64,000 bases of DNA, taken from NCBI GenBank assembly GCA_902586195.1, contig CACIGF010000003.1:1-64000 (forward strand), in the 5' to 3' direction. Source of the stretch: an uncultured beta proteobacterium. GTDB taxonomy: Bacteria > Pseudomonadota > Gammaproteobacteria > Burkholderiales > Burkholderiaceae_A. The notes beneath the pieces are model-generated. The model was not told the DNA's origin. It made no database searches and worked only from the letters and a program-made list of their open reading frames with translations. The translations under genes were made by a program, and so were the position numbers. The stretch's first letter is position 1. The number at the start of each line of letters is the position of its first letter. Shown here piece after piece: positions 1-64,000 of the stretch.

Positions 1-13
1 TTTTAAGAAACTA

Positions 14-688
14 ATGGCTATAAATCTTTCAAATATTTCTTTTTATTACAAAAAACATCATGCTCGAATTTTAAAGATACCGGATTGGAAACTTGTATCT
101 GAGTCGAAAATATTTATCCAGGGAGCATCCGGTACAGGCAAAACAACATTTTTGAATATCTTGTGTGGTTTAATTAGTCCCCAAAAAGGAAAGGTAGAGC
201 TCTTTGGAACGCAAATCAACCGACTAAACTCTGCACAACGTGATTCTTTTAGAGCCAATAACATTGGGTACGTATTTCAACAATTTAATTTAATTCCTTA
301 CCTATCTGCTTTGGAAAATATTACATTAGCCAGTCACTTTTCGAATAACCAAAATAATTTAAAAAAAGAAAAAGCTCTTGATTTACTCTCAAGATTGAAT
401 GTTGACAGAAAAGACTGGCACTTAGAAGCTCGCAACTTAAGTGTTGGACAACAGCAAAGAGTAGCAATAGCGCGATCCCTAATTAATAACCCAAATTTAT
501 TAATTACAGACGAACCTACGTCCGCTCTAGACATAAAAAATCGCGAAAACTTCATGAATTTACTGATGGATGTTGTAGATGAAAATCATATTACTTTGGT
601 GTGCGTAGGTCATGATCCCGCACTTGCAAAATTCTTCAATGTAGTAGAAGAATTTTCTAATATTAATAAATTGGTTATTGAGAAATAA
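14..688 (+). CDS. ABC transporter ATP-binding protein (LolD/MacB/FtsE-like)
   Basis: Walker A GASGTGKTT, signature LSVGQQQRVAIARSL, Walker B LLITDEPTSALD. Confidence 0.9.
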   Translation: MAINLSNISFYYKKHHARILKIPDWKLVSESKIFIQGASGTGKTTFLNILCGLISPQKGKVELFGTQINRLNSAQRDSFRANNIGYVFQQFNLIPYLSALENITLASHFSNNQNNLKKEKALDLLSRLNVDRKDWHLEARNLSVGQQQRVAIARSLINNPNLLITDEPTSALDIKNRENFMNLLMDVVDENHITLVCVGHDPALAKFFNVVEEFSNINKLVIEK

Positions 689-1923
689 TGTTTCTAAAAA
701 TTGTATTAAAAAGCTTACAGGATAGAAAAGGTTCGGTGCTATTGACACTTATGGCTATGACAATCAGTATTTTTGTCATACTAGGTGTGGAACATATTCG
801 CCAACAGACAAAAAAAAGTTTTGAAAGTACTCTTTCGGATACAGATTTAATTATTGGCTCAAGATCCGGAAGCCTGAATTTACTCTTATATTCTGTGTTT
901 AGAATAGGAAGCCCCACGAATAATATTAATTGGAACTCGTTTAAAACAATTTCAAGGGATTCTAAAGTGGAGTGGGCTATCCCTTTGTCGCTGGGAGATT
1001 CACATAAAGGATTTCCTGTTCTAGGTACAAATTCTGACTATTTTAAATATTTCCGATATGGACAGAAAAAAAGGCTCGAATTTAAAGCCGGAAAATCTTT
1101 TGAACAAATTTTTGATGTAGTGATTGGTTCAGAGATAGCAAAACAACTGAAATATAATATTGGGGACAAAATTATTCTTTCCCATGGAATACAGAAACAA
1201 AGTTTGCAACAACACGATGAATATCCATTTCAAATTGTAGGAATTCTAAAAACTACTGGTACACCTGTGGACCGAACCGTACACATACGATTGGAGGGAA
1301 TGGAAATTATACATATTGGATGGCAAAACGGAGTGCAAGTTTTCAAAAATAAGATACCGAAAGAACAGTTTCTAAATTCTGGGGTAGAACCAAAGTCTAT
1401 TACAGCCATCCTTGTCGGATTAAAATCAAAATTAGCTACTTTTTCTTTTCAAAGAACAATTAATAATTTTGCGGATGAACCATTACTGGCAATCCTACCT
1501 GGCGTAGCTTTATCGGAGCTTTGGCAAATGATGAGTTTATTAGAAAAAAGTTTGTTGCTTGTTGCTAGCCTAGTGTTTGTTTCAGCTTGCTTTGGAGTTA
1601 GCGCAGTTTTACTCAACTCAATACGAGAAAGAAAAGAAGAAATCAGATTGTTACGGATAATAGGTGCATCGCCACCTTTTATTTTTGCATTGATTGAGAC
1701 AGAAACTTTGGTTATAACTCTAACAGCTACTGTACTTGCAACAATTTTATTGACAGCAACTCTTATTGGCGCGGAAGGGTATATTGTTGGCAATTACGGG
1801 ATACAAATCTCGCAATTCATGGAATTGAAATCGTATTTATGGGTGGTGGCGATTCTGTTGTCGCTGACGCTAATCGCAGGTCTAGTCCCTGGCTGGGCAG
1901 CTTATCAAGAAGGTATATATTAG
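688..1923 (+). CDS. ABC transporter permease, FtsX/MacB-like
   Basis: Start overlaps stop of the ATPase; N-terminal TM, periplasmic domain, C-terminal TM block with RERKEEIRLLRIIGASPPFIF (FtsX-like motif). Confidence 0.88.
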   Translation: MFLKIVLKSLQDRKGSVLLTLMAMTISIFVILGVEHIRQQTKKSFESTLSDTDLIIGSRSGSLNLLLYSVFRIGSPTNNINWNSFKTISRDSKVEWAIPLSLGDSHKGFPVLGTNSDYFKYFRYGQKKRLEFKAGKSFEQIFDVVIGSEIAKQLKYNIGDKIILSHGIQKQSLQQHDEYPFQIVGILKTTGTPVDRTVHIRLEGMEIIHIGWQNGVQVFKNKIPKEQFLNSGVEPKSITAILVGLKSKLATFSFQRTINNFADEPLLAILPGVALSELWQMMSLLEKSLLLVASLVFVSACFGVSAVLLNSIRERKEEIRLLRIIGASPPFIFALIETETLVITLTATVLATILLTATLIGAEGYIVGNYGIQISQFMELKSYLWVVAILLSLTLIAGLVPGWAAYQEGIY

Positions 1924-1974
1924 ATAGATAAATGGGGTGTGATATCTTTTTTTTTGAAAATCGATGGAAATGAA

Positions 1975-1996
1975 GGGAAGGAAAAGTAACCTTCCC
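1975..1996. terminator. Hairpin between convergent permease gene and small secreted peptide gene (possible terminator)
   Basis: GGGAAGG-8 nt-CCTTCCC inverted repeat; weak U-tract on either side. Confidence 0.45.
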
Positions 1997-2010
1997 CACA
2001 AACCGTTTTA

Positions 2011-2160
2011 CTATGCCTCTTTATCTAACTTTTCTTGCTTGATTTTGTCAGTAGAGACGTCCGCTCCGCCGTTGCCCCAGCAGTCAGAACCTCCAGCAAA
2101 TACAGAAGTACCGAATAATGACAAACAAAGTACTGCGAAAATGCTTGATAATTTTTTCAT
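2011..2160 (-). CDS. Small predicted secreted peptide (49 aa), MKKLSSIFAVLCLSLFGTSVFAGGSDCWGNGGADVSTDKIKQEKLDKEA
   Basis: Read from the minus strand; absent from the ORF track (short). Sec-type signal peptide with AxA-like cleavage site (VFA|GG), strong upstream SD (AGGAGG), TAG stop. Confidence 0.75.
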   Translation of the reverse strand: MKKLSSIFAVLCLSLFGTSVFAGGSDCWGNGGADVSTDKIKQEKLDKEA

Positions 2161-2290
2161 GATAAAAATCCTCCTAAAAAAGGTCTGATTGCTTTCACGT
2201 TTAAAAGTTCATAATCTTTTCTCCACAGCTCAACGGAATCTTATAAATTTAGGATAGATTCAACACAAGTAGCTGTAAAATAAAAGAATA

Positions 2291-2323
2291 TTTTTCCATG
2301 CACTCACTGAGTGCATGGAAAAA
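2291..2323. repeat. 33-bp perfect inverted repeat (16-bp arms, 1-nt centre) TTTTTCCATGCACTCA-C-TGAGTGCATGGAAAAA
   Basis: Direct reading of intergenic sequence downstream of can and upstream of the small peptide gene. Confidence 0.85.
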
Positions 2324-2360
2324 ATTTCCTTTCAAGTTAAAACGGCATCCAAATCCCGTC

Positions 2361-2383
2361 TTCTATCTGAGGTGCAGATAGAA
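2361..2383. repeat. Inverted repeat TTCTATCTG-AGGTG-CAGATAGAA, 9-bp arms
   Basis: Direct reading; just downstream of can (minus strand). Confidence 0.8.
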
Positions 2384-2405
2384 ATTTTTACCCTAAAAAA
2401 ATTTC

Positions 2406-3014
2406 TTATAACTCGATAAATAATTCTTTTTCTTGATTAAAGTACCTTATCGTACCGTCACCGATCTCGTATACCCAGCCGTGAATTTCGATATCACCCT
2501 TAGCGAGACGTTTGGATATTTCAGGATACTGCTCAAGGCGTCTTATTTGCAGGAACACGTTTTCTTGAGTCACGCTATTCAATTCATCCGACATTAAATC
2601 GCCTTCTCTGGACTCAACAAGTGCAACCGCTTCAGAGCAATAATTTAACCAACTCTTAACTTTTGGCAGAGCAGTTAAACCTGAAGTATTTAAAGCTCCT
2701 TTCATCGCCCCACAATTAGAATGACCACAAACAATAATATGTTTTACACCCAATGCAACTACTGCAAATTCTATCGAGGCAACGATACCATCAGATTCTA
2801 CAGTGTGTGGAGGAACGATATTTCCTGCGTTTCTAATCACAAACAGGTCTCCAGGTTCTGTTTGTGTAATTAAGTTTGGGTCTATCCTAGAATCGGAACA
2901 GGTGATGAATAAAACCTCTGGGCTCTGACTATTTGATAGCTTCGCAAATAAATCTTTTCTTTCCTTGAAACCCGATTCTTTGAATTGCAAATATCCATTG
3001 ATAATCTTTTCCAT
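2406..3014 (-). CDS. can: Beta-class carbonic anhydrase
   Basis: ITCSDSRIDP and GHSNCGAMKGAL zinc-site motifs. Confidence 0.93.
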   Translation of the reverse strand: MEKIINGYLQFKESGFKERKDLFAKLSNSQSPEVLFITCSDSRIDPNLITQTEPGDLFVIRNAGNIVPPHTVESDGIVASIEFAVVALGVKHIIVCGHSNCGAMKGALNTSGLTALPKVKSWLNYCSEAVALVESREGDLMSDELNSVTQENVFLQIRRLEQYPEISKRLAKGDIEIHGWVYEIGDGTIRYFNQEKELFIEL

Positions 3015-3033
3015 CTAACAACCTTAATAAATT

Positions 3034-5421
3034 TTATTGCTCTAGTCTTTTCCAAGTATCAATTATCGTATCAGGATTTAGAGACAATGAAGAAATTCCT
3101 TTATCCATCAACCAGTGAGCAAAATCAGGATCATCTGATGGACCCTGACCACAAATACCAACGTATTTATTTTCCGACAAGCATGCCTCGATAGCTTGAG
3201 TAATGAGCCTTTTAACGGAAAGGTCACTTTCTTTAAAATCTGCCGCTAATATTTCATCACCGGAGTCTCTGTCCAATCCTAGACTGAGTTGCGTTAAATC
3301 ATTAGAACCAATGGAAAACCCATCAAAATATTCTAGGAATTCATAGGCCAAAATTGCATTAGATGGAACTTCACACATCATGATAATACGCAGACCATTT
3401 TCCCCTCTTTTTAACCCCTGTGTCTTCAAAAGAGAAATAACTTTTTCAGCCTGTGAAAGGGTTCTTACAAAAGGAACCATTACCTCGACATTCTCAAGCC
3501 CCATTTCGTTTCGAACAAACCTTAAGGCTTCGCATTCCATCGAAAATGCATCATGAAATTGCCTGGATAAGTATCTCGAAACTCCTCTAAACCCAAGCAT
3601 GGGATTTTCCTCATCCGGCTCATATTCAACCCCTCCTATCAGTTTTTTATATTCATTTGACTTGAAGTCCGATAAACGGACGATAACAGGCTTAGGGTAA
3701 AAAGCAGCAGCTATTGTGGATATTCCTTCGATGAGCTTGCCAGTGTAAAATTTATTCGGGGATTTATAGCCAATAATTTTCTTTTCAATTTCAGTTTTAA
3801 GGTTCTTTGAAACATTTGGGTAGTCTAAAATCGCTTGAGGGTGTATGCCAACGTTATTATTTATAATGAACTCTAGTCGAGCAAGACCAATGCCATCATT
3901 AGGTATTTGAGAGTATTCGAATGCTAACTGAGGATTACCAAGATTCATCATGATCTTTAATGGTAATTTTTTCAAAGCTCCGACCTCAATGTTTGTAACT
4001 TCCGTATCTAATACGCCCTGATAAACGTATCCTTCATCACCCTCTGCACAAGAGACAGTTACGACGGTTCCATTTTGAAGAACTTTCGTTGCATCTCCAC
4101 AACCAACTACAGCAGGCACACCGAGTTCCCGAGCAATAATCGCTGCGTGGCAAGTTCTCCCTCCACGATTTGTAACGATTGCCGAAGCCCTTTTCATGAC
4201 AGATTCCCAATTGGGATCTGTCATATCTGTAACTAATACATCTCCCATTTCTAGCTTGTCTATCTCTGAGATATCGTGCAACATTTTCACAGGACCACTG
4301 CCAACTTTCTGACCGATAGCTCTTCCAGTTGAAAGAATCTTCCGAGCATTAGCGTCCACTTTTATTTTGTAACGTTGTCGTTTCTTAACTGAGCTTGAAC
4401 TTTTAACCGTCTCTGGTCTAGCCTGAAGTATGTATATCTTTCCATCTACACCATCTTTACCCCATTCTATATCCATGGGACGACCATAATGTCTTTCAAT
4501 AATCAAAGAATACTGGGCTAACTCAATAGCCTCTTGATCTGTTATGGAAAACATATTTCTTATTTCTGTTGGAACTTCGATTGTTTCCACTCCATTGTTT
4601 TTACATGAGTCTGCAAATCTCATTTGAATTAATTTCGAACCCAAAGCTTTTTTCAAAATAGGATACTTATCGTTTGATACACTATTTTTGAATAAGTAAA
4701 ATTCATCAGGATTAACTGAACCCTGAACTACAGTTTCTCCGAGACCATAACTCGATGTTATAAAAACGACTTCCCTAAAACCAGATTCAGTATCTAGGGT
4801 AAACATCACTCCAGAAGCAGCTTTATCAGACCGTACCATTTTTTGTACACCCGCAGAAATTGCAACATCTGAATGGGAAAAATTCTGATGTACTCGATAT
4901 GAGATGGCCCTGTCATTGTAGAGGGAAGCGAAAACGAAACGGATGCTATTCAGAATATTTTCTATTCCAGAAACATTCAAAAAAGTCTCCTGTTGGCCTG
5001 CAAATGATGCTTGAGGTAAGTCTTCCGCAGTTGCCGAAGACCTGACAGCAAAAGATGCACCTTGTTTCTCACCTAAGAGAGTGAAAGCATCTCGAATCTC
5101 TTTTTCGAATTCCACCTGAAAACTAGCTTTGTTGATCCAGTCTCTTATTTCTGCTCCAGTAGCGGTAAGCTTTGGTATATTTTCCACGTCTAGATTTTTT
5201 AACTTTTGGTCAATTTTTCCTACCAAATCGTTATAAATCAAAAATTCATTAAAGGCTTTCGCAGTAGTAGCGAATCCATTAGGAACCCGAATTCCGCTAG
5301 CATGCAAATTCGAAATCATCTCTCCTAGTGAGGCATTTTTACCACCTACCATATCAATATCTTTAATTCCTAAATTGGAAAAAGGAATTACGTAATTAGG
5401 ATCTAATACTACTTTGCTCAC
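3034..5421 (-). CDS. ppsA: Phosphoenolpyruvate synthase
   Basis: Full-length (795 aa); VGGKNASLGEM start, NRGGRTCHAAIIARELGVPAVVG phosphohistidine region, GSNDLTQLSLGLDRD C-terminus. Confidence 0.96.
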   Translation of the reverse strand: MSKVVLDPNYVIPFSNLGIKDIDMVGGKNASLGEMISNLHASGIRVPNGFATTAKAFNEFLIYNDLVGKIDQKLKNLDVENIPKLTATGAEIRDWINKASFQVEFEKEIRDAFTLLGEKQGASFAVRSSATAEDLPQASFAGQQETFLNVSGIENILNSIRFVFASLYNDRAISYRVHQNFSHSDVAISAGVQKMVRSDKAASGVMFTLDTESGFREVVFITSSYGLGETVVQGSVNPDEFYLFKNSVSNDKYPILKKALGSKLIQMRFADSCKNNGVETIEVPTEIRNMFSITDQEAIELAQYSLIIERHYGRPMDIEWGKDGVDGKIYILQARPETVKSSSSVKKRQRYKIKVDANARKILSTGRAIGQKVGSGPVKMLHDISEIDKLEMGDVLVTDMTDPNWESVMKRASAIVTNRGGRTCHAAIIARELGVPAVVGCGDATKVLQNGTVVTVSCAEGDEGYVYQGVLDTEVTNIEVGALKKLPLKIMMNLGNPQLAFEYSQIPNDGIGLARLEFIINNNVGIHPQAILDYPNVSKNLKTEIEKKIIGYKSPNKFYTGKLIEGISTIAAAFYPKPVIVRLSDFKSNEYKKLIGGVEYEPDEENPMLGFRGVSRYLSRQFHDAFSMECEALRFVRNEMGLENVEVMVPFVRTLSQAEKVISLLKTQGLKRGENGLRIIMMCEVPSNAILAYEFLEYFDGFSIGSNDLTQLSLGLDRDSGDEILAADFKESDLSVKRLITQAIEACLSENKYVGICGQGPSDDPDFAHWLMDKGISSLSLNPDTIIDTWKRLEQ

Positions 5422-5522
5422 TTTAGCTCTTTACTTAAATATAATGGATCTCACAAATAATCAGTGCAAGAAACTACGAAGTTACACTATCATCATAATT
5501 GACCTTAATTATAAAAGATTAT

Positions 5523-6353
5523 ATGCAAATACCGCGAGAAGTATTTATTATTTCTGACGGAACGGGGCTCACAGCAGAAATGTTTGGTCAATCCATACTA
5601 GCCCAATTTAGTACACCGTTTCGACTGATAAGAAAACCATTTGTTGACTCAGTTGAGAAAGCAGCGCAGGTAGCCAAAGATATCGACGATCGTTCCGAAA
5701 TTACAGGCGTGCAACCCATAGTATTTACAACCCTAGTAAAGCCAGAAATTAGTGATGAAATATGTAAAGCCAATTGTTTTGTTATCAACATTTTTGAAAC
5801 ATTCATAACTCAACTTGAAGAAGCACTCAATTTGAAATCTCATCATCTAATAAACCGATTACACCACAATGCAGATACTCAGTCATACAGAGAAAGGATA
5901 CAGTCTATAAACTATTCATTAATTCATGATGATGGGCAATCGAAGGAAAGTTTAAATGACGCAGAAATAATACTGGTAGGTGTATCTCGCAGTGGAAAAA
6001 CTCCAACCTGCTTATATCTCGCCGTTCAATTCGGTGTAAAGGCTGCAAATTACCCTATAACTCCGGATGATCTGGAAAAAGAAAATCTACCAGAGGATCT
6101 ACTCAGTTTAAAAGACAAACTATTTGGCCTGACAATTGAACCGACGCGATTGTCAGAGATACGATATGAACGCTTCCCAAACAGCAAATATGCGACTATG
6201 GAGAACTGTAAATACGAAGTTAAGGCAGCAGAGATTCTAATGCAAAAATATAATATTCAATTTCTATCAACAACGAATAAATCAATAGAAGAAATAGCTT
6301 CATCACTTTTACAAAAAATAAATCCTGAAACCATTACATCGACTACCTGTTAA
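5523..6353 (+). CDS. ppsR: PEP synthase regulatory protein (kinase/pyrophosphorylase, DUF299)
   Basis: REVFIISDGTGLTAEMFG and GVSRSGKTPTCLYLA; divergent from ppsA. Track starts at TTG 5499; ATG 5523 preferred. Confidence 0.93.
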   Translation: MQIPREVFIISDGTGLTAEMFGQSILAQFSTPFRLIRKPFVDSVEKAAQVAKDIDDRSEITGVQPIVFTTLVKPEISDEICKANCFVINIFETFITQLEEALNLKSHHLINRLHHNADTQSYRERIQSINYSLIHDDGQSKESLNDAEIILVGVSRSGKTPTCLYLAVQFGVKAANYPITPDDLEKENLPEDLLSLKDKLFGLTIEPTRLSEIRYERFPNSKYATMENCKYEVKAAEILMQKYNIQFLSTTNKSIEEIASSLLQKINPETITSTTC

Positions 6354-6360
6354 TGTAAAA

Positions 6361-7155
6361 CTAACTAGTTGTTCCATGTTCAGGACCTAAATAAAAATTT
6401 GAGTCTAGGTTTGTCTCTTGAACATGCTTGATGAACTCTGAATCATACTCGCTCACCTTCTTTACCAAGAAGAAAATTGAGGTGGAAAGATTTGGGAATA
6501 ATGTTGACAGAAGCCGCGCGTACCTTTTGGAAAAAGGATAGAATTGCGATCCGTAGAATCCTTGTATTTCACAAAAGTTCTTTCCAATAAATTCATAAAA
6601 AAGATAAATATCTCTCTTTGAAAAAATTCGAACGTGGGCAGAAACAGACTTATTACAAGTTGGATGAAATCCAAAATTTGCCAAAATACGGTTATGAAAA
6701 GCAAGGCCATTTGGCACACCAATAAAGAAGTAGCCTCCCGACTTTAAAACCCGGAAAACTTCATGATTGATCCAAAATAATTCTTTAATATGTTCAAGGA
6801 CTTGATTAGCAATGACAAAATCTAATTCGCCATCAGCAAATGGTAGCTTATCTTTTTCGATATTTAATCGATGAGCTGCAATTTCAAAATTTGTTAATTT
6901 TTCAAAGTGGATATCTTTGTGGTCAATTGCTGATAATGATGCTTTAGGAAAATATTCACGCAGCAGGGTTAAGTCGTGTCCCTCCCCGGAGCCAATATCA
7001 AGAGCTCTTTCAATATGCAAATTGGCTATTACTTTCCTTAAAATATGCCTTCCATAAGTCTCCTCAAAACATACCGTTTTTAATCTACTTGTTGTAGCTA
7101 TATTTCTATCGGGATCGAAGAAAAATTTTTTCATTTTTTGATACTTTAAAGGCAA
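6361..7155 (-). CDS. SAM-dependent class I methyltransferase
   Basis: ALDIGSGEGHDL motif I, DFVIANQVLEHI, GGYFFIGVPN. Confidence 0.85.
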   Translation of the reverse strand: MPLKYQKMKKFFFDPDRNIATTSRLKTVCFEETYGRHILRKVIANLHIERALDIGSGEGHDLTLLREYFPKASLSAIDHKDIHFEKLTNFEIAAHRLNIEKDKLPFADGELDFVIANQVLEHIKELFWINHEVFRVLKSGGYFFIGVPNGLAFHNRILANFGFHPTCNKSVSAHVRIFSKRDIYLFYEFIGKNFCEIQGFYGSQFYPFSKRYARLLSTLFPNLSTSIFFLVKKVSEYDSEFIKHVQETNLDSNFYLGPEHGTTS

Positions 7156-7377
7156 GATTTCAAGAAACGAACAGTGTAAGCTGTCATTAATGATAAGCGA
7201 AAAAGATCAGTTTATATAGAATCAATGATTGAATTCGTTGCAACATCTCAACTTTACCGAATCCGTGAGAATATATAAACGCAAATTAAAACAATAAAAA
7301 CCTATTCTTACCTTGCATTCAATTAGAAATTCTGAGAAATTAAGAATTATCTTTAATCTTATATACTTCAAATAATC

Positions 7378-7734
7378 ATGCGATATATTAACCTAATTTT
7401 TCTTTTTTTTATTACCTCAAACGCATTAGCCGCAAGTTGGATTGAAGCGGGAGATACAATCTACGTAGACGTCAATAGTATTAAGAAAAATAAAGGACTT
7501 GTCTTCTATTCAAGCCTAGAAAATATGACTACGATGGGTTTAAACTCGGTAGTCGTCACAAACGAAGCTAATTGCACAGAACAAAAAATAACTGAGTTAA
7601 CTATTTTGTATTATGGCCAACCCATGGGCCAAGGAGAACTTGTCGAAAAAAAAACTTTAAACAATGTAAAGTCTCTTGAGCCAAATACGAAAAAATACCA
7701 TGCAATGAAGTTCGCTTGCGAAAAGGCGAAATGA
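7378..7734 (+). CDS. Small secreted protein, surface-adhesin E-like
   Basis: Signal peptide (LIFLFFITSNALAAS), W-x(7)-YVDV-NSIKK pattern, C...C; paralogous to next ORF. Confidence 0.6.
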   Translation: MRYINLIFLFFITSNALAASWIEAGDTIYVDVNSIKKNKGLVFYSSLENMTTMGLNSVVVTNEANCTEQKITELTILYYGQPMGQGELVEKKTLNNVKSLEPNTKKYHAMKFACEKAK

Positions 7735-8096
7735 CCAAGTTTCTCCTGTTTCCGGTATTCGCATTCAGTATCACCAGTTATGCTACTAATTGGGTAAGAA
7801 TTAGTGAAGATAACATTCAAACGCTTTACGTTGATACAGACAGGATTGTCAAACGAGAGAAAGAGGTAGTGTATTGGACTTTGATCAACTACAAGAATAA
7901 CAACATTTCATCTGTAATTAAGTACAAAGCATTCTGCAACAAAAGAAAAAAAATACAACTTTATTTTTCTTACTATAACGAACCTATGGGAAAGGGTAGG
8001 ATAGTAAGCTATGACAACTGGGAAAAAAGTTTTATCCCAAAATCAGGTTCTGCCAAACATAAGATGATGAAATTTGTTTGTCAACAAAAGATATAA
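7716..8096 (+). CDS. Small secreted protein, surface-adhesin E-like, tandem paralog
   Basis: Signal peptide, W-x-YVDTDRIVK, YYNEPMGKGRIV parallels YYGQPMGQGELV of the previous ORF. Confidence 0.6.
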   Translation: MRKGEMTKFLLFPVFAFSITSYATNWVRISEDNIQTLYVDTDRIVKREKEVVYWTLINYKNNNISSVIKYKAFCNKRKKIQLYFSYYNEPMGKGRIVSYDNWEKSFIPKSGSAKHKMMKFVCQQKI

Positions 8097-8231
8097 TCTA
8101 ACCGCTTTATAAAAAGAAAGGATCTCGATTATTAAATACAAAAAATATGCTAATTACAAACTACTATTAATGGTTAATTGCCTGGGTCAATGAGGAAAGA
8201 AAATACCACTAATTAAAAATACAAACTTGCA

Positions 8232-9530
8232 TTAAGGAGTTATTTTTTTTAACCCTCCCATGTATTCTTGTAGAACCTCAGGAATATCTACTGAACCATC
8301 CGAGTTTTGAAAATTTTCTAACACAGCTATTAAACACCTGCCAACTGCTAAGCCGGAACCATTTAGCGTATGTACAAAAAGATTTTTAGATTTCCCAGTT
8401 TCTACAGATTTATAACGAGCATTCATTCTTCTTGCCTGAAAATCGCCACAATTACTACACGAGGAAATTTCACGGTATGTATCTTGAGAGGGGATCCATA
8501 CTTCAATATCGTAGGTTTTTTGTGCAGAAAAACCCATATCTCCAGTACAAAGTTGGATAATTCTATAGGGTAATTCTAGTTTCTTCAAAACCATTTCTGC
8601 ATGAGAAAGCATTTCTTCCAGCGAAGCTTCTGAATCGCCAGGTTTAGTAATATGCACTAATTCGACTTTTTCAAATTGGTGTTGTCGCATTAGGCCACGA
8701 GTGTCTTTTCCATAAGAACCAGCTTCCGATCTAAAACAACAAGTCAGAGCCGCGAATTTTAGAGGCAACTCTTCTTCTGCCAATATTGTATTTGTAACAA
8801 GATTTGTGAGAGGAACTTCTGCAGTCGGAATTAAAAAAGCAGTTTGTTTCTCTTCTTTAGTACCACCTTTGAAAACACCAAAAAGATCTTCTTCGAATTT
8901 TGGTAACTGGCCTGTCCCATACATGGCCTCTCTGTTAACCACTACGGGAACAGAGTATTCCTTGTACCCGTTTTGACTAGTTTGAAGGTCTAACATAAAA
9001 TTCCCCAATGCCCTATGCAACCTAGCAATTTTTCCGTAGCATATTGCAAATCTACTTCCAGAAATCTTACCGGCTGTATCAAAATCTAATCCATGTTTTT
9101 CCCCTATCTCAACATGATCTAATGGCTCAAAGTTAAATTTCGTAGGAGTACCTATCAACCGGAGAACTTTATTATCAGTTTCATCCTTTCCAACTAAAAC
9201 ATCATTGGCGGGAAGATTTGGAATCTGTGACAACCAACTATGAATGTCTCGGTGTAACACATTTAATTTTTCGGTTAGCGTATCTATTTTTTCTGGAATA
9301 GATGAGGCCTTTTGCATCAGGTCTTCAGCTGACAATCCTTTAGCTTTAAGCATTCCAATTTCTTTAGCAAGCTTATTTCGTTGAGCCTGCAAATCCTCTG
9401 TTTGTACTTGGATCGTTTTTCGCTCCTGGTCCATACTTAGGAATTCTCTAACCGCGATGGTAATATTTCTGCGTTTAAGCATCTCCTCTACATACATTGG
9501 ATCTTTTCGCAGAAGATTCTGGTCAATCAT
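8232..9530 (-). CDS. serS: Seryl-tRNA synthetase
   Basis: MIDQNLLRKDP start, FRSEAGSYGKDTRGLMRQHQFEKVELV, GSGLAVGRCLIAVLEN. Confidence 0.97.
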   Translation of the reverse strand: MIDQNLLRKDPMYVEEMLKRRNITIAVREFLSMDQERKTIQVQTEDLQAQRNKLAKEIGMLKAKGLSAEDLMQKASSIPEKIDTLTEKLNVLHRDIHSWLSQIPNLPANDVLVGKDETDNKVLRLIGTPTKFNFEPLDHVEIGEKHGLDFDTAGKISGSRFAICYGKIARLHRALGNFMLDLQTSQNGYKEYSVPVVVNREAMYGTGQLPKFEEDLFGVFKGGTKEEKQTAFLIPTAEVPLTNLVTNTILAEEELPLKFAALTCCFRSEAGSYGKDTRGLMRQHQFEKVELVHITKPGDSEASLEEMLSHAEMVLKKLELPYRIIQLCTGDMGFSAQKTYDIEVWIPSQDTYREISSCSNCGDFQARRMNARYKSVETGKSKNLFVHTLNGSGLAVGRCLIAVLENFQNSDGSVDIPEVLQEYMGGLKKITP

Positions 9531-10848
9531 AACCTTGTTCCTTTTTTTTTGCGTGTTTTCTTTTATCTTTTAGAACAAATAACTTTTCTTTGATCTGTAT
9601 TTCTAATCCTCTATTACTCGGTTTATAAAAAACTGGGGAATCACCTGCTAATGATTCTGGGAAATATTCCTGTCTCTCCGAGAATCCATCCTCATGATCA
9701 TGAGGATAATGATAATCTTTTCCAAAGGATTGAGTGTCATCAAAGCTTGTTACTGCATTTCTCAAATGGTTTGGTACCTCATAAGATGGTTCTTTTTTTG
9801 CGTAATCCCTTCCTTTTTTAAAAGCCTGATAGACAGAATTAGATTTCGGTGCAACAGCCAAATAAATAACCGCCTCTGCTAAAAATAGCTCTCCCTCCGG
9901 GCTTCCGACTCGTTCATATGCTTCCCATGCATCTAAAGCAATTCTTAAAGCTCTTGGATCCGCAAGTCCCACATCTTCGCAAGAAATCCGAAGAAGCCTC
10001 CTTCCGAGGTAGGATAGATCAATACCCCCATCGACCATCCTCGAAAACCAATAAATAGATGCATCAGGATCTGAACCTCTTATAGACTTATGCAACGCTG
10101 AGACCTGGGCATAAAACTCATCTCCAAATCTATCAAATTTTTTTAATGAAATCGTTGTTGACTTCATAACGTCTTCTCTGGTGATCGGATTTTTTAGGTT
10201 TCCATATTTCTGCAATATCGATTCCAAAATTATCAATAGTTTTCTTCCGTCCCCATCAGCCATCCTTATCAGAAGGTTTTTTACTCCATCATTAAGAGTT
10301 TTAGAGTCTAAATTCATAACCCTCTCTGCCCTACTCAAAATCGCAAATAGGGACTCAAAACTTAGGGGTTTAAAAACCAGAATTTGTACCCTTGATCGCA
10401 AAGCCTTGTTGATATTGAATCCTGGATTTTCGGTGGTTGCTCCGATAAGTGTGATTAATCCCGATTCAATATGCGGAAGCAAAACATCTTGTTGCGCTTT
10501 AGAATACCTATGAATCTCATCAAGAAACACTACAGTCTTTAATCCATCATCACTTTTTCTTTTCGCCTCTTCGAGTGAAGATCGTATGTCAGAGACGCCC
10601 GAATTTACACCCGATAATTCGATTAAACCATACCCGTAATCTTTTGCTAGTATTCGTGCAAAAGAAGTTTTTCCTGTCCCTGGAGGACCCCAAAGGATAA
10701 TTGAAGGAAGATGATTTCCCTTTAATGAAAACCCAAGAAAACCATCATTAGATATAAATTGATTCTGATCAACAAATTCATCAAATGATTTTGGCCTTAG
10801 TACATCATAGAGTGGTCTATTGAATAAAATATCCGTGTTAATTTTCAA
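9523..10848 (-). CDS. rarA: Replication-associated recombination protein A (MgsA/RarA AAA+ ATPase)
   Basis: LRPKSFDEFVDQ, GPPGTGKTSFARILA, LIGATTENPGFNINKALRSR. Confidence 0.95.
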   Translation of the reverse strand: MKINTDILFNRPLYDVLRPKSFDEFVDQNQFISNDGFLGFSLKGNHLPSIILWGPPGTGKTSFARILAKDYGYGLIELSGVNSGVSDIRSSLEEAKRKSDDGLKTVVFLDEIHRYSKAQQDVLLPHIESGLITLIGATTENPGFNINKALRSRVQILVFKPLSFESLFAILSRAERVMNLDSKTLNDGVKNLLIRMADGDGRKLLIILESILQKYGNLKNPITREDVMKSTTISLKKFDRFGDEFYAQVSALHKSIRGSDPDASIYWFSRMVDGGIDLSYLGRRLLRISCEDVGLADPRALRIALDAWEAYERVGSPEGELFLAEAVIYLAVAPKSNSVYQAFKKGRDYAKKEPSYEVPNHLRNAVTSFDDTQSFGKDYHYPHDHEDGFSERQEYFPESLAGDSPVFYKPSNRGLEIQIKEKLFVLKDKRKHAKKKEQGYD

Positions 10849-11521
10849 TGTACTCTACACCTTCAGGAATTACGGGAATGAACTCAGAATCTTTTACAGG
10901 AAAATTAGTACTTACGTTAGAAAATCTAATCGTACTGCTTTTCCCGAAAATATCCGTAGTAATTAATCTTTCAATCTTAGCCTTATCAGTTAATCCAACC
11001 TCCAAAGCTGAACCTCCTTCCTTATCTCCAAATTTAGGAAGTGCAAGGACCCATTTTAAAGAATCCTTACTCGGCGCTTCGTATATTTCATATCTTTCTT
11101 TCAGGAAGTCCCTGGCCTCTGGGCCGCTAGCAAATAGTAAGCCTGCTGGCGTAGATGAGAAAGTACTATCGAGCTTCTTAACAATTACCTGTTCAAGATC
11201 AGGATCATAAACAAGGAATTGGTTTCCGCGCACTAATTGGAGTTGGTTATATGGTTCTTTAACCTGCCATTTAAGTCGATCGGGTCTCCTAAAAACAATT
11301 GAGCCTTTAAAAAGCACAGTCTTCCCACTATTAGAAATTTGTTCATGCTCAAAGTTAGCACGCATCGACTCAGTTTTTGTAAGTGCTTCAAAAAGTAAAG
11401 CTGATCCTGTTTTATTTAAATTCGAAAAACCATTGTTTTCCTTAGATTTTGTGAGCCCGCTAATCAACAAAATGACAAAAGAAAAACAGATAGACTTTAC
11501 CAAAAGAGAAATTACGTTCAC
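10838..11521 (-). CDS. lolA: Outer-membrane lipoprotein carrier protein
   Basis: Signal peptide, MRANFEHEQ, FRRPDRLKWQVKEPYNQLQLVRG; between ftsK and rarA. Confidence 0.9.
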   Translation of the reverse strand: MNVISLLVKSICFSFVILLISGLTKSKENNGFSNLNKTGSALLFEALTKTESMRANFEHEQISNSGKTVLFKGSIVFRRPDRLKWQVKEPYNQLQLVRGNQFLVYDPDLEQVIVKKLDSTFSSTPAGLLFASGPEARDFLKERYEIYEAPSKDSLKWVLALPKFGDKEGGSALEVGLTDKAKIERLITTDIFGKSSTIRFSNVSTNFPVKDSEFIPVIPEGVEYIEN

Positions 11522-11523
11522 AC

Positions 11524-15495
<3,972 letters not shown>

Positions 15496-15813
15496 TCCTT
15501 GTAGACCCGGTCAAATCCGTGACAAAAATCTTACCATCCCCTATTTTGCCAGTTCTCGCAGCTTTAACTATTGAATCCATAGCTAAGTCTAATTTGTCAT
15601 CAGGAACTGCAACCTCTAATTTTATTTTTGGCACAAAATCCACCGCATACTCAGCCCCCCTATATATTTCAGTGTGGCCCTTTTGCCGCCCAAAACCTTT
15701 AACGTCCGTTACCGTCAAACCAGCTGTTCCAATCTCAGACAATGCCTCTCTAATTTCTTCTAATTTAAACGGTCTTACAAAAGCGATAATTAGCTTCATC
15801 GTAACAATCCTTT

Positions 15814-17439
15814 TTAAAAAACAAATTTATTTGAAATAGGATAACGCCAATCTCGACCAAAGGCATGCTCACTAACTTTAACTCCAGGCGGAGCCTGTCT
15901 TCTTTTAAATTCTGCTTTCCGCATTAGCTTAAATACATCCTCTACGAGTTCTTTTTCAAAACCATGTCCTACTATTTGCTCGAAAGTTTCATTCTTGTCA
16001 ATTATCCGGTACAAAATTCCATCCAAGGTTTCATAGTCGGGCAATGTATCCTCGTCCTTTTGATTATGCCTCAACTCAGCTGATGGGGGTTTTTTAATAA
16101 TGCTCTCTGGAATTAAACTATCCGCGACACTATTTAAATATGTGGCCAACTTATAGACCTGAGTTTTATATACATCTTTTAGAACTGCAAAACCACCGGA
16201 CATATCTCCGTATAACGTGCAGTAACCAACAGCTAGTTCTGACTTATTTCCTGTTGTCAAAAGTAGTCTTCGTTCGTTGTTAGAAATTGCCATCAATATC
16301 AAACCTCTAATCCGAGACTGAATATTTTCCTCTGCCAACCCAACAAGCTTCGAAGTAACCTCCTTTGAGAGCCTTTTCTTGAATAAATCAACATAAATAT
16401 CGATCTCTTCTTCGACAAAATTAACTCCTACACTCCTAGCGCATTCTTTAGCGTCAATGATACTTTCAGCAGATGTATATTTAGTTTTCATAAAAACCGC
16501 CTTGACTGAGTCTCTTCCAAATGCGTGCGCAGCTATTGCTAAGGTTACAGCAGAGTCAATACCACCAGATAATCCTACGAGGACCTTATTATAATCATTT
16601 TTTAACCCGTAATCTCTCGTCCCAAGGACAAGCGCATCAAAAATCTGTTCTGTGCTGTGAGTTTTTTTTGGAAAAGAATTATTTTTTTTAGGGTTTCCAA
16701 AGTCATCTAAATCAACTATCAGGACACTTTCCTCAAATTCTGGAGCACTCGCACTTATATCCCCGTTTCGATCCAGCACAAAACTATTCCCATCAAAGAC
16801 TAATTCATCCTGACCCCCAACAACATTGCAAAAAAGTACTGGTAAGTTTAAAGAAGATACATGCTTCCTAACTTTTTGTTTTCTTTCGTTGTCTTTATTA
16901 GTCTGAAAAGGAGAAGCATTTAATACAATCAAAACATCTGCTCCTGCGGCTCTCGTAAGACTCGGAGCCCGTGGGAACCAAATATCCTCACAAATATTAA
17001 TTCCGAAAGAGATTTGGTTACACTCAAATACTAATGGGCCTCCGTCTGAAGCAAAGTATCGTCTTTCGTCGAAAACCTCATAGTTTGGTAATTCTAGCTT
17101 CGAATATCGACCTAAAAATTTACACCCTCTGAAAACACTAGCTGAGTTATAAAGAAGATTTTCCTGCGCTTTGAAACAGGGATGACCGATTACGATAGTT
17201 AAGTTGGGGGCTTCTTTTCCCACAGCTGCGGCCAAGGTTTCCAATTTATGCTCAACTTCGCTCAAAAACTCCTTGCGGAGCATCAAATCCTCTGGAGGAT
17301 AGCCCGTTAAACTTAGCTCTGGAGTAACTAACAAAGAAACATCTTGCTTCACGCATTCCCTAGTAGCATCAATAATTTTTTTTGTATTAAAATTTAAGTC
17401 TCCGACCACCGGATTGATTTGAGCTAATGCTGCACGCAT
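15814..17439 (-). CDS. nadE: Glutamine-dependent NAD+ synthetase
   Basis: N-terminal nitrilase domain plus C-terminal VGLSGGIDSAVTLAIA and TTGNKSELAVGYCTLYGDMSGGFAVL. Confidence 0.96.
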   Translation of the reverse strand: MRAALAQINPVVGDLNFNTKKIIDATRECVKQDVSLLVTPELSLTGYPPEDLMLRKEFLSEVEHKLETLAAAVGKEAPNLTIVIGHPCFKAQENLLYNSASVFRGCKFLGRYSKLELPNYEVFDERRYFASDGGPLVFECNQISFGINICEDIWFPRAPSLTRAAGADVLIVLNASPFQTNKDNERKQKVRKHVSSLNLPVLFCNVVGGQDELVFDGNSFVLDRNGDISASAPEFEESVLIVDLDDFGNPKKNNSFPKKTHSTEQIFDALVLGTRDYGLKNDYNKVLVGLSGGIDSAVTLAIAAHAFGRDSVKAVFMKTKYTSAESIIDAKECARSVGVNFVEEEIDIYVDLFKKRLSKEVTSKLVGLAEENIQSRIRGLILMAISNNERRLLLTTGNKSELAVGYCTLYGDMSGGFAVLKDVYKTQVYKLATYLNSVADSLIPESIIKKPPSAELRHNQKDEDTLPDYETLDGILYRIIDKNETFEQIVGHGFEKELVEDVFKLMRKAEFKRRQAPPGVKVSEHAFGRDWRYPISNKFVF

Positions 17440-17466
17440 TTTTATTTTTTTCCCCCAAAAAAGATA

Positions 17467-18630
17467 ATGTCTAAATATAACTTACAAGTAGAAGATAGCA
17501 TTAAAAATATCGGCGAAGAGGAATATCGAAGAATTTGGCAGGGCGATCCCTTTAAAAATTTGTTTACTTCGTGGGAGTATCTGAGCATTCTAGAGGAGAG
17601 TAATTGCATTGGACAACAAACGGGCTGGACTATTAACTTTTTTACTTTACAAAAAAATGGGCAGATTGAGACTGTCGCCCCCTGTTTTTTAAAATTCCAT
17701 TCATATGGTGAATATGTCTTCGATTGGGCTTGGGCTGAAGCGTTCCACAGGTCGGGAGTACAATATTACCCTAAACTTTTGTTCGCAAGCCCTTTCACCC
17801 CCATAAGCGGCGCAAGACTTTTGGGGCTCAGCAACTCAACAGAAATTGATATCTTCAGATGCGAAATTGAAGGATGGTGTCGGGAAAATTACTTGCCTAC
17901 CGCACACATCTTATTTTGTCATGAAAAAGAAACCAGTGTGTTTGAAAAAAAAGAATGGCTTACTAGAAAAACTATTCAGTTTCACTGGAAAAACATGAAT
18001 TATGAATGCTTCGATGATTTTTTAAGTTCCTTACAACAAAAGAAAAGAAAAAAAATTAAAAGTGAACGAAAAAAGATTGTAGAAAAAAAAATTGTGTGTA
18101 GAGTCTTACATGGCGATCAAATTAGAATAGATCACCTAGAATTTCTTTACCGATGCTATAGAAAAACTTACGCCGACCACTTCAGTACACCATATCTTAA
18201 CGAATTTTTTTTTAATTTACTTCATTACAAATTGCAGCATAATCTAGTTATCTCAATTGCATATACTTCTGATGACAAGCCTATTGCTTCATCTTTAGCA
18301 ATCTTGGAAAATATCGACGGGGAAAAGACTCTGTTTGGACGATACTGGGGGGCTGTTGAGGATATACCGTTCTTGCACTTTGAAGTAGCCTATTACAGCT
18401 TAATCGAATGGTCCATACTGCACGAGGTAAAGAATTTTGAAGGAGGGGCTCAGGGAGAACATAAATTAGCTCGAGGATTCGAGCCAGTTGTTTCAACATC
18501 TGTTCACTGGATATGTAACGAGAAGTATCGGGAAGCAATCAAGGAAAGTCTTGTTGAGGAAAATGTATTTATGGAAAATTATCTAGATTCACTTAGAGAT
18601 AGAAGTGCATATATAACTCATCGAAATTAA
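17467..18630 (+). CDS. FemAB/GNAT-like protein (COG3146, 'peptidogalycan biosynthesis' family)
   Basis: SWEYLSILEES, HRSGVQYYPKLLFASPFTPISGARLL, FEGGAQGEHKLARGFEPV motifs. Confidence 0.85.
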   Translation: MSKYNLQVEDSIKNIGEEEYRRIWQGDPFKNLFTSWEYLSILEESNCIGQQTGWTINFFTLQKNGQIETVAPCFLKFHSYGEYVFDWAWAEAFHRSGVQYYPKLLFASPFTPISGARLLGLSNSTEIDIFRCEIEGWCRENYLPTAHILFCHEKETSVFEKKEWLTRKTIQFHWKNMNYECFDDFLSSLQQKKRKKIKSERKKIVEKKIVCRVLHGDQIRIDHLEFLYRCYRKTYADHFSTPYLNEFFFNLLHYKLQHNLVISIAYTSDDKPIASSLAILENIDGEKTLFGRYWGAVEDIPFLHFEVAYYSLIEWSILHEVKNFEGGAQGEHKLARGFEPVVSTSVHWICNEKYREAIKESLVEENVFMENYLDSLRDRSAYITHRN

Positions 18631-19154
18631 GCGTCGAGATAGTCAAGATACCTCTGACATGATCTTTCGATTTCACTCTCAGCTTGTTTTTTATTTGACC
18701 AACCTTTAACTAATACTTTTTTCCCCGCTTCAAGATCCTTGTAATGCAAAAAGAAATGTTTAATTTGAGCAAGAAGGTCTGGATTAATATCACGTACCTC
18801 ATTTAAATGCTTATAAGTAGGCAAAACTTTAGTAACCGGGACTGCTAAAATTTTTGAATCATTACCAGCCTCGTCCTCCATTTTTAACAAACCCAGCGCC
18901 CTTGATCTAACAACAGCTTCCATCGCAACCGGAAATGGAGTTATCAGTAAAACATCAACAGGATCTCCATCATCACTTAAAGTTTGGGGGATATAACCAT
19001 AGTTACAAGGATAATGCATAGCCGTCGACATAAACCTATCAACGAAAATAGCCCCTGTTTCTTTATCGACCTCATATTTTATGGGGTCGGAGTGGGCTGG
19101 GATTTCGATGATTACGTTAAACAGTCTTGGTATGCTTTTTCCCGCCCCCGACAA
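18627..19154 (-). CDS. ppa: Inorganic pyrophosphatase (soluble)
   Basis: MHYPCNYGYIPQTLSDDGDPVDVLL signature. Confidence 0.95.
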   Translation of the reverse strand: MSGAGKSIPRLFNVIIEIPAHSDPIKYEVDKETGAIFVDRFMSTAMHYPCNYGYIPQTLSDDGDPVDVLLITPFPVAMEAVVRSRALGLLKMEDEAGNDSKILAVPVTKVLPTYKHLNEVRDINPDLLAQIKHFFLHYKDLEAGKKVLVKGWSNKKQAESEIERSCQRYLDYLDA

Positions 19155-19211
19155 GCTTCAATGCCATGCTACTTCCTTATCTGTTATAATCCCCAATTAT
19201 GTAAAATATTA

Positions 19212-19226
19212 TTCGACCGCGTCGAA
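19212..19226. promoter_or_regulatory. Inverted repeat TTCGAC-CGC-GTCGAA in the ppa/hppA divergent intergenic region (candidate operator)
   Basis: Direct reading; no factor assigned. Confidence 0.3.
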
Positions 19227-19280
19227 GTATTTTGACATTTATTTCTAAGCATCAACCAACAATATTTCAGGAGCAATCTA

Positions 19281-21317
19281 ATGTCGACGGGAATTTTATT
19301 TTCGGTTTTGGCCGGAATAATCACAATTTTTTACTCTTTAGTGTCAATAAGATGGATTTTAAATAAGCCCGTCGGAAACGAAAGAATGGTAGAAATTTCT
19401 TCGGCTATACAAGACGGAGCTTCTGCCTACCTGGGGAGGCAATATAAGACGATTAGCATTGTAGGGCTGGGAATATTTCTCATTCTTGTTTTTTTACCAG
19501 GTATTGGGTTTATGACAGCAATTGGATTTTTGATAGGCTCTGTGCTATCTGGAATCGCAGGATTTGTTGGCATGCATATAAACGTAAGGGCAAATGTCAG
19601 AACAGCAGAGGCTGCATCCTCTGGAATAGACGCGGCATTAGCCGTAGCCTTTAGAGGCGGAGCAATTACCGGCATGTTTGTACTGGGATTAGGTTTACTA
19701 GGAGTTGCAGTTTTTTACGCAATACTTTTTGACCTGTCTGGTAATGTTAAGGATGCGTTAAAACCGCTGATTGGTTTTGCTTTTGGCGCTTCACTAATTT
19801 CAATATTTGCTCGGCTCGGGGGAGGAATATTTACTAAAGGCGCAGATGTTGGAGCAGACCTAGTAGGAAAAGTTGAAAAAGGTATTCCTGAAGATGATCC
19901 GCGAAATCCAGCAGTTATAGCAGACAATGTCGGTGACAACGTGGGAGACTGCGCAGGAATGGCCGCAGACCTTTTTGAGACATACGCTGTCACCGTTATA
20001 GCTACAATGTTATTAGGTGCTCTTACGTTACCGGCAATCGCTGAAACAGCAGCAGTTTATCCTCTAGCATTGGGCGCCGTTTCCTCACTAGCATCAATTG
20101 TAGGGTGCTATTTCGTAAGTTACTCTGGAAGAGGAAAAATTATGAATGCCCTTTATAAAGGCCTCATTGTCGCAGCTGTTCTTTCCATAATCGCTTTTTG
20201 GTTTGTTACCGACTACTTTATGGGAAATATTCACACCATAGACGCAAATTTAACAACCGCTTCACTTTGGGGCTCAGCCGTAGTCGGGATATTTTTGACG
20301 GGAGCCATGGTAATAATAACTGAATACTATACAGCTACCGAATATGGCCCTGTTAAGCACGTAGCTGCAGCATCAGAAACTGGGCATGCCACTAACATAA
20401 TTGCAGGTATTGCTGTATCTATGAAGTCAACAGCTTGGCCCGTGATTTCCGTGATCCTAGCAATATTATTATCGTATTCCCTCGCTGGATTATATGGAAT
20501 TGCAATTGCGGCTACCGCAATGTTATCGATGGCCGGAATTGTAGTAGCTCTTGACGCTTACGGTCCAATAACTGACAACGCCGGCGGTATCGCCGAAATG
20601 GCAGAACTACCTGAAAGTGTTAGAAACGTTACTGATCCCCTTGACGCTGTAGGTAACACCACTAAGGCGGTCACGAAAGGCTATGCCATAGGTTCCGCAG
20701 GCTTGGCTGCTCTCGTACTATTTGCTGATTACACGCACGGACTGGAGTCCGCAGGAAAATCACTGTCCTTTGATCTATCAGACCATCTTGTTATTGTAGG
20801 GTTATTTATTGGTGGATTGATACCTTTCCTGTTTGCTGCTATGGCTATGGAAGCAGTCGGAAGATGTGCCGGCTCAGTTGTTACGGAAGTTCGAAGACAA
20901 TTTAAAGAGATACCTGGAATAATGGAGGGAACGGGCAAGCCTGAATACCATAAAGCAGTTGATCTTCTCACTAAAGCTGCAATAAAAGAAATGATTATTC
21001 CTTCTTTATTGCCAGTAGTCGTCCCTGTTGCGGTAGGATTGCTGCTTGGCCCCAAGGCGCTAGGAGGTCTCTTGATGGGTACAATAATTACCGGATTGTT
21101 CGTTGCTATATCAATGTGTACTGGTGGCGGAGCATGGGACAATGCAAAGAAATATATTGAGGACGGTAATCATGGAGGAAAAGGTTCTGAAGCACACAAA
21201 GCCGCAGTAACCGGTGACACTGTAGGGGACCCTTACAAAGATACAGCAGGCCCCGCTGTAAACCCCCTAATTAAAATAATTAACATTGTTGCGTTATTGA
21301 TAATACCGCTGCTTTAA
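19281..21317 (+). CDS. hppA: Membrane-bound proton-pumping pyrophosphatase
   Basis: [73 protein letters not shown] at the K+-dependence position. Confidence 0.97.
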
Positions 21318-22552
21318 TGCGTCGGTTTCTTTAGTTCAATATGATTATGTTGATCCGAAAATAATTTTGCTGCCTTTTTCCAAAACTTATTTGCCTCCTC
21401 TGGCTCACCAGTAAGTTCGTACACCCTTGCTAGCGACGCGAACGCATCCACAGAAGGCCTTATTCTTAGGGCCTCGAAAAGATGCCCTTTAGCTTTCCCC
21501 CAAAGTTTTTCACTTATACATATATTGCCGAAGCAGATATGGAATGAATCGAACTCACCATACTTCTTTTCCCATTTGCTGACCATACGTAGTTGCAATT
21601 TAGAATTGTTTTGAGAGTTCCAATACACTCTACCTAATTCCGAATCCCACTTTTTACTCAAATAAGATTCCAAAAGGTTCGTTGCTTGCTCACGTTCTCC
21701 GACTCTGAAATATGACTGAGCGAGTAATGCTACTACCCTGCGATCGGACAACTCCTCCTTTTTTAAAAGGCCTACTGCTCGATTTATTTTTATCGAGCTC
21801 AACCCTTCCTCTACCAACAAGTTTTCGATTGAGGTGTACACAGTCGATTTTAGATCAAATGAAATATTTTTCGTATATTTTGAAAGAGTTCTTAAGTGCT
21901 GTATGACTTCCTCCCACCTTCCCTCTGACAGTAGCACCCTGACCAATAGAGTCCTGCCAAGAACACTCTTTGGATTATCTGCTAAAAAGTCTAACAAAAG
22001 CTTTGCCAATCCCTGTAGCTTACCTTCCCTTAAAGCAATTTCTGCTTCAGCCAGTTCTCCTCTTCGATAACGCACATCCAGTTTAGATTCAACGCCTTTC
22101 AATTCATCAATCCAGTCCCTGATCTCTGAAAGATCAAAAATCTCTTCTCCAAAACTTATCGCCACCAAACAAACCATTCTTTTCTCAGTACTATTTTTTT
22201 TTCTCTCCCAAAAATTTCTTCTGTATCTTTTTAAAGCGCTTTTCAATTTAAAGGCATCTTTCAATAAAGCGCTTATGATAATTTCGTGAAGCAAATCCTG
22301 CTTTTTTTTGATCAGCTTGCTATTTCTGAGTAAGATTAGACGACCAGGAAATCCATAAAGCGCTGAGAACAATTTGATTATCATAAAGACCACGAATAGG
22401 ATTAACAGCATCAAGATCAAAAATGTAGCTAGAGCTAAATCAGCACGATAGCCTTGCCAGAAAAAGGTGACGCTACCGCCAGATCCTAAAGTTAAAGCTA
22501 AGCCTACTGCAATTGCCAGTATTAAGATTATAGATACTAAGGAACTCATCAA
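21314..22552 (-). CDS. hemY: HemY-like TPR membrane protein
   Basis: Two N-terminal TMs with [24 protein letters not shown]-rich; hemCDXY order. Confidence 0.88.
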
Positions 22553-23601
22553 TCCATTTCTTTAACTTGATAAATTATTTCATCTAACCTGGCAATCATC
22601 ATTGTTACATTTTCTTTATCCACTGCATGAATAACATTCAGAATCTTTCTTGCCCTTTGGATATCATCCAACGCTTCAGCGTGAAAACCTGTAATCAGCA
22701 TGGTCTTGCCAGAGATTAAATTTATGACAAATTGGTTTTTTAAAGACTTCTCTCTTTCTTGAGTTAAAGATAAACCCTCATAGTCTTTTATTTTTCTAAT
22801 CTTAATTAAGCCTTTCAAACTCTCCAGAAGCCTGTCCGAGAAAGACTCGATATTGGTGTGGTCAGCATTTAAAGCAGAATGATCTTCTACCGGAATATTC
22901 TTTGTAAAATCTATGCCTTCCATCTCCACGGTGATTTTGTGTAACTCTTTGACGATCGCCAAAATATCAGAATTACCCACTTTTAAACTCTTTTCATAGT
23001 CTTCAGATACATCAAGATGAATCCCTTCATTAACTATTTTCTCCGAATGTAAGGTTTCGTCGTCTCCTAATTTTTCATGTTTAGAAACAAGTTGTGCTTT
23101 GTCCACTGAATGGCTCGACGAACCTGTTTCACGGTTATCACTGGGACTTAAATCAACTTGATCTGAGATAGACTCTCTGATTGACGGTTCAGAAATATCA
23201 GAATTAATAACCTGTTTCTCCATCTCATCAATTCCTATCTCATTTTGAATTGACTCTTGAGTATCAATTTCAGCTATATGAGAACTATCGACGAAAAATT
23301 CTACAAGCGCATTTGGTAGAATTGTTTTTACTTGCTCACGGTACACGTAACCAAAACCAGAAACTACGATTACCACTATTAAACAAAAGGAAAATAGAGT
23401 TTTTTTACCAGAAATCCGAACAAAATTTGAATTCTTTTTAGGAAGATTCTCTGGAGCAGATTTACTGTTTTTAGTATTAGTATTACTCGGAAGAGATGCT
23501 GATTGTTCTCTGATTTCCTTTTCGCCACCCTCCGGCGCATTCTTTTCCCCGGAAGTACCTCTCGCAGTATTCTCTTTCCCAGTTTTGTCGTCTTTTTTCA
23601 T
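22549..23601 (-). CDS. hemX: HemX-like uroporphyrinogen-III C-methyltransferase family protein
   Basis: One TM, low-complexity N-terminus, located between hemD and hemY with 4-nt overlaps. Confidence 0.72.
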   Translation of the reverse strand: MKKDDKTGKENTARGTSGEKNAPEGGEKEIREQSASLPSNTNTKNSKSAPENLPKKNSNFVRISGKKTLFSFCLIVVIVVSGFGYVYREQVKTILPNALVEFFVDSSHIAEIDTQESIQNEIGIDEMEKQVINSDISEPSIRESISDQVDLSPSDNRETGSSSHSVDKAQLVSKHEKLGDDETLHSEKIVNEGIHLDVSEDYEKSLKVGNSDILAIVKELHKITVEMEGIDFTKNIPVEDHSALNADHTNIESFSDRLLESLKGLIKIRKIKDYEGLSLTQEREKSLKNQFVINLISGKTMLITGFHAEALDDIQRARKILNVIHAVDKENVTMMIARLDEIIYQVKEMD

Positions 23602-24524
23602 AGTAAATTGTCTATTTCCTCGGAAATATTAGCAGGGTTTAAAGACTTTACTCTTATACACGAAATCCTACCATGAATTTTTTTAACTTGACTAAGGATT
23701 TTATCATGGTGACTAATTACGATTAGGCGTTCGCTTTCGTTCAGTCTCTCAATCAAGCATCTAACCCTAGTGATTGTAGAGGTAGAAGATACCAAAATTC
23801 CCACAGGTTGTGTTCTGCCCGCAGAGCTTAAGGATGCTTTTGTTATCAAGGAAATTTTATTTGCTAATGTAAGACTAGCTGCACTATCGATTAAATTTTT
23901 TCTTTTATAAATCCGGAAGCTCAAAACCCGAGAGCTGTGTACCTTTATGCTGCGCACTAAAGACACAGAATTTTCTTTTCCCTCCATAACTGCGACAAAA
24001 CTGGAACGAATCTTCTCAGTGAATTCTTCTACCCATCTTTGTCCGGTAGCTTCCCTCTCTACATAAAGTATTTTGAGTTTATCCCTTTTCAAATACTCTC
24101 TTTTGCTTGAAGGGCCAGTAAGGAGTTCACAAAATCTTCTTGCTGTTCCTTCACCAATGGCACCAAACGTTATTTTATTACGTTTTAAGTAAAAAAAAGA
24201 TTGGGTTTTTTCTACCAGCTCTTTTTTGTTCCGCAAACCATCATAGCAGCCAGGGAAAGAACTCCTTTTTTTTAAAATCTTAAAAAATGCTTCAACACTA
24301 GTAGGACTAGTAAAAAGAATAATCTTTTTTTTTACCTCACATGACAACAAAAACTGTATCTGGCGTTTCATCAACAAAGTGTCGATTTTTCTTTCGCCAT
24401 ACAGACTAATTTCTTGAGTAGGCGCCGAAAGTAAAGTTATACCTGGGTTTAGATTTCTTCTTAACTCTCGGTTCCAACTATTCCGACCTAGATTCCACAC
24501 CGGTCTTGTATTTATAAGGATCAT
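23598..24524 (-). CDS. hemD: Uroporphyrinogen-III synthase (divergent)
   Basis: Position between hemC and hemX; FTSPTSVEAFFKIL and GAIGEGTARRF patterns; tail part duplicated-like. Confidence 0.75.
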   Translation of the reverse strand: MILINTRPVWNLGRNSWNRELRRNLNPGITLLSAPTQEISLYGERKIDTLLMKRQIQFLLSCEVKKKIILFTSPTSVEAFFKILKKRSSFPGCYDGLRNKKELVEKTQSFFYLKRNKITFGAIGEGTARRFCELLTGPSSKREYLKRDKLKILYVEREATGQRWVEEFTEKIRSSFVAVMEGKENSVSLVRSIKVHSSRVLSFRIYKRKNLIDSAASLTLANKISLITKASLSSAGRTQPVGILVSSTSTITRVRCLIERLNESERLIVISHHDKILSQVKKIHGRISCIRVKSLNPANISEEIDNLL

Positions 24525-25444
24525 TGTCTCTCTAAAACTGCTTTAATAACTTCTCGAGCCCCTTGATTGTAAAGACTATCCATAATTCTTTCAAAAATGT
24601 CATCAGGATTGTCACCAGAGTGTTCTGAATAGCACAGCTTGCTACCATCCGGCATTGCAATTTTCGCTCTTAAATTGAATGTCTGCAGTTTTTCATTAAA
24701 CTCACAATAAACGGCTAAAGGAATCTGACAGCTCGCACCTAATTCAGCAGCAACTCTTCTTTCCAACATTACTTCAGAGAATGTTTTACCATGATTCAAA
24801 TTTACTAGAATGTCGTTCTCATCTAATGCGGAGTTTTTTAAAACTTCTATTGCCATCGCACCCTGGCCTGCTGCAGGTAGGGAAATATCTTTAGAAATTA
24901 ACTCGCAGATACGACTCTCTAACCCTAGTCTTTTTAATCCTGCAGCTGCAAGTACTATTCCATCGAAATCGCCTTCATCTAACTTTTTGAGCCTTGTATC
25001 TAAGTTCCCCCTCAACGGAATAATTTCCAAATCCGGCCTAAACAGTTTTAATTGGAATTCCCTTCTTAGGCTTGAGGTGCCAACTTTTGCCCCTATAGGC
25101 AATGAACTCAGATTCTTAGTCTGTTTGCCGATAAAGGCATCTCGAGGATCTTCACGTTGAAGAATCGCAGCTAAAAGAAACTTTGCAGGTAGCTCCATAG
25201 GAACGTCCTTTAGTGAATGAACCGCCAAATGGGCCTTTCCCTTAAGCATGGCTAACTCCAATTCTTTTACAAATAGACCTTTACCCCCAATTTTTGATAA
25301 ACTACGATCAAGGATTTCGTCGCCTTTGGTAGACAGGCCCAAAACTTTTACGTTCGACGTATGGGTATTTTTTTGCATCAATGTTTGTACATGTTCAGCC
25401 TGCCACATTGCCAAACGACTTTTTCTAGAAGCTATAATCCACAT
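24521..25444 (-). CDS. hemC: Hydroxymethylbilane synthase
   Basis: MWIIASRKSRLAMWQAEHV start, HSLKDVPMELP, LPAAGQGAMAIE, GASCQIPLAVY. Track start 25597 is too long. Confidence 0.95.
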   Translation of the reverse strand: MWIIASRKSRLAMWQAEHVQTLMQKNTHTSNVKVLGLSTKGDEILDRSLSKIGGKGLFVKELELAMLKGKAHLAVHSLKDVPMELPAKFLLAAILQREDPRDAFIGKQTKNLSSLPIGAKVGTSSLRREFQLKLFRPDLEIIPLRGNLDTRLKKLDEGDFDGIVLAAAGLKRLGLESRICELISKDISLPAAGQGAMAIEVLKNSALDENDILVNLNHGKTFSEVMLERRVAAELGASCQIPLAVYCEFNEKLQTFNLRAKIAMPDGSKLCYSEHSGDNPDDIFERIMDSLYNQGAREVIKAVLERQ

Positions 25445-25472
25445 ATGATTATTATAGGTAATATGATACGAA

Positions 25473-26882
25473 GTGACTGACCAATTACAAAAAAAAACTA
25501 AGGTATGGTCCGGTAGATTTTCTGAACCAATTTCCGAAAAGGTACAGGAGTATACCGCATCAATACGCTTTGATAAAAAATTAGCACTTTTTGACATACA
25601 AGGCTCAAAAGCTCATGCAGAGATGCTTGAAAAAATCGGTATTTTGTCTAACGAAGAGTTAAATAAAATATTAGTTGGCTTAGATCATATAGCCCAGGAA
25701 ATCAAGGAAAATAAATTCAATTGGAAAATTGAATTAGAAGATGTTCATCTTAATATTGAAGCTAGACTTACCGAGCTTATAGGAGAGCCTGGAGAAAAAA
25801 TTCATACGGCCAGATCTCGGAATGACCAGGTGGCTACAGATATGAGGTTATGGCTGAGAAGTGAAATAGATATTATCGCTGGATTAATTAAAAACCTTGA
25901 GAAATCAATCCTCGGCCAAGCCGAGCTCCACAGCAGCTCCTTGATGGCTGGATTGACTCATCTTCAGACAGCCCAACCCATAACTTTTGGACACCATATG
26001 ATGGCATATCATGATATGTTTGCTAGAGATTATGACCGACTTTTAGAACTCCGAAAAAGGGTCAATTGCCTTCCTCTCGGATCGGCTGCTTTAGCCGGAA
26101 CTAGCTTTAAAATTGATAGAGAGTTTGTTGCTGATAAACTGGGCTTTGAGAAATTAATTGACAATTCTCTTGATGCAGTAAGTGACCGTGATTTTATATT
26201 AGAATTTTTGAATTTTAGTGCCATATTGATGATTCACATATCGCGACTCTCTGAAGAAATAATAATGTGGGCGTCAGATAACTTCTGCTACATTGATATT
26301 CCTGACGAATTTTGCACGGGCTCCTCCATAATGCCGCAAAAGAAAAATCCAGATGTTGCGGAACTTGCAAGAGGTAAGACAGGAAGGACAATTGGGAACC
26401 TTGTAAATATTTTAGTGCTGATGAAAAGCCAACCGTTGGCTTATAACAAGGATAATCAAGAAGATAAGGAACCTATCTTTGACTCGGTTAAAACAGTTAA
26501 AGATACTTTGGAAATTTTTTCAGTAATGCTCTGTTCAATAAGAGTAAACAAAACGAATCTTAAAAAACCACTTGAACGTAGTTATACCACAGCTACTGAT
26601 CTTGCTGATTACCTTGTAGCAAAGCAAACAACTTTTAGAGAAGCTCACGAAATAGTATCTAGAATTGTTACTTTTGCAGAGAAAGAAAATATATTGCTAC
26701 AAGATATTCCCCTAAAAACTTTTGAAAAATTTTCTAAAAAGATTGAAGAAGATGTTTTTGAGATTTTAGATTGCGAAGGCGCAGTTAAAACCAGAAACCA
26801 TATAGGAGGAACATCTCCTGACCAAGTTTTGAATGCTGTCAAAAAGGCAAAATTGAAATGGCAGGCTTATCTGAAACAATGA
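25473..26882 (+). CDS. argH: Argininosuccinate lyase
   Basis: KVWSGRFSEP, HTARSRNDQVATDMRLW, GSSIMPQKKNPDVAELARGKTGR. Confidence 0.97.
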   Translation: MTDQLQKKTKVWSGRFSEPISEKVQEYTASIRFDKKLALFDIQGSKAHAEMLEKIGILSNEELNKILVGLDHIAQEIKENKFNWKIELEDVHLNIEARLTELIGEPGEKIHTARSRNDQVATDMRLWLRSEIDIIAGLIKNLEKSILGQAELHSSSLMAGLTHLQTAQPITFGHHMMAYHDMFARDYDRLLELRKRVNCLPLGSAALAGTSFKIDREFVADKLGFEKLIDNSLDAVSDRDFILEFLNFSAILMIHISRLSEEIIMWASDNFCYIDIPDEFCTGSSIMPQKKNPDVAELARGKTGRTIGNLVNILVLMKSQPLAYNKDNQEDKEPIFDSVKTVKDTLEIFSVMLCSIRVNKTNLKKPLERSYTTATDLADYLVAKQTTFREAHEIVSRIVTFAEKENILLQDIPLKTFEKFSKKIEEDVFEILDCEGAVKTRNHIGGTSPDQVLNAVKKAKLKWQAYLKQ

Positions 26883-26919
26883 CGTTTTTTTTAACATGGC
26901 ACTCCATAATTTTTAGCAT

Positions 26920-29277
26920 ATGACATTTGAAAGTAGGTTTCCAACCATGATTAGAGGAGGAGCATTTTTTCTTCTTGCCCCCCTTCTTTCCGTAATTGGC
27001 TTAGGATTAGTCATGTCGCTGACCTTTTGGATTATCTATCAGTCAGATCTACGACAAAGTCAATCCTTGATTCTTCAGGATGTGGAAAACAGCACGCAGG
27101 GTTTGCGACTCAAGTTACGGAGAAATGAATTTGCATTAAATGCGATTGCACGTGATTTAGGGAGGCGTGAAATTTCTCAGGCTGAGTTTAAACGTTATTC
27201 TGAAAATTTTTTCGCTACTAGTCCGGAAGTATTACTTCTCACCTGGGTTAACTTGCAAGGAAGTGAATTAGCCTCGTCCTCATCGTTTTTTAACCCGATG
27301 GATTCATTCCTTCTAACCCCTGTAACAAGTTCAAAAAAACTTTTCCAAAAAGAAAGTGAGTTAGCCTTCAAGGAAGCCATACAATCAAGGAGGCCTGTTT
27401 ATTCAGATGTTTTTTTTGCAGATGAGCAATCCCAGGACCAGCAGTTAGATTTACACGCACCGGTGATGACAAAAGGAGATCCGAACGGAATGCTTATTGC
27501 AACATACTCCATTCCAATGATGTTACGTTCTAACATTCCCTCCGAAGTGTCTGAAAGAGTCAACTTTGAATTATTAAAAACTCCCGAAAACAAGAAAGAA
27601 AAAGCTGGGCATGCATCACATTATGTAAAATTAAATGAAATTGGCAAATCAGTTGTTCTATTTGGGTATTCGAAAACACCGCTTTACAGTAATTTCAGTG
27701 GAGCTCTTAATATTTTAATTTTTAGCCTTATGGCAGTAGCTCTCATAAGTAACATAATGCTGATCCGTCACTCAAAAAGGCGCAAGGAGTCCGAAGACGC
27801 ACTGTCAGTTGAAATATCCTTTCGACGTGCCATGGAAAACTCCATGGCAACCGGTATGAGGGTAATAGATTTAGAAGGTCAAATTACCTATGTAAATCCT
27901 GCTTTCTGTGATCTCGTGGGCTTATCAGAGCGCGAATTGCTCGCTACGTACCCTCCTTACCCATATTGGCCACCGGAAGAAATAGAAAAACTTACCTCTT
28001 TTTCTCGAGATTTATTAGATGGCAAACTAGATGAACTAGGCGACCAAGTCACAGTAATGCATAATAGCGGACGCAGAATTATTACAAGAATGTACACATC
28101 ACCGCTAAGAGATGCGTCCGGAAATCAGACGGGGTGGATGACTTCGGTGACAGATATTACTGAACCTACTATGTATAGAAATGAACTTGCAAATGCACAG
28201 GAGAGATTTACCACTGTATTACAATCGCTAGACACAGCAGTGTCAGTTGCTGTCCCCGGTACAAAAGGGGATTTATTGTTTACCAATGATACTTATCAGA
28301 GATGGTTTTCTAGTTCCTCAATTAATGGACATGCATTACTGGTTGAAAAATGGAAAGAAGATAAAAAAAGTCGCAATACTATTTATATTTCAGAAATGAA
28401 AAAGTGGTTTGATACGAGGTTACAGCAAATAAAATGGGTGGATGGACGAGTTGTAGAATTGCTGGTAGCGTCAGATGTAACTTCTAGTCAATTAAGCGAT
28501 ATAAAGCACCGTGAAGAATATGCGAGAATACAACAAACCTCGCGATTAGTCACTATGGGTGAAATGGCATCTTCACTCGCACATGAATTAAATCAACCTC
28601 TGACAGCAATTAGCAACTACACCCTAGGTGCAGGAGCGAGAATCAGAAGCATCACTGCAAAAGGAAAACCGCTTATCGCAGCTGAATTACTTGAGATTTT
28701 AACTAAAACAGCCAGGCAAGCTAGTAGAGCAGGTAGCGTAATCAAAAGAATTCGCAACTTTGTGCGAAAAAGTGATCCTAGTCGTAGACTAGTGAAACCC
28801 AGTATCATTATTAAGGAAACTATTGAGTTAGCGGAAATCGATGCATCTAACATGGGCATGAATATTATACAGAAAATCCAGACATCGCTTCCATTGATAA
28901 ATGTTGACCCCATATTGATCGAACAAGTTTTACTTAATCTAATAAAAAATGGGTTAGAATCAATGAAAGGGACAGAAGAAAACAACCTGACTCTCGTTGT
29001 TGAGTCCTCAAAAACCGAGGTAATATTTTCTGTGCATGATAATGGTCCTGGGGTATCTAGTGAAATTGAGGACAAACTTTTCGAGTCTTTTTTTTCCACG
29101 AAAAGCGAGGGTACAGGGATCGGGCTCAATATTTGCAGATCGGTGATCGAGTCTCACAAAGGTAAACTCTGGTTTACGAATAAAACTTCCGGAGGTTGCG
29201 TATTCTACTTCACGATACCGATTGAAAATACAGAAAATATCGGGGGAACTGTGGATACCAAAAAGTTATCTATTTAA
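26920..29277 (+). CDS. Sensor histidine kinase: two TMs, extracytoplasmic cache-like region, PAS, HisKA/HATPase
   Basis: MGEMASSLAHELNQPLTAISNYTLGA H-box, N-box NLIKNGLESM, DNGPGV, GTGIGLNI; PAS in the middle. Confidence 0.92.
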   Translation: MTFESRFPTMIRGGAFFLLAPLLSVIGLGLVMSLTFWIIYQSDLRQSQSLILQDVENSTQGLRLKLRRNEFALNAIARDLGRREISQAEFKRYSENFFATSPEVLLLTWVNLQGSELASSSSFFNPMDSFLLTPVTSSKKLFQKESELAFKEAIQSRRPVYSDVFFADEQSQDQQLDLHAPVMTKGDPNGMLIATYSIPMMLRSNIPSEVSERVNFELLKTPENKKEKAGHASHYVKLNEIGKSVVLFGYSKTPLYSNFSGALNILIFSLMAVALISNIMLIRHSKRRKESEDALSVEISFRRAMENSMATGMRVIDLEGQITYVNPAFCDLVGLSERELLATYPPYPYWPPEEIEKLTSFSRDLLDGKLDELGDQVTVMHNSGRRIITRMYTSPLRDASGNQTGWMTSVTDITEPTMYRNELANAQERFTTVLQSLDTAVSVAVPGTKGDLLFTNDTYQRWFSSSSINGHALLVEKWKEDKKSRNTIYISEMKKWFDTRLQQIKWVDGRVVELLVASDVTSSQLSDIKHREEYARIQQTSRLVTMGEMASSLAHELNQPLTAISNYTLGAGARIRSITAKGKPLIAAELLEILTKTARQASRAGSVIKRIRNFVRKSDPSRRLVKPSIIIKETIELAEIDASNMGMNIIQKIQTSLPLINVDPILIEQVLLNLIKNGLESMKGTEENNLTLVVESSKTEVIFSVHDNGPGVSSEIEDKLFESFFSTKSEGTGIGLNICRSVIESHKGKLWFTNKTSGGCVFYFTIPIENTENIGGTVDTKKLSI

Positions 29278-29305
29278 TCTGATGAAATTTTAGGAATATG
29301 AGAGT

Positions 29306-29932
29306 ATGAAGGAATTTGTTTACATTGTAGATGACGACGAAGCAGTTAGGGATAGTCTGAGGTGGCTACTTGAGGGAAATGGTTTCTCAGTAAAAGTTTT
29401 TAGTAATGCAGAAGAACTGCTGGATTTTAGTAAAACACAAAGTCATGGTATGGTGGGTTGTTTGATTCTCGATGTAAGAATGCCGGGAATTACAGGAGTC
29501 GAACTACATGATGTGCTTTTAAAAGAAGGTATTAACATACCAGTAATATTTATTACAGGTCACGGCTCTGTTTCACTTGCGGTCAAAAGTATGAAAAGAG
29601 GGGCCATCGATTTTCTTGAAAAACCATTTAGCGACGAAGAAATCTGCAGGCTTGTTGATAGTTCTTTACAGAAAGCTAGAGATGTAAGCGATAAAAGAGA
29701 AGTTAACCTAAAGGCTCAGGAATTATTGGCAAAGTTGACTCCCAGAGAAAATCAGGTGTTAGAAAGGATAACCGCTGGTCGACTTAACAAGCAGATTGCT
29801 GATGATCTTAATATAAGCATAAAGACTGTCGAAGCTCACCGGGCGAATATAATGACTAAAGTAGAGGCTAGAACTGTGGCTGAATTGATTAAAATCGCCT
29901 TAAGAGCGAATGAGGGAGTCCGAGCTGTATAG
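29306..29932 (+). CDS. FixJ/NarL-family response regulator with LuxR HTH
   Basis: YIVDDDEAVRDSLRWLLE, LDVRMPGITG, EKPFSDEE, LTPRENQVLERITAGRLNKQIADDLNISIKTVEAHRANIM. Confidence 0.94.
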   Translation: MKEFVYIVDDDEAVRDSLRWLLEGNGFSVKVFSNAEELLDFSKTQSHGMVGCLILDVRMPGITGVELHDVLLKEGINIPVIFITGHGSVSLAVKSMKRGAIDFLEKPFSDEEICRLVDSSLQKARDVSDKREVNLKAQELLAKLTPRENQVLERITAGRLNKQIADDLNISIKTVEAHRANIMTKVEARTVAELIKIALRANEGVRAV

Positions 29933-29983
29933 GTGGTAATATACAAAAAAGTTTAATCTGAACAAGCTAAACATCAATCTTTT

Positions 29984-30057
29984 GCGCCCGTAGCTCAGTT
30001 GGATAGAGTACCTGGCTACGAACCAGGGGGTCGTGGGTTCGAATCCTGCCGGGCGCG
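29984..30057 (+). tRNA. tRNA-Arg(ACG), CCA not encoded
   Basis: Cloverleaf: GCGCCCG/CGGGCGC acceptor, CCTGG-CTACGAA-CCAGG anticodon arm, GTTCGAATC T-loop. Confidence 0.95.
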
Positions 30058-30108
30058 CTCTTTGAAAAGTTCTCTTAAATTGAACAATTAAAAATTTTGG
30101 AACGTTAA

Positions 30109-31308
30109 ATGGGTAATTATTCCAAAGGAGAAATGTTTGGCGCGATTGGTGCTGGTATTGCAGGACTTTCTGCCTCATTGTACATTGCCAAGCTTGGGAT
30201 GAAAACACACATATTTGAAAAAAGGTGCGACACTAACGCTGATGGAGTCGGAATCCAGCTTACTCCCAATGCTCTTTACTCTCTAGCCCCTCTAGATATT
30301 CTAGACGAATTAATTGATGAATCTTTCTTTCCAGAAAAACTTGTTGTTAGTGATGCACACTTACCTGGAGAATTAAACTCAATTCAGTTAAAGGGAAAAA
30401 TGGAACATAAATTTGGATTCCCTTATCTCACCAGCTCTCGGAATCTTCTCCACAAGATTCTTTTAAAACGAGCTAACGAAGAATCTCTCATAAAAATAAG
30501 CTTTAATTCCAAAATAATATCTACAAAAAATAAGGATGCAGTAATCTATAAAACTGATCTTGGGACAAATCTTTATTTTAAATATGTTCTCGTTAGTAAT
30601 GGTATTACAAGTAATCTTACCTGTAACGATTCAAACATTAAGTTAAGCTTAGCCGATGCGAAAGTTTTGCGCACATGCTTTTCAGGGAAGGATCTCCCGC
30701 AAGATATCTTAAAAAATATTAATCTATGGATGGGCAAGGGTTTCCATGTTGTCTCTTATCCAATAAACAATAAATCAGATCTTAATGTGGTATTAGTGAA
30801 AAAAAACAGCAGAACTTTCGGGTATGAAAAAAAATTAGAAAACGAGGTACTCAATCCACGTTTACTATCTGTTCGAAACCAAAACCTTACTCATTTGTTA
30901 AAAGACGTAACAACATGGTCAGCGTGGCCACTTTACCGCACCAGGATTATTACAAGAGCCAAAGAGATTTATTCGCGTAACTCTTTGTATATCGGAGATG
31001 CTGGCCACCCTTTATACCCTCATTTGGCACAGGGGGCAGCGCTTGCTCTTGAGGATAGCTACACTCTTTATAAATTGCTACAAAGGTGTGGAAGTGACAA
31101 ACTTCATATTTCAAAAGCTTTTAAAAATTTTGCAGAATTACGTATCCGACGCTATCAAAGAATGCAAGTCGAATCCCTTTTAAATGGGAAAATCTTTCAA
31201 CAACAGGGACTTTTACGAGTCATAAGAAATAGTCTAGTTAAAAATTTTGGATCTAGGTTGATGGAAAAAGACTGGATTTACGAAAACAAAAATATCAGTC
31301 GTATTTAA
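30109..31308 (+). CDS. FAD-dependent monooxygenase (salicylate hydroxylase-like flavoprotein)
   Basis: GAGIAGLSASLYIAKLG dinucleotide fold, YIGDAGHPLYPHLAQGAALALEDSYTL. Confidence 0.85.
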   Translation: MGNYSKGEMFGAIGAGIAGLSASLYIAKLGMKTHIFEKRCDTNADGVGIQLTPNALYSLAPLDILDELIDESFFPEKLVVSDAHLPGELNSIQLKGKMEHKFGFPYLTSSRNLLHKILLKRANEESLIKISFNSKIISTKNKDAVIYKTDLGTNLYFKYVLVSNGITSNLTCNDSNIKLSLADAKVLRTCFSGKDLPQDILKNINLWMGKGFHVVSYPINNKSDLNVVLVKKNSRTFGYEKKLENEVLNPRLLSVRNQNLTHLLKDVTTWSAWPLYRTRIITRAKEIYSRNSLYIGDAGHPLYPHLAQGAALALEDSYTLYKLLQRCGSDKLHISKAFKNFAELRIRRYQRMQVESLLNGKIFQQQGLLRVIRNSLVKNFGSRLMEKDWIYENKNISRI

Positions 31309-31681
31309 TATATTTAAATCTGGGATCCTCAGGCGTTCCATCCAAGATACCTTCTTCGCCAGGTTGCCATTGAATCACTCTTTCAATTTCTTGAGCTAAC
31401 AAAAAATCTTTTTCAGTAATTCCCTTAGCAGCATGATTTTGTAATTTTACAATAACAAAGGCATAAGAGATAGCTAAATCGGGATGGTGCCAAGCCACCT
31501 CAGCTAAATGACCAATTGTATTTACAACCATTAATGTTGATTTCCATCCGCTTGTTTTATATTTTCTACGTATCCATCCACGCTCATAGTACCAATGAAC
31601 CAATACCCCATTTAGTTTTTCATTAATTTCTTCCTCGTTGAATACTCTTTCTTTGTTTGCCATAATATCCTCTCTTGTCAA
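31295..31681 (-). CDS. Pterin-4a-carbinolamine dehydratase-like protein of H4MPT clusters
   Basis: HLAEVAWHHPDLAISYAFVIVKLQNHAAKGITEKDFLLA matches the PCD/DCoH pattern; start may be 31663. Confidence 0.85.
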   Translation of the reverse strand: MTREDIMANKERVFNEEEINEKLNGVLVHWYYERGWIRRKYKTSGWKSTLMVVNTIGHLAEVAWHHPDLAISYAFVIVKLQNHAAKGITEKDFLLAQEIERVIQWQPGEEGILDGTPEDPRFKYIKYD

Positions 31682-31697
31682 TATAATAATAGTACTT

Positions 31698-32234
31698 ATG
31701 AAATCACAAATCCTAATTGGTTGTGGTAGTAATTTGAAAAATCCTCTTTTTCAAATTTCGAAAGCGTTACACTTATTATCAGCTAAAACCTATATTACCC
31801 TATATGCAACGTCTCCCATATACATAACAGAACCTTTAGGCTACAAAAAACAAGCTGATTTCTTCAATTGTGTAGTCTCTATAAAGACACGAATAAAAGC
31901 TCATTCCTTATTAAAAACATTATTAAATATAGAAAACAAAATGGGAAGAACCAGACTTTTTAAAAACGCACCTAGGGTAATCGATCTTGACCTGCTACTT
32001 TTTAGACACGAGAAAAAAATTATCCCTCGGTTGCCCCACTTGTCCTTACCTCATCCTGAGATGCTTCATCGAAAATTTGTACTCCAACCCATATCAGATT
32101 TAAATACTTACATTAAGATACCAGGAAAAAGGGCTCTTTATTACTACCTAAAGAAAACTTACAATCAAGAAATAAAAAAGTCTCACAAAAAAATTCGTCT
32201 TCCCTTTAAGTCTTTATGTCGCACTCCGAGGTAA
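31698..32234 (+). CDS. folK: 2-amino-4-hydroxy-6-hydroxymethyldihydropteridine pyrophosphokinase
   Basis: IGCGSNLKNP, GYKKQADFFNCVV, RVIDLDLLLF, LPHPEMLHRKFVLQPI; ATG at 31698. Confidence 0.92.
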   Translation: MKSQILIGCGSNLKNPLFQISKALHLLSAKTYITLYATSPIYITEPLGYKKQADFFNCVVSIKTRIKAHSLLKTLLNIENKMGRTRLFKNAPRVIDLDLLLFRHEKKIIPRLPHLSLPHPEMLHRKFVLQPISDLNTYIKIPGKRALYYYLKKTYNQEIKKSHKKIRLPFKSLCRTPR

Positions 32235-33107
32235 TAGACATTCTCCTTTTCCACCAAAAGCCAAATCCCCGACAAATCTCTTCGGAGGAACATTTACTAG
32301 GCTGGGAAAAGAACCATTAATTGATTCGATGACGGTTTTTAATAACCCCCAGTAAGAAGAAAAATCATGATAAGTCTCTTTAAAAACATGGGGAGATACT
32401 ACCTGATGTTTCGCGAAGATAAGCGTACCTCGTCGCATTCCATACCCCCACATTTTGCCAGCGGATCCCCCGACCATAGCACTCCCAGCGATCATATCGT
32501 TTGCAAAAAAATCTCCCACGTCCCCCGATACAGAAGCAAACCCTCTTCGCATTCGCCGACAAAAATTATTTCCCGCATTTCCTTTCACTGAAAGGAACCC
32601 TCCAGCCATACCCTCCATCTCGCCGGTTAAATTTGCACCAGCATAATTACCCACATCTCCGTCGACGATAAGACTTCCTCCCGACATCATCGCCCCAACA
32701 AAATGTCCCGCAGAGCCTTTAATCGTAATACTTCCTGTTTGCATCATGCAACCTACGTAATTACCTATATGTCCATTAATCAAAATATGCATGTCCTCAC
32801 TTTTAAACCCCAAAAAATCAATTTCGTTAAGGTCTCCTTGAAAAACTATTCTCTTAAAACTTTTTCTCCTATCTAAAATCTCGTGAGAACAAAAATGAGG
32901 AGGGAAATCATAATGATTTTCGTCATCCTGTGTAACAGAAAAAAACTCCTCAAAAGGCTTCTCCTTTGAACCATCTAAAACGGTAGCATCGGATGTTTTC
33001 CCATTAATAGAATCTTCAAAAAAATGCTTCCACTTTATATTTGAAAGATCTAAGCGAAAATCAGGTTTTTTAATTAATGATATTTCTAAAATTTTACTCG
33101 AGTTCAT
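32214..33107 (-). CDS. fhcC: Formylmethanofuran dehydrogenase/formyltransferase-hydrolase complex subunit C
   Basis: Repeated G-x2-G-x3-M-x-G-G-x-I beta-helix repeats; followed by fhcD/fhcA/fhcB. Confidence 0.92.
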   Translation of the reverse strand: MNSSKILEISLIKKPDFRLDLSNIKWKHFFEDSINGKTSDATVLDGSKEKPFEEFFSVTQDDENHYDFPPHFCSHEILDRRKSFKRIVFQGDLNEIDFLGFKSEDMHILINGHIGNYVGCMMQTGSITIKGSAGHFVGAMMSGGSLIVDGDVGNYAGANLTGEMEGMAGGFLSVKGNAGNNFCRRMRRGFASVSGDVGDFFANDMIAGSAMVGGSAGKMWGYGMRRGTLIFAKHQVVSPHVFKETYHDFSSYWGLLKTVIESINGSFPSLVNVPPKRFVGDLAFGGKGECLLPRSAT

Positions 33108-34059
33108 AATTAATCAATATATCCCTGAGATGGAAATGATGTGGCCCCAACTTACCTCCGTAGTTTCCTGCAGATAATCCAATTAAGCCCTTTTCACGAC
33201 CCACCCCAACCATCTTTTTTATAGCTTTAAACATAGCAATCTTAATGTCTTCCTCTGACAAACCATCGATAACGATCTCTAGCACACATCCTACCGATTC
33301 AGTCAACATTGAATCTTCTGTTATTCCAATCAGAGCAGGACAATATTTATCATTTGTTGAAGCCACAAGCGCTTTATATTTACTCCCTACTTTTGAGCCT
33401 GATCGCACAACCCCCCCCGGGAAAGGCGCAATTACATTTTCTAAGTTATTGATTTCACCAACTCCAATTTCTGAAATATGCAAGGCTGATTGTATATCCT
33501 CAGCCAATATCAAAATATTCCCGCCACCGATTGCTGTTTTATATCTGGCATTCTCCTCCCCTACAAATTCTCCATCCATGGTTGGAATTCTCCAATATCT
33601 TTTATTTTTTATTACTTTTGAAATTTGCCAGCCATCTCCAAAATATCTGAGATTTTTTACAAGCGCAAACTCTTTACCTTCAGGCATTCCGTTAAATACA
33701 CTGCTAGATGGGCACGTCAAAATACATTGTCCAACTCTATTTTCAACTTGCTTTGCCAACTCTTTGCTAGACACAGCAAATACTAAAACGGATACACCAG
33801 GTCTAGAATCTGGGGTCTCATCAGCTGTAAGTGTAGTTTCAACTGCCGCCTCACATCCACATGCAATAACAGAGGTCGCAAAGCCTGTCATTGAACTTGC
33901 TCCATACATTGCCCATTTAGCATTGTAAGCGGTAACGATTAACCTAGTTGCACGCATTGGAAATGCCTCAGCGAAAGTATCAAAAATTTTGACCCCATTT
34001 ACTAACATTTCTCTTCTTTGAACCTCCTCAAATCTTTCGTAAAATTCTTTTCCCACCAT
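33094..34059 (-). CDS. fhcD: Formylmethanofuran-H4MPT formyltransferase (complex subunit D)
   Basis: VNGVKIFDTFAEAFPMRATRLIVTAYNAKWA; GRPGVSVL-type and IGLSAGNYGGKLGPHHFHL C-terminus. Confidence 0.95.
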   Translation of the reverse strand: MVGKEFYERFEEVQRREMLVNGVKIFDTFAEAFPMRATRLIVTAYNAKWAMYGASSMTGFATSVIACGCEAAVETTLTADETPDSRPGVSVLVFAVSSKELAKQVENRVGQCILTCPSSSVFNGMPEGKEFALVKNLRYFGDGWQISKVIKNKRYWRIPTMDGEFVGEENARYKTAIGGGNILILAEDIQSALHISEIGVGEINNLENVIAPFPGGVVRSGSKVGSKYKALVASTNDKYCPALIGITEDSMLTESVGCVLEIVIDGLSEEDIKIAMFKAIKKMVGVGREKGLIGLSAGNYGGKLGPHHFHLRDILINYELE

Positions 34060-35671
34060 CTAGGAATAAGTCAATCTCACTTTCAGCAATGAATCCATTT
34101 CTAAATTCCCCAATACAATTTTTCTCGTAATATTTCTTTAAATAACTTTCAACACTACTATCAAAATTCACATCTAAATAATGTAATCCGGGTTTTGGAC
34201 AGTCAACTAACTTTCCGTTTCGAACGACCAATTTTCCGTTCTTATACACATACTCTGGAGTTGAAAACATATACTCTTGATCAGGATCCTCTTTATAAAT
34301 AACTATATCAGCATGCTTTCCTTTCGCTAGAGAGCCGTTTTCAACTAACCCAAGAATTTTTGCTGGAGCAGCGCGAGTCATTATTGCAATTTCATATAAT
34401 GAAAGCTCTTTCTTTATGTCTTTCAAAATACAATGCTCGATAACATCTGGATGTAATTGGTGTAACTGTTCATCTCTGAACTCCTTGTTCATGAGAAGTT
34501 TTATCAAATGAGGATAAGATGTAAAAGGACCACCGTTCGGATGATCGGTTGTCAAAACAACCTGCCATGGGTCGTCGACAAGTAAAAATATCTCTAATCC
34601 TATTACCCATTGTAATGCGTTAACAAAGCTGTTTTCTTTATATTTAAAGGGAACCACTCCACAACCAGCAGTACATTCAATATCACCCATGACCCACTTT
34701 TTTGGATTCGCGTTATTTCTGTTACTGTGTTGCTTCATAATATCCCCGGATGTCGTTACAGTTTGACCGAAAATAATTTGGCCGACATCAATTGAAATAT
34801 TTTTTGAAGTCTTGAGTTTTTCTGCCAATTGTTGTGAAGCAGATGAAAACTTTTTGGGTCCTTCAGAACCGTAACAATGAAATTGAACATGAGTAAGATG
34901 ACCTCGTATTCCCTCTAATGCGTCAATTGTTTCAATAGTTGATTTAATATTGCCAGGAACCCCTAAATTACTTGCATGAATATGTAAGGGATGAGGAACA
35001 CCCAACTCTTGTAAGGATAAGGAAAGCTCATGCACTATAGCTCGAGGTGTCAAGCCCCAGTGACTATGTTTTTCATCCAAATCAAGAGATCGTTGATTAA
35101 ACTTGAAAGCGGATATTCCTCCAGGATTCACAACCTTAACTCCCATAGCCTTACTTGCATTTATACTCCACCCGACATAATCGCGGATTAGACTATGTCC
35201 TTTCTTTTTCGCTAGCATTTCCAAAAGAATTTCATCATTACCTAGCATCACGTAACCACCGTGATCAAGAATTGGTACATCGCCCATCTCTAGATGGGCC
35301 TGCCTAGCATTTGAAAAGATCATTGCAGGCTCAAAAGCCGCAGTGTACCCCATTTCGGCATATCTATGGCCAGTATCAATAGTTCCTGGAACAGATTCTC
35401 CTTTATTTCCATATTCGAATCCATTCGATTTACACAAGCCTTCTGGCATTAACATTCTCGCAATGTTAGTTTTTCCACCGCCAATGTGAGTATGAAGATC
35501 AATCCCGCCTGCCATCATAATTGAATTACAACAATCAATCACATCATACCCATCACTTGATGGCATGTTCCCTATCTTTCCTTTAGGGTCGATGAAAATT
35601 GTTTCGAGAACATCATTTTTATTTTGGATGGGATCGATAACTCTAGCATTAATAAATTTAATTTCCTTCAT
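34028..35671 (-). CDS. fhcA: Formylmethanofuran dehydrogenase-like subunit A (amidohydrolase)
   Basis: GGIDLHTHIGGGKTNIARMLMPE, HIHASNLGVPGN, VLTTDHPNGGPFTSYPHLI. Confidence 0.96.
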   Translation of the reverse strand: MKEIKFINARVIDPIQNKNDVLETIFIDPKGKIGNMPSSDGYDVIDCCNSIMMAGGIDLHTHIGGGKTNIARMLMPEGLCKSNGFEYGNKGESVPGTIDTGHRYAEMGYTAAFEPAMIFSNARQAHLEMGDVPILDHGGYVMLGNDEILLEMLAKKKGHSLIRDYVGWSINASKAMGVKVVNPGGISAFKFNQRSLDLDEKHSHWGLTPRAIVHELSLSLQELGVPHPLHIHASNLGVPGNIKSTIETIDALEGIRGHLTHVQFHCYGSEGPKKFSSASQQLAEKLKTSKNISIDVGQIIFGQTVTTSGDIMKQHSNRNNANPKKWVMGDIECTAGCGVVPFKYKENSFVNALQWVIGLEIFLLVDDPWQVVLTTDHPNGGPFTSYPHLIKLLMNKEFRDEQLHQLHPDVIEHCILKDIKKELSLYEIAIMTRAAPAKILGLVENGSLAKGKHADIVIYKEDPDQEYMFSTPEYVYKNGKLVVRNGKLVDCPKPGLHYLDVNFDSSVESYLKKYYEKNCIGEFRNGFIAESEIDLFLDGGKRILRKI

Positions 35672-35684
35672 ATCTGTATTCTCA

Positions 35685-36893
35685 TTACATATTATCTATA
35701 AGTTTAGATATGAGGTTTTCTACCGTGTGTATATTGTCATTAACTAATTTTTTCAAAGGAATAATTACTGCTCCATCACATCGCATGATATACCCATTAT
35801 TGTTTACTCCAGGTGTAGCTATTGGTATAAATATAGAGTTTTTATTTTCTTTAAAAAATTTTGAGTATTTCTTCCCCATACTTTCTGGCCCTACTGCAAC
35901 AAAAGGATAATTTGAAACATTTTCATCCGGTAAATTATCGCAGAAAGACGAAAACCAAAGGATACTATCGATAGTTTTAAGTTCCAAACAGCGTTTTAAT
36001 GAGAATAATTCAGGCTGATAGTACAAGGATTTCGTAGAAAATTTTGACCTGATTGATTTTGCTGTCACCCATGATAGGGTATTTTGAAAACTCAAACCAC
36101 CGTTGTCACTGCCGAGAGTCAAAATACCTGCTCTTTTTTTTTGGTTGATCTCTTTGACAATCGCCATTAACGCATTGGCGATGTATTCTGAGAGTTCACC
36201 AAATTCCTGCGGATCCCAAACGAATGTACAGTATGAAGAGTTCCTCACTAAATTTACTAACTCATGATTACAGTCTATATCTGAGGTTGAGGATTTATTT
36301 TTTAGTAAATAAAGTAGTAATCTAACCTTCTCTAAAACACTAAAATCACAGTAAGAATCATCACTAGCCGATTTGGCTTCAATGACCCATGAATTTTTAC
36401 TGCTAAGATTTACTAACTCGGCAAATCGAGGTAAGCGCTTATTGGGCTCAGATTTTAAGAAAATTATTAAATCTGCTCTTGATTTAATTTCAGATAATGT
36501 TGTAAAAATTGTGCCCTTCGCTTGAAAACTCCTCAGCACAGCTGAAATGGAATCTCCGTGCAAATGATCTATTGTGGCATTACATTCCTTAGCTAATTTG
36601 ATTACAGACCTAGATCCCAAAATATCCAAGCCAAGCCCACCAAAAAAAGGGGACTGAGAGGAAGAAAGTAATTTAGATGTTTCAGTTATAAGATTTTGAA
36701 TAATCTCTTTTTGCCCATATAGGTAACCCAATTTGTTTTCTTTACTTGTAAAGTTAAATCTGGAAAGGCCCTCTGAAGCTTTAAAACACTTATTAGCATT
36801 CAAAACCTTCTCATTATTAAGTTTTGGAGCAACGAGATCGTCACAGTGCAAAGCACAAAAAGGGCATGCCCAGGATGAATTACTCATCACCAA
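35685..36893 (-). CDS. fhcB: Formylmethanofuran dehydrogenase-like subunit B
   Basis: WACPFCALHCDDL N-terminus, position upstream of fhcA, RCDGAVIIPLKKL C-terminus. Confidence 0.9.
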   Translation of the reverse strand: MVMSNSSWACPFCALHCDDLVAPKLNNEKVLNANKCFKASEGLSRFNFTSKENKLGYLYGQKEIIQNLITETSKLLSSSQSPFFGGLGLDILGSRSVIKLAKECNATIDHLHGDSISAVLRSFQAKGTIFTTLSEIKSRADLIIFLKSEPNKRLPRFAELVNLSSKNSWVIEAKSASDDSYCDFSVLEKVRLLLYLLKNKSSTSDIDCNHELVNLVRNSSYCTFVWDPQEFGELSEYIANALMAIVKEINQKKRAGILTLGSDNGGLSFQNTLSWVTAKSIRSKFSTKSLYYQPELFSLKRCLELKTIDSILWFSSFCDNLPDENVSNYPFVAVGPESMGKKYSKFFKENKNSIFIPIATPGVNNNGYIMRCDGAVIIPLKKLVNDNIHTVENLISKLIDNM

Positions 36894-37617
36894 AATCCAT
36901 CATAGAATTAAAAAGCGCACTACCTACCAACCATCCTGCGGCTTTGTATCTAGCAACAATCTCATAATCGTCTCGATCTCTCAATCCCCCCGCACCAAAA
37001 AATTCAACTCTAAGATTTCTATGAGTCATATTTTTTAGCCAATCTATATCAGGCCCCGAATCTGTGCCGACTTTATCTAAGTTCATTAAAATTACTCTTT
37101 TTGGTGGCAGTTTTAATATTGTATCTATTGTAACCATTCCCAAGATTACATTATTTTTCTTATCAATAGACAAGACAGCTTCGTCAAGCGTTGAAAATAT
37201 TTTTTTATACGATGCATTATCGGTTATCGTTTCTGTACCAAAAACTGGTACTAAATTCTCCCCAGAACATGGACTATAACCCTTTTTTTCACACCAATTA
37301 TAAAATCCATTATTAAAACTTTTCAACTCTCCGAGATCCCGGAATCCATTATCAACCCAAATCTCTACCTTGCTAAATTTCCTCATAATCTCGTACAAAA
37401 TACAGTCGTAAGAATCATCCCCAGCTATACCATTAAGATTAGCAACGTACAGAATATTCGATCTTGACAACTTTAAGAGAACCTCTATAATTCGACACAA
37501 GTCATTTGATTTAAATACTGCATTATCTAGTTGCTTATAATTTGCGCGATCTCCAGCGACTGCTCTTACAACAACGCCATTCCGAAGATCAACAACAGGA
37601 ATAATTTTACAAGACAT
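36880..37617 (-). CDS. HisA/HisF-related protein of H4MPT/methanofuran clusters
   Basis: KIIPVVDLRNGVVVRAVAGDRANYKQ (HisA-like N-terminus); GAGGLRDRDDYEIVARYKAAGWLVGSALF; start M at 37617 preferred. Confidence 0.85.
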   Translation of the reverse strand: MSCKIIPVVDLRNGVVVRAVAGDRANYKQLDNAVFKSNDLCRIIEVLLKLSRSNILYVANLNGIAGDDSYDCILYEIMRKFSKVEIWVDNGFRDLGELKSFNNGFYNWCEKKGYSPCSGENLVPVFGTETITDNASYKKIFSTLDEAVLSIDKKNNVILGMVTIDTILKLPPKRVILMNLDKVGTDSGPDIDWLKNMTHRNLRVEFFGAGGLRDRDDYEIVARYKAAGWLVGSALFNSMMDFGDE

Positions 37618-37621
37618 AAAA

Positions 37622-38551
37622 GTGCTGAATTTATTAATTTTTGAATCCATTACTGCAAACTTAAAGAATATCAAAAAAACGCCTAACCTTCTTTCTCAAA
37701 AAGACTTTATGTCGATGAAAATGCAAGGGAAGGCAATGGTAGATGCTTTATACTCTGACCTTAAACATATTAAACAGCTAAATACAACCATTGGAAAACA
37801 AAGATTCGGAGAAACGGCTCTCGATTTTTTTTCGGAGACTATTTCCAAAATTGATTTGGTATGGGTTATCGCACCAGAGAGTAATGGCGAACTCGAACGT
37901 TTTCACATTGCATCAAAAAAAAAACTATGGATAGGATCTGGTTTACAAGCAATTCGTCTTGCCTCTAATAAGCTGGAAACAAAAAAATATTTAAAATCTT
38001 TAGGTATAAATAACCCAGATGAAATTACGTTCAAATCATTGAGAAAAAAGAATTATACTAAGGCAGTATATAAACCTATCGATGGAGCTGGTACTACAGA
38101 TACATATCTAATTGAAAATGAAAAAAATATTTTTAACACACTTAGTAAAAAGCGCTCATGTTTCTTCTTGGAAGAGTGGGTAGAGGGAACGGCATATAGC
38201 GTATCCCTTAATTGCAAATTTTCAAATTTTGAAATTTTATCTATTAACAAACAGTACATAACTTCAAATCATGAGGGAAAACTCTTCTATGAAGGTGTCA
38301 AACCTGTAGAAAACAAGATGTTTAAAAAATTGTATGAGACTATTATGCCAACCATTTCTTTAATCGTCTCAAATATAACTGACTTGCGAGGCTTTGTTGG
38401 CATTGATTTTATTTTAAAGGAGAATTCCCAAATAAGTATTATCGAGATTAATCCAAGACTTACATGTTCATATGTAGGGCTTTCAAAATACAACAAAAAT
38501 AACACTGCTGTTAAGATTTTAAATTCATTTGAAATAAATAATTTAATATGA
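37622..38551 (+). CDS. ATP-grasp ligase (MfnD-like candidate amino acid ligase)
   Basis: KPIDGAGTTDTYLIENE, EEWVEGTAYSVSL, GFVGIDFIL...IIEINPRLTCSYVGL; GTG start at 37622 or ATG further in. Confidence 0.82.
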   Translation: MLNLLIFESITANLKNIKKTPNLLSQKDFMSMKMQGKAMVDALYSDLKHIKQLNTTIGKQRFGETALDFFSETISKIDLVWVIAPESNGELERFHIASKKKLWIGSGLQAIRLASNKLETKKYLKSLGINNPDEITFKSLRKKNYTKAVYKPIDGAGTTDTYLIENEKNIFNTLSKKRSCFFLEEWVEGTAYSVSLNCKFSNFEILSINKQYITSNHEGKLFYEGVKPVENKMFKKLYETIMPTISLIVSNITDLRGFVGIDFILKENSQISIIEINPRLTCSYVGLSKYNKNNTAVKILNSFEINNLI

Positions 38552-39600
38552 CCAGTTCAATAGGCTTAGATATCGGAGGCGCTCACCTAAAAGCATGTTT
38601 AATAAGAAATGATCCATTTATAAAATTGAGTAAAGTTGCCTTGTTTAAAACGCCTATATGGGAGTCAAAAAATACCCTCGTATCTGCTTTAGAAGAGATT
38701 AAAAAAAAGTGGGCTATGGGAAAAGATGTGCAGATAAATATCGCAATGACTGCAGAAATGACAGACTGCTTTATAGACCGAAGAGAAGGTGTGCGAAAGC
38801 TTCTTTCTGTGATCAAAAACACTTTTAGTTACGAGAAATTAAAAATCTACTCTACAAACGGACTTAAGGATATTAATATAACTTTTAATAACTACAAGGA
38901 AATCGCTTCTTCTAATTGGCATGCAACTGCCGACACTTTATCGAAGATAGAGAGGAATTGTTTCTTAATCGATATTGGCAGCACCACAACAGATATTATT
39001 CCTATACAGTTTGGCAAAATTCTATCACCTACTGCCTCAACTGATTTCTCACGTTTACAAAAAGGCGAACTAGTATACCTAGGCGTTTGCAGGACCTCGC
39101 TAAGTTCAATTAGAAGGCAACTGCTTTTCAGATCAAAAATGACAAATATCATACGAGAAAATTTCGCTTCGACCGCTGACCTATTTAGGTTAACAAAACA
39201 ATTAAATCCAAAATATGATCTTTACCCAACATTTGATGGAAAAAGTAAGACAAGGCTTGCAACAAGACAAAGATTAGCTAGAATCATTGGATTAGACATA
39301 CATGATTTAACTATTGAAGAACTAAATGCGCTTGCTCAGCAGATAAAGCAAATATTCGTCTCAGAAATTGTAGAGAATTTAAAAAAAGTAAGTCTCCAAT
39401 ATAATATGAGCCCGAGAACGCCAATTATAATTACTGGTTCAGGAAAATTTTTAGCTATGGAAATACAAAATCAGCTAAAGTGTCAAACAAAAATTTATTC
39501 TGATTTATTTTCCGATCGGGTAAAAATTCCACGATCAAAAATCGATGATGTAGACTGTTGTGCAACTGCATTTTCTTTAGCGATTAGCACCTATCTATGA
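38548..39600 (+). CDS. mfnF: H4MPT-linked C1 pathway protein, hydantoinase/oxoprolinase-like (MfnF family)
   Basis: SIGLDIGGAHLKAC, FLIDIGSTTTDIIPI, GELVYLGVCRTSLSSI; overlaps neighbours by 4 nt. Confidence 0.8.
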   Translation: MTSSIGLDIGGAHLKACLIRNDPFIKLSKVALFKTPIWESKNTLVSALEEIKKKWAMGKDVQINIAMTAEMTDCFIDRREGVRKLLSVIKNTFSYEKLKIYSTNGLKDINITFNNYKEIASSNWHATADTLSKIERNCFLIDIGSTTTDIIPIQFGKILSPTASTDFSRLQKGELVYLGVCRTSLSSIRRQLLFRSKMTNIIRENFASTADLFRLTKQLNPKYDLYPTFDGKSKTRLATRQRLARIIGLDIHDLTIEELNALAQQIKQIFVSEIVENLKKVSLQYNMSPRTPIIITGSGKFLAMEIQNQLKCQTKIYSDLFSDRVKIPRSKIDDVDCCATAFSLAISTYL

Positions 39601-40232
39601 TTCTTTTTAAGCTAGGGGGAAGCCTCTTAAATTCTGGGTTCATGAAATTATGGATAAATTTCATTACGGATCACTTTAAAGGTAGAGCTATTATTGTCCC
39701 TGGGGGAGGATTGTTTGCGAATCATATAAGATCGGTTCAAAAGAACTACAATTTAAAAGATGATATTGCTCACAATATGGCACTGTATTCGATGTCTCAG
39801 ATGGGTCTGCTCATTTCGTCAATAGATAGAACAAGCTTACATTTTTGCAATACGAAACATGAAATCAATGGAGTTATAGAAGATAACAAAGTTCCTATTA
39901 TAGGAACTTTTGATTTTTTAAAAAAAAGAATTGGCTCCCCTAATAAAAACTGGAGTATCACATCAGACAGTATAGCTTTACTAATCTCCAAAGAACTACA
40001 GCTTAATACCTTGCTTATCGTAAAATCATGTTGGTGCTCTTTCATAGATAGTAAAATTGCACTGAGCCAAATCAAAGTAAACAAATTAGTATCTTTAGGA
40101 ATTCTGGATGCTAGTTTTTCTCTGAACTTTCAAAATAGCAAAACAAAAGTTTTCCTTTTCTTCCGTGATCAATTACCAAATGCCTCTGATACACTTTTAA
40201 CCTCCTCAAAACCTAACAATAGGAGTCAATAA
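39597..40232 (+). CDS. mfnE: Amino acid kinase-family protein (MfnE-like, aminomethyl-furanmethanol-phosphate kinase)
   Basis: LFKLGGSLL, AIIVPGGGLFANHIR; next to mfnF-like and mfnB-like genes. Confidence 0.75.
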   Translation: MILFKLGGSLLNSGFMKLWINFITDHFKGRAIIVPGGGLFANHIRSVQKNYNLKDDIAHNMALYSMSQMGLLISSIDRTSLHFCNTKHEINGVIEDNKVPIIGTFDFLKKRIGSPNKNWSITSDSIALLISKELQLNTLLIVKSCWCSFIDSKIALSQIKVNKLVSLGILDASFSLNFQNSKTKVFLFFRDQLPNASDTLLTSSKPNNRSQ

Positions 40233-41484
40233 GATTTTCTAATCTTGTTCTGGACAAAGGGCCTGATCTTTTTTTCAAGCATACACCTCCCCGGTATCCA
40301 ACCCAATTTGGCTGAAGTTGGTTAATGAGCTTCGTATGGGAAACATCCAATGAACCAGCTATTCCGAACTTCACATTTCTCTCGAGAGCAAATTTTTTTA
40401 TTATGCTTAATTCTGTAAAGTTGACAATATCAAAAATAGATCCACTTTCTTTATTAAGTGTATCTATCATAATTCCAGAAAACTTGACTACCTCACTTGA
40501 AGGAATATTTTTGACAGTCTCAAAGGAACGTTTGTCTGCAATCATAAGTACTAAAATTAGTTTATTTTCCAAAACCTCGTTATTTATTTTATTCAAGCTT
40601 TCTGCAAACTTCCTTAAATTTGCCCAGGTATTCCCATCAGCAGATACACCGACTTTAATATAATCGAGTCCTGCTAAAGCAAGATTCTGGATTTTAGCTA
40701 TATCGGCTCCAGACAGGTTTCCATCATTAAGTTCGAAAGTTGTAGATATCTTTCCGCAAAATTTATTATTTCTGAGTGCCAATACAATATTTTTTATATC
40801 TATAAAATCTAGCATCCCTATAGGGCCATTCCCTGGTTCCTTTAAATCGATAATATCAATATTTAATCCATTGACAACCTTGACCTCTTCGATCGACCTG
40901 ATACTAACTAATAGTTTTATTTTTTTTTTATTTTCCTTACAGTGGTTTTCGTATTTTTCCATCAACCATTCCCATGCTTGGATCTCCTTCTTACCCGCTG
41001 TCTTGCTAATAGCTATTTCAAGATATTTAATTTCTTGTTTAATCTTGTCCTGTGAAAGAAGATCTAATCTAGACATCAACACTGAAGCTTCAATTATCGC
41101 CGCCTGTGCCCTATTAAAACCCTTAAAACTTGAAAGATGAATGACATCCACCTTATTCATATACAAAGTCGATCTAACTTCGTCATCATGAATCTCAGCT
41201 AATGACAAAGTCAAGTAGCTTAATGCATCTTTCAAGAAAAAACCTTTCTCGCATGGTAGTGCAACTAAATTGAAATTTGATCGTCCCGTAACAACCCCTG
41301 CAAACACTCGAACATCAGTTACAATATTCATAACTGCTGTTTTTTGTGTAAGAATATTGTCAAGAGTTTTTGAAGGTTTGAAAGGTTTTAACACCACAAA
41401 ATCAGCCTTTTGGGAAACACCCATAGGCGCAACATGGGAGCTTCCATCTTCATTCATTGTAGAGATAATTACTTCATAAATCAT
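40213..41484 (-). CDS. mfnB: Fusion: N-terminal DUF447-like flavin-split-barrel domain + C-terminal (5-formylfuran-3-yl)methyl phosphate synthase (MfnB/DUF556)
   Basis: N-term MIYEVIISTMNEDGSSHVAPMGV (DUF447-type); C-term LLVSIRSIEEV..IDLKEPGNGPIGM..LDYIKVGV..GIAGSL..GYRGGVC (MfnB-type) in one 423-aa ORF. Confidence 0.87.
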   Translation of the reverse strand: MIYEVIISTMNEDGSSHVAPMGVSQKADFVVLKPFKPSKTLDNILTQKTAVMNIVTDVRVFAGVVTGRSNFNLVALPCEKGFFLKDALSYLTLSLAEIHDDEVRSTLYMNKVDVIHLSSFKGFNRAQAAIIEASVLMSRLDLLSQDKIKQEIKYLEIAISKTAGKKEIQAWEWLMEKYENHCKENKKKIKLLVSIRSIEEVKVVNGLNIDIIDLKEPGNGPIGMLDFIDIKNIVLALRNNKFCGKISTTFELNDGNLSGADIAKIQNLALAGLDYIKVGVSADGNTWANLRKFAESLNKINNEVLENKLILVLMIADKRSFETVKNIPSSEVVKFSGIMIDTLNKESGSIFDIVNFTELSIIKKFALERNVKFGIAGSLDVSHTKLINQLQPNWVGYRGGVCLKKRSGPLSRTRLENLIDSYC

Positions 41485-42893
41485 TTTGAGATATTTTTTC
41501 TGTTTCTGATTTTCTTCTTAATTTTTGGCTGGCAATGAGTCAATGCGTCCTCTCTTCTCGGTTCTGCTGCTGCACCCCAATCTAATCCTCTATCCTGAGC
41601 GTATCTTTTGCCGAGACTCCATGCAATCTCCGCTCTCGCAAGCTCGACACCGAGGTAGAATGCGTGGCTTGAATCTTCCTCAACACCAAGTTTTTCAAAA
41701 AACTGAAAAGGATCTTGACCAGACCGCAATCCATCTCGGTTGTAAACATGTAAACCATCCGACGTAATCTGAATACGAAAATTCGGGTCTTTCACATTTT
41801 GAGCGGTAATTTTTATTTCCTCTAAAGAGTCAGGGAAGGGTCTTTTTTCATGAATCGTGAGCATGCTATTAGTTAGATTTTTTGGCAGTACTTGATTTTC
41901 CCTTGAGGCAAACATTACTCGGCGAGAGACATCGATTTCCTTAATTACAGACTTTGCATGATCGCTAACCTGTGTTGTCAAAACGGCACTGGCTCTAATT
42001 TCACTGCAAATTCCTAGCAATATGGCATTAATACCCATTGTATCAGCATCAATCAATTCAGTTAGATTACCTGTGCCGACAAGTATTTTTATTTCTGGAA
42101 ACATCAATCTTAATTTTGAGAATCTAACAACTGAATCAGTAAAACCAAAAGGTATAGGATCTAGAATAGAATCTGCCATAAAATCTATACCCATTCTTTT
42201 TAAGTGACGGATTGATTTGTATAACGAATCTATTCCTACAGTATTATCTGGAATAATTATTGGAATTGATTTTCTGTATTTTTCAGCAATCCACAAATTT
42301 TCTGGTACCAAGCTTAATAGATAGTCAGCCTGGGCAATAGCTCCTCTTTCCAATTCGCTTGGATTGAGAGAATCCACGCTAACTTTAAACCCGTGCTTTT
42401 TTAATTTAGCAATGCTAGCTTCTAAATGCGGAAACTCTGTATCTGGCAAACAACCCAAATCAATTACATCTGCTCCTGACCTTTCGAAATCTTTAGCTCT
42501 TTCTAAAATTTCTTCGGTAGTTAATTTGGTTGCATCTGTTATTTCTGCAAAAATTTGAATATCATGCTTATCCATTTCAATTTTTTTACCTCTCCTGTTA
42601 AAGAAATTCGGGATATCTTTCAACTCATCTGGCCCCCTTAATATAGAAATCTCTAATTTCTCGCCGAGTAATTTTAAATCTCCACGGCATCGCCCTGGGA
42701 CAATTATTTTGTCGAAACCTGCATATCTTGCAGGCTCCAATCTTCGCTCAATCATGTCTGCCGTCATGAGACCCGCTACCTGCAATCCGATTTCATAAAT
42801 TTCCCATGAAAATGCAGGAGGATCAATACTCTTTAGAGTTGTCTCGAGACTATCTTTAGCCAGCCTACCGGTTAGGAAGAGAATTCTATCCAA
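41481..42893 (-). CDS. Dihydropteroate synthase-like protein (DUF6513 + DHPS TIM barrel) of H4MPT biosynthesis
   Basis: ILFLTGRLAKDSLETTL, RCRGDL, SGADVIDLGCLPDTEF (DHPS-like), SVDSLNPSELERGA. Confidence 0.9.
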   Translation of the reverse strand: MDRILFLTGRLAKDSLETTLKSIDPPAFSWEIYEIGLQVAGLMTADMIERRLEPARYAGFDKIIVPGRCRGDLKLLGEKLEISILRGPDELKDIPNFFNRRGKKIEMDKHDIQIFAEITDATKLTTEEILERAKDFERSGADVIDLGCLPDTEFPHLEASIAKLKKHGFKVSVDSLNPSELERGAIAQADYLLSLVPENLWIAEKYRKSIPIIIPDNTVGIDSLYKSIRHLKRMGIDFMADSILDPIPFGFTDSVVRFSKLRLMFPEIKILVGTGNLTELIDADTMGINAILLGICSEIRASAVLTTQVSDHAKSVIKEIDVSRRVMFASRENQVLPKNLTNSMLTIHEKRPFPDSLEEIKITAQNVKDPNFRIQITSDGLHVYNRDGLRSGQDPFQFFEKLGVEEDSSHAFYLGVELARAEIAWSLGKRYAQDRGLDWGAAAEPRREDALTHCQPKIKKKIRNRKNISK

Positions 42894-43498
42894 TTTAATC
42901 CAAACTGTTTTAAACGCTTATCCAAAATCACCTGTAAATCACTTACAGTCTCCACGACTGTGCACTCTTCGAAGTTTTTCAATAATGCTAAATTGTCGAA
43001 CTCTACTTTGCGTGGTGTGAGCTCTACCCACTCCTTTGGTGATTCCGTTATAACGGTAGGTTCGGTATCACAAGCAAAAACAATTGTGTCTATCTTTAGT
43101 TTACCTGCTTGAGCAAACATATTTGTCGGTAACGTATCTGATATCCCCAAAGCACACTTAACAACTGTATTGCTAGTAGCAGGCGCTATTATAACTGTAT
43201 GATACCCATTTTTATACAAAGCTCCTACAGGTACGGCACTGTATGTCTTGTCTCTGAAAAGCTTATGTTTTAACTTGATATCATCAAGCCTGTGTCCGTA
43301 CATTGGTAATACTTCCTCTGCCGCCTTGGACAAAAAGATATCTGTATCGGGCATTTTATCTAAAAGCTGTATTGATTCTTTCAAATAATGCCCTGAGCCA
43401 GTCAAACACCATGCGAATTTAGAATTTTGATTTTTAACTTTTTGTTCATCAGACTGTGTAGCTGCAGAATGCCAAATATCATTGTTTAAATTTTTCAT
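42872..43498 (-). CDS. Flavoprotein (AfpA/DmrB-like archaeoflavoprotein of H4MPT clusters)
   Basis: FAWCLTGSGHYLKES, VIIAPATSNTVVKCALGISDTLPTNMFAQAGK; PPCDC-like flavoprotein fold. Confidence 0.85.
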   Translation of the reverse strand: MKNLNNDIWHSAATQSDEQKVKNQNSKFAWCLTGSGHYLKESIQLLDKMPDTDIFLSKAAEEVLPMYGHRLDDIKLKHKLFRDKTYSAVPVGALYKNGYHTVIIAPATSNTVVKCALGISDTLPTNMFAQAGKLKIDTIVFACDTEPTVITESPKEWVELTPRKVEFDNLALLKNFEECTVVETVSDLQVILDKRLKQFGLNWIEFSS

Positions 43499-43538
43499 AA
43501 GCTTTATAATCGTCAAACACTAATATGGATATTATCTC

Positions 43539-44033
43539 ATGACAATGGAACCAATAAAATTGAATACCCCTTCTCATTTAGGAAATCATTTCTCTTTTAA
43601 TGGCCTAGACATTGTCAAAATAACCAAGCTTAAGACGTCTACAGTGATTGGAATTTGTGAGGATGAATTGTTTGAACCTCAGCCATTAATCATTACAATC
43701 GATATGGGGATACTAAGACCAACAGCCTGTGATTCCGACAATATTAGGCAAACCGTTGACTACGACTGTGTGCGAAAAACTGTCATCAAATTCGCAACAA
43801 ACAATAAATACAAGCTTCTCGAATCTTTTGGAGAACAGTTGTCAAGAATTCTACTTGATAGATACAAGCTTTCAATCATCAAGCTAGAAATAGAGAAGCC
43901 AGCGAAATATCCGGATGTTGATTCTGTCGGTTTCGTCATGACTAGGAAAGCTAGTAACAAAAGTTTAAAATTTAGACATCACGAAAACAATATATTTTAT
44001 TTACTAGGTTCCGGAATTATCCCAAAAAAGTAG
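43539..44033 (+). CDS. folB: Dihydroneopterin aldolase
   Basis: GICEDELFEPQPLIITIDM, DNIRQTVDYDCVRKTV, LLESFGEQLSRILLDRY, KPAKYPDVDSVGFVMTR. Confidence 0.88.
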   Translation: MTMEPIKLNTPSHLGNHFSFNGLDIVKITKLKTSTVIGICEDELFEPQPLIITIDMGILRPTACDSDNIRQTVDYDCVRKTVIKFATNNKYKLLESFGEQLSRILLDRYKLSIIKLEIEKPAKYPDVDSVGFVMTRKASNKSLKFRHHENNIFYLLGSGIIPKK

Positions 44034-44037
44034 GATG

Positions 44038-44069
44038 TGTCGGCTATTTATTTTTATAAATAGCCGACA
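44038..44069. terminator. Perfect 14-bp-arm hairpin between convergent folB and fae (candidate bidirectional terminator)
   Basis: TGTCGGCTATTTAT-TTTT-ATAAATAGCCGACA. Confidence 0.7.
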
Positions 44070-44085
44070 AATATCCCAACAGCAC

Positions 44086-44592
44086 TTAGGCAGCAAATGG
44101 ATGTGCCGATGAACCTTTACTTGAAACAACTTCAGATGCAGTTGGCTGCCCAGAAACTGCGCGCTCAATAGCTTCCTTGGTTGCCTGATAGTTGTAGTCC
44201 TGGATTTTCTTATCATCCGCAGCTTCCCAGTGAATGAAAACTCCAACACTCACAAAAATATCGTCTGCTTCACTAGCCGGAATTGTACCGTCCTCAACAC
44301 TATCAGCCACAGCCATAGCAACAGCTCTTTGAGCAGGACCAAACATTTGTACAGCTTGTTTTGCACCCTTAATGGTGACTTTATTAAACATAACTGTCGC
44401 AGGCTTGCACATTAAGTTTGGTGCAACAACGGCTAAAAGGCTGGTAAACCCATCTTTGTTGTTGGTCAATGCATTGGTAAAAGCAGACTCTGCAGCACTA
44501 CCACGCGGTCCCAAAATAAGATCAATGTGAGCAACTTCATTTCCATCGCCGACTAGAGACTCTCCAACCATAACTCGGTCAATTTTTGCCAT
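44086..44592 (-). CDS. fae: Formaldehyde-activating enzyme
   Basis: [80 protein letters not shown]. Confidence 0.98.
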
Positions 44593-44618
44593 CAGTATTT
44601 CTCCATAATAAAATTTAT

Positions 44619-44643
44619 AAAAAACCCACCCTTTTGTAAAGGG
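44619..44643 (-). terminator. Intrinsic terminator/attenuator-like hairpin between citG-like gene and fae
   Basis: Minus strand CCCTTT-ACA-AAAGGG followed by TGGG and TTTTTT. Confidence 0.55.
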
Positions 44644-44664
44644 ATGTTCAGCTAACCCACTAGC

Positions 44665-45600
44665 CTAAGCCGAATAATCAGGCTCTAACAAACCAAATAT
44701 CAAAAGAGAGCAAACAGTTATATCAGCACTAGTACCTGGATTTAAACCTCGCACCTTCAAGAACTCATCGAACTGTCTAATTCTCGACCGATTCGGCAAC
44801 ACCATTTTACCATTATTTACTTTATTTAAAACGTTTTCAAAGTTAATTTGATCTTGAAAAACTTTTATTGCTTTTTTTTTCACAAATTCAGCTACACGCA
44901 AGCCAAATTTTCGTTGAATATGAGAATCTCTGTTGTTAGTGAGCCAATAGAAATAGATCAGGGAAGCCAGGGATTGTCTACCGCATGGGTTAATAGGCTT
45001 TTCTTTATTTATCCACTGTCTTCGAAAATTTTCTTCTAAGACAGGCTGCTTTAAAATTTCGAAAAAACCAGAAAAATATTGCTTTGCAATAAAGTCTTTA
45101 TCCTTTGCTTGCCGCATTGCATCAATAATTTTCACATTTGTGAATCTAACATCCATCTCCCTATCTTCACCGAGGCCCCCCGGATTTGCATGAACAATTG
45201 CATCGTATATTAATTTTGATTGATCTAAATCAATTTTATATATGGTTTTCATTAACTCCGCTTGCAAAAAGTCTAACGGATCAACTAATCTCCTAAGTTC
45301 CTCGTCTGCCAATTTTTGCATTACATGAAGCACCGGCGCACACAAAAGAATAATCCCTAGATTTGTATTACAACCGACTGCCTTTATACTTTCTTTCGTA
45401 GCCAAATATATTTTTTCTCCAAGTTTTAATCCCGGTTGTACCATTAATGGTGCACAAACTTCGGAGCTCGTTATAAAATCTTGGCCAGTCATACCATACC
45501 CTGAAGAATTAAAACTCACATTTCCTGGTTTAAGAGCTTGAACATCTAATTGGCACGCAATTAAAAAGTTTCTTTTTAATGAACCTAAATAATCCATCAC
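44665..45600 (-). CDS. Triphosphoribosyl-dephospho-CoA synthase (CitG/MdcB)-like protein of H4MPT clusters
   Basis: ALKPGNVSFNSSGYGMTGQDFITSSEV, LGEKIYLATKESIKAVGCNTNLGIILLCAPVL. Confidence 0.88.
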   Translation of the reverse strand: MMDYLGSLKRNFLIACQLDVQALKPGNVSFNSSGYGMTGQDFITSSEVCAPLMVQPGLKLGEKIYLATKESIKAVGCNTNLGIILLCAPVLHVMQKLADEELRRLVDPLDFLQAELMKTIYKIDLDQSKLIYDAIVHANPGGLGEDREMDVRFTNVKIIDAMRQAKDKDFIAKQYFSGFFEILKQPVLEENFRRQWINKEKPINPCGRQSLASLIYFYWLTNNRDSHIQRKFGLRVAEFVKKKAIKVFQDQINFENVLNKVNNGKMVLPNRSRIRQFDEFLKVRGLNPGTSADITVCSLLIFGLLEPDYSA

Positions 45601-45611
45601 TTGATCAAAGT

Positions 45612-46547
45612 TTATCTCATTTTGGAAATCATAAACTTAATGATTTTTTCTGATATATTAATACTGCTTACGTTCTGCAATCCCTTCCAGGCAGGAACTC
45701 CATTTACCTCTAAAACTGTATATCCTAATTCTGACCTCTTGTCCTCTATTATATCAACCCCTCCAATTTCTAACCCCACTGTTCTTGTTGACTGAATCGC
45801 TAATTTTTTCAAAAAATTATCTGGAATAATTTGTCTACAAACTCCACCTTTGGCAACATTGTGAACCCAACCCTGCCCTTTTCTCTCCATTGCGGCAACT
45901 ACCTCGTCATCTACAACAAAAACTCTGAGGTCTCTCAAAGAACTCCCAGCCGATTCTACGAATTCTTGTATGTAGTAAACACCGTTAGCAAAATTAATCA
46001 TTTTTTCGAAATCTTTGTCGTTTTTTATTTTTTCTTCTATCAGTGTTACGTTAACTCCTTGTGAACCAAAAATTGGTTTGATAACCAGCTTCCGACCCTC
46101 GTCTAGTAGGCGATTAATAAGCGTAATGCCGGTTGCCTTATCTTCAAGTACCCAACAATCAGGAGTTGGTATATCTTGCATCCTTAAAAGAAAACTAGTC
46201 ATACATTTATCTACACTATTTTCTATTCCCCTTCCTGAATTCACAATTGGAATTCCAAGAAATTCCAATTGATGTAGAATTGCTAAGCGACGAGTAACTT
46301 GCTCTAATGATCCGCCCGCAATACCTCTAACGAAACAGCAGCTAGGACTTATATTAAAATTTCTCATTACAAAGTTGTCTTTAGCACAATCAATGAAAAC
46401 ATCAATAGAAGACAGGTTTAGAATTCTAGTTTTAATTCCCGAGAAATTGAGTCCAATTTTCAGCTGATCAATATGCCACCCTAGCTCATCAGAGAAAATA
46501 ACAATCTCTCCTTTTTTCCCGTTACTTACTTTTCCAGCCCTATCCAT
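45612..46547 (-). CDS. RimK/MptN-like ATP-grasp ligase
   Basis: VIKPIFGSQGVNVTLIEE, YYIQEFVESAGSSLRDLRVFVVDDEVVAAMERKGQGWVHNVAKGG, EVNGVPAWKGLQ. Confidence 0.9.
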   Translation of the reverse strand: MDRAGKVSNGKKGEIVIFSDELGWHIDQLKIGLNFSGIKTRILNLSSIDVFIDCAKDNFVMRNFNISPSCCFVRGIAGGSLEQVTRRLAILHQLEFLGIPIVNSGRGIENSVDKCMTSFLLRMQDIPTPDCWVLEDKATGITLINRLLDEGRKLVIKPIFGSQGVNVTLIEEKIKNDKDFEKMINFANGVYYIQEFVESAGSSLRDLRVFVVDDEVVAAMERKGQGWVHNVAKGGVCRQIIPDNFLKKLAIQSTRTVGLEIGGVDIIEDKRSELGYTVLEVNGVPAWKGLQNVSSINISEKIIKFMISKMR

Positions 46548-47515
46548 GACTCTTCTAAAAGAGGTATATTCAACTTTCCCTCAACCCACGACTTTCCACT
46601 ATCCAAATTACTGATTATTACTTTTGCAGGGGCAAAAAGCATTGGATCAATTTTATAAAAGTCATATGAAACAGACTTAAAGATTTCAGAAAATGACTTA
46701 CCGTAATCTTTGGAATTGGATGAAGGTAAAGCTTTGGAGAGCTTTTCGGATTCACTATCGTTTCCAATCACAACAAGTTGCACTAAACCTCCATATAAGA
46801 TAGCGTCGTTAGTTCTACCCATGGCTTCTAAAAAATCACTTGAAGGTAAAGGGATCGGCGCATTTGCAAAGCCTTCAACAACATTATGTAAAGGAAAGTT
46901 TAGGGCATGCAATTTATGCATCGCAACCTCCAACACCCTAGAAACTACCTGCGTAGTTCCAGCCAGGCTTGTAGTTGGTGTTATTATTAAAACGAGATTC
47001 TCAGGGTTTAACCTGCAATCATTAATAATCTTATCGATAATTTTTCTAGGGGGGTAACATGCTACCTCTAAAATTAAAACCCCTTTCTGAGATATTTCTG
47101 AATAAGCTATTTCCTTAATTAAATCCTCCCTATTGGCTAGCACACGGGCAGGTCCTGACCCAAGGCAATTAAAGGGTTTCCCTGCATTATCTTCTTTCGG
47201 CACGCTTAAACTCCAACCTGCGTACTGACTCGATAAGCAAGCTATAACGGGTACTGAACTATTAACAAAGACAGTGTTTGGAATTTTTCTTGTTGCATCC
47301 ATGCCTAAGGTGATGCTCCCTAATCCACCCATGCAAATTTCTGCTATTTTTATACCCGCCAAAACACTGCCTTTACAGTGCAGACCAGCGTCCAAAACTC
47401 GCACCCCGTTCGACTCACGTTTGACATTTATGTTGTACTTTTCGGAGTTTTTTATCATTAATTCAGCTAACCGGTAAGCATTATCATTAATAGCGAAGCA
47501 TACTTTATTGGTCAT
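46526..47515 (-). CDS. mch: Methenyl-H4MPT cyclohydrolase
   Basis: NGVRVLDAGLHCKGSVLAGIKIAEICMGGLG, TRKIPNTVFVNSSVPVIACLSSQYAGWSLS, GSGPARVLA; ATG 47515 preferred over track start 47530. Confidence 0.96.
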   Translation of the reverse strand: MTNKVCFAINDNAYRLAELMIKNSEKYNINVKRESNGVRVLDAGLHCKGSVLAGIKIAEICMGGLGSITLGMDATRKIPNTVFVNSSVPVIACLSSQYAGWSLSVPKEDNAGKPFNCLGSGPARVLANREDLIKEIAYSEISQKGVLILEVACYPPRKIIDKIINDCRLNPENLVLIITPTTSLAGTTQVVSRVLEVAMHKLHALNFPLHNVVEGFANAPIPLPSSDFLEAMGRTNDAILYGGLVQLVVIGNDSESEKLSKALPSSNSKDYGKSFSEIFKSVSYDFYKIDPMLFAPAKVIISNLDSGKSWVEGKLNIPLLEESWIGLEK

Positions 47516-47534
47516 ATAAAACTCTCCCAAAAAA

Positions 47535-48683
47535 TTAGGTTAATTGTGATAGCTTATTGTAAACAAATTCAACCTTGTCATTTAAAGCCCTCTGCAGTTC
47601 CACGATGCTACTTCCTCTTAAGAAAACAGAGCATACTGGTTCATACTTTTTAAAGAAGTATTTTCTATTAGGTATATTTGTTAGAAATTTATTTTTAAAC
47701 AGTGATTCCTGACAATTCTCATTCATATAAAAATCTGATTTTGCATATATAATCCGAAATCCAGAAATTATTTTTTTTTGCATAGCTGGAAAACTTTCAG
47801 GTATGCAAGTATTACCTGAAATGCCATTTGTAAGATGAATATGCCTATCAAAAAAACAAAATTTATGTGACTCCTGTAAAATCTCAAAAGATGCTGTTAT
47901 ACGAGGATTTAAGTCTAAAAAATGCACCGCTTTATCAGATACTAAAAAATCGATACCATTAAAACCTCTCAGTTTAAACTTCTGCATAATAAGTTTGGAA
48001 ATTCTCAAAGCCTCTTGATCGATGCTATCACTCAATTCGACTGGACCATCCAGACCACAAAACACAAAAGGTAGGTAACTTTGTTTGGTGGTAACTGGTT
48101 TACTGTAGCCCAGTGGCATAAAATTTTGTCCGTCAGCAAAAAAAGATAAGCTTACTGCCGTTCCTGGCAACTGTTTCTGAAAATACTCGGAACTTTTGGA
48201 TTTTCTTCCATATTTCTTTTTTATACCGTACCCACCTGAGGATCCTAAGTCTTTCAGTATCCAACCAGACCCAAGATCCTCAAAAGATTCCGCCGAAAAA
48301 TTAATTTGTGGGAAAGGAACTTCCAACAATTTCAATGTTTTAAAAAACATTACTGGATTTTCCAGACATTTAAAAACTGAAAGAGAATTCGCATACAATG
48401 GCAAAATCTCATTTGCCTGCCGCAGGATGTCATATTTTCCTTCAAAACCCGATCCAATGATCACTCCTTTAAAACCATAGATTTTGAAAACCGACAGAGA
48501 GTTTAAAAATTTTTTACTGTCTATGCCCGTTTGCCCAGGAAAACAAGTTCCTATGTGCCGCCAAAATGGTACCGAAATTAGACAGTCCTTATCTCCAAAA
48601 ACGTCCATGACACCTAATTTAAATCCAAATCTTTGAGAAGAACAAACAACACCTCTTCCGCTCAAGGCAGCAAGTACATACAC
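47535..48683 (-). CDS. ATP-grasp protein of H4MPT clusters (possibly Orf17-like)
   Basis: WILKDLGSSGGYGIKK, GFNGIDFLVSDKAVHFLDLNPRITASFEIL; directly upstream of mch. Confidence 0.82.
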   Translation of the reverse strand: MYVLAALSGRGVVCSSQRFGFKLGVMDVFGDKDCLISVPFWRHIGTCFPGQTGIDSKKFLNSLSVFKIYGFKGVIIGSGFEGKYDILRQANEILPLYANSLSVFKCLENPVMFFKTLKLLEVPFPQINFSAESFEDLGSGWILKDLGSSGGYGIKKKYGRKSKSSEYFQKQLPGTAVSLSFFADGQNFMPLGYSKPVTTKQSYLPFVFCGLDGPVELSDSIDQEALRISKLIMQKFKLRGFNGIDFLVSDKAVHFLDLNPRITASFEILQESHKFCFFDRHIHLTNGISGNTCIPESFPAMQKKIISGFRIIYAKSDFYMNENCQESLFKNKFLTNIPNRKYFFKKYEPVCSVFLRGSSIVELQRALNDKVEFVYNKLSQLT

Positions 48684-48691
48684 AACAATTC

Positions 48692-49669
48692 CTATCTTCC
48701 AGTTTTAAATAGCTGATAACCTCTATTTCTTGCACAAGTTACATCAAATCGAAGACCATCAGTCAATAAATTATTTTGCTTCAGAAATTTAAGGGCTTTT
48801 TGTAATTCATCATTGGACTCGAAAATTGCAAAACCGGTGGGACCCCAGGATGACTGTCCGCTTCCAATGTCAAAGTTCTTTGCTAGAACACTTATTACAT
48901 TTCCAACTGAAGGACTTGAGAATGTTGAACCATCCTGGGCATTAAAAAAAAACTCTCCCATTAAATCCTGGATGTTAGTTATGCCCTCAGCAAATGACTC
49001 GAAATCTTTGTCAATTATTGCAGGAATGACTCTTAGCAACGTTTCGCGACAAAGTGTAGATGATTTTTCTTTTGTGATTTTTGGCAATCCCTCTATTGCC
49101 TTAATTTCTCGATCTCCATAAAAGTGTGAGGTTTTATCTTGCATAACTAGCAATATTTTCCAGTTTTTCGGAAAACTTACCCGTGAAATCAACGGTGGCT
49201 GCCTAGCATCAGTAAGCTTGCCTCCATCGACGATGAACCCACCTTTGTCAAAGCCAATAATCCCAATTCCACTGCGTTTGCCCCTATTAATCGTTAAGCT
49301 AAGATGCTCGGTTCTAGGCTTCAAATTAATTATTTCGAGCAGCGATCTGCTAAGGGCCAATGCTAGTTGAGTACCTGAGCCAAAGCCCGAATGCCTAGGA
49401 GGTTTTTTCTTAAGAACGATGTTGAAGTTATCGGCAAACCCGTATCTTTTTTTTAATCTTGTTATTGTGACTCTAAAAAATTTAGCAGTCTCCTCATCCA
49501 ACGCATCACCGGTGATAATCAAAGTTTTTGATCTCCTAACCTCCAACTCTACGTTGTACCCCTCAATAACAAGACCTAAGCTGGCAAATTGACGTCCCGA
49601 CAAACCCGTTGGATCTAAAAATCCAAAATGCAGTCTTGCGGGAGCGATAAGGGACACACAATCATCCAC
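48692..49669 (-). CDS. Beta-ribofuranosylaminobenzene 5'-phosphate synthase (GHMP superfamily)
   Basis: APARLHFGFLDPTGLSGRQFASLGLVIEG, RHSGFGSGTQLALALSRSL, GKRSGIGIIGFDKGGFIVDGG, QSSWGPTGFAIF. Confidence 0.93.
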   Translation of the reverse strand: MDDCVSLIAPARLHFGFLDPTGLSGRQFASLGLVIEGYNVELEVRRSKTLIITGDALDEETAKFFRVTITRLKKRYGFADNFNIVLKKKPPRHSGFGSGTQLALALSRSLLEIINLKPRTEHLSLTINRGKRSGIGIIGFDKGGFIVDGGKLTDARQPPLISRVSFPKNWKILLVMQDKTSHFYGDREIKAIEGLPKITKEKSSTLCRETLLRVIPAIIDKDFESFAEGITNIQDLMGEFFFNAQDGSTFSSPSVGNVISVLAKNFDIGSGQSSWGPTGFAIFESNDELQKALKFLKQNNLLTDGLRFDVTCARNRGYQLFKTGR

Positions 49670-49713
49670 GTGAATTCACCAAAAAAATTAAATTTAATTA
49701 GATTAGTGTTATT

Positions 49714-50214
49714 CTACTGAACTTCTTCGTCGTCGGGAGGAGGAGGAGGTAATTTTAAACCGTAAAGGGCAGCAAATGTCTCGTCGTTTTTCTCTAATGC
49801 TATCTCTAGCTGCATATCAAGCTCAGCGTCAATGGTAATAGAATCAGCTGTACCCAACCATTGCGCTCTGTTATTCCTAATTGAGAGAAGTTTAGCTATT
49901 GTGCAAAACTTAGCCTGATCCTTTATCCATGCCTCAGCAATTTCTTTTCGTTGACCGGGATCAGCTGTATTCAAAGCAATCAGTCTAAACTCACCAACTA
50001 AACATTTATCTTTTCCGGCATCATCATCTTCGTCAGGGTAAAAATTTGAGTTTTGAATAGGCCTAATTGGCTTTTTCCCCCCTATGGACTCGTCTAGCTG
50101 ATCATTAGTTTCGGACGTTTGATTTTGAGCAAATGCAGAAAAGTTAGTTACTACAAAGGTAATGAGGATCAGGTGAACCAATATCAATGACAACCTACCT
50201 TTATAACGATTCAT
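49714..50214 (-). CDS. Predicted secreted protein with C-terminal polyproline/acidic tail
   Basis: N-terminal signal sequence (LVHLILITFVVTNFSAFAQ); LKLPPPPPDDEEVQ tail. Confidence 0.65.
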   Translation of the reverse strand: MNRYKGRLSLILVHLILITFVVTNFSAFAQNQTSETNDQLDESIGGKKPIRPIQNSNFYPDEDDDAGKDKCLVGEFRLIALNTADPGQRKEIAEAWIKDQAKFCTIAKLLSIRNNRAQWLGTADSITIDAELDMQLEIALEKNDETFAALYGLKLPPPPPDDEEVQ

Positions 50215-50229
50215 CGAACTAATCTTGTG

Positions 50230-50727
50230 TTATAATTTCGTCGGCTCTAAAACGATATTGATTTGGTTATCATATCGCCAATAGGCGCCAGTTATCATAT
50301 CAACAACTCCCGGAATTAACCCGAGATAAGTACTTGTAGTAGATTTCGAGTTAGCGACAATGTTATCCCAACCAAACTCATTGGAAATGGTATTAACTAC
50401 ACCAACACCACCGCCTGCAACACCTATCGCGCCTAATCCAGAAGGACTGCTCACTAGACGCAACATTCTAGGCTGGAAACCCTGCGCATGACATACCAAC
50501 ACAAGTTCTTTTGAAGATCTTTGCGTATAAAGAACTGGATTATTATTAGTTAAAGCCCCCAATTCTCTATTCTCCCTGTAGACCCTGCATATCGTTGACT
50601 CAGGAGTGAGAGTTACGGAAATGGGCTGAGATGTGCCTTCAAAAACAGTTGCACAGCCTGTCAAAAAGAATATGCTTATTAAGAAACCAAATAAGTATTT
50701 ATATTTAAATGCAGATAGATTTTTCAT
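50230..50727 (-). CDS. Predicted lipoprotein
   Basis: Lipobox FLTGC; KLS-type conserved 'VFEGTSQPISVTLTPESTICRVYRENRELG' region. Confidence 0.7.
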   Translation of the reverse strand: MKNLSAFKYKYLFGFLISIFFLTGCATVFEGTSQPISVTLTPESTICRVYRENRELGALTNNNPVLYTQRSSKELVLVCHAQGFQPRMLRLVSSPSGLGAIGVAGGGVGVVNTISNEFGWDNIVANSKSTTSTYLGLIPGVVDMITGAYWRYDNQINIVLEPTKL

Positions 50728-50945
50728 AAAAATTGCCTTCCGAAATTATCTTTTTGTGCCCTAAAAGTAGCCATGATAGTTTAGTCGGGTTCAAAGTTAA
50801 ATACTTTACTAATTTCACTAGTTTTAATGGACACTTTTCAATGCAAATGTTTTATAGCAACGCTACTAGAGCCATATATTTCCACCACTACTCTAATTAT
50901 TATGATTACCTAAGACATTTGAAGATAGTATACATTTCCTCTATA

Positions 50946-50962
50946 CTCTTTTAATAAAAGAG
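50946..50962 (+). promoter_or_regulatory. 5'-UTR hairpin overlapping the Shine-Dalgarno of the 50969 ORF
   Basis: CTCTTTT-AAT-AAAAGAG; GAGGG SD-like sequence immediately before ATG. Confidence 0.35.
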
Positions 50963-50968
50963 GGTCCA

Positions 50969-51271
50969 ATGAATTTTAAAAACCTTTTGTTAATCTTCGC
51001 AACAATTTTAATCGTTGCTATCATATTCGAAGTTTTTCTATTTCTTTCCGGAGCAAAAATATTAACAGAGGAGTTAGAGGTATCACCCGGAGAGTATTTA
51101 GAATCAGACAATTTTGCTAGGATATTCGGTAGCCAAATTGAGGTTAATGACCCAGTGTTACTTTGCGAATATTTCAACGGGCGAAAGCTTGTTTACAGAA
51201 AATACAAACATTCTCCACTTAACGACGGGGGTAAAGATGCTTGCCCTTCATTTTTACGTCCTAGGCAATAA
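50969..51271 (+). CDS. Small membrane-anchored hypothetical protein
   Basis: 100 aa, one N-terminal TM, SD-like GAGGG upstream; two Cys. Confidence 0.6.
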   Translation: MNFKNLLLIFATILIVAIIFEVFLFLSGAKILTEELEVSPGEYLESDNFARIFGSQIEVNDPVLLCEYFNGRKLVYRKYKHSPLNDGGKDACPSFLRPRQ

Positions 51272-51276
51272 AATTA

Positions 51277-51972
51277 TCAAGCCTTGTCGTCAAACAAAAG
51301 CCCTCGAAGAGATTTTAAGCCCTCTGAAACCCTAATTGCATATTCCGGAGGAATTTGCCGAACTATATCTCCACTGTCAGGATTGACCACAGTGATAACT
51401 TCTCTGTCAAACTCTCTATCCTTTGAAAATCTAACTGCACGCCCCAAGTCCTCCATACGTTTATTTAAAGTGTCGATTGATCGGTCCACTCGTTCAGCAA
51501 ATCTACCCGCATCTGCAGCTCGTTCGGCCCGCAAATCATCAGGGATGGTTTCCTCGATTACCTGTTGAAAAACGCCAACTCCCTGTGGTTCCCGCAAACC
51601 TCCGGCAGCTCCTATTGAATTAATTCCCAAACCAGCAGGTCCAGCTGGGCCACCGAATGGACCCCCCGAGCCTCTGGGTCCCGATGCACCCTCTTGTCTC
51701 GCCCCAGGTCCTGACCTTAATTCAAAATCTCTTATAGTCGCCAAAGACTGCGGCTGAGCCAGTTCTCCCCTAGAACTCAAACTCGGGTTACCGCCGCTGC
51801 GGGCCCTTTTAATTCCTTCACTAAGGCGCAGTTGCTCATTTGCCTGTAGTTCAATTCCTTTTAACGGGTCAACTTGTGTTGTTTTATTAACAACGCTTTT
51901 GTCCCCAATATTATTTTTTCTGTCTACAGGCCCCGAAATATTTGTCTGGTTGTAACTCCCTATCTCTGGCAT
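51277..51972 (-). CDS. FlaG-like domain protein with long Gly/Pro/Arg-rich N-terminal region
   Basis: C-terminal LGRAVRFSKDREFDREVITVVNPDSGDIVRQIPPEYAIRVSEGLKSLRGLLFDDKA matches the FlaG pattern. Confidence 0.65.
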   Translation of the reverse strand: MPEIGSYNQTNISGPVDRKNNIGDKSVVNKTTQVDPLKGIELQANEQLRLSEGIKRARSGGNPSLSSRGELAQPQSLATIRDFELRSGPGARQEGASGPRGSGGPFGGPAGPAGLGINSIGAAGGLREPQGVGVFQQVIEETIPDDLRAERAADAGRFAERVDRSIDTLNKRMEDLGRAVRFSKDREFDREVITVVNPDSGDIVRQIPPEYAIRVSEGLKSLRGLLFDDKA

Positions 51973-52152
51973 CTTAAATACACCCCTATCAAATAGAAAA
52001 TGAAATCAATTAGTAGATGATATCAACTTTGTATCAAAGATTCACCTAGTTATGAGAGGGTTTGGTACCAAAGTAGGAGATGAAGTAGGAAAAACAACAC
52101 AAAAAGCAATTCACTTTTAAACAGTGGAAATCGAACGTATCTTTTTAAAATG

Positions 52153-52243
52153 TGGCGGAGACAGTGGGATTCGAACCCACGATGCGCTTTTGGCACATAC
52201 TCCCTTAGCAGGGGAGCACCTTCAGCCTCTCGGTCATGTCTCC
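52153..52243 (-). tRNA. tRNA-Ser(GCT), CCA encoded
   Basis: Minus strand GGAGACA...CTCCC-CTGCTAA-GGGAG...GGTTCGAATCC...TGTCTCC-G-CCA with long variable arm. Confidence 0.95.
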
Positions 52244-52290
52244 TTTCGTGTAACCAACTGTGTTATGAACACACTTTTAGTATATCAAAA

Positions 52291-53544
52291 CTACGCTTCT
52301 CTAAGTCCAAAAGCTGCATGCAAAGTTCTCACAGCAAGCTCCATATATTTATCCTCTAGAACAACCGATATCTTTATTTCACTAGTCGAAATCATCTTGA
52401 TATTTATCCCTTCTTTGGATAAAACTTCAAACATTTTGCTCGCCACACCCACACTTGAACGCATACCAATTCCGATGATCGACACCTTGCAAATATTTTT
52501 ATCTGTGTGAAGGGTTTTAGCTCCTATCTCATCAATCACCTTTTTTTCTAATCGTTCTGTGGCCCTCGTTAAATCAATCCGGGGTACTGTGAAAGAAAAA
52601 TCTGTAAGTCCATCAATACCAGCATTTTGAATAATCATATCAACATCAATATTTGCCTCAGCTATTGGTCCCAATATTTTGTGAGCAATGCCTGGTGTAT
52701 CGGGTACACCGGGTATCGTAATCTTAGCCTCATCTCTGTTGCACGCAATTCCGGATATAAGTGCCTCTTCCATATTTCTATCTTCCTCTTGAATAATTAA
52801 AGTGCTACAACTTAATTCATCCTTAATCGAAAGTTTCGGGTCCTTGAGGCTTGAAAGCACCCGTGTCCTCACTTTATACTTTCCTCCAAATTCAACTGAC
52901 CTAATCTGTAATACCTTGGATCCTAAACTGGACATTTCAAGCATTTCCTCAAATGTAATTTCATTCAATCTCCTGGCCTCTGGTTCAATTCGTGGGTCAG
53001 TGGTGTAAACACCGTCTACATCAGTATAAATAAGACATTCATCCGCATTTAAAGAAGCAGCCAAAGCAACCGCTGAAGTATCCGAACCCCCTCTGCCGAG
53101 AGTAGATATCGCCTCTGATTTTTCTGTAACCCCCTGAAACCCGGTTACTACCACAATCCGTCCCTTCCCAAGATCTTCCTCGAGCCGGTTATTTTCTATC
53201 TTTAAAATTCTTGCTTTACCATGGTTGCCGTCCGTTATCATCTTCACTTGCCAGCCACAATACGAAATAGCATCGTAACCTAAATCCATAAGTGCAATTG
53301 TTAGTAAGCCCGCTGATACCTGCTCGCCACTCGCTACGACCTGATCCATAGCTCTTCGATTAGGATTTTCGGACAACGATTCGCCCAAATCAATCAACCT
53401 ATTTGTTTCTCCAGCCATGGCAGAAACTACGACTACTACCTCCGGAACACTATCACGCCATTTTGCTACTCTGTCAGCCACCTTTTTGATCCGAGCAATT
53501 GATGCCAGGGACGTACCACCATATTTGTGGACTAACCTCTTCAT
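52291..53544 (-). CDS. lysC: Aspartate kinase
   Basis: LVHKYGGTSLASIARI, GRGGSDTSAVALAASLNADECLIYTDVDGVYTTDPR, ACT domains; start 53544 preferred. Confidence 0.96.
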   Translation of the reverse strand: MKRLVHKYGGTSLASIARIKKVADRVAKWRDSVPEVVVVVSAMAGETNRLIDLGESLSENPNRRAMDQVVASGEQVSAGLLTIALMDLGYDAISYCGWQVKMITDGNHGKARILKIENNRLEEDLGKGRIVVVTGFQGVTEKSEAISTLGRGGSDTSAVALAASLNADECLIYTDVDGVYTTDPRIEPEARRLNEITFEEMLEMSSLGSKVLQIRSVEFGGKYKVRTRVLSSLKDPKLSIKDELSCSTLIIQEEDRNMEEALISGIACNRDEAKITIPGVPDTPGIAHKILGPIAEANIDVDMIIQNAGIDGLTDFSFTVPRIDLTRATERLEKKVIDEIGAKTLHTDKNICKVSIIGIGMRSSVGVASKMFEVLSKEGINIKMISTSEIKISVVLEDKYMELAVRTLHAAFGLREA

Positions 53545-54560
53545 TATTTCTTTTCTAACCAAAGTCGACCTTTAAAAAACAGCATTTTATAAGAATCGCT
53601 TTCTCTTTCTAGGATAAGCTCTGGTCTAGATCCGGGTTCTGCATATCTTAGTTGCCTCACAAACTCACCGAGTCTCACAGAAGGAGGTGCCATAACGCCA
53701 GAAGAACGTAACCAAAAACGAAGCAATTCGAATACCACTGAGTCAGGTTCTTTCAGCAGCCTATCTCCACAGACTGTAACATTTAAACATTCGTTCTGCA
53801 TCAGTAAATCAAAATTTGAAGAAACGACACTCTCAAATAATTCCAGCATTTTTAAATCGATTACTGATTTTGCTCTACTTATGTTCTCAATTGACCGTAA
53901 CATGCCTTTCATTCCACCCTCCCTTACTGACAAGATATTTGGTAGCACAACGTTCCTTATTCTATTTCTATCATATTGATAGCTTGAATTAGTTACGTCG
54001 TCTATCCAGTCTAAATTATTATCCTCCAGATATTTCTTTATAGAATTTTTGCTTAAATGCAGAAATGGTCTCCAAACTGAAAATTTTTTGTCTTTCACGA
54101 TCTTTTCCGAAAATCTTGCCATGCAGCTTAATCCATTTATTCCTGACCCTCTAATCCATTGCAGCAGAAATGTTTCAACCTGATCATCTGCATGGTGTCC
54201 TAAGACCAGACAATCTTCACAGGTCAATAACTCTGAGAAAGCAACATAACGGTGCTTTCGTGCAAATGCTTCAATACCTAATTCTTTTTTCTCTTGTTCA
54301 TCATCTGGAATGCATCGGGTATGCAGATTGATTTGTAGTTTAGAGCACAACCTCTGACAAAATTCTTGGAAGATTATGGCATCTTTTTGAAGGCCGTGGT
54401 TAACGTGGATTGCTTCAATTAAAAAATTACATCCCTGACGGTTACTCAATCTTAAACTTGATAATAAATGTAGAACAGCCACCGAGTCTTGTCCGCCAGA
54501 GAGACCGATTACGAATTTTTTAAATTTACTAACTAGTCTCGGAAAATCTTCCAAAACCAC
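53544..54560 (-). CDS. tilS: tRNA(Ile)-lysidine synthase
   Basis: [46 protein letters not shown]. Confidence 0.95.
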
Positions 54561-55488
54561 GGACTTTATCCTGTCTCTGTTTAATCAACTCTGAAACGTC
54601 AAGATCACTTAGACTTTTCAAATTTCTGCTTAAGTCTTTTTTTACAGTCGAAAATACCATTTGATGGTCTCTATGGCTCCCACCTAGAGGTTCTTCAAGT
54701 ACCCCGTCTATTAAACCCAATTCTTTCAGTCTATGGGCGGTTATCGCTAAAATTTCTGCCGCTTTTGATGCTTTCTCTGAATCCTTCCACAAAATAGAAG
54801 CACACCCCTCCGGGGATATTACCGAATATATTGAATATTCGAACATTAGTAATCGATCTGCAACTGCTATTGCCAAAGCGCCTCCTGAACCCCCTTCACC
54901 AATAACGACGCTTACAATAGGAACTTTCAGCCCAGCCATCAAAAACAAATTTTTACCTATTGCCTCAGACTGTCCTCTTTCCTCAGCCCCGATACCTGGA
55001 TAAGCACCAGGAGTATCCACTAGAGTCACAACAGGAATTGAAAATTTTTCGGCGAGACGCAAAAGCCTGGCTGCTTTTCTGTACCCTTCCGGACGAGGCA
55101 TTCCAAAATTCCTTAAAGTCCTTTCCTTTAAATCTCTTCCTTTTTGATGCCCAATAAACATCACGGACCGACCCTCGAATCTTCCAACACCACCTACGAT
55201 TGCAGGATCATCGGCGAAGAGCCGATCTCCATGAAGCTCAGTGAAATCTTCAGTAATCGATTGTATGAAATCTAAGGTGTATGGCCTTTCAGGATGTCTT
55301 GCCACTTGAGAGATCTGCCACGGAGTAAGAGAGCCGTATATATTCTTTAACAGTTGGCTACTTTTTCTTTCGAGTGTGTCTATCTCCTTACTTATATCTA
55401 GCGCAGATTCTTCGGTCTGCACATGTCTCAACTCCTGAATTTTTTGGTGCAATTCTTCTATTGGCTTTTCGAAATCTAGGAATATCAT
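54529..55488 (-). CDS. accA: Acetyl-CoA carboxylase carboxyltransferase subunit alpha
   Basis: [54 protein letters not shown]. Confidence 0.97.
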
Positions 55489-56942
55489 TTTTTAGATTTA
55501 ATCCTTTGAAACTTCCATGTTGTTCCATCTGGTCCATCTTCTAAACCAACACCGTGTTGTACCAGATCATCTCTGAACTTATCCGCTAATTCAAAATTTT
55601 TCTGCTCTTTGGCACTCTGTCTCAGGGAAATTATTTGCTCAATTTCTTCCGCGGATAATTTTTCAATCATGATTTCACGTTGTAGATCATCTTTTTCCGA
55701 ATAATTATTCAATAAACCTAGAACTTCCCCCATTCCCCTTAGAACATCTTCTTGTAAATCTTCAGAGCACATACGGGGGTTTTTCTTTTTTAATAAATTT
55801 GCATATTTAAACATTTCTGCAAATGCCAGTGGGGTATTAAAATCATCATCCAACGCATCTCTGAAGGCTACCGCAGACTCATGTCTACTATTCATGAGTC
55901 GTGCTACAAAATTTTGTCTACTGATAACATCAAACTCTCCGCCTCTATTTTCACTAACAAAGGCTTCTTGAAGACTTTGTAAACTGCTTTGAGCATTTCG
56001 CACTTGTTCATCAGAGTAGCTTAATGGTTTTCTATAATGCGTTTTTAGTAGAAAATATCGCAAGGACTCAGGGTCATATTCTCTAATGGCTGACTTAATC
56101 GTCAAAAAATTATTTAAGGACTTTGACATCTTCTCTTCTTTTATAGTTACAAACCCAACATGCATCCAAGTATTCACGTGGGGCTCTCCTTCAACCCCGT
56201 ACCCACATTCTGACTGTGCAATTTCATTTTCATGATGTGGAAATTGTAAATCAGCTCCACCGCCATGGATATCAAATTGTTTTCCTAACAAAGCATTACT
56301 CATAGCTGAGCATTCTATGTGCCACCCCGGCCTACCTGCACCAAAAGGAGATTTCCAGGTAACGTCATCCGGTTCCCCCTGCTTTGCACCCTTCCAAAGT
56401 ACAAAGTCCAGAGGATCTCTTTTCTTTTCATCGATTGAAATCCGGTGACCCACCCTTAATTGCTCAATCGATTTACCGGACAATTTCCCATAATCGCCGA
56501 AAGAACGAACAGAAAAATTAACGTCTCCTGTCTCAGAAATATAAGCGTAATCTTTCTTTACCAATTTCTCAATCAATTCAATCATCTCAGGGACGTATTT
56601 CGTCGCCTGGGGTTCAAAGGAGGGCTTTTGAATAAAAAGTGATTTTTCATCATTGTGCAATTCCGTTATGTACTTCTTTGTATATTCATTGACCCCGACT
56701 TTCTCATCACTAGCTCTCTTGATAATTTTATCGTCAATATCAGTAATATTTCTAACATAAGTCACCGTGAAACCTTTTGCCTCAAACCAGCGCTTAACAA
56801 GATCAAAAAATACCATTACCCTAGCGTGGCCAATGTGGCAATGATCATAAACGGTCATACCGCACACGTACATAGTTACATGGCCCGGCCTTAAAGAGTA
56901 AAAATTGTCTTTTTTTCTCTTTATGCTGTTAAAAATTTTCAA
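55485..56942 (-). CDS. cysS: Cysteinyl-tRNA synthetase
   Basis: [48 protein letters not shown]. Confidence 0.97.
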
Positions 56943-56994
56943 AGTAACTCCGTATCATTCTGATGTAGGATATAATCTAACTGGATAGTTTACT

Positions 56995-57609
56995 ATGCAA
57001 AGATTACTGCTGAAAATACTACTTTATTTTTTTCTGTCGAACTTCGCTCTCATTGGAGCGTCATACTCAAATCCTCAAGCCGATGGAGGTCAATCCAGGG
57101 CTTTGATGCAAACAAGAGAACTGATAGAACTCGGAAAATATGAAGAGGCCGATGCCATCATCATAGTGCAACTGAATAAGAAACCTAGAGACGCTCAGTG
57201 GCGATACTTGGAAGCCCTTTTAAAAGCAGAAATGGGGCTTTCTATGAAAAATAAGGATATTTTGGATACTGCCGTTTTCCTATTTGAAAGACTTTCAGAG
57301 GAATTTCCTGAATTACCTGAACCATATAATAATTTAGCCGTGCTCTACGACAAAATGGGTCAAGAACAAAAAGCCATTAAATCATTTAAATTAGCTATAC
57401 TCAATAACCCAGACTATAAGCTTGCTTACGAAAATTTAGCAGATCTTTATTTGTTTTTAGCTAGAGAGACATATTTGGAAGGTTTGACCAAAGGTAGAAA
57501 TAATAATGACAGGCTTGAAGCAAAATCAAATTTTTTGAAAAATATTCCGTTTTTTTCGTCAAAAAGTTTAGACTTAGAAATACTAAAAAAAGAGGGGGTT
57601 GCGAAGTGA
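56995..57609 (+). CDS. TPR-repeat secreted protein
   Basis: Signal peptide; LPEPYNNLAVLYDKMGQEQKAIKSFKLAILNNPDYKLAYENLADLY. Confidence 0.85.
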   Translation: MQRLLLKILLYFFLSNFALIGASYSNPQADGGQSRALMQTRELIELGKYEEADAIIIVQLNKKPRDAQWRYLEALLKAEMGLSMKNKDILDTAVFLFERLSEEFPELPEPYNNLAVLYDKMGQEQKAIKSFKLAILNNPDYKLAYENLADLYLFLARETYLEGLTKGRNNNDRLEAKSNFLKNIPFFSSKSLDLEILKKEGVAK

Positions 57610-58103
57610 AATATAATGTTTCTACGAGTTTTGGAAATTTCACTCTCTCCCTCTTCCCAGAGGACGCACCAGTTACTGTAAAAAATTTTTCGACATATGT
57701 GGAAGAGAACTTTTATAACAGTACGATATTTCATCGAGTTATCGATGGTTTTATGATTCAAGGAGGCGGCTTTGATAAAAATCTTGAGGAAAAATCAACG
57801 AAAGAGGCCATTCAAAACGAAGCAAATAACGGACTTTCGAACAAAGCGCTAACTATCGCGATGGCAAGAACTAGTGAACCTCACTCTGCTAGTTCACAAT
57901 TTTTCATTAATTTAGTTGATAATATTTTCCTTGATTTTAATGAAGAAACGTCGGATGGCTGGGGATACGCGGTTTTTGGAGAAGTTGTAGACGGACAAGA
58001 GACAATATTTAAAATTGGAAAAGTTCAAACAGGGCCACGTGGATTTTTTCAGGATGTGCCTGTTAAGCCGATCGAGATACAAAAAATCACCAAGTTGAAA
58101 TAG
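57606..58103 (+). CDS. ppiB: Peptidyl-prolyl cis-trans isomerase (cyclophilin)
   Basis: TVKNFSTYVEENFYNSTIFHRVIDGFMIQGGGF, NGLSNKALTIAMARTSEPHSASSQFFINL. Confidence 0.95.
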   Translation: MKYNVSTSFGNFTLSLFPEDAPVTVKNFSTYVEENFYNSTIFHRVIDGFMIQGGGFDKNLEEKSTKEAIQNEANNGLSNKALTIAMARTSEPHSASSQFFINLVDNIFLDFNEETSDGWGYAVFGEVVDGQETIFKIGKVQTGPRGFFQDVPVKPIEIQKITKLK

Positions 58104-58104
58104 A

Positions 58105-58881
58105 ATGTTCACTCTTCGATTTGAGTCAGCTGTCCTTTGTTCTGATATTCATCTGAGTACAAGTACCGATAAAATATCCTCAGCATTTATTCACTGGTTG
58201 CAAGAATCCTGTTTGGGGAAAATTAGAACGAAGCCGGAGTGGCTCTTAATTTTGGGTGATCTTTTCGATGCCTGGATTGGTGATGATATTTTGGATACGG
58301 CAAACCCTCCTGAATATTTGCTTAAGCTGGTTTCTATTTTAAAAGAAATTAGTCAGTCTGGTGTAAAAGTTGGAATAATGCATGGAAACAGAGATTTTCT
58401 GATAGGTGAAAATTTTTGCAAGAAAACTCACACCAAGTTATTACCTCAGGAAATACTACTTTCTCACAACCAATCAAAATTCAATTATTTGTTAATGCAT
58501 GGTGATCAGTTGTGCACAGATGACATAGAACATCAGAAATTCAGGAAAATGGTGTTATCCCCAAATTGGAAAAATATATTTTTGAAAAAAGATATTTCCA
58601 ATAGGCTTCTTATTGCCTCAAAAATGCGGAAAGAAAGTAATTATGCGAAATCAAAAAAAAAACAAGAGATCATGGATATAAATGTTTCAGAGGTTGAAAA
58701 ACTATTAAATTTATCTGATGCGAGCGTAATTATTCACGGCCATACTCACAGACCGGGTAGTTATGAATTACCCTCGGGAAGGAAAAGAATAGTTTTACCT
58801 GATTGGCGGATTTTTAAAGACAAATTATCTGGAGGAGGACTACTTTTAAAATCCTCGGGGTTATATCAATTATCCTTATAA
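58105..58881 (+). CDS. lpxH: UDP-2,3-diacylglucosamine diphosphatase
   Basis: SDIHLS, LGDLFDAWIGDD, HGNRDFLIGENF, MHGDQLCTDD, IHGHTHRPG. Confidence 0.94.
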   Translation: MFTLRFESAVLCSDIHLSTSTDKISSAFIHWLQESCLGKIRTKPEWLLILGDLFDAWIGDDILDTANPPEYLLKLVSILKEISQSGVKVGIMHGNRDFLIGENFCKKTHTKLLPQEILLSHNQSKFNYLLMHGDQLCTDDIEHQKFRKMVLSPNWKNIFLKKDISNRLLIASKMRKESNYAKSKKKQEIMDINVSEVEKLLNLSDASVIIHGHTHRPGSYELPSGRKRIVLPDWRIFKDKLSGGGLLLKSSGLYQLSL

Positions 58882-59558
58882 TTCAATCTTTTTTTCAGTA
58901 ACTCAATTTCTTGATCTTGCTCCTGGATTTTTTTTATTAAAGTATTTAATCGAACCTCAACTGGATCGTTTGCCGGTGATGAAACACCATATGCCTCAAA
59001 TTCACTGTCGTAATTTTTTCCGGTATCGTCTGGTTGAACTACCACTTCTCTTGCGGGAACGCCCACTACTGTAGAATCCGCGGGCACGGAATTTAAAACA
59101 ACCGCGTTAGACCCAATCTTTGAATTATCACCCACAAAAAAAGGTCCCAGAATTTTTGCACCGGCACCTACAACAACCCCAGAGCCCAATGTAGGATGTC
59201 TTTTCTGACCTTTTTTTAAAGAAGTCCCTCCTAGGGTGACCCCTTGATAAATTGTACAGTCATCCCCAATTTCTGCCGTCTCCCCGATCACTATCCCGCA
59301 TCCATGATCAATAAATACTCTCTCGCCTAATTTTGCACCTGGATGTATTTCGACCGCCGTTAAAAACCTGCCAAAGCTTGAAAAAAATCTTCCCATCCAT
59401 TTAAGATATTTTGTTTTGACCCAAAACCAATTCGCCAACCTGTGAATTACGATTGCCTGAAAACCAGGGTAGAATAAAATCACATCTACCCAATTTCTTG
59501 CAGCTGGATCCTTTTCCATCACATTTTTTATATCGGCATAAAATTTTGACCTAACCAT
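58866..59558 (-). CDS. cysE: Serine O-acetyltransferase
   Basis: DPAARNWVDVILFYPGFQAIVIHRLANWF, VEIHPGAKLGERVFIDHGCGIVIGETAEIGDDCTIYQGVTLGGTSL. Confidence 0.95.
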   Translation of the reverse strand: MVRSKFYADIKNVMEKDPAARNWVDVILFYPGFQAIVIHRLANWFWVKTKYLKWMGRFFSSFGRFLTAVEIHPGAKLGERVFIDHGCGIVIGETAEIGDDCTIYQGVTLGGTSLKKGQKRHPTLGSGVVVGAGAKILGPFFVGDNSKIGSNAVVLNSVPADSTVVGVPAREVVVQPDDTGKNYDSEFEAYGVSSPANDPVEVRLNTLIKKIQEQDQEIELLKKRLNYKDN

Positions 59559-59570
59559 ATATATTCCAAT

Positions 59571-60380
59571 CTAATTCAGTTCTTTCCTTATTTCGGAAAA
59601 AAAACTAATCATTAATTTTGCATCTTCTTCTTCTATTTTATTATTAATAATCCATCGCCTCATTTTAATCTCACTTTTTTCTCTATTTCCCTGCTTAAAA
59701 AAATTAATCTGTTCCCCCAAATGAATCATCGATCTTTCAAGACTGTATAGAGTTTTTTGAGAAGCTGGTTTTTTTATTGTTGCAAGAGAACAGTTTCGCC
59801 GATGGTTTTTATGTAAATAATCATTGTTTCTCAATATTGCCTTCTTAATGGTATTCCTTGTGAAATATGCTACCAGCAACGCCGCATGTGAAATATTTAA
59901 AGACGGGTACTCCTCATCCAGATCAAAGGCACATACTCCGGTGCATCGTGATAACTGTTTGTTAGACAAACCAGATTTTTCACATCCAAAGACGAAGGAT
60001 ACATGAAAATCCTCCCAGCGCAACAAACTGTCACTAACACTTTTTAAAGTTTCTTCAAATGATATTTTAGGAATTTGAATATCCCTATCCCTCGCGGTAA
60101 ATCCGATGACCATATTAGACCCCTCGAGAGCCGTTTCGAGCTCGCTTAGCTTAACATCATGGACATATTCTTTCGCATGAGATGCTCTAGACAAAACTTG
60201 TGGGGAATTTACCATCAAATCTTTGGCAGGATCAATTAAAATAGGGGAACTACACCCGGTGTTTTTAAGTGCACGTAAGATTGCACCAAGATTGCCAGGA
60301 TGAGTTAAACCCACAAAAGCCCAATGAACTTTTTTTAAATAACTCGATAACAGCTCATTTATTTCCATAAAATCATGCAC
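59571..60380 (-). CDS. trmJ: TrmH-family RNA methyltransferase (TrmJ-like)
   Basis: WAFVGLTHPGNLGAILRALKNTGCSSPILIDP, VFGCEKSGLSNKQLSRC, SLNISHAALLVAY; start 60368 also possible. Confidence 0.9.
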   Translation of the reverse strand: MHDFMEINELLSSYLKKVHWAFVGLTHPGNLGAILRALKNTGCSSPILIDPAKDLMVNSPQVLSRASHAKEYVHDVKLSELETALEGSNMVIGFTARDRDIQIPKISFEETLKSVSDSLLRWEDFHVSFVFGCEKSGLSNKQLSRCTGVCAFDLDEEYPSLNISHAALLVAYFTRNTIKKAILRNNDYLHKNHRRNCSLATIKKPASQKTLYSLERSMIHLGEQINFFKQGNREKSEIKMRRWIINNKIEEEDAKLMISFFSEIRKELN

Positions 60381-61181
60381 CCAATGTTAAATACCGCCGT
60401 TAAAGCTGCCAGAAAAGCTGGTCACTTGATCAACAAGGCTATCTTGGATCCCACTAAGATTCAAATTATGCGGAAGGAAAAAGCCGATTATGTAACTAAC
60501 ATCGACAAAGAGTGCGAGAACGAGATTGTCAATATTCTCACAAAAGCTTATCCAAAGCATGAAATTATCGCAGAGGAATCGACAGACAAGGAAACATTAA
60601 AGAAAAAACTGAGAAATGATGTCGAATATACCTGGTTAATTGACCCAATAGATGGTACGAAAAACTTTATACATGATTTTCCATTTTATAGTGTTTCTAT
60701 CGGACTGTTATACAGGGGAAGAGTTCACCAAGCTGTTGTTTATGACCCTCATAGAGATGAACTGTTTTGTGCCTCTGAGGGACGAGGCGCATACTTAAAC
60801 AATAAAAGGATAAGAGTATCTTCGCAAGAAATTTTACAATCTTGTTTAATCACAACCGGGTTTCCTACGAGCGAGAAACAAATCCAGGCTTTTTATACTG
60901 AAAAATTACAAATTTTTTTAGATGCAGAAGTGAATTTTCGAAGAACGGGATCTGCAGCATTGGACTTATGTTACGTAGCAGCTGGGCGCACTGACGGATT
61001 CTTTGAAAAAGGCCTAAAGGCGTGGGACGTGGCTGCAGGATCGCTAATGGTCAAGGAAGCTGGGGGGTTTGTTGGTGACTTCAGCAATAATCAGGACCAT
61101 CTTTGCTCTGGCGATGTAATTGCTGCAAACCCTAGACTCTTTCCAGCCATTTTAAAAATTTTGGCTTCGAGAAAAGGTTAA
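60375..61181 (+). CDS. suhB: Inositol-1-monophosphatase
   Basis: VTNIDKECENEIVNIL, AEEST, WLIDPIDGTKNFIHDFPFYSVSI, KAWDVAAGSLMVKEAGG. Confidence 0.95.
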   Translation: MHPMLNTAVKAARKAGHLINKAILDPTKIQIMRKEKADYVTNIDKECENEIVNILTKAYPKHEIIAEESTDKETLKKKLRNDVEYTWLIDPIDGTKNFIHDFPFYSVSIGLLYRGRVHQAVVYDPHRDELFCASEGRGAYLNNKRIRVSSQEILQSCLITTGFPTSEKQIQAFYTEKLQIFLDAEVNFRRTGSAALDLCYVAAGRTDGFFEKGLKAWDVAAGSLMVKEAGGFVGDFSNNQDHLCSGDVIAANPRLFPAILKILASRKG

Positions 61182-61195
61182 TCTAAACCTATAGA

Positions 61196-63826
61196 ATGAA
61201 CACTGAGCTTCATACGCCCGTTATAAAACAATATTTGGAAATAAAAGCACGTCATAAAAACAGCTTTGTTTTTTTTCGTATGGGCGACTTTTACGAACTC
61301 TTTTTCGAAGATGCGGTGAAAGCTTCAGAAATTTTGAATTTGACATTAACCAAGCGAGGAAAAAGTGGAGGTGAACATGTTTTGCTTGCTGGGGTTCCTG
61401 TACATTCGTCAAACCGATACATAAAAACACTTTTAGCGCACGGTAAAACTATCGCGATTTGTGAACAAGTGGAGGACTCCAAGCCAGGAAAAGGTTTAGT
61501 AAAACGTGAAGTTGTTAGGATACTTACCGATGGAACTATTTACGAAGAAGAATTGATTGACGATACAAATCAAAAATATCTCGGGGCTGTTGATATTGAT
61601 GGAGGACTGGCATGGTGCGAAGTTGCAACTGGCAAACTTTATGTTGACCAGATTACACTCAATAGAGAAAACACTTTTAGGGAAATTACCTTAGATACAA
61701 TTCTTAGTAGATTCAATATTGTTGAAATACTGTTTAATGAAGATATAAATAAAGCTAACCTTTTTGAAAAATTTGGGTACAAAAAAAATTTAGCTGAAAC
61801 CCCATTACATATCAAAGACTCATTTGATAAATTAGTCCCCTACCCCCCATGGGAATGGGACTCTTACAAAGCGGAAAATATATTGAAAGATAGGCTTGAG
61901 ATACACTCATTGAATCATCTGGGATTTGAAAAAGAACTCACAATAATGAGATCATTAAATGCATTGCTAACATATATTGAAAAAAATATTGGCCAACCAT
62001 TCAAACATATAAAAACTCCTCATCTCTACTCTCAGAATAGCCATTTCAATATTGACAGCACGTCACAAAGAGCACTTGAACTTGTACGCCCACACTTTTT
62101 TGAGAATAAGAATGTAACCTTACTAAATAATTTGGATACTTGTACCACAGTGACTGGGTCAAAAACTCTAAAATCTTGGATTCTATCGCCGCTTAATTCC
62201 AAAGAAGAGATTTTGGAACGGCAACAATCCATTCAGTGGCTAACAAAAAAATTATCAGTAAAAGAAAACTTTAAGGGAATTGGAGATCTTGGACATACAG
62301 CCACACGGATCACCTTAGAGAAATGTAACCATCGCCAACTATATAATTTGAGTGAAACAATAGAAAAAATATTCACCGCAGGTGTTTTTCTGGCTGAATC
62401 TAACCAAAAATATATCGAGAATGCTGTACGTCTTTTTAAGTCCGACGAACTACAAAAAATAAAGAAAAAAATACGGTCTGTAATTAGCAAATCAAACTCG
62501 CAATCCTCAAAAGAGTCTTTTTTTATTAAATCGGGATATGACTGCCAACTCGATGCTTCTCGCGAACAACGAGCATTCCTTGGTAAAGAGCTTGCACGGT
62601 TAGAATTGAGTGAACGGGAAAAGACTAAAATCTCTTCTTTAAAAATAGGACACAGTTCTGTTCATGGACATTATATCGAGGTCAGCTCAAGCTTTAAAAA
62701 CAAAGTTCCTGAAACATATAGAAGAAAGCAAACATTAAAAAATGCAGAGAGATATGACATTAATGAACTAAGTGAAATAGATTTTAAGCTGAATGAGGTT
62801 GATACTGAAATTGAAAAAATTGAACAACAGATATTTTCAGATCTGTGTGTTGAGCTAAAAAAATCAGGTGGATTTCTTTTTGAATTATCTGAAAATCTGG
62901 GGGTGATCGATACACTACTCTCGTTAGCGCAGAAAATTGTGAGACATAATTGGGTGATCCCAAACATTACAGATGAACCAGAGGTTTATATAAAAAATGG
63001 CTGGCACCCGGTGCTTGAGCAGATTTATGAGGATTCGGGAAATCTTACACCAGTTTTAAAAAATGATACTGTCCTGAACCTCAATCAGAACATGATGCTT
63101 GTAACAGGCCCAAATATGAGCGGGAAATCAACATATATGAGACAAGTCGCACTCATAGTGATTTTAGCAAAAATGGGCGCTCCTGTTCCCGCTGAATATG
63201 CCAATATTGGTTCTGTAAAAAGTATCTACACGCGAATCGGGGCCTCAGATGATATCGGTAGAGGTAGGTCCACGTTTATGGTGGAAATGACCGAGACTGC
63301 TAAATTACTTAATCTTGCTAACGAGAATAGCCTCGTGCTCATTGATGAAATTGGGAGAGGGACTTCCACAAAAGACGGGCTTGCGCTGGCTTGGTCTATT
63401 GCTGAAGAGTTAGCAACTAAGAATGGCGCGCTTTCTATTTTCTCAACACACTATTTTGAGCTTACTGCACTACCTAACGTTATAAGTACAGTTCACAACT
63501 TTCATTTTGAAACGATAGAACAAAAGGATAAAGTTATTTTTCTTTATGCCCTAAAAAAGGGGCCTGCGTCGAATAGCTTTGGATTAAAGGTCGCAAAACT
63601 TGCGGGTATCTCAACCAGTATTATAGAGAGGGCTACCAAAATTCAGAATAGTAGTTACACAACTTTAAAAGCAAAAGCCAAACCACCTGCTATGGTTGAC
63701 CTCTTAAAGCAGGAAAAAATTTTAGTCCCTCAGGAAATCATAGAAACTAATATTGATAAACTCACACCATTACAGGCTCTGAATTTATTAAACAATATTA
63801 AGAAAAAATATGGGGATGGAAAATGA
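61196..63826 (+). CDS. mutS: DNA mismatch repair protein MutS
   Basis: FFRMGDFYELFFEDA mismatch-binding motif, VTGPNMSGKSTYMRQVALI, TRIGASDDIGRGRSTFMVEM. Confidence 0.98.
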   Translation: MNTELHTPVIKQYLEIKARHKNSFVFFRMGDFYELFFEDAVKASEILNLTLTKRGKSGGEHVLLAGVPVHSSNRYIKTLLAHGKTIAICEQVEDSKPGKGLVKREVVRILTDGTIYEEELIDDTNQKYLGAVDIDGGLAWCEVATGKLYVDQITLNRENTFREITLDTILSRFNIVEILFNEDINKANLFEKFGYKKNLAETPLHIKDSFDKLVPYPPWEWDSYKAENILKDRLEIHSLNHLGFEKELTIMRSLNALLTYIEKNIGQPFKHIKTPHLYSQNSHFNIDSTSQRALELVRPHFFENKNVTLLNNLDTCTTVTGSKTLKSWILSPLNSKEEILERQQSIQWLTKKLSVKENFKGIGDLGHTATRITLEKCNHRQLYNLSETIEKIFTAGVFLAESNQKYIENAVRLFKSDELQKIKKKIRSVISKSNSQSSKESFFIKSGYDCQLDASREQRAFLGKELARLELSEREKTKISSLKIGHSSVHGHYIEVSSSFKNKVPETYRRKQTLKNAERYDINELSEIDFKLNEVDTEIEKIEQQIFSDLCVELKKSGGFLFELSENLGVIDTLLSLAQKIVRHNWVIPNITDEPEVYIKNGWHPVLEQIYEDSGNLTPVLKNDTVLNLNQNMMLVTGPNMSGKSTYMRQVALIVILAKMGAPVPAEYANIGSVKSIYTRIGASDDIGRGRSTFMVEMTETAKLLNLANENSLVLIDEIGRGTSTKDGLALAWSIAEELATKNGALSIFSTHYFELTALPNVISTVHNFHFETIEQKDKVIFLYALKKGPASNSFGLKVAKLAGISTSIIERATKIQNSSYTTLKAKAKPPAMVDLLKQEKILVPQEIIETNIDKLTPLQALNLLNNIKKKYGDGK

Positions 63827-64000
63827 ATCACTCTTCAATTAATTGGCCAAATGCTCTAAGTGAGAAAATTTTTAGGCAGAAATATTGGCAACAAAAACCT
63901 TTTTTGGTAAGAAACTTCTTTTCCAAAAATATTGCTAAAAATCTCCCTATTACACAATCACAAATTTTAAGACTTTCACAAACCGACTTTGTTCCTACAA
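63823..64000 (+). CDS. Cupin/JmjC-type ribosomal oxygenase (RoxA/YcfD-like), truncated by window end
   Basis: ATG overlaps mutS stop; INWPNALSEKIFRQKYWQQKPFLVRNFF resembles the RoxA N-terminus. Confidence 0.65.
   Translation, partial: MNHSSINWPNALSEKIFRQKYWQQKPFLVRNFFSKNIAKNLPITQSQILRLSQTDFVPT

Follow-up and report, generated by a model that had tools for sequence, protein, structure and literature searches.

A single open reading frame of the window (the whole stretch of 64,000 nucleotides analyzed here) joins a DUF447 protein to MfnB, which raises two questions: whether the fusion is genuine, and what it says about the role of DUF447. The frame lies on the reverse strand at 40213..41484, begins with ATG and encodes 423 residues. 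Pfam places the DUF447 part at residues 3-176 (40957..41478, reverse strand) and divides this family into two domains, a refinement of the earlier note. DUF447_N (PF04289, residues 3-114, E 6.5e-21, 74.9 bits for a curated cut-off of 24) is followed by DUF447_C (PF20766, residues 124-176, E 3.8e-18, 65.7 bits for a curated cut-off of 24.8); both are complete in the frame and stand in the order found in the family. The MfnB part matches 4HFCP_synth (PF04476) at residues 191-418 (40231..40914, reverse strand) with E 3.4e-37, covers positions 1-227 of the 228 of the profile, and scores 128.8 bits for a curated cut-off of 22.4. The earlier reading of a DUF447-type N-terminal half and a complete MfnB-type C-terminal half, in one uninterrupted frame, is confirmed by these matches, by the lack of an internal stop and by the presence of the same fusion in MED-G174 (see below). 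Family motifs are found in the DUF447 part (APMG 19-22, FKPSKT 35-40, GFNRAQ 122-127) and kept in the MfnB part (DLKEP 213-217, DYIKVG 274-279, MIDTLNK 339-345, GIAGS 374-378); the junction reads KENKKKIKLLVSIR. Proteins of solved structure match the two halves separately: 3b5m, 2iml, 2nr4 and 2ptf the DUF447 half, 4rc1 and 4u9p (MJ1099, MfnB) the C-terminal half.

The fusion sits in a complete archaeal-like cluster of C1 metabolism, for formaldehyde oxidation with tetrahydromethanopterin and methylofuran. Directly upstream, a DHPS-like gene (DUF6513 / TIGR00284, 41481..42893, reverse strand) has a 4-nt overlap, at its stop, with the ATG of the fusion; the two are therefore probably translationally coupled. 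Further on are found, from profile matches, a flavoprotein of the AfpA / dihydromethanopterin reductase (acceptor) type (42872..43516, reverse strand) and a FolB-like dihydroneopterin aldolase (43539..44033, forward strand), then fae, for the formaldehyde-activating enzyme (44086..44592, reverse strand), and the remainder of the cluster, CitG-like, MptN-like ligase, mch, ATP-grasp and RFAP synthase (44665..49669, reverse strand). On the other side an MfnE-like kinase gene (39597..40232, forward strand) converges on the 3' end of the fusion, and the two 3' ends share 20 nt (40213-40232). It is preceded by genes for an MfnF-like protein (TIGR03123, 38548..39600, forward strand), an ATP-grasp ligase of the MfnD-like group (37622..38551, forward strand), a HisA-like protein of Orf17 type (36880..37674, reverse strand) and fhcC, fhcD, fhcA and fhcB, encoding the formyltransferase/hydrolase complex that uses methylofuran (32214..36893, reverse strand). 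The neighbour set is that of the orf19-orf20-afpA-orf21-orf22 island of methylotrophs, described in Methylosinus (PMC3615186), in which Orf22 is MfnB and Orf21 is MfnE (PMC8141765) and the genes are separate.

The distribution of the architecture was then surveyed. MfnB is present in 49 of 369 genomes of the window's class. Leaving the window aside, 48 of these remain, and 46 of them have DUF447 as a separate frame immediately upstream of MfnB; the two genes usually overlap by 4 nt or lie a few nucleotides apart. This bears out the statement that the two are normally separate. In a sample of 399 genomes of the phylum, MfnB was found in 20 and DUF447 in 18; all 18 also carry MfnB, DUF447 alone occurs in none, and two genomes (G756, G580) contain MfnB with no DUF447 match. 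No DUF447-MfnB fusion was found in the phylum sample outside the window, nor among 72 other Pseudomonadota MfnB genes or genomes (the class and phylum samples together with two order-level and three genus-level relatives). Long open frames at four loci (L032, L033, L037, L079) were examined as possible fusions and rejected, DUF447 overlapping in another frame. The architecture is thus not widespread, as the earlier note had considered it might be, nor already characterised as far as the literature was searched: no paper on this domain architecture was found. The fusion is genuine, local to a small clade of marine Burkholderiales, and its architecture is new as far as searched.

Eight genomes of the genus were compared, the window genome being G000. 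The same fusion of 423 residues, 84% identical and also with a run of ten A at the junction, is present in an independent assembly, G001 (MED-G174, Burkholderiaceae). In G006 (AH-736-P17), DUF447 and MfnB are 94% and 79% identical to those of the window genome; the junction run is A8, nine A would give the fused frame, and the frame is split there. In this genome (L047:1220-1240) MfnB lies in the -1 frame downstream of the A8 run (A_AAA_AAA), which the DUF447 stop closely follows. G007 has DUF447 and MfnB in one frame, separated by a single TAA, with an ATG for MfnB; in G004 and G002 the two genes are adjacent, in different frames and with their own starts; G003 and G005 gave no match. G004, whose contamination is estimated at 6%, also contains a second, partial MfnB-like stretch (L015, G004:C39:13394-13873). 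A gene fusion is thus caught near its origin, with separate overlapping genes, one frame with one stop, the fused gene, and the fused gene minus one base.

In the three close genomes (G000, G001, G006) an ATG, GTG or TTG start for MfnB exists in the fused frame only, none being available with one A more or less, and both halves are under purifying selection (dN/dS of 0.28-0.32 for the MfnB half, in all three pairs, and 0.07-0.20 for the DUF447 half); the fused frame is therefore the coding frame of the clade. In G006 either the sequence contains a slip, or MfnB begins at a rare ATT or CTG codon, or frameshifting is needed; being one A short, this genome suggests that the fusion may be unstable or the G006 sequence wrong. 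Of a stop or frameshift between the halves, which the earlier note had named as refuting its observation, nothing is seen in the window genome, where A10 is intact; a frameshift is present only in the related G006. The DUF447 tree of the trio, (G001,(G000,G006)), is weakly supported (84/63), and the MfnB tree leaves the branching of the same genomes unresolved.

We consider it probable that the locus reflects a recent fusion of translationally coupled neighbours in one marine Burkholderiales clade, tethering MfnB to a DUF447 protein of the pterin arm. Loss of the DUF447 stop and of the MfnB start would have merged the two genes; in the resulting two-enzyme polypeptide the MfnB half would supply the furan precursor and the DUF447 half would serve the pterin arm. 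The main effect of the tether would be to hold the two enzymes at equal amounts, with no need for shared chemistry or substrate channelling. This reading agrees with the surrounding pathway (fae, mch, fhcABCD, RFAP synthase, MfnE, MfnF) and with the close outgroups of the same genus, where the genes are adjacent and separate, in G007 by one TAA. It is less comfortable with the missing A of G006 and with the divergence of the MfnB half, whose PF04476 score in the comparison of genomes, 130 bits, lies below the 133-252 bits of nearly all the others.

The motifs DLKEP, DYIKVG and MIDTLNK align with DVKNP, DYIKVG and MLDTAIK of MJ1099, and the positions equivalent to its active-site lysines K27, K85 and K155 are all kept. 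A catalytic or substrate-binding role is documented for K155 (PMC11365854). Family membership and these conserved positions point to a working MfnB, which would make (5-formylfuran-3-yl)methyl phosphate for methylofuran. The half shares 20-31% identity with relatives from outside the genus and falls below the curated cut-offs of NCBIfam (124 bits for the best subfamily model, cut-off 286; 80 bits for the named synthase model, cut-off 304), so that Pfam places it in the family as a divergent member, outside the NCBIfam equivalogs. A structure model of the whole fusion, built from a four-row alignment, has a mean pLDDT of 58 and is usable for the MfnB half only, itself of middling confidence (mostly pLDDT 60-89). 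Foldseek gave 4rc1 and 4u9p as the best matches of this half (E ~5e-7, target TM 0.67), and in the model it is a TIM barrel related to MJ1099. Compared with MfnB / Orf22 (PF04476; MJ1099, PDB 4u9p, 4rc1), the C-terminal half is thus alike in its full length, aligned active-site lysines and cluster, and differs by its N-terminal fusion to DUF447 and its divergent sequence.

The N-terminal half is by its sequence relatives (PF04289 + PF20766; 3b5m, 2iml, 2nr4, 2ptf) probably an FMN-binding split-barrel protein; 2ptf is presumably an FMN complex, and the attribution to a flavin-type family made in the earlier note stands on this relation. It has the full length of these proteins and differs in not being a separate frame. 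Stand-alone DUF447 is usually a frame of about 184-203 residues, and the proteins of other Pseudomonadota are about 48-63% identical to this half; its model, with pLDDT 27-41 over residues 1-120, is too poor for a check of the fold. No tested function of DUF447 or COG2457 was found in the literature; one 2026 paper ties DUF447 to cannulae, without test.

What DUF447 does was addressed by the earlier note through the fusion, taken as a Rosetta-stone link: DUF447 would be a flavin enzyme of methylofuran biosynthesis, acting on the MfnB product or channelling it. The fusion itself speaks for this, as do the adjacency of MfnB in the 46 class genomes and the co-occurrence in the phylum sample (18 of the 20 MfnB-bearing genomes, DUF447 never alone). 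We nevertheless find such a role improbable. Among four control genomes, DUF447 is present in M. jannaschii, M. acetivorans, Haloferax volcanii and Sulfolobus acidocaldarius, whereas MfnB was found in the first two and not in H. volcanii or S. acidocaldarius; conversely, no DUF447 match accompanies MfnB in G756 and G580. Elsewhere in Pseudomonadota, in classes other than that of the window, the genes run MfnB, FolB, MfnE, AfpA-like, DHPS-like, DUF447, with MfnB kilobases away from DUF447; the DHPS-like gene adjoins DUF447 in both cluster arrangements. MfnB is moreover fused elsewhere to another partner: in six genomes of other Pseudomonadota classes its C-terminus is joined to a FolB-like dihydroneopterin aldolase (L049, L051, L052, L057 and L058, confirmed by Pfam, and L059, by tblastn only), and L051 (609 aa) is a MfnB-FolB-MfnE fusion. 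No paper on the MfnB-FolB fusion was found in the literature. As in the window, MfnB is there joined to an operon neighbour; unlike DUF447, the partner lies downstream and is a pterin enzyme (with the kinase MfnE in L051). FolB has no step in common with MfnB.

Fusions in this cluster thus join whichever genes are neighbours, DUF447 in one clade and FolB in others, and are not evidence of a shared reaction. They track gene order, so that a Rosetta-stone argument gives no particular pointer to furan chemistry, and the link claimed on that basis finds little support; since DUF447 and MfnB are already immediate neighbours in the class, their fusion adds nothing beyond the operon. Channelling also fits poorly with the model, in which a helix (165-186) runs almost directly into the first barrel strand (192-195), with a linker of about 5 residues. 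The start of the first strand of a TIM barrel is on the face opposite the active site, a matter of general fold knowledge. The better guess, from context, is that DUF447 most likely serves the tetrahydromethanopterin arm beside the DHPS-like protein. The survey steers the search for its role toward pterin biosynthesis; as to function, the fusion is rather a caution and says little about what DUF447 does.

The junction itself contains a run of ten A (T10 on the forward strand; 40920..40929, reverse strand, codons 186-189). Read as A9 or A11, the protein would end at 188 or 193 residues, that is DUF447 alone at its stand-alone length. The run could accordingly be a dual-output site, where slippage of the RNA polymerase or the ribosome would yield DUF447 alone besides the fusion, and where in G006 (A8, A_AAA_AAA) slippage or -1 frameshifting would restore the fusion. 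The position of these stops is consistent with such a site, as is the MfnB of G006, under purifying selection without an ATG, GTG or TTG start; in many bacteria, runs of nine nucleotides are long enough for selection against slippage to show (PMC1088944). We judge it unlikely all the same. The window contains three runs of ten, including that of the junction, and none longer; 16 A or T runs of at least nine occur in ~49 kb of coding sequence, another A10 lying within 37622-38551, so that long runs seem tolerated. The DUF447 tail is K-rich and AAA makes up 74% of lysine codons, which makes the run an ordinary one here, and the A8 of G006 may be nothing more than an error of sequencing or assembly. 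Slightly more doubtful still appears a built-in switch at the junction, in which the run length would set each clade member to DUF447 alone or to DUF447-MfnB and slippage would give the other product. That the true junction is A9 or A11 and the genes are two, as the long homopolymer and the different run of G006 might suggest, is very improbable, and a missed stop was rejected, since two diverged assemblies (the window genome and MED-G174) agree on A10 and no alternative frame offers a separate MfnB an ATG, GTG or TTG start.

Conservation differs along the cluster. The MfnB half (40213-40914), MfnE and FhcB are unusually divergent here, and DUF447, the DHPS-like protein and Fae are well conserved; judging from these sequences, evolution in the window lineage seems to be faster in the methylofuran arm than in the pterin arm.
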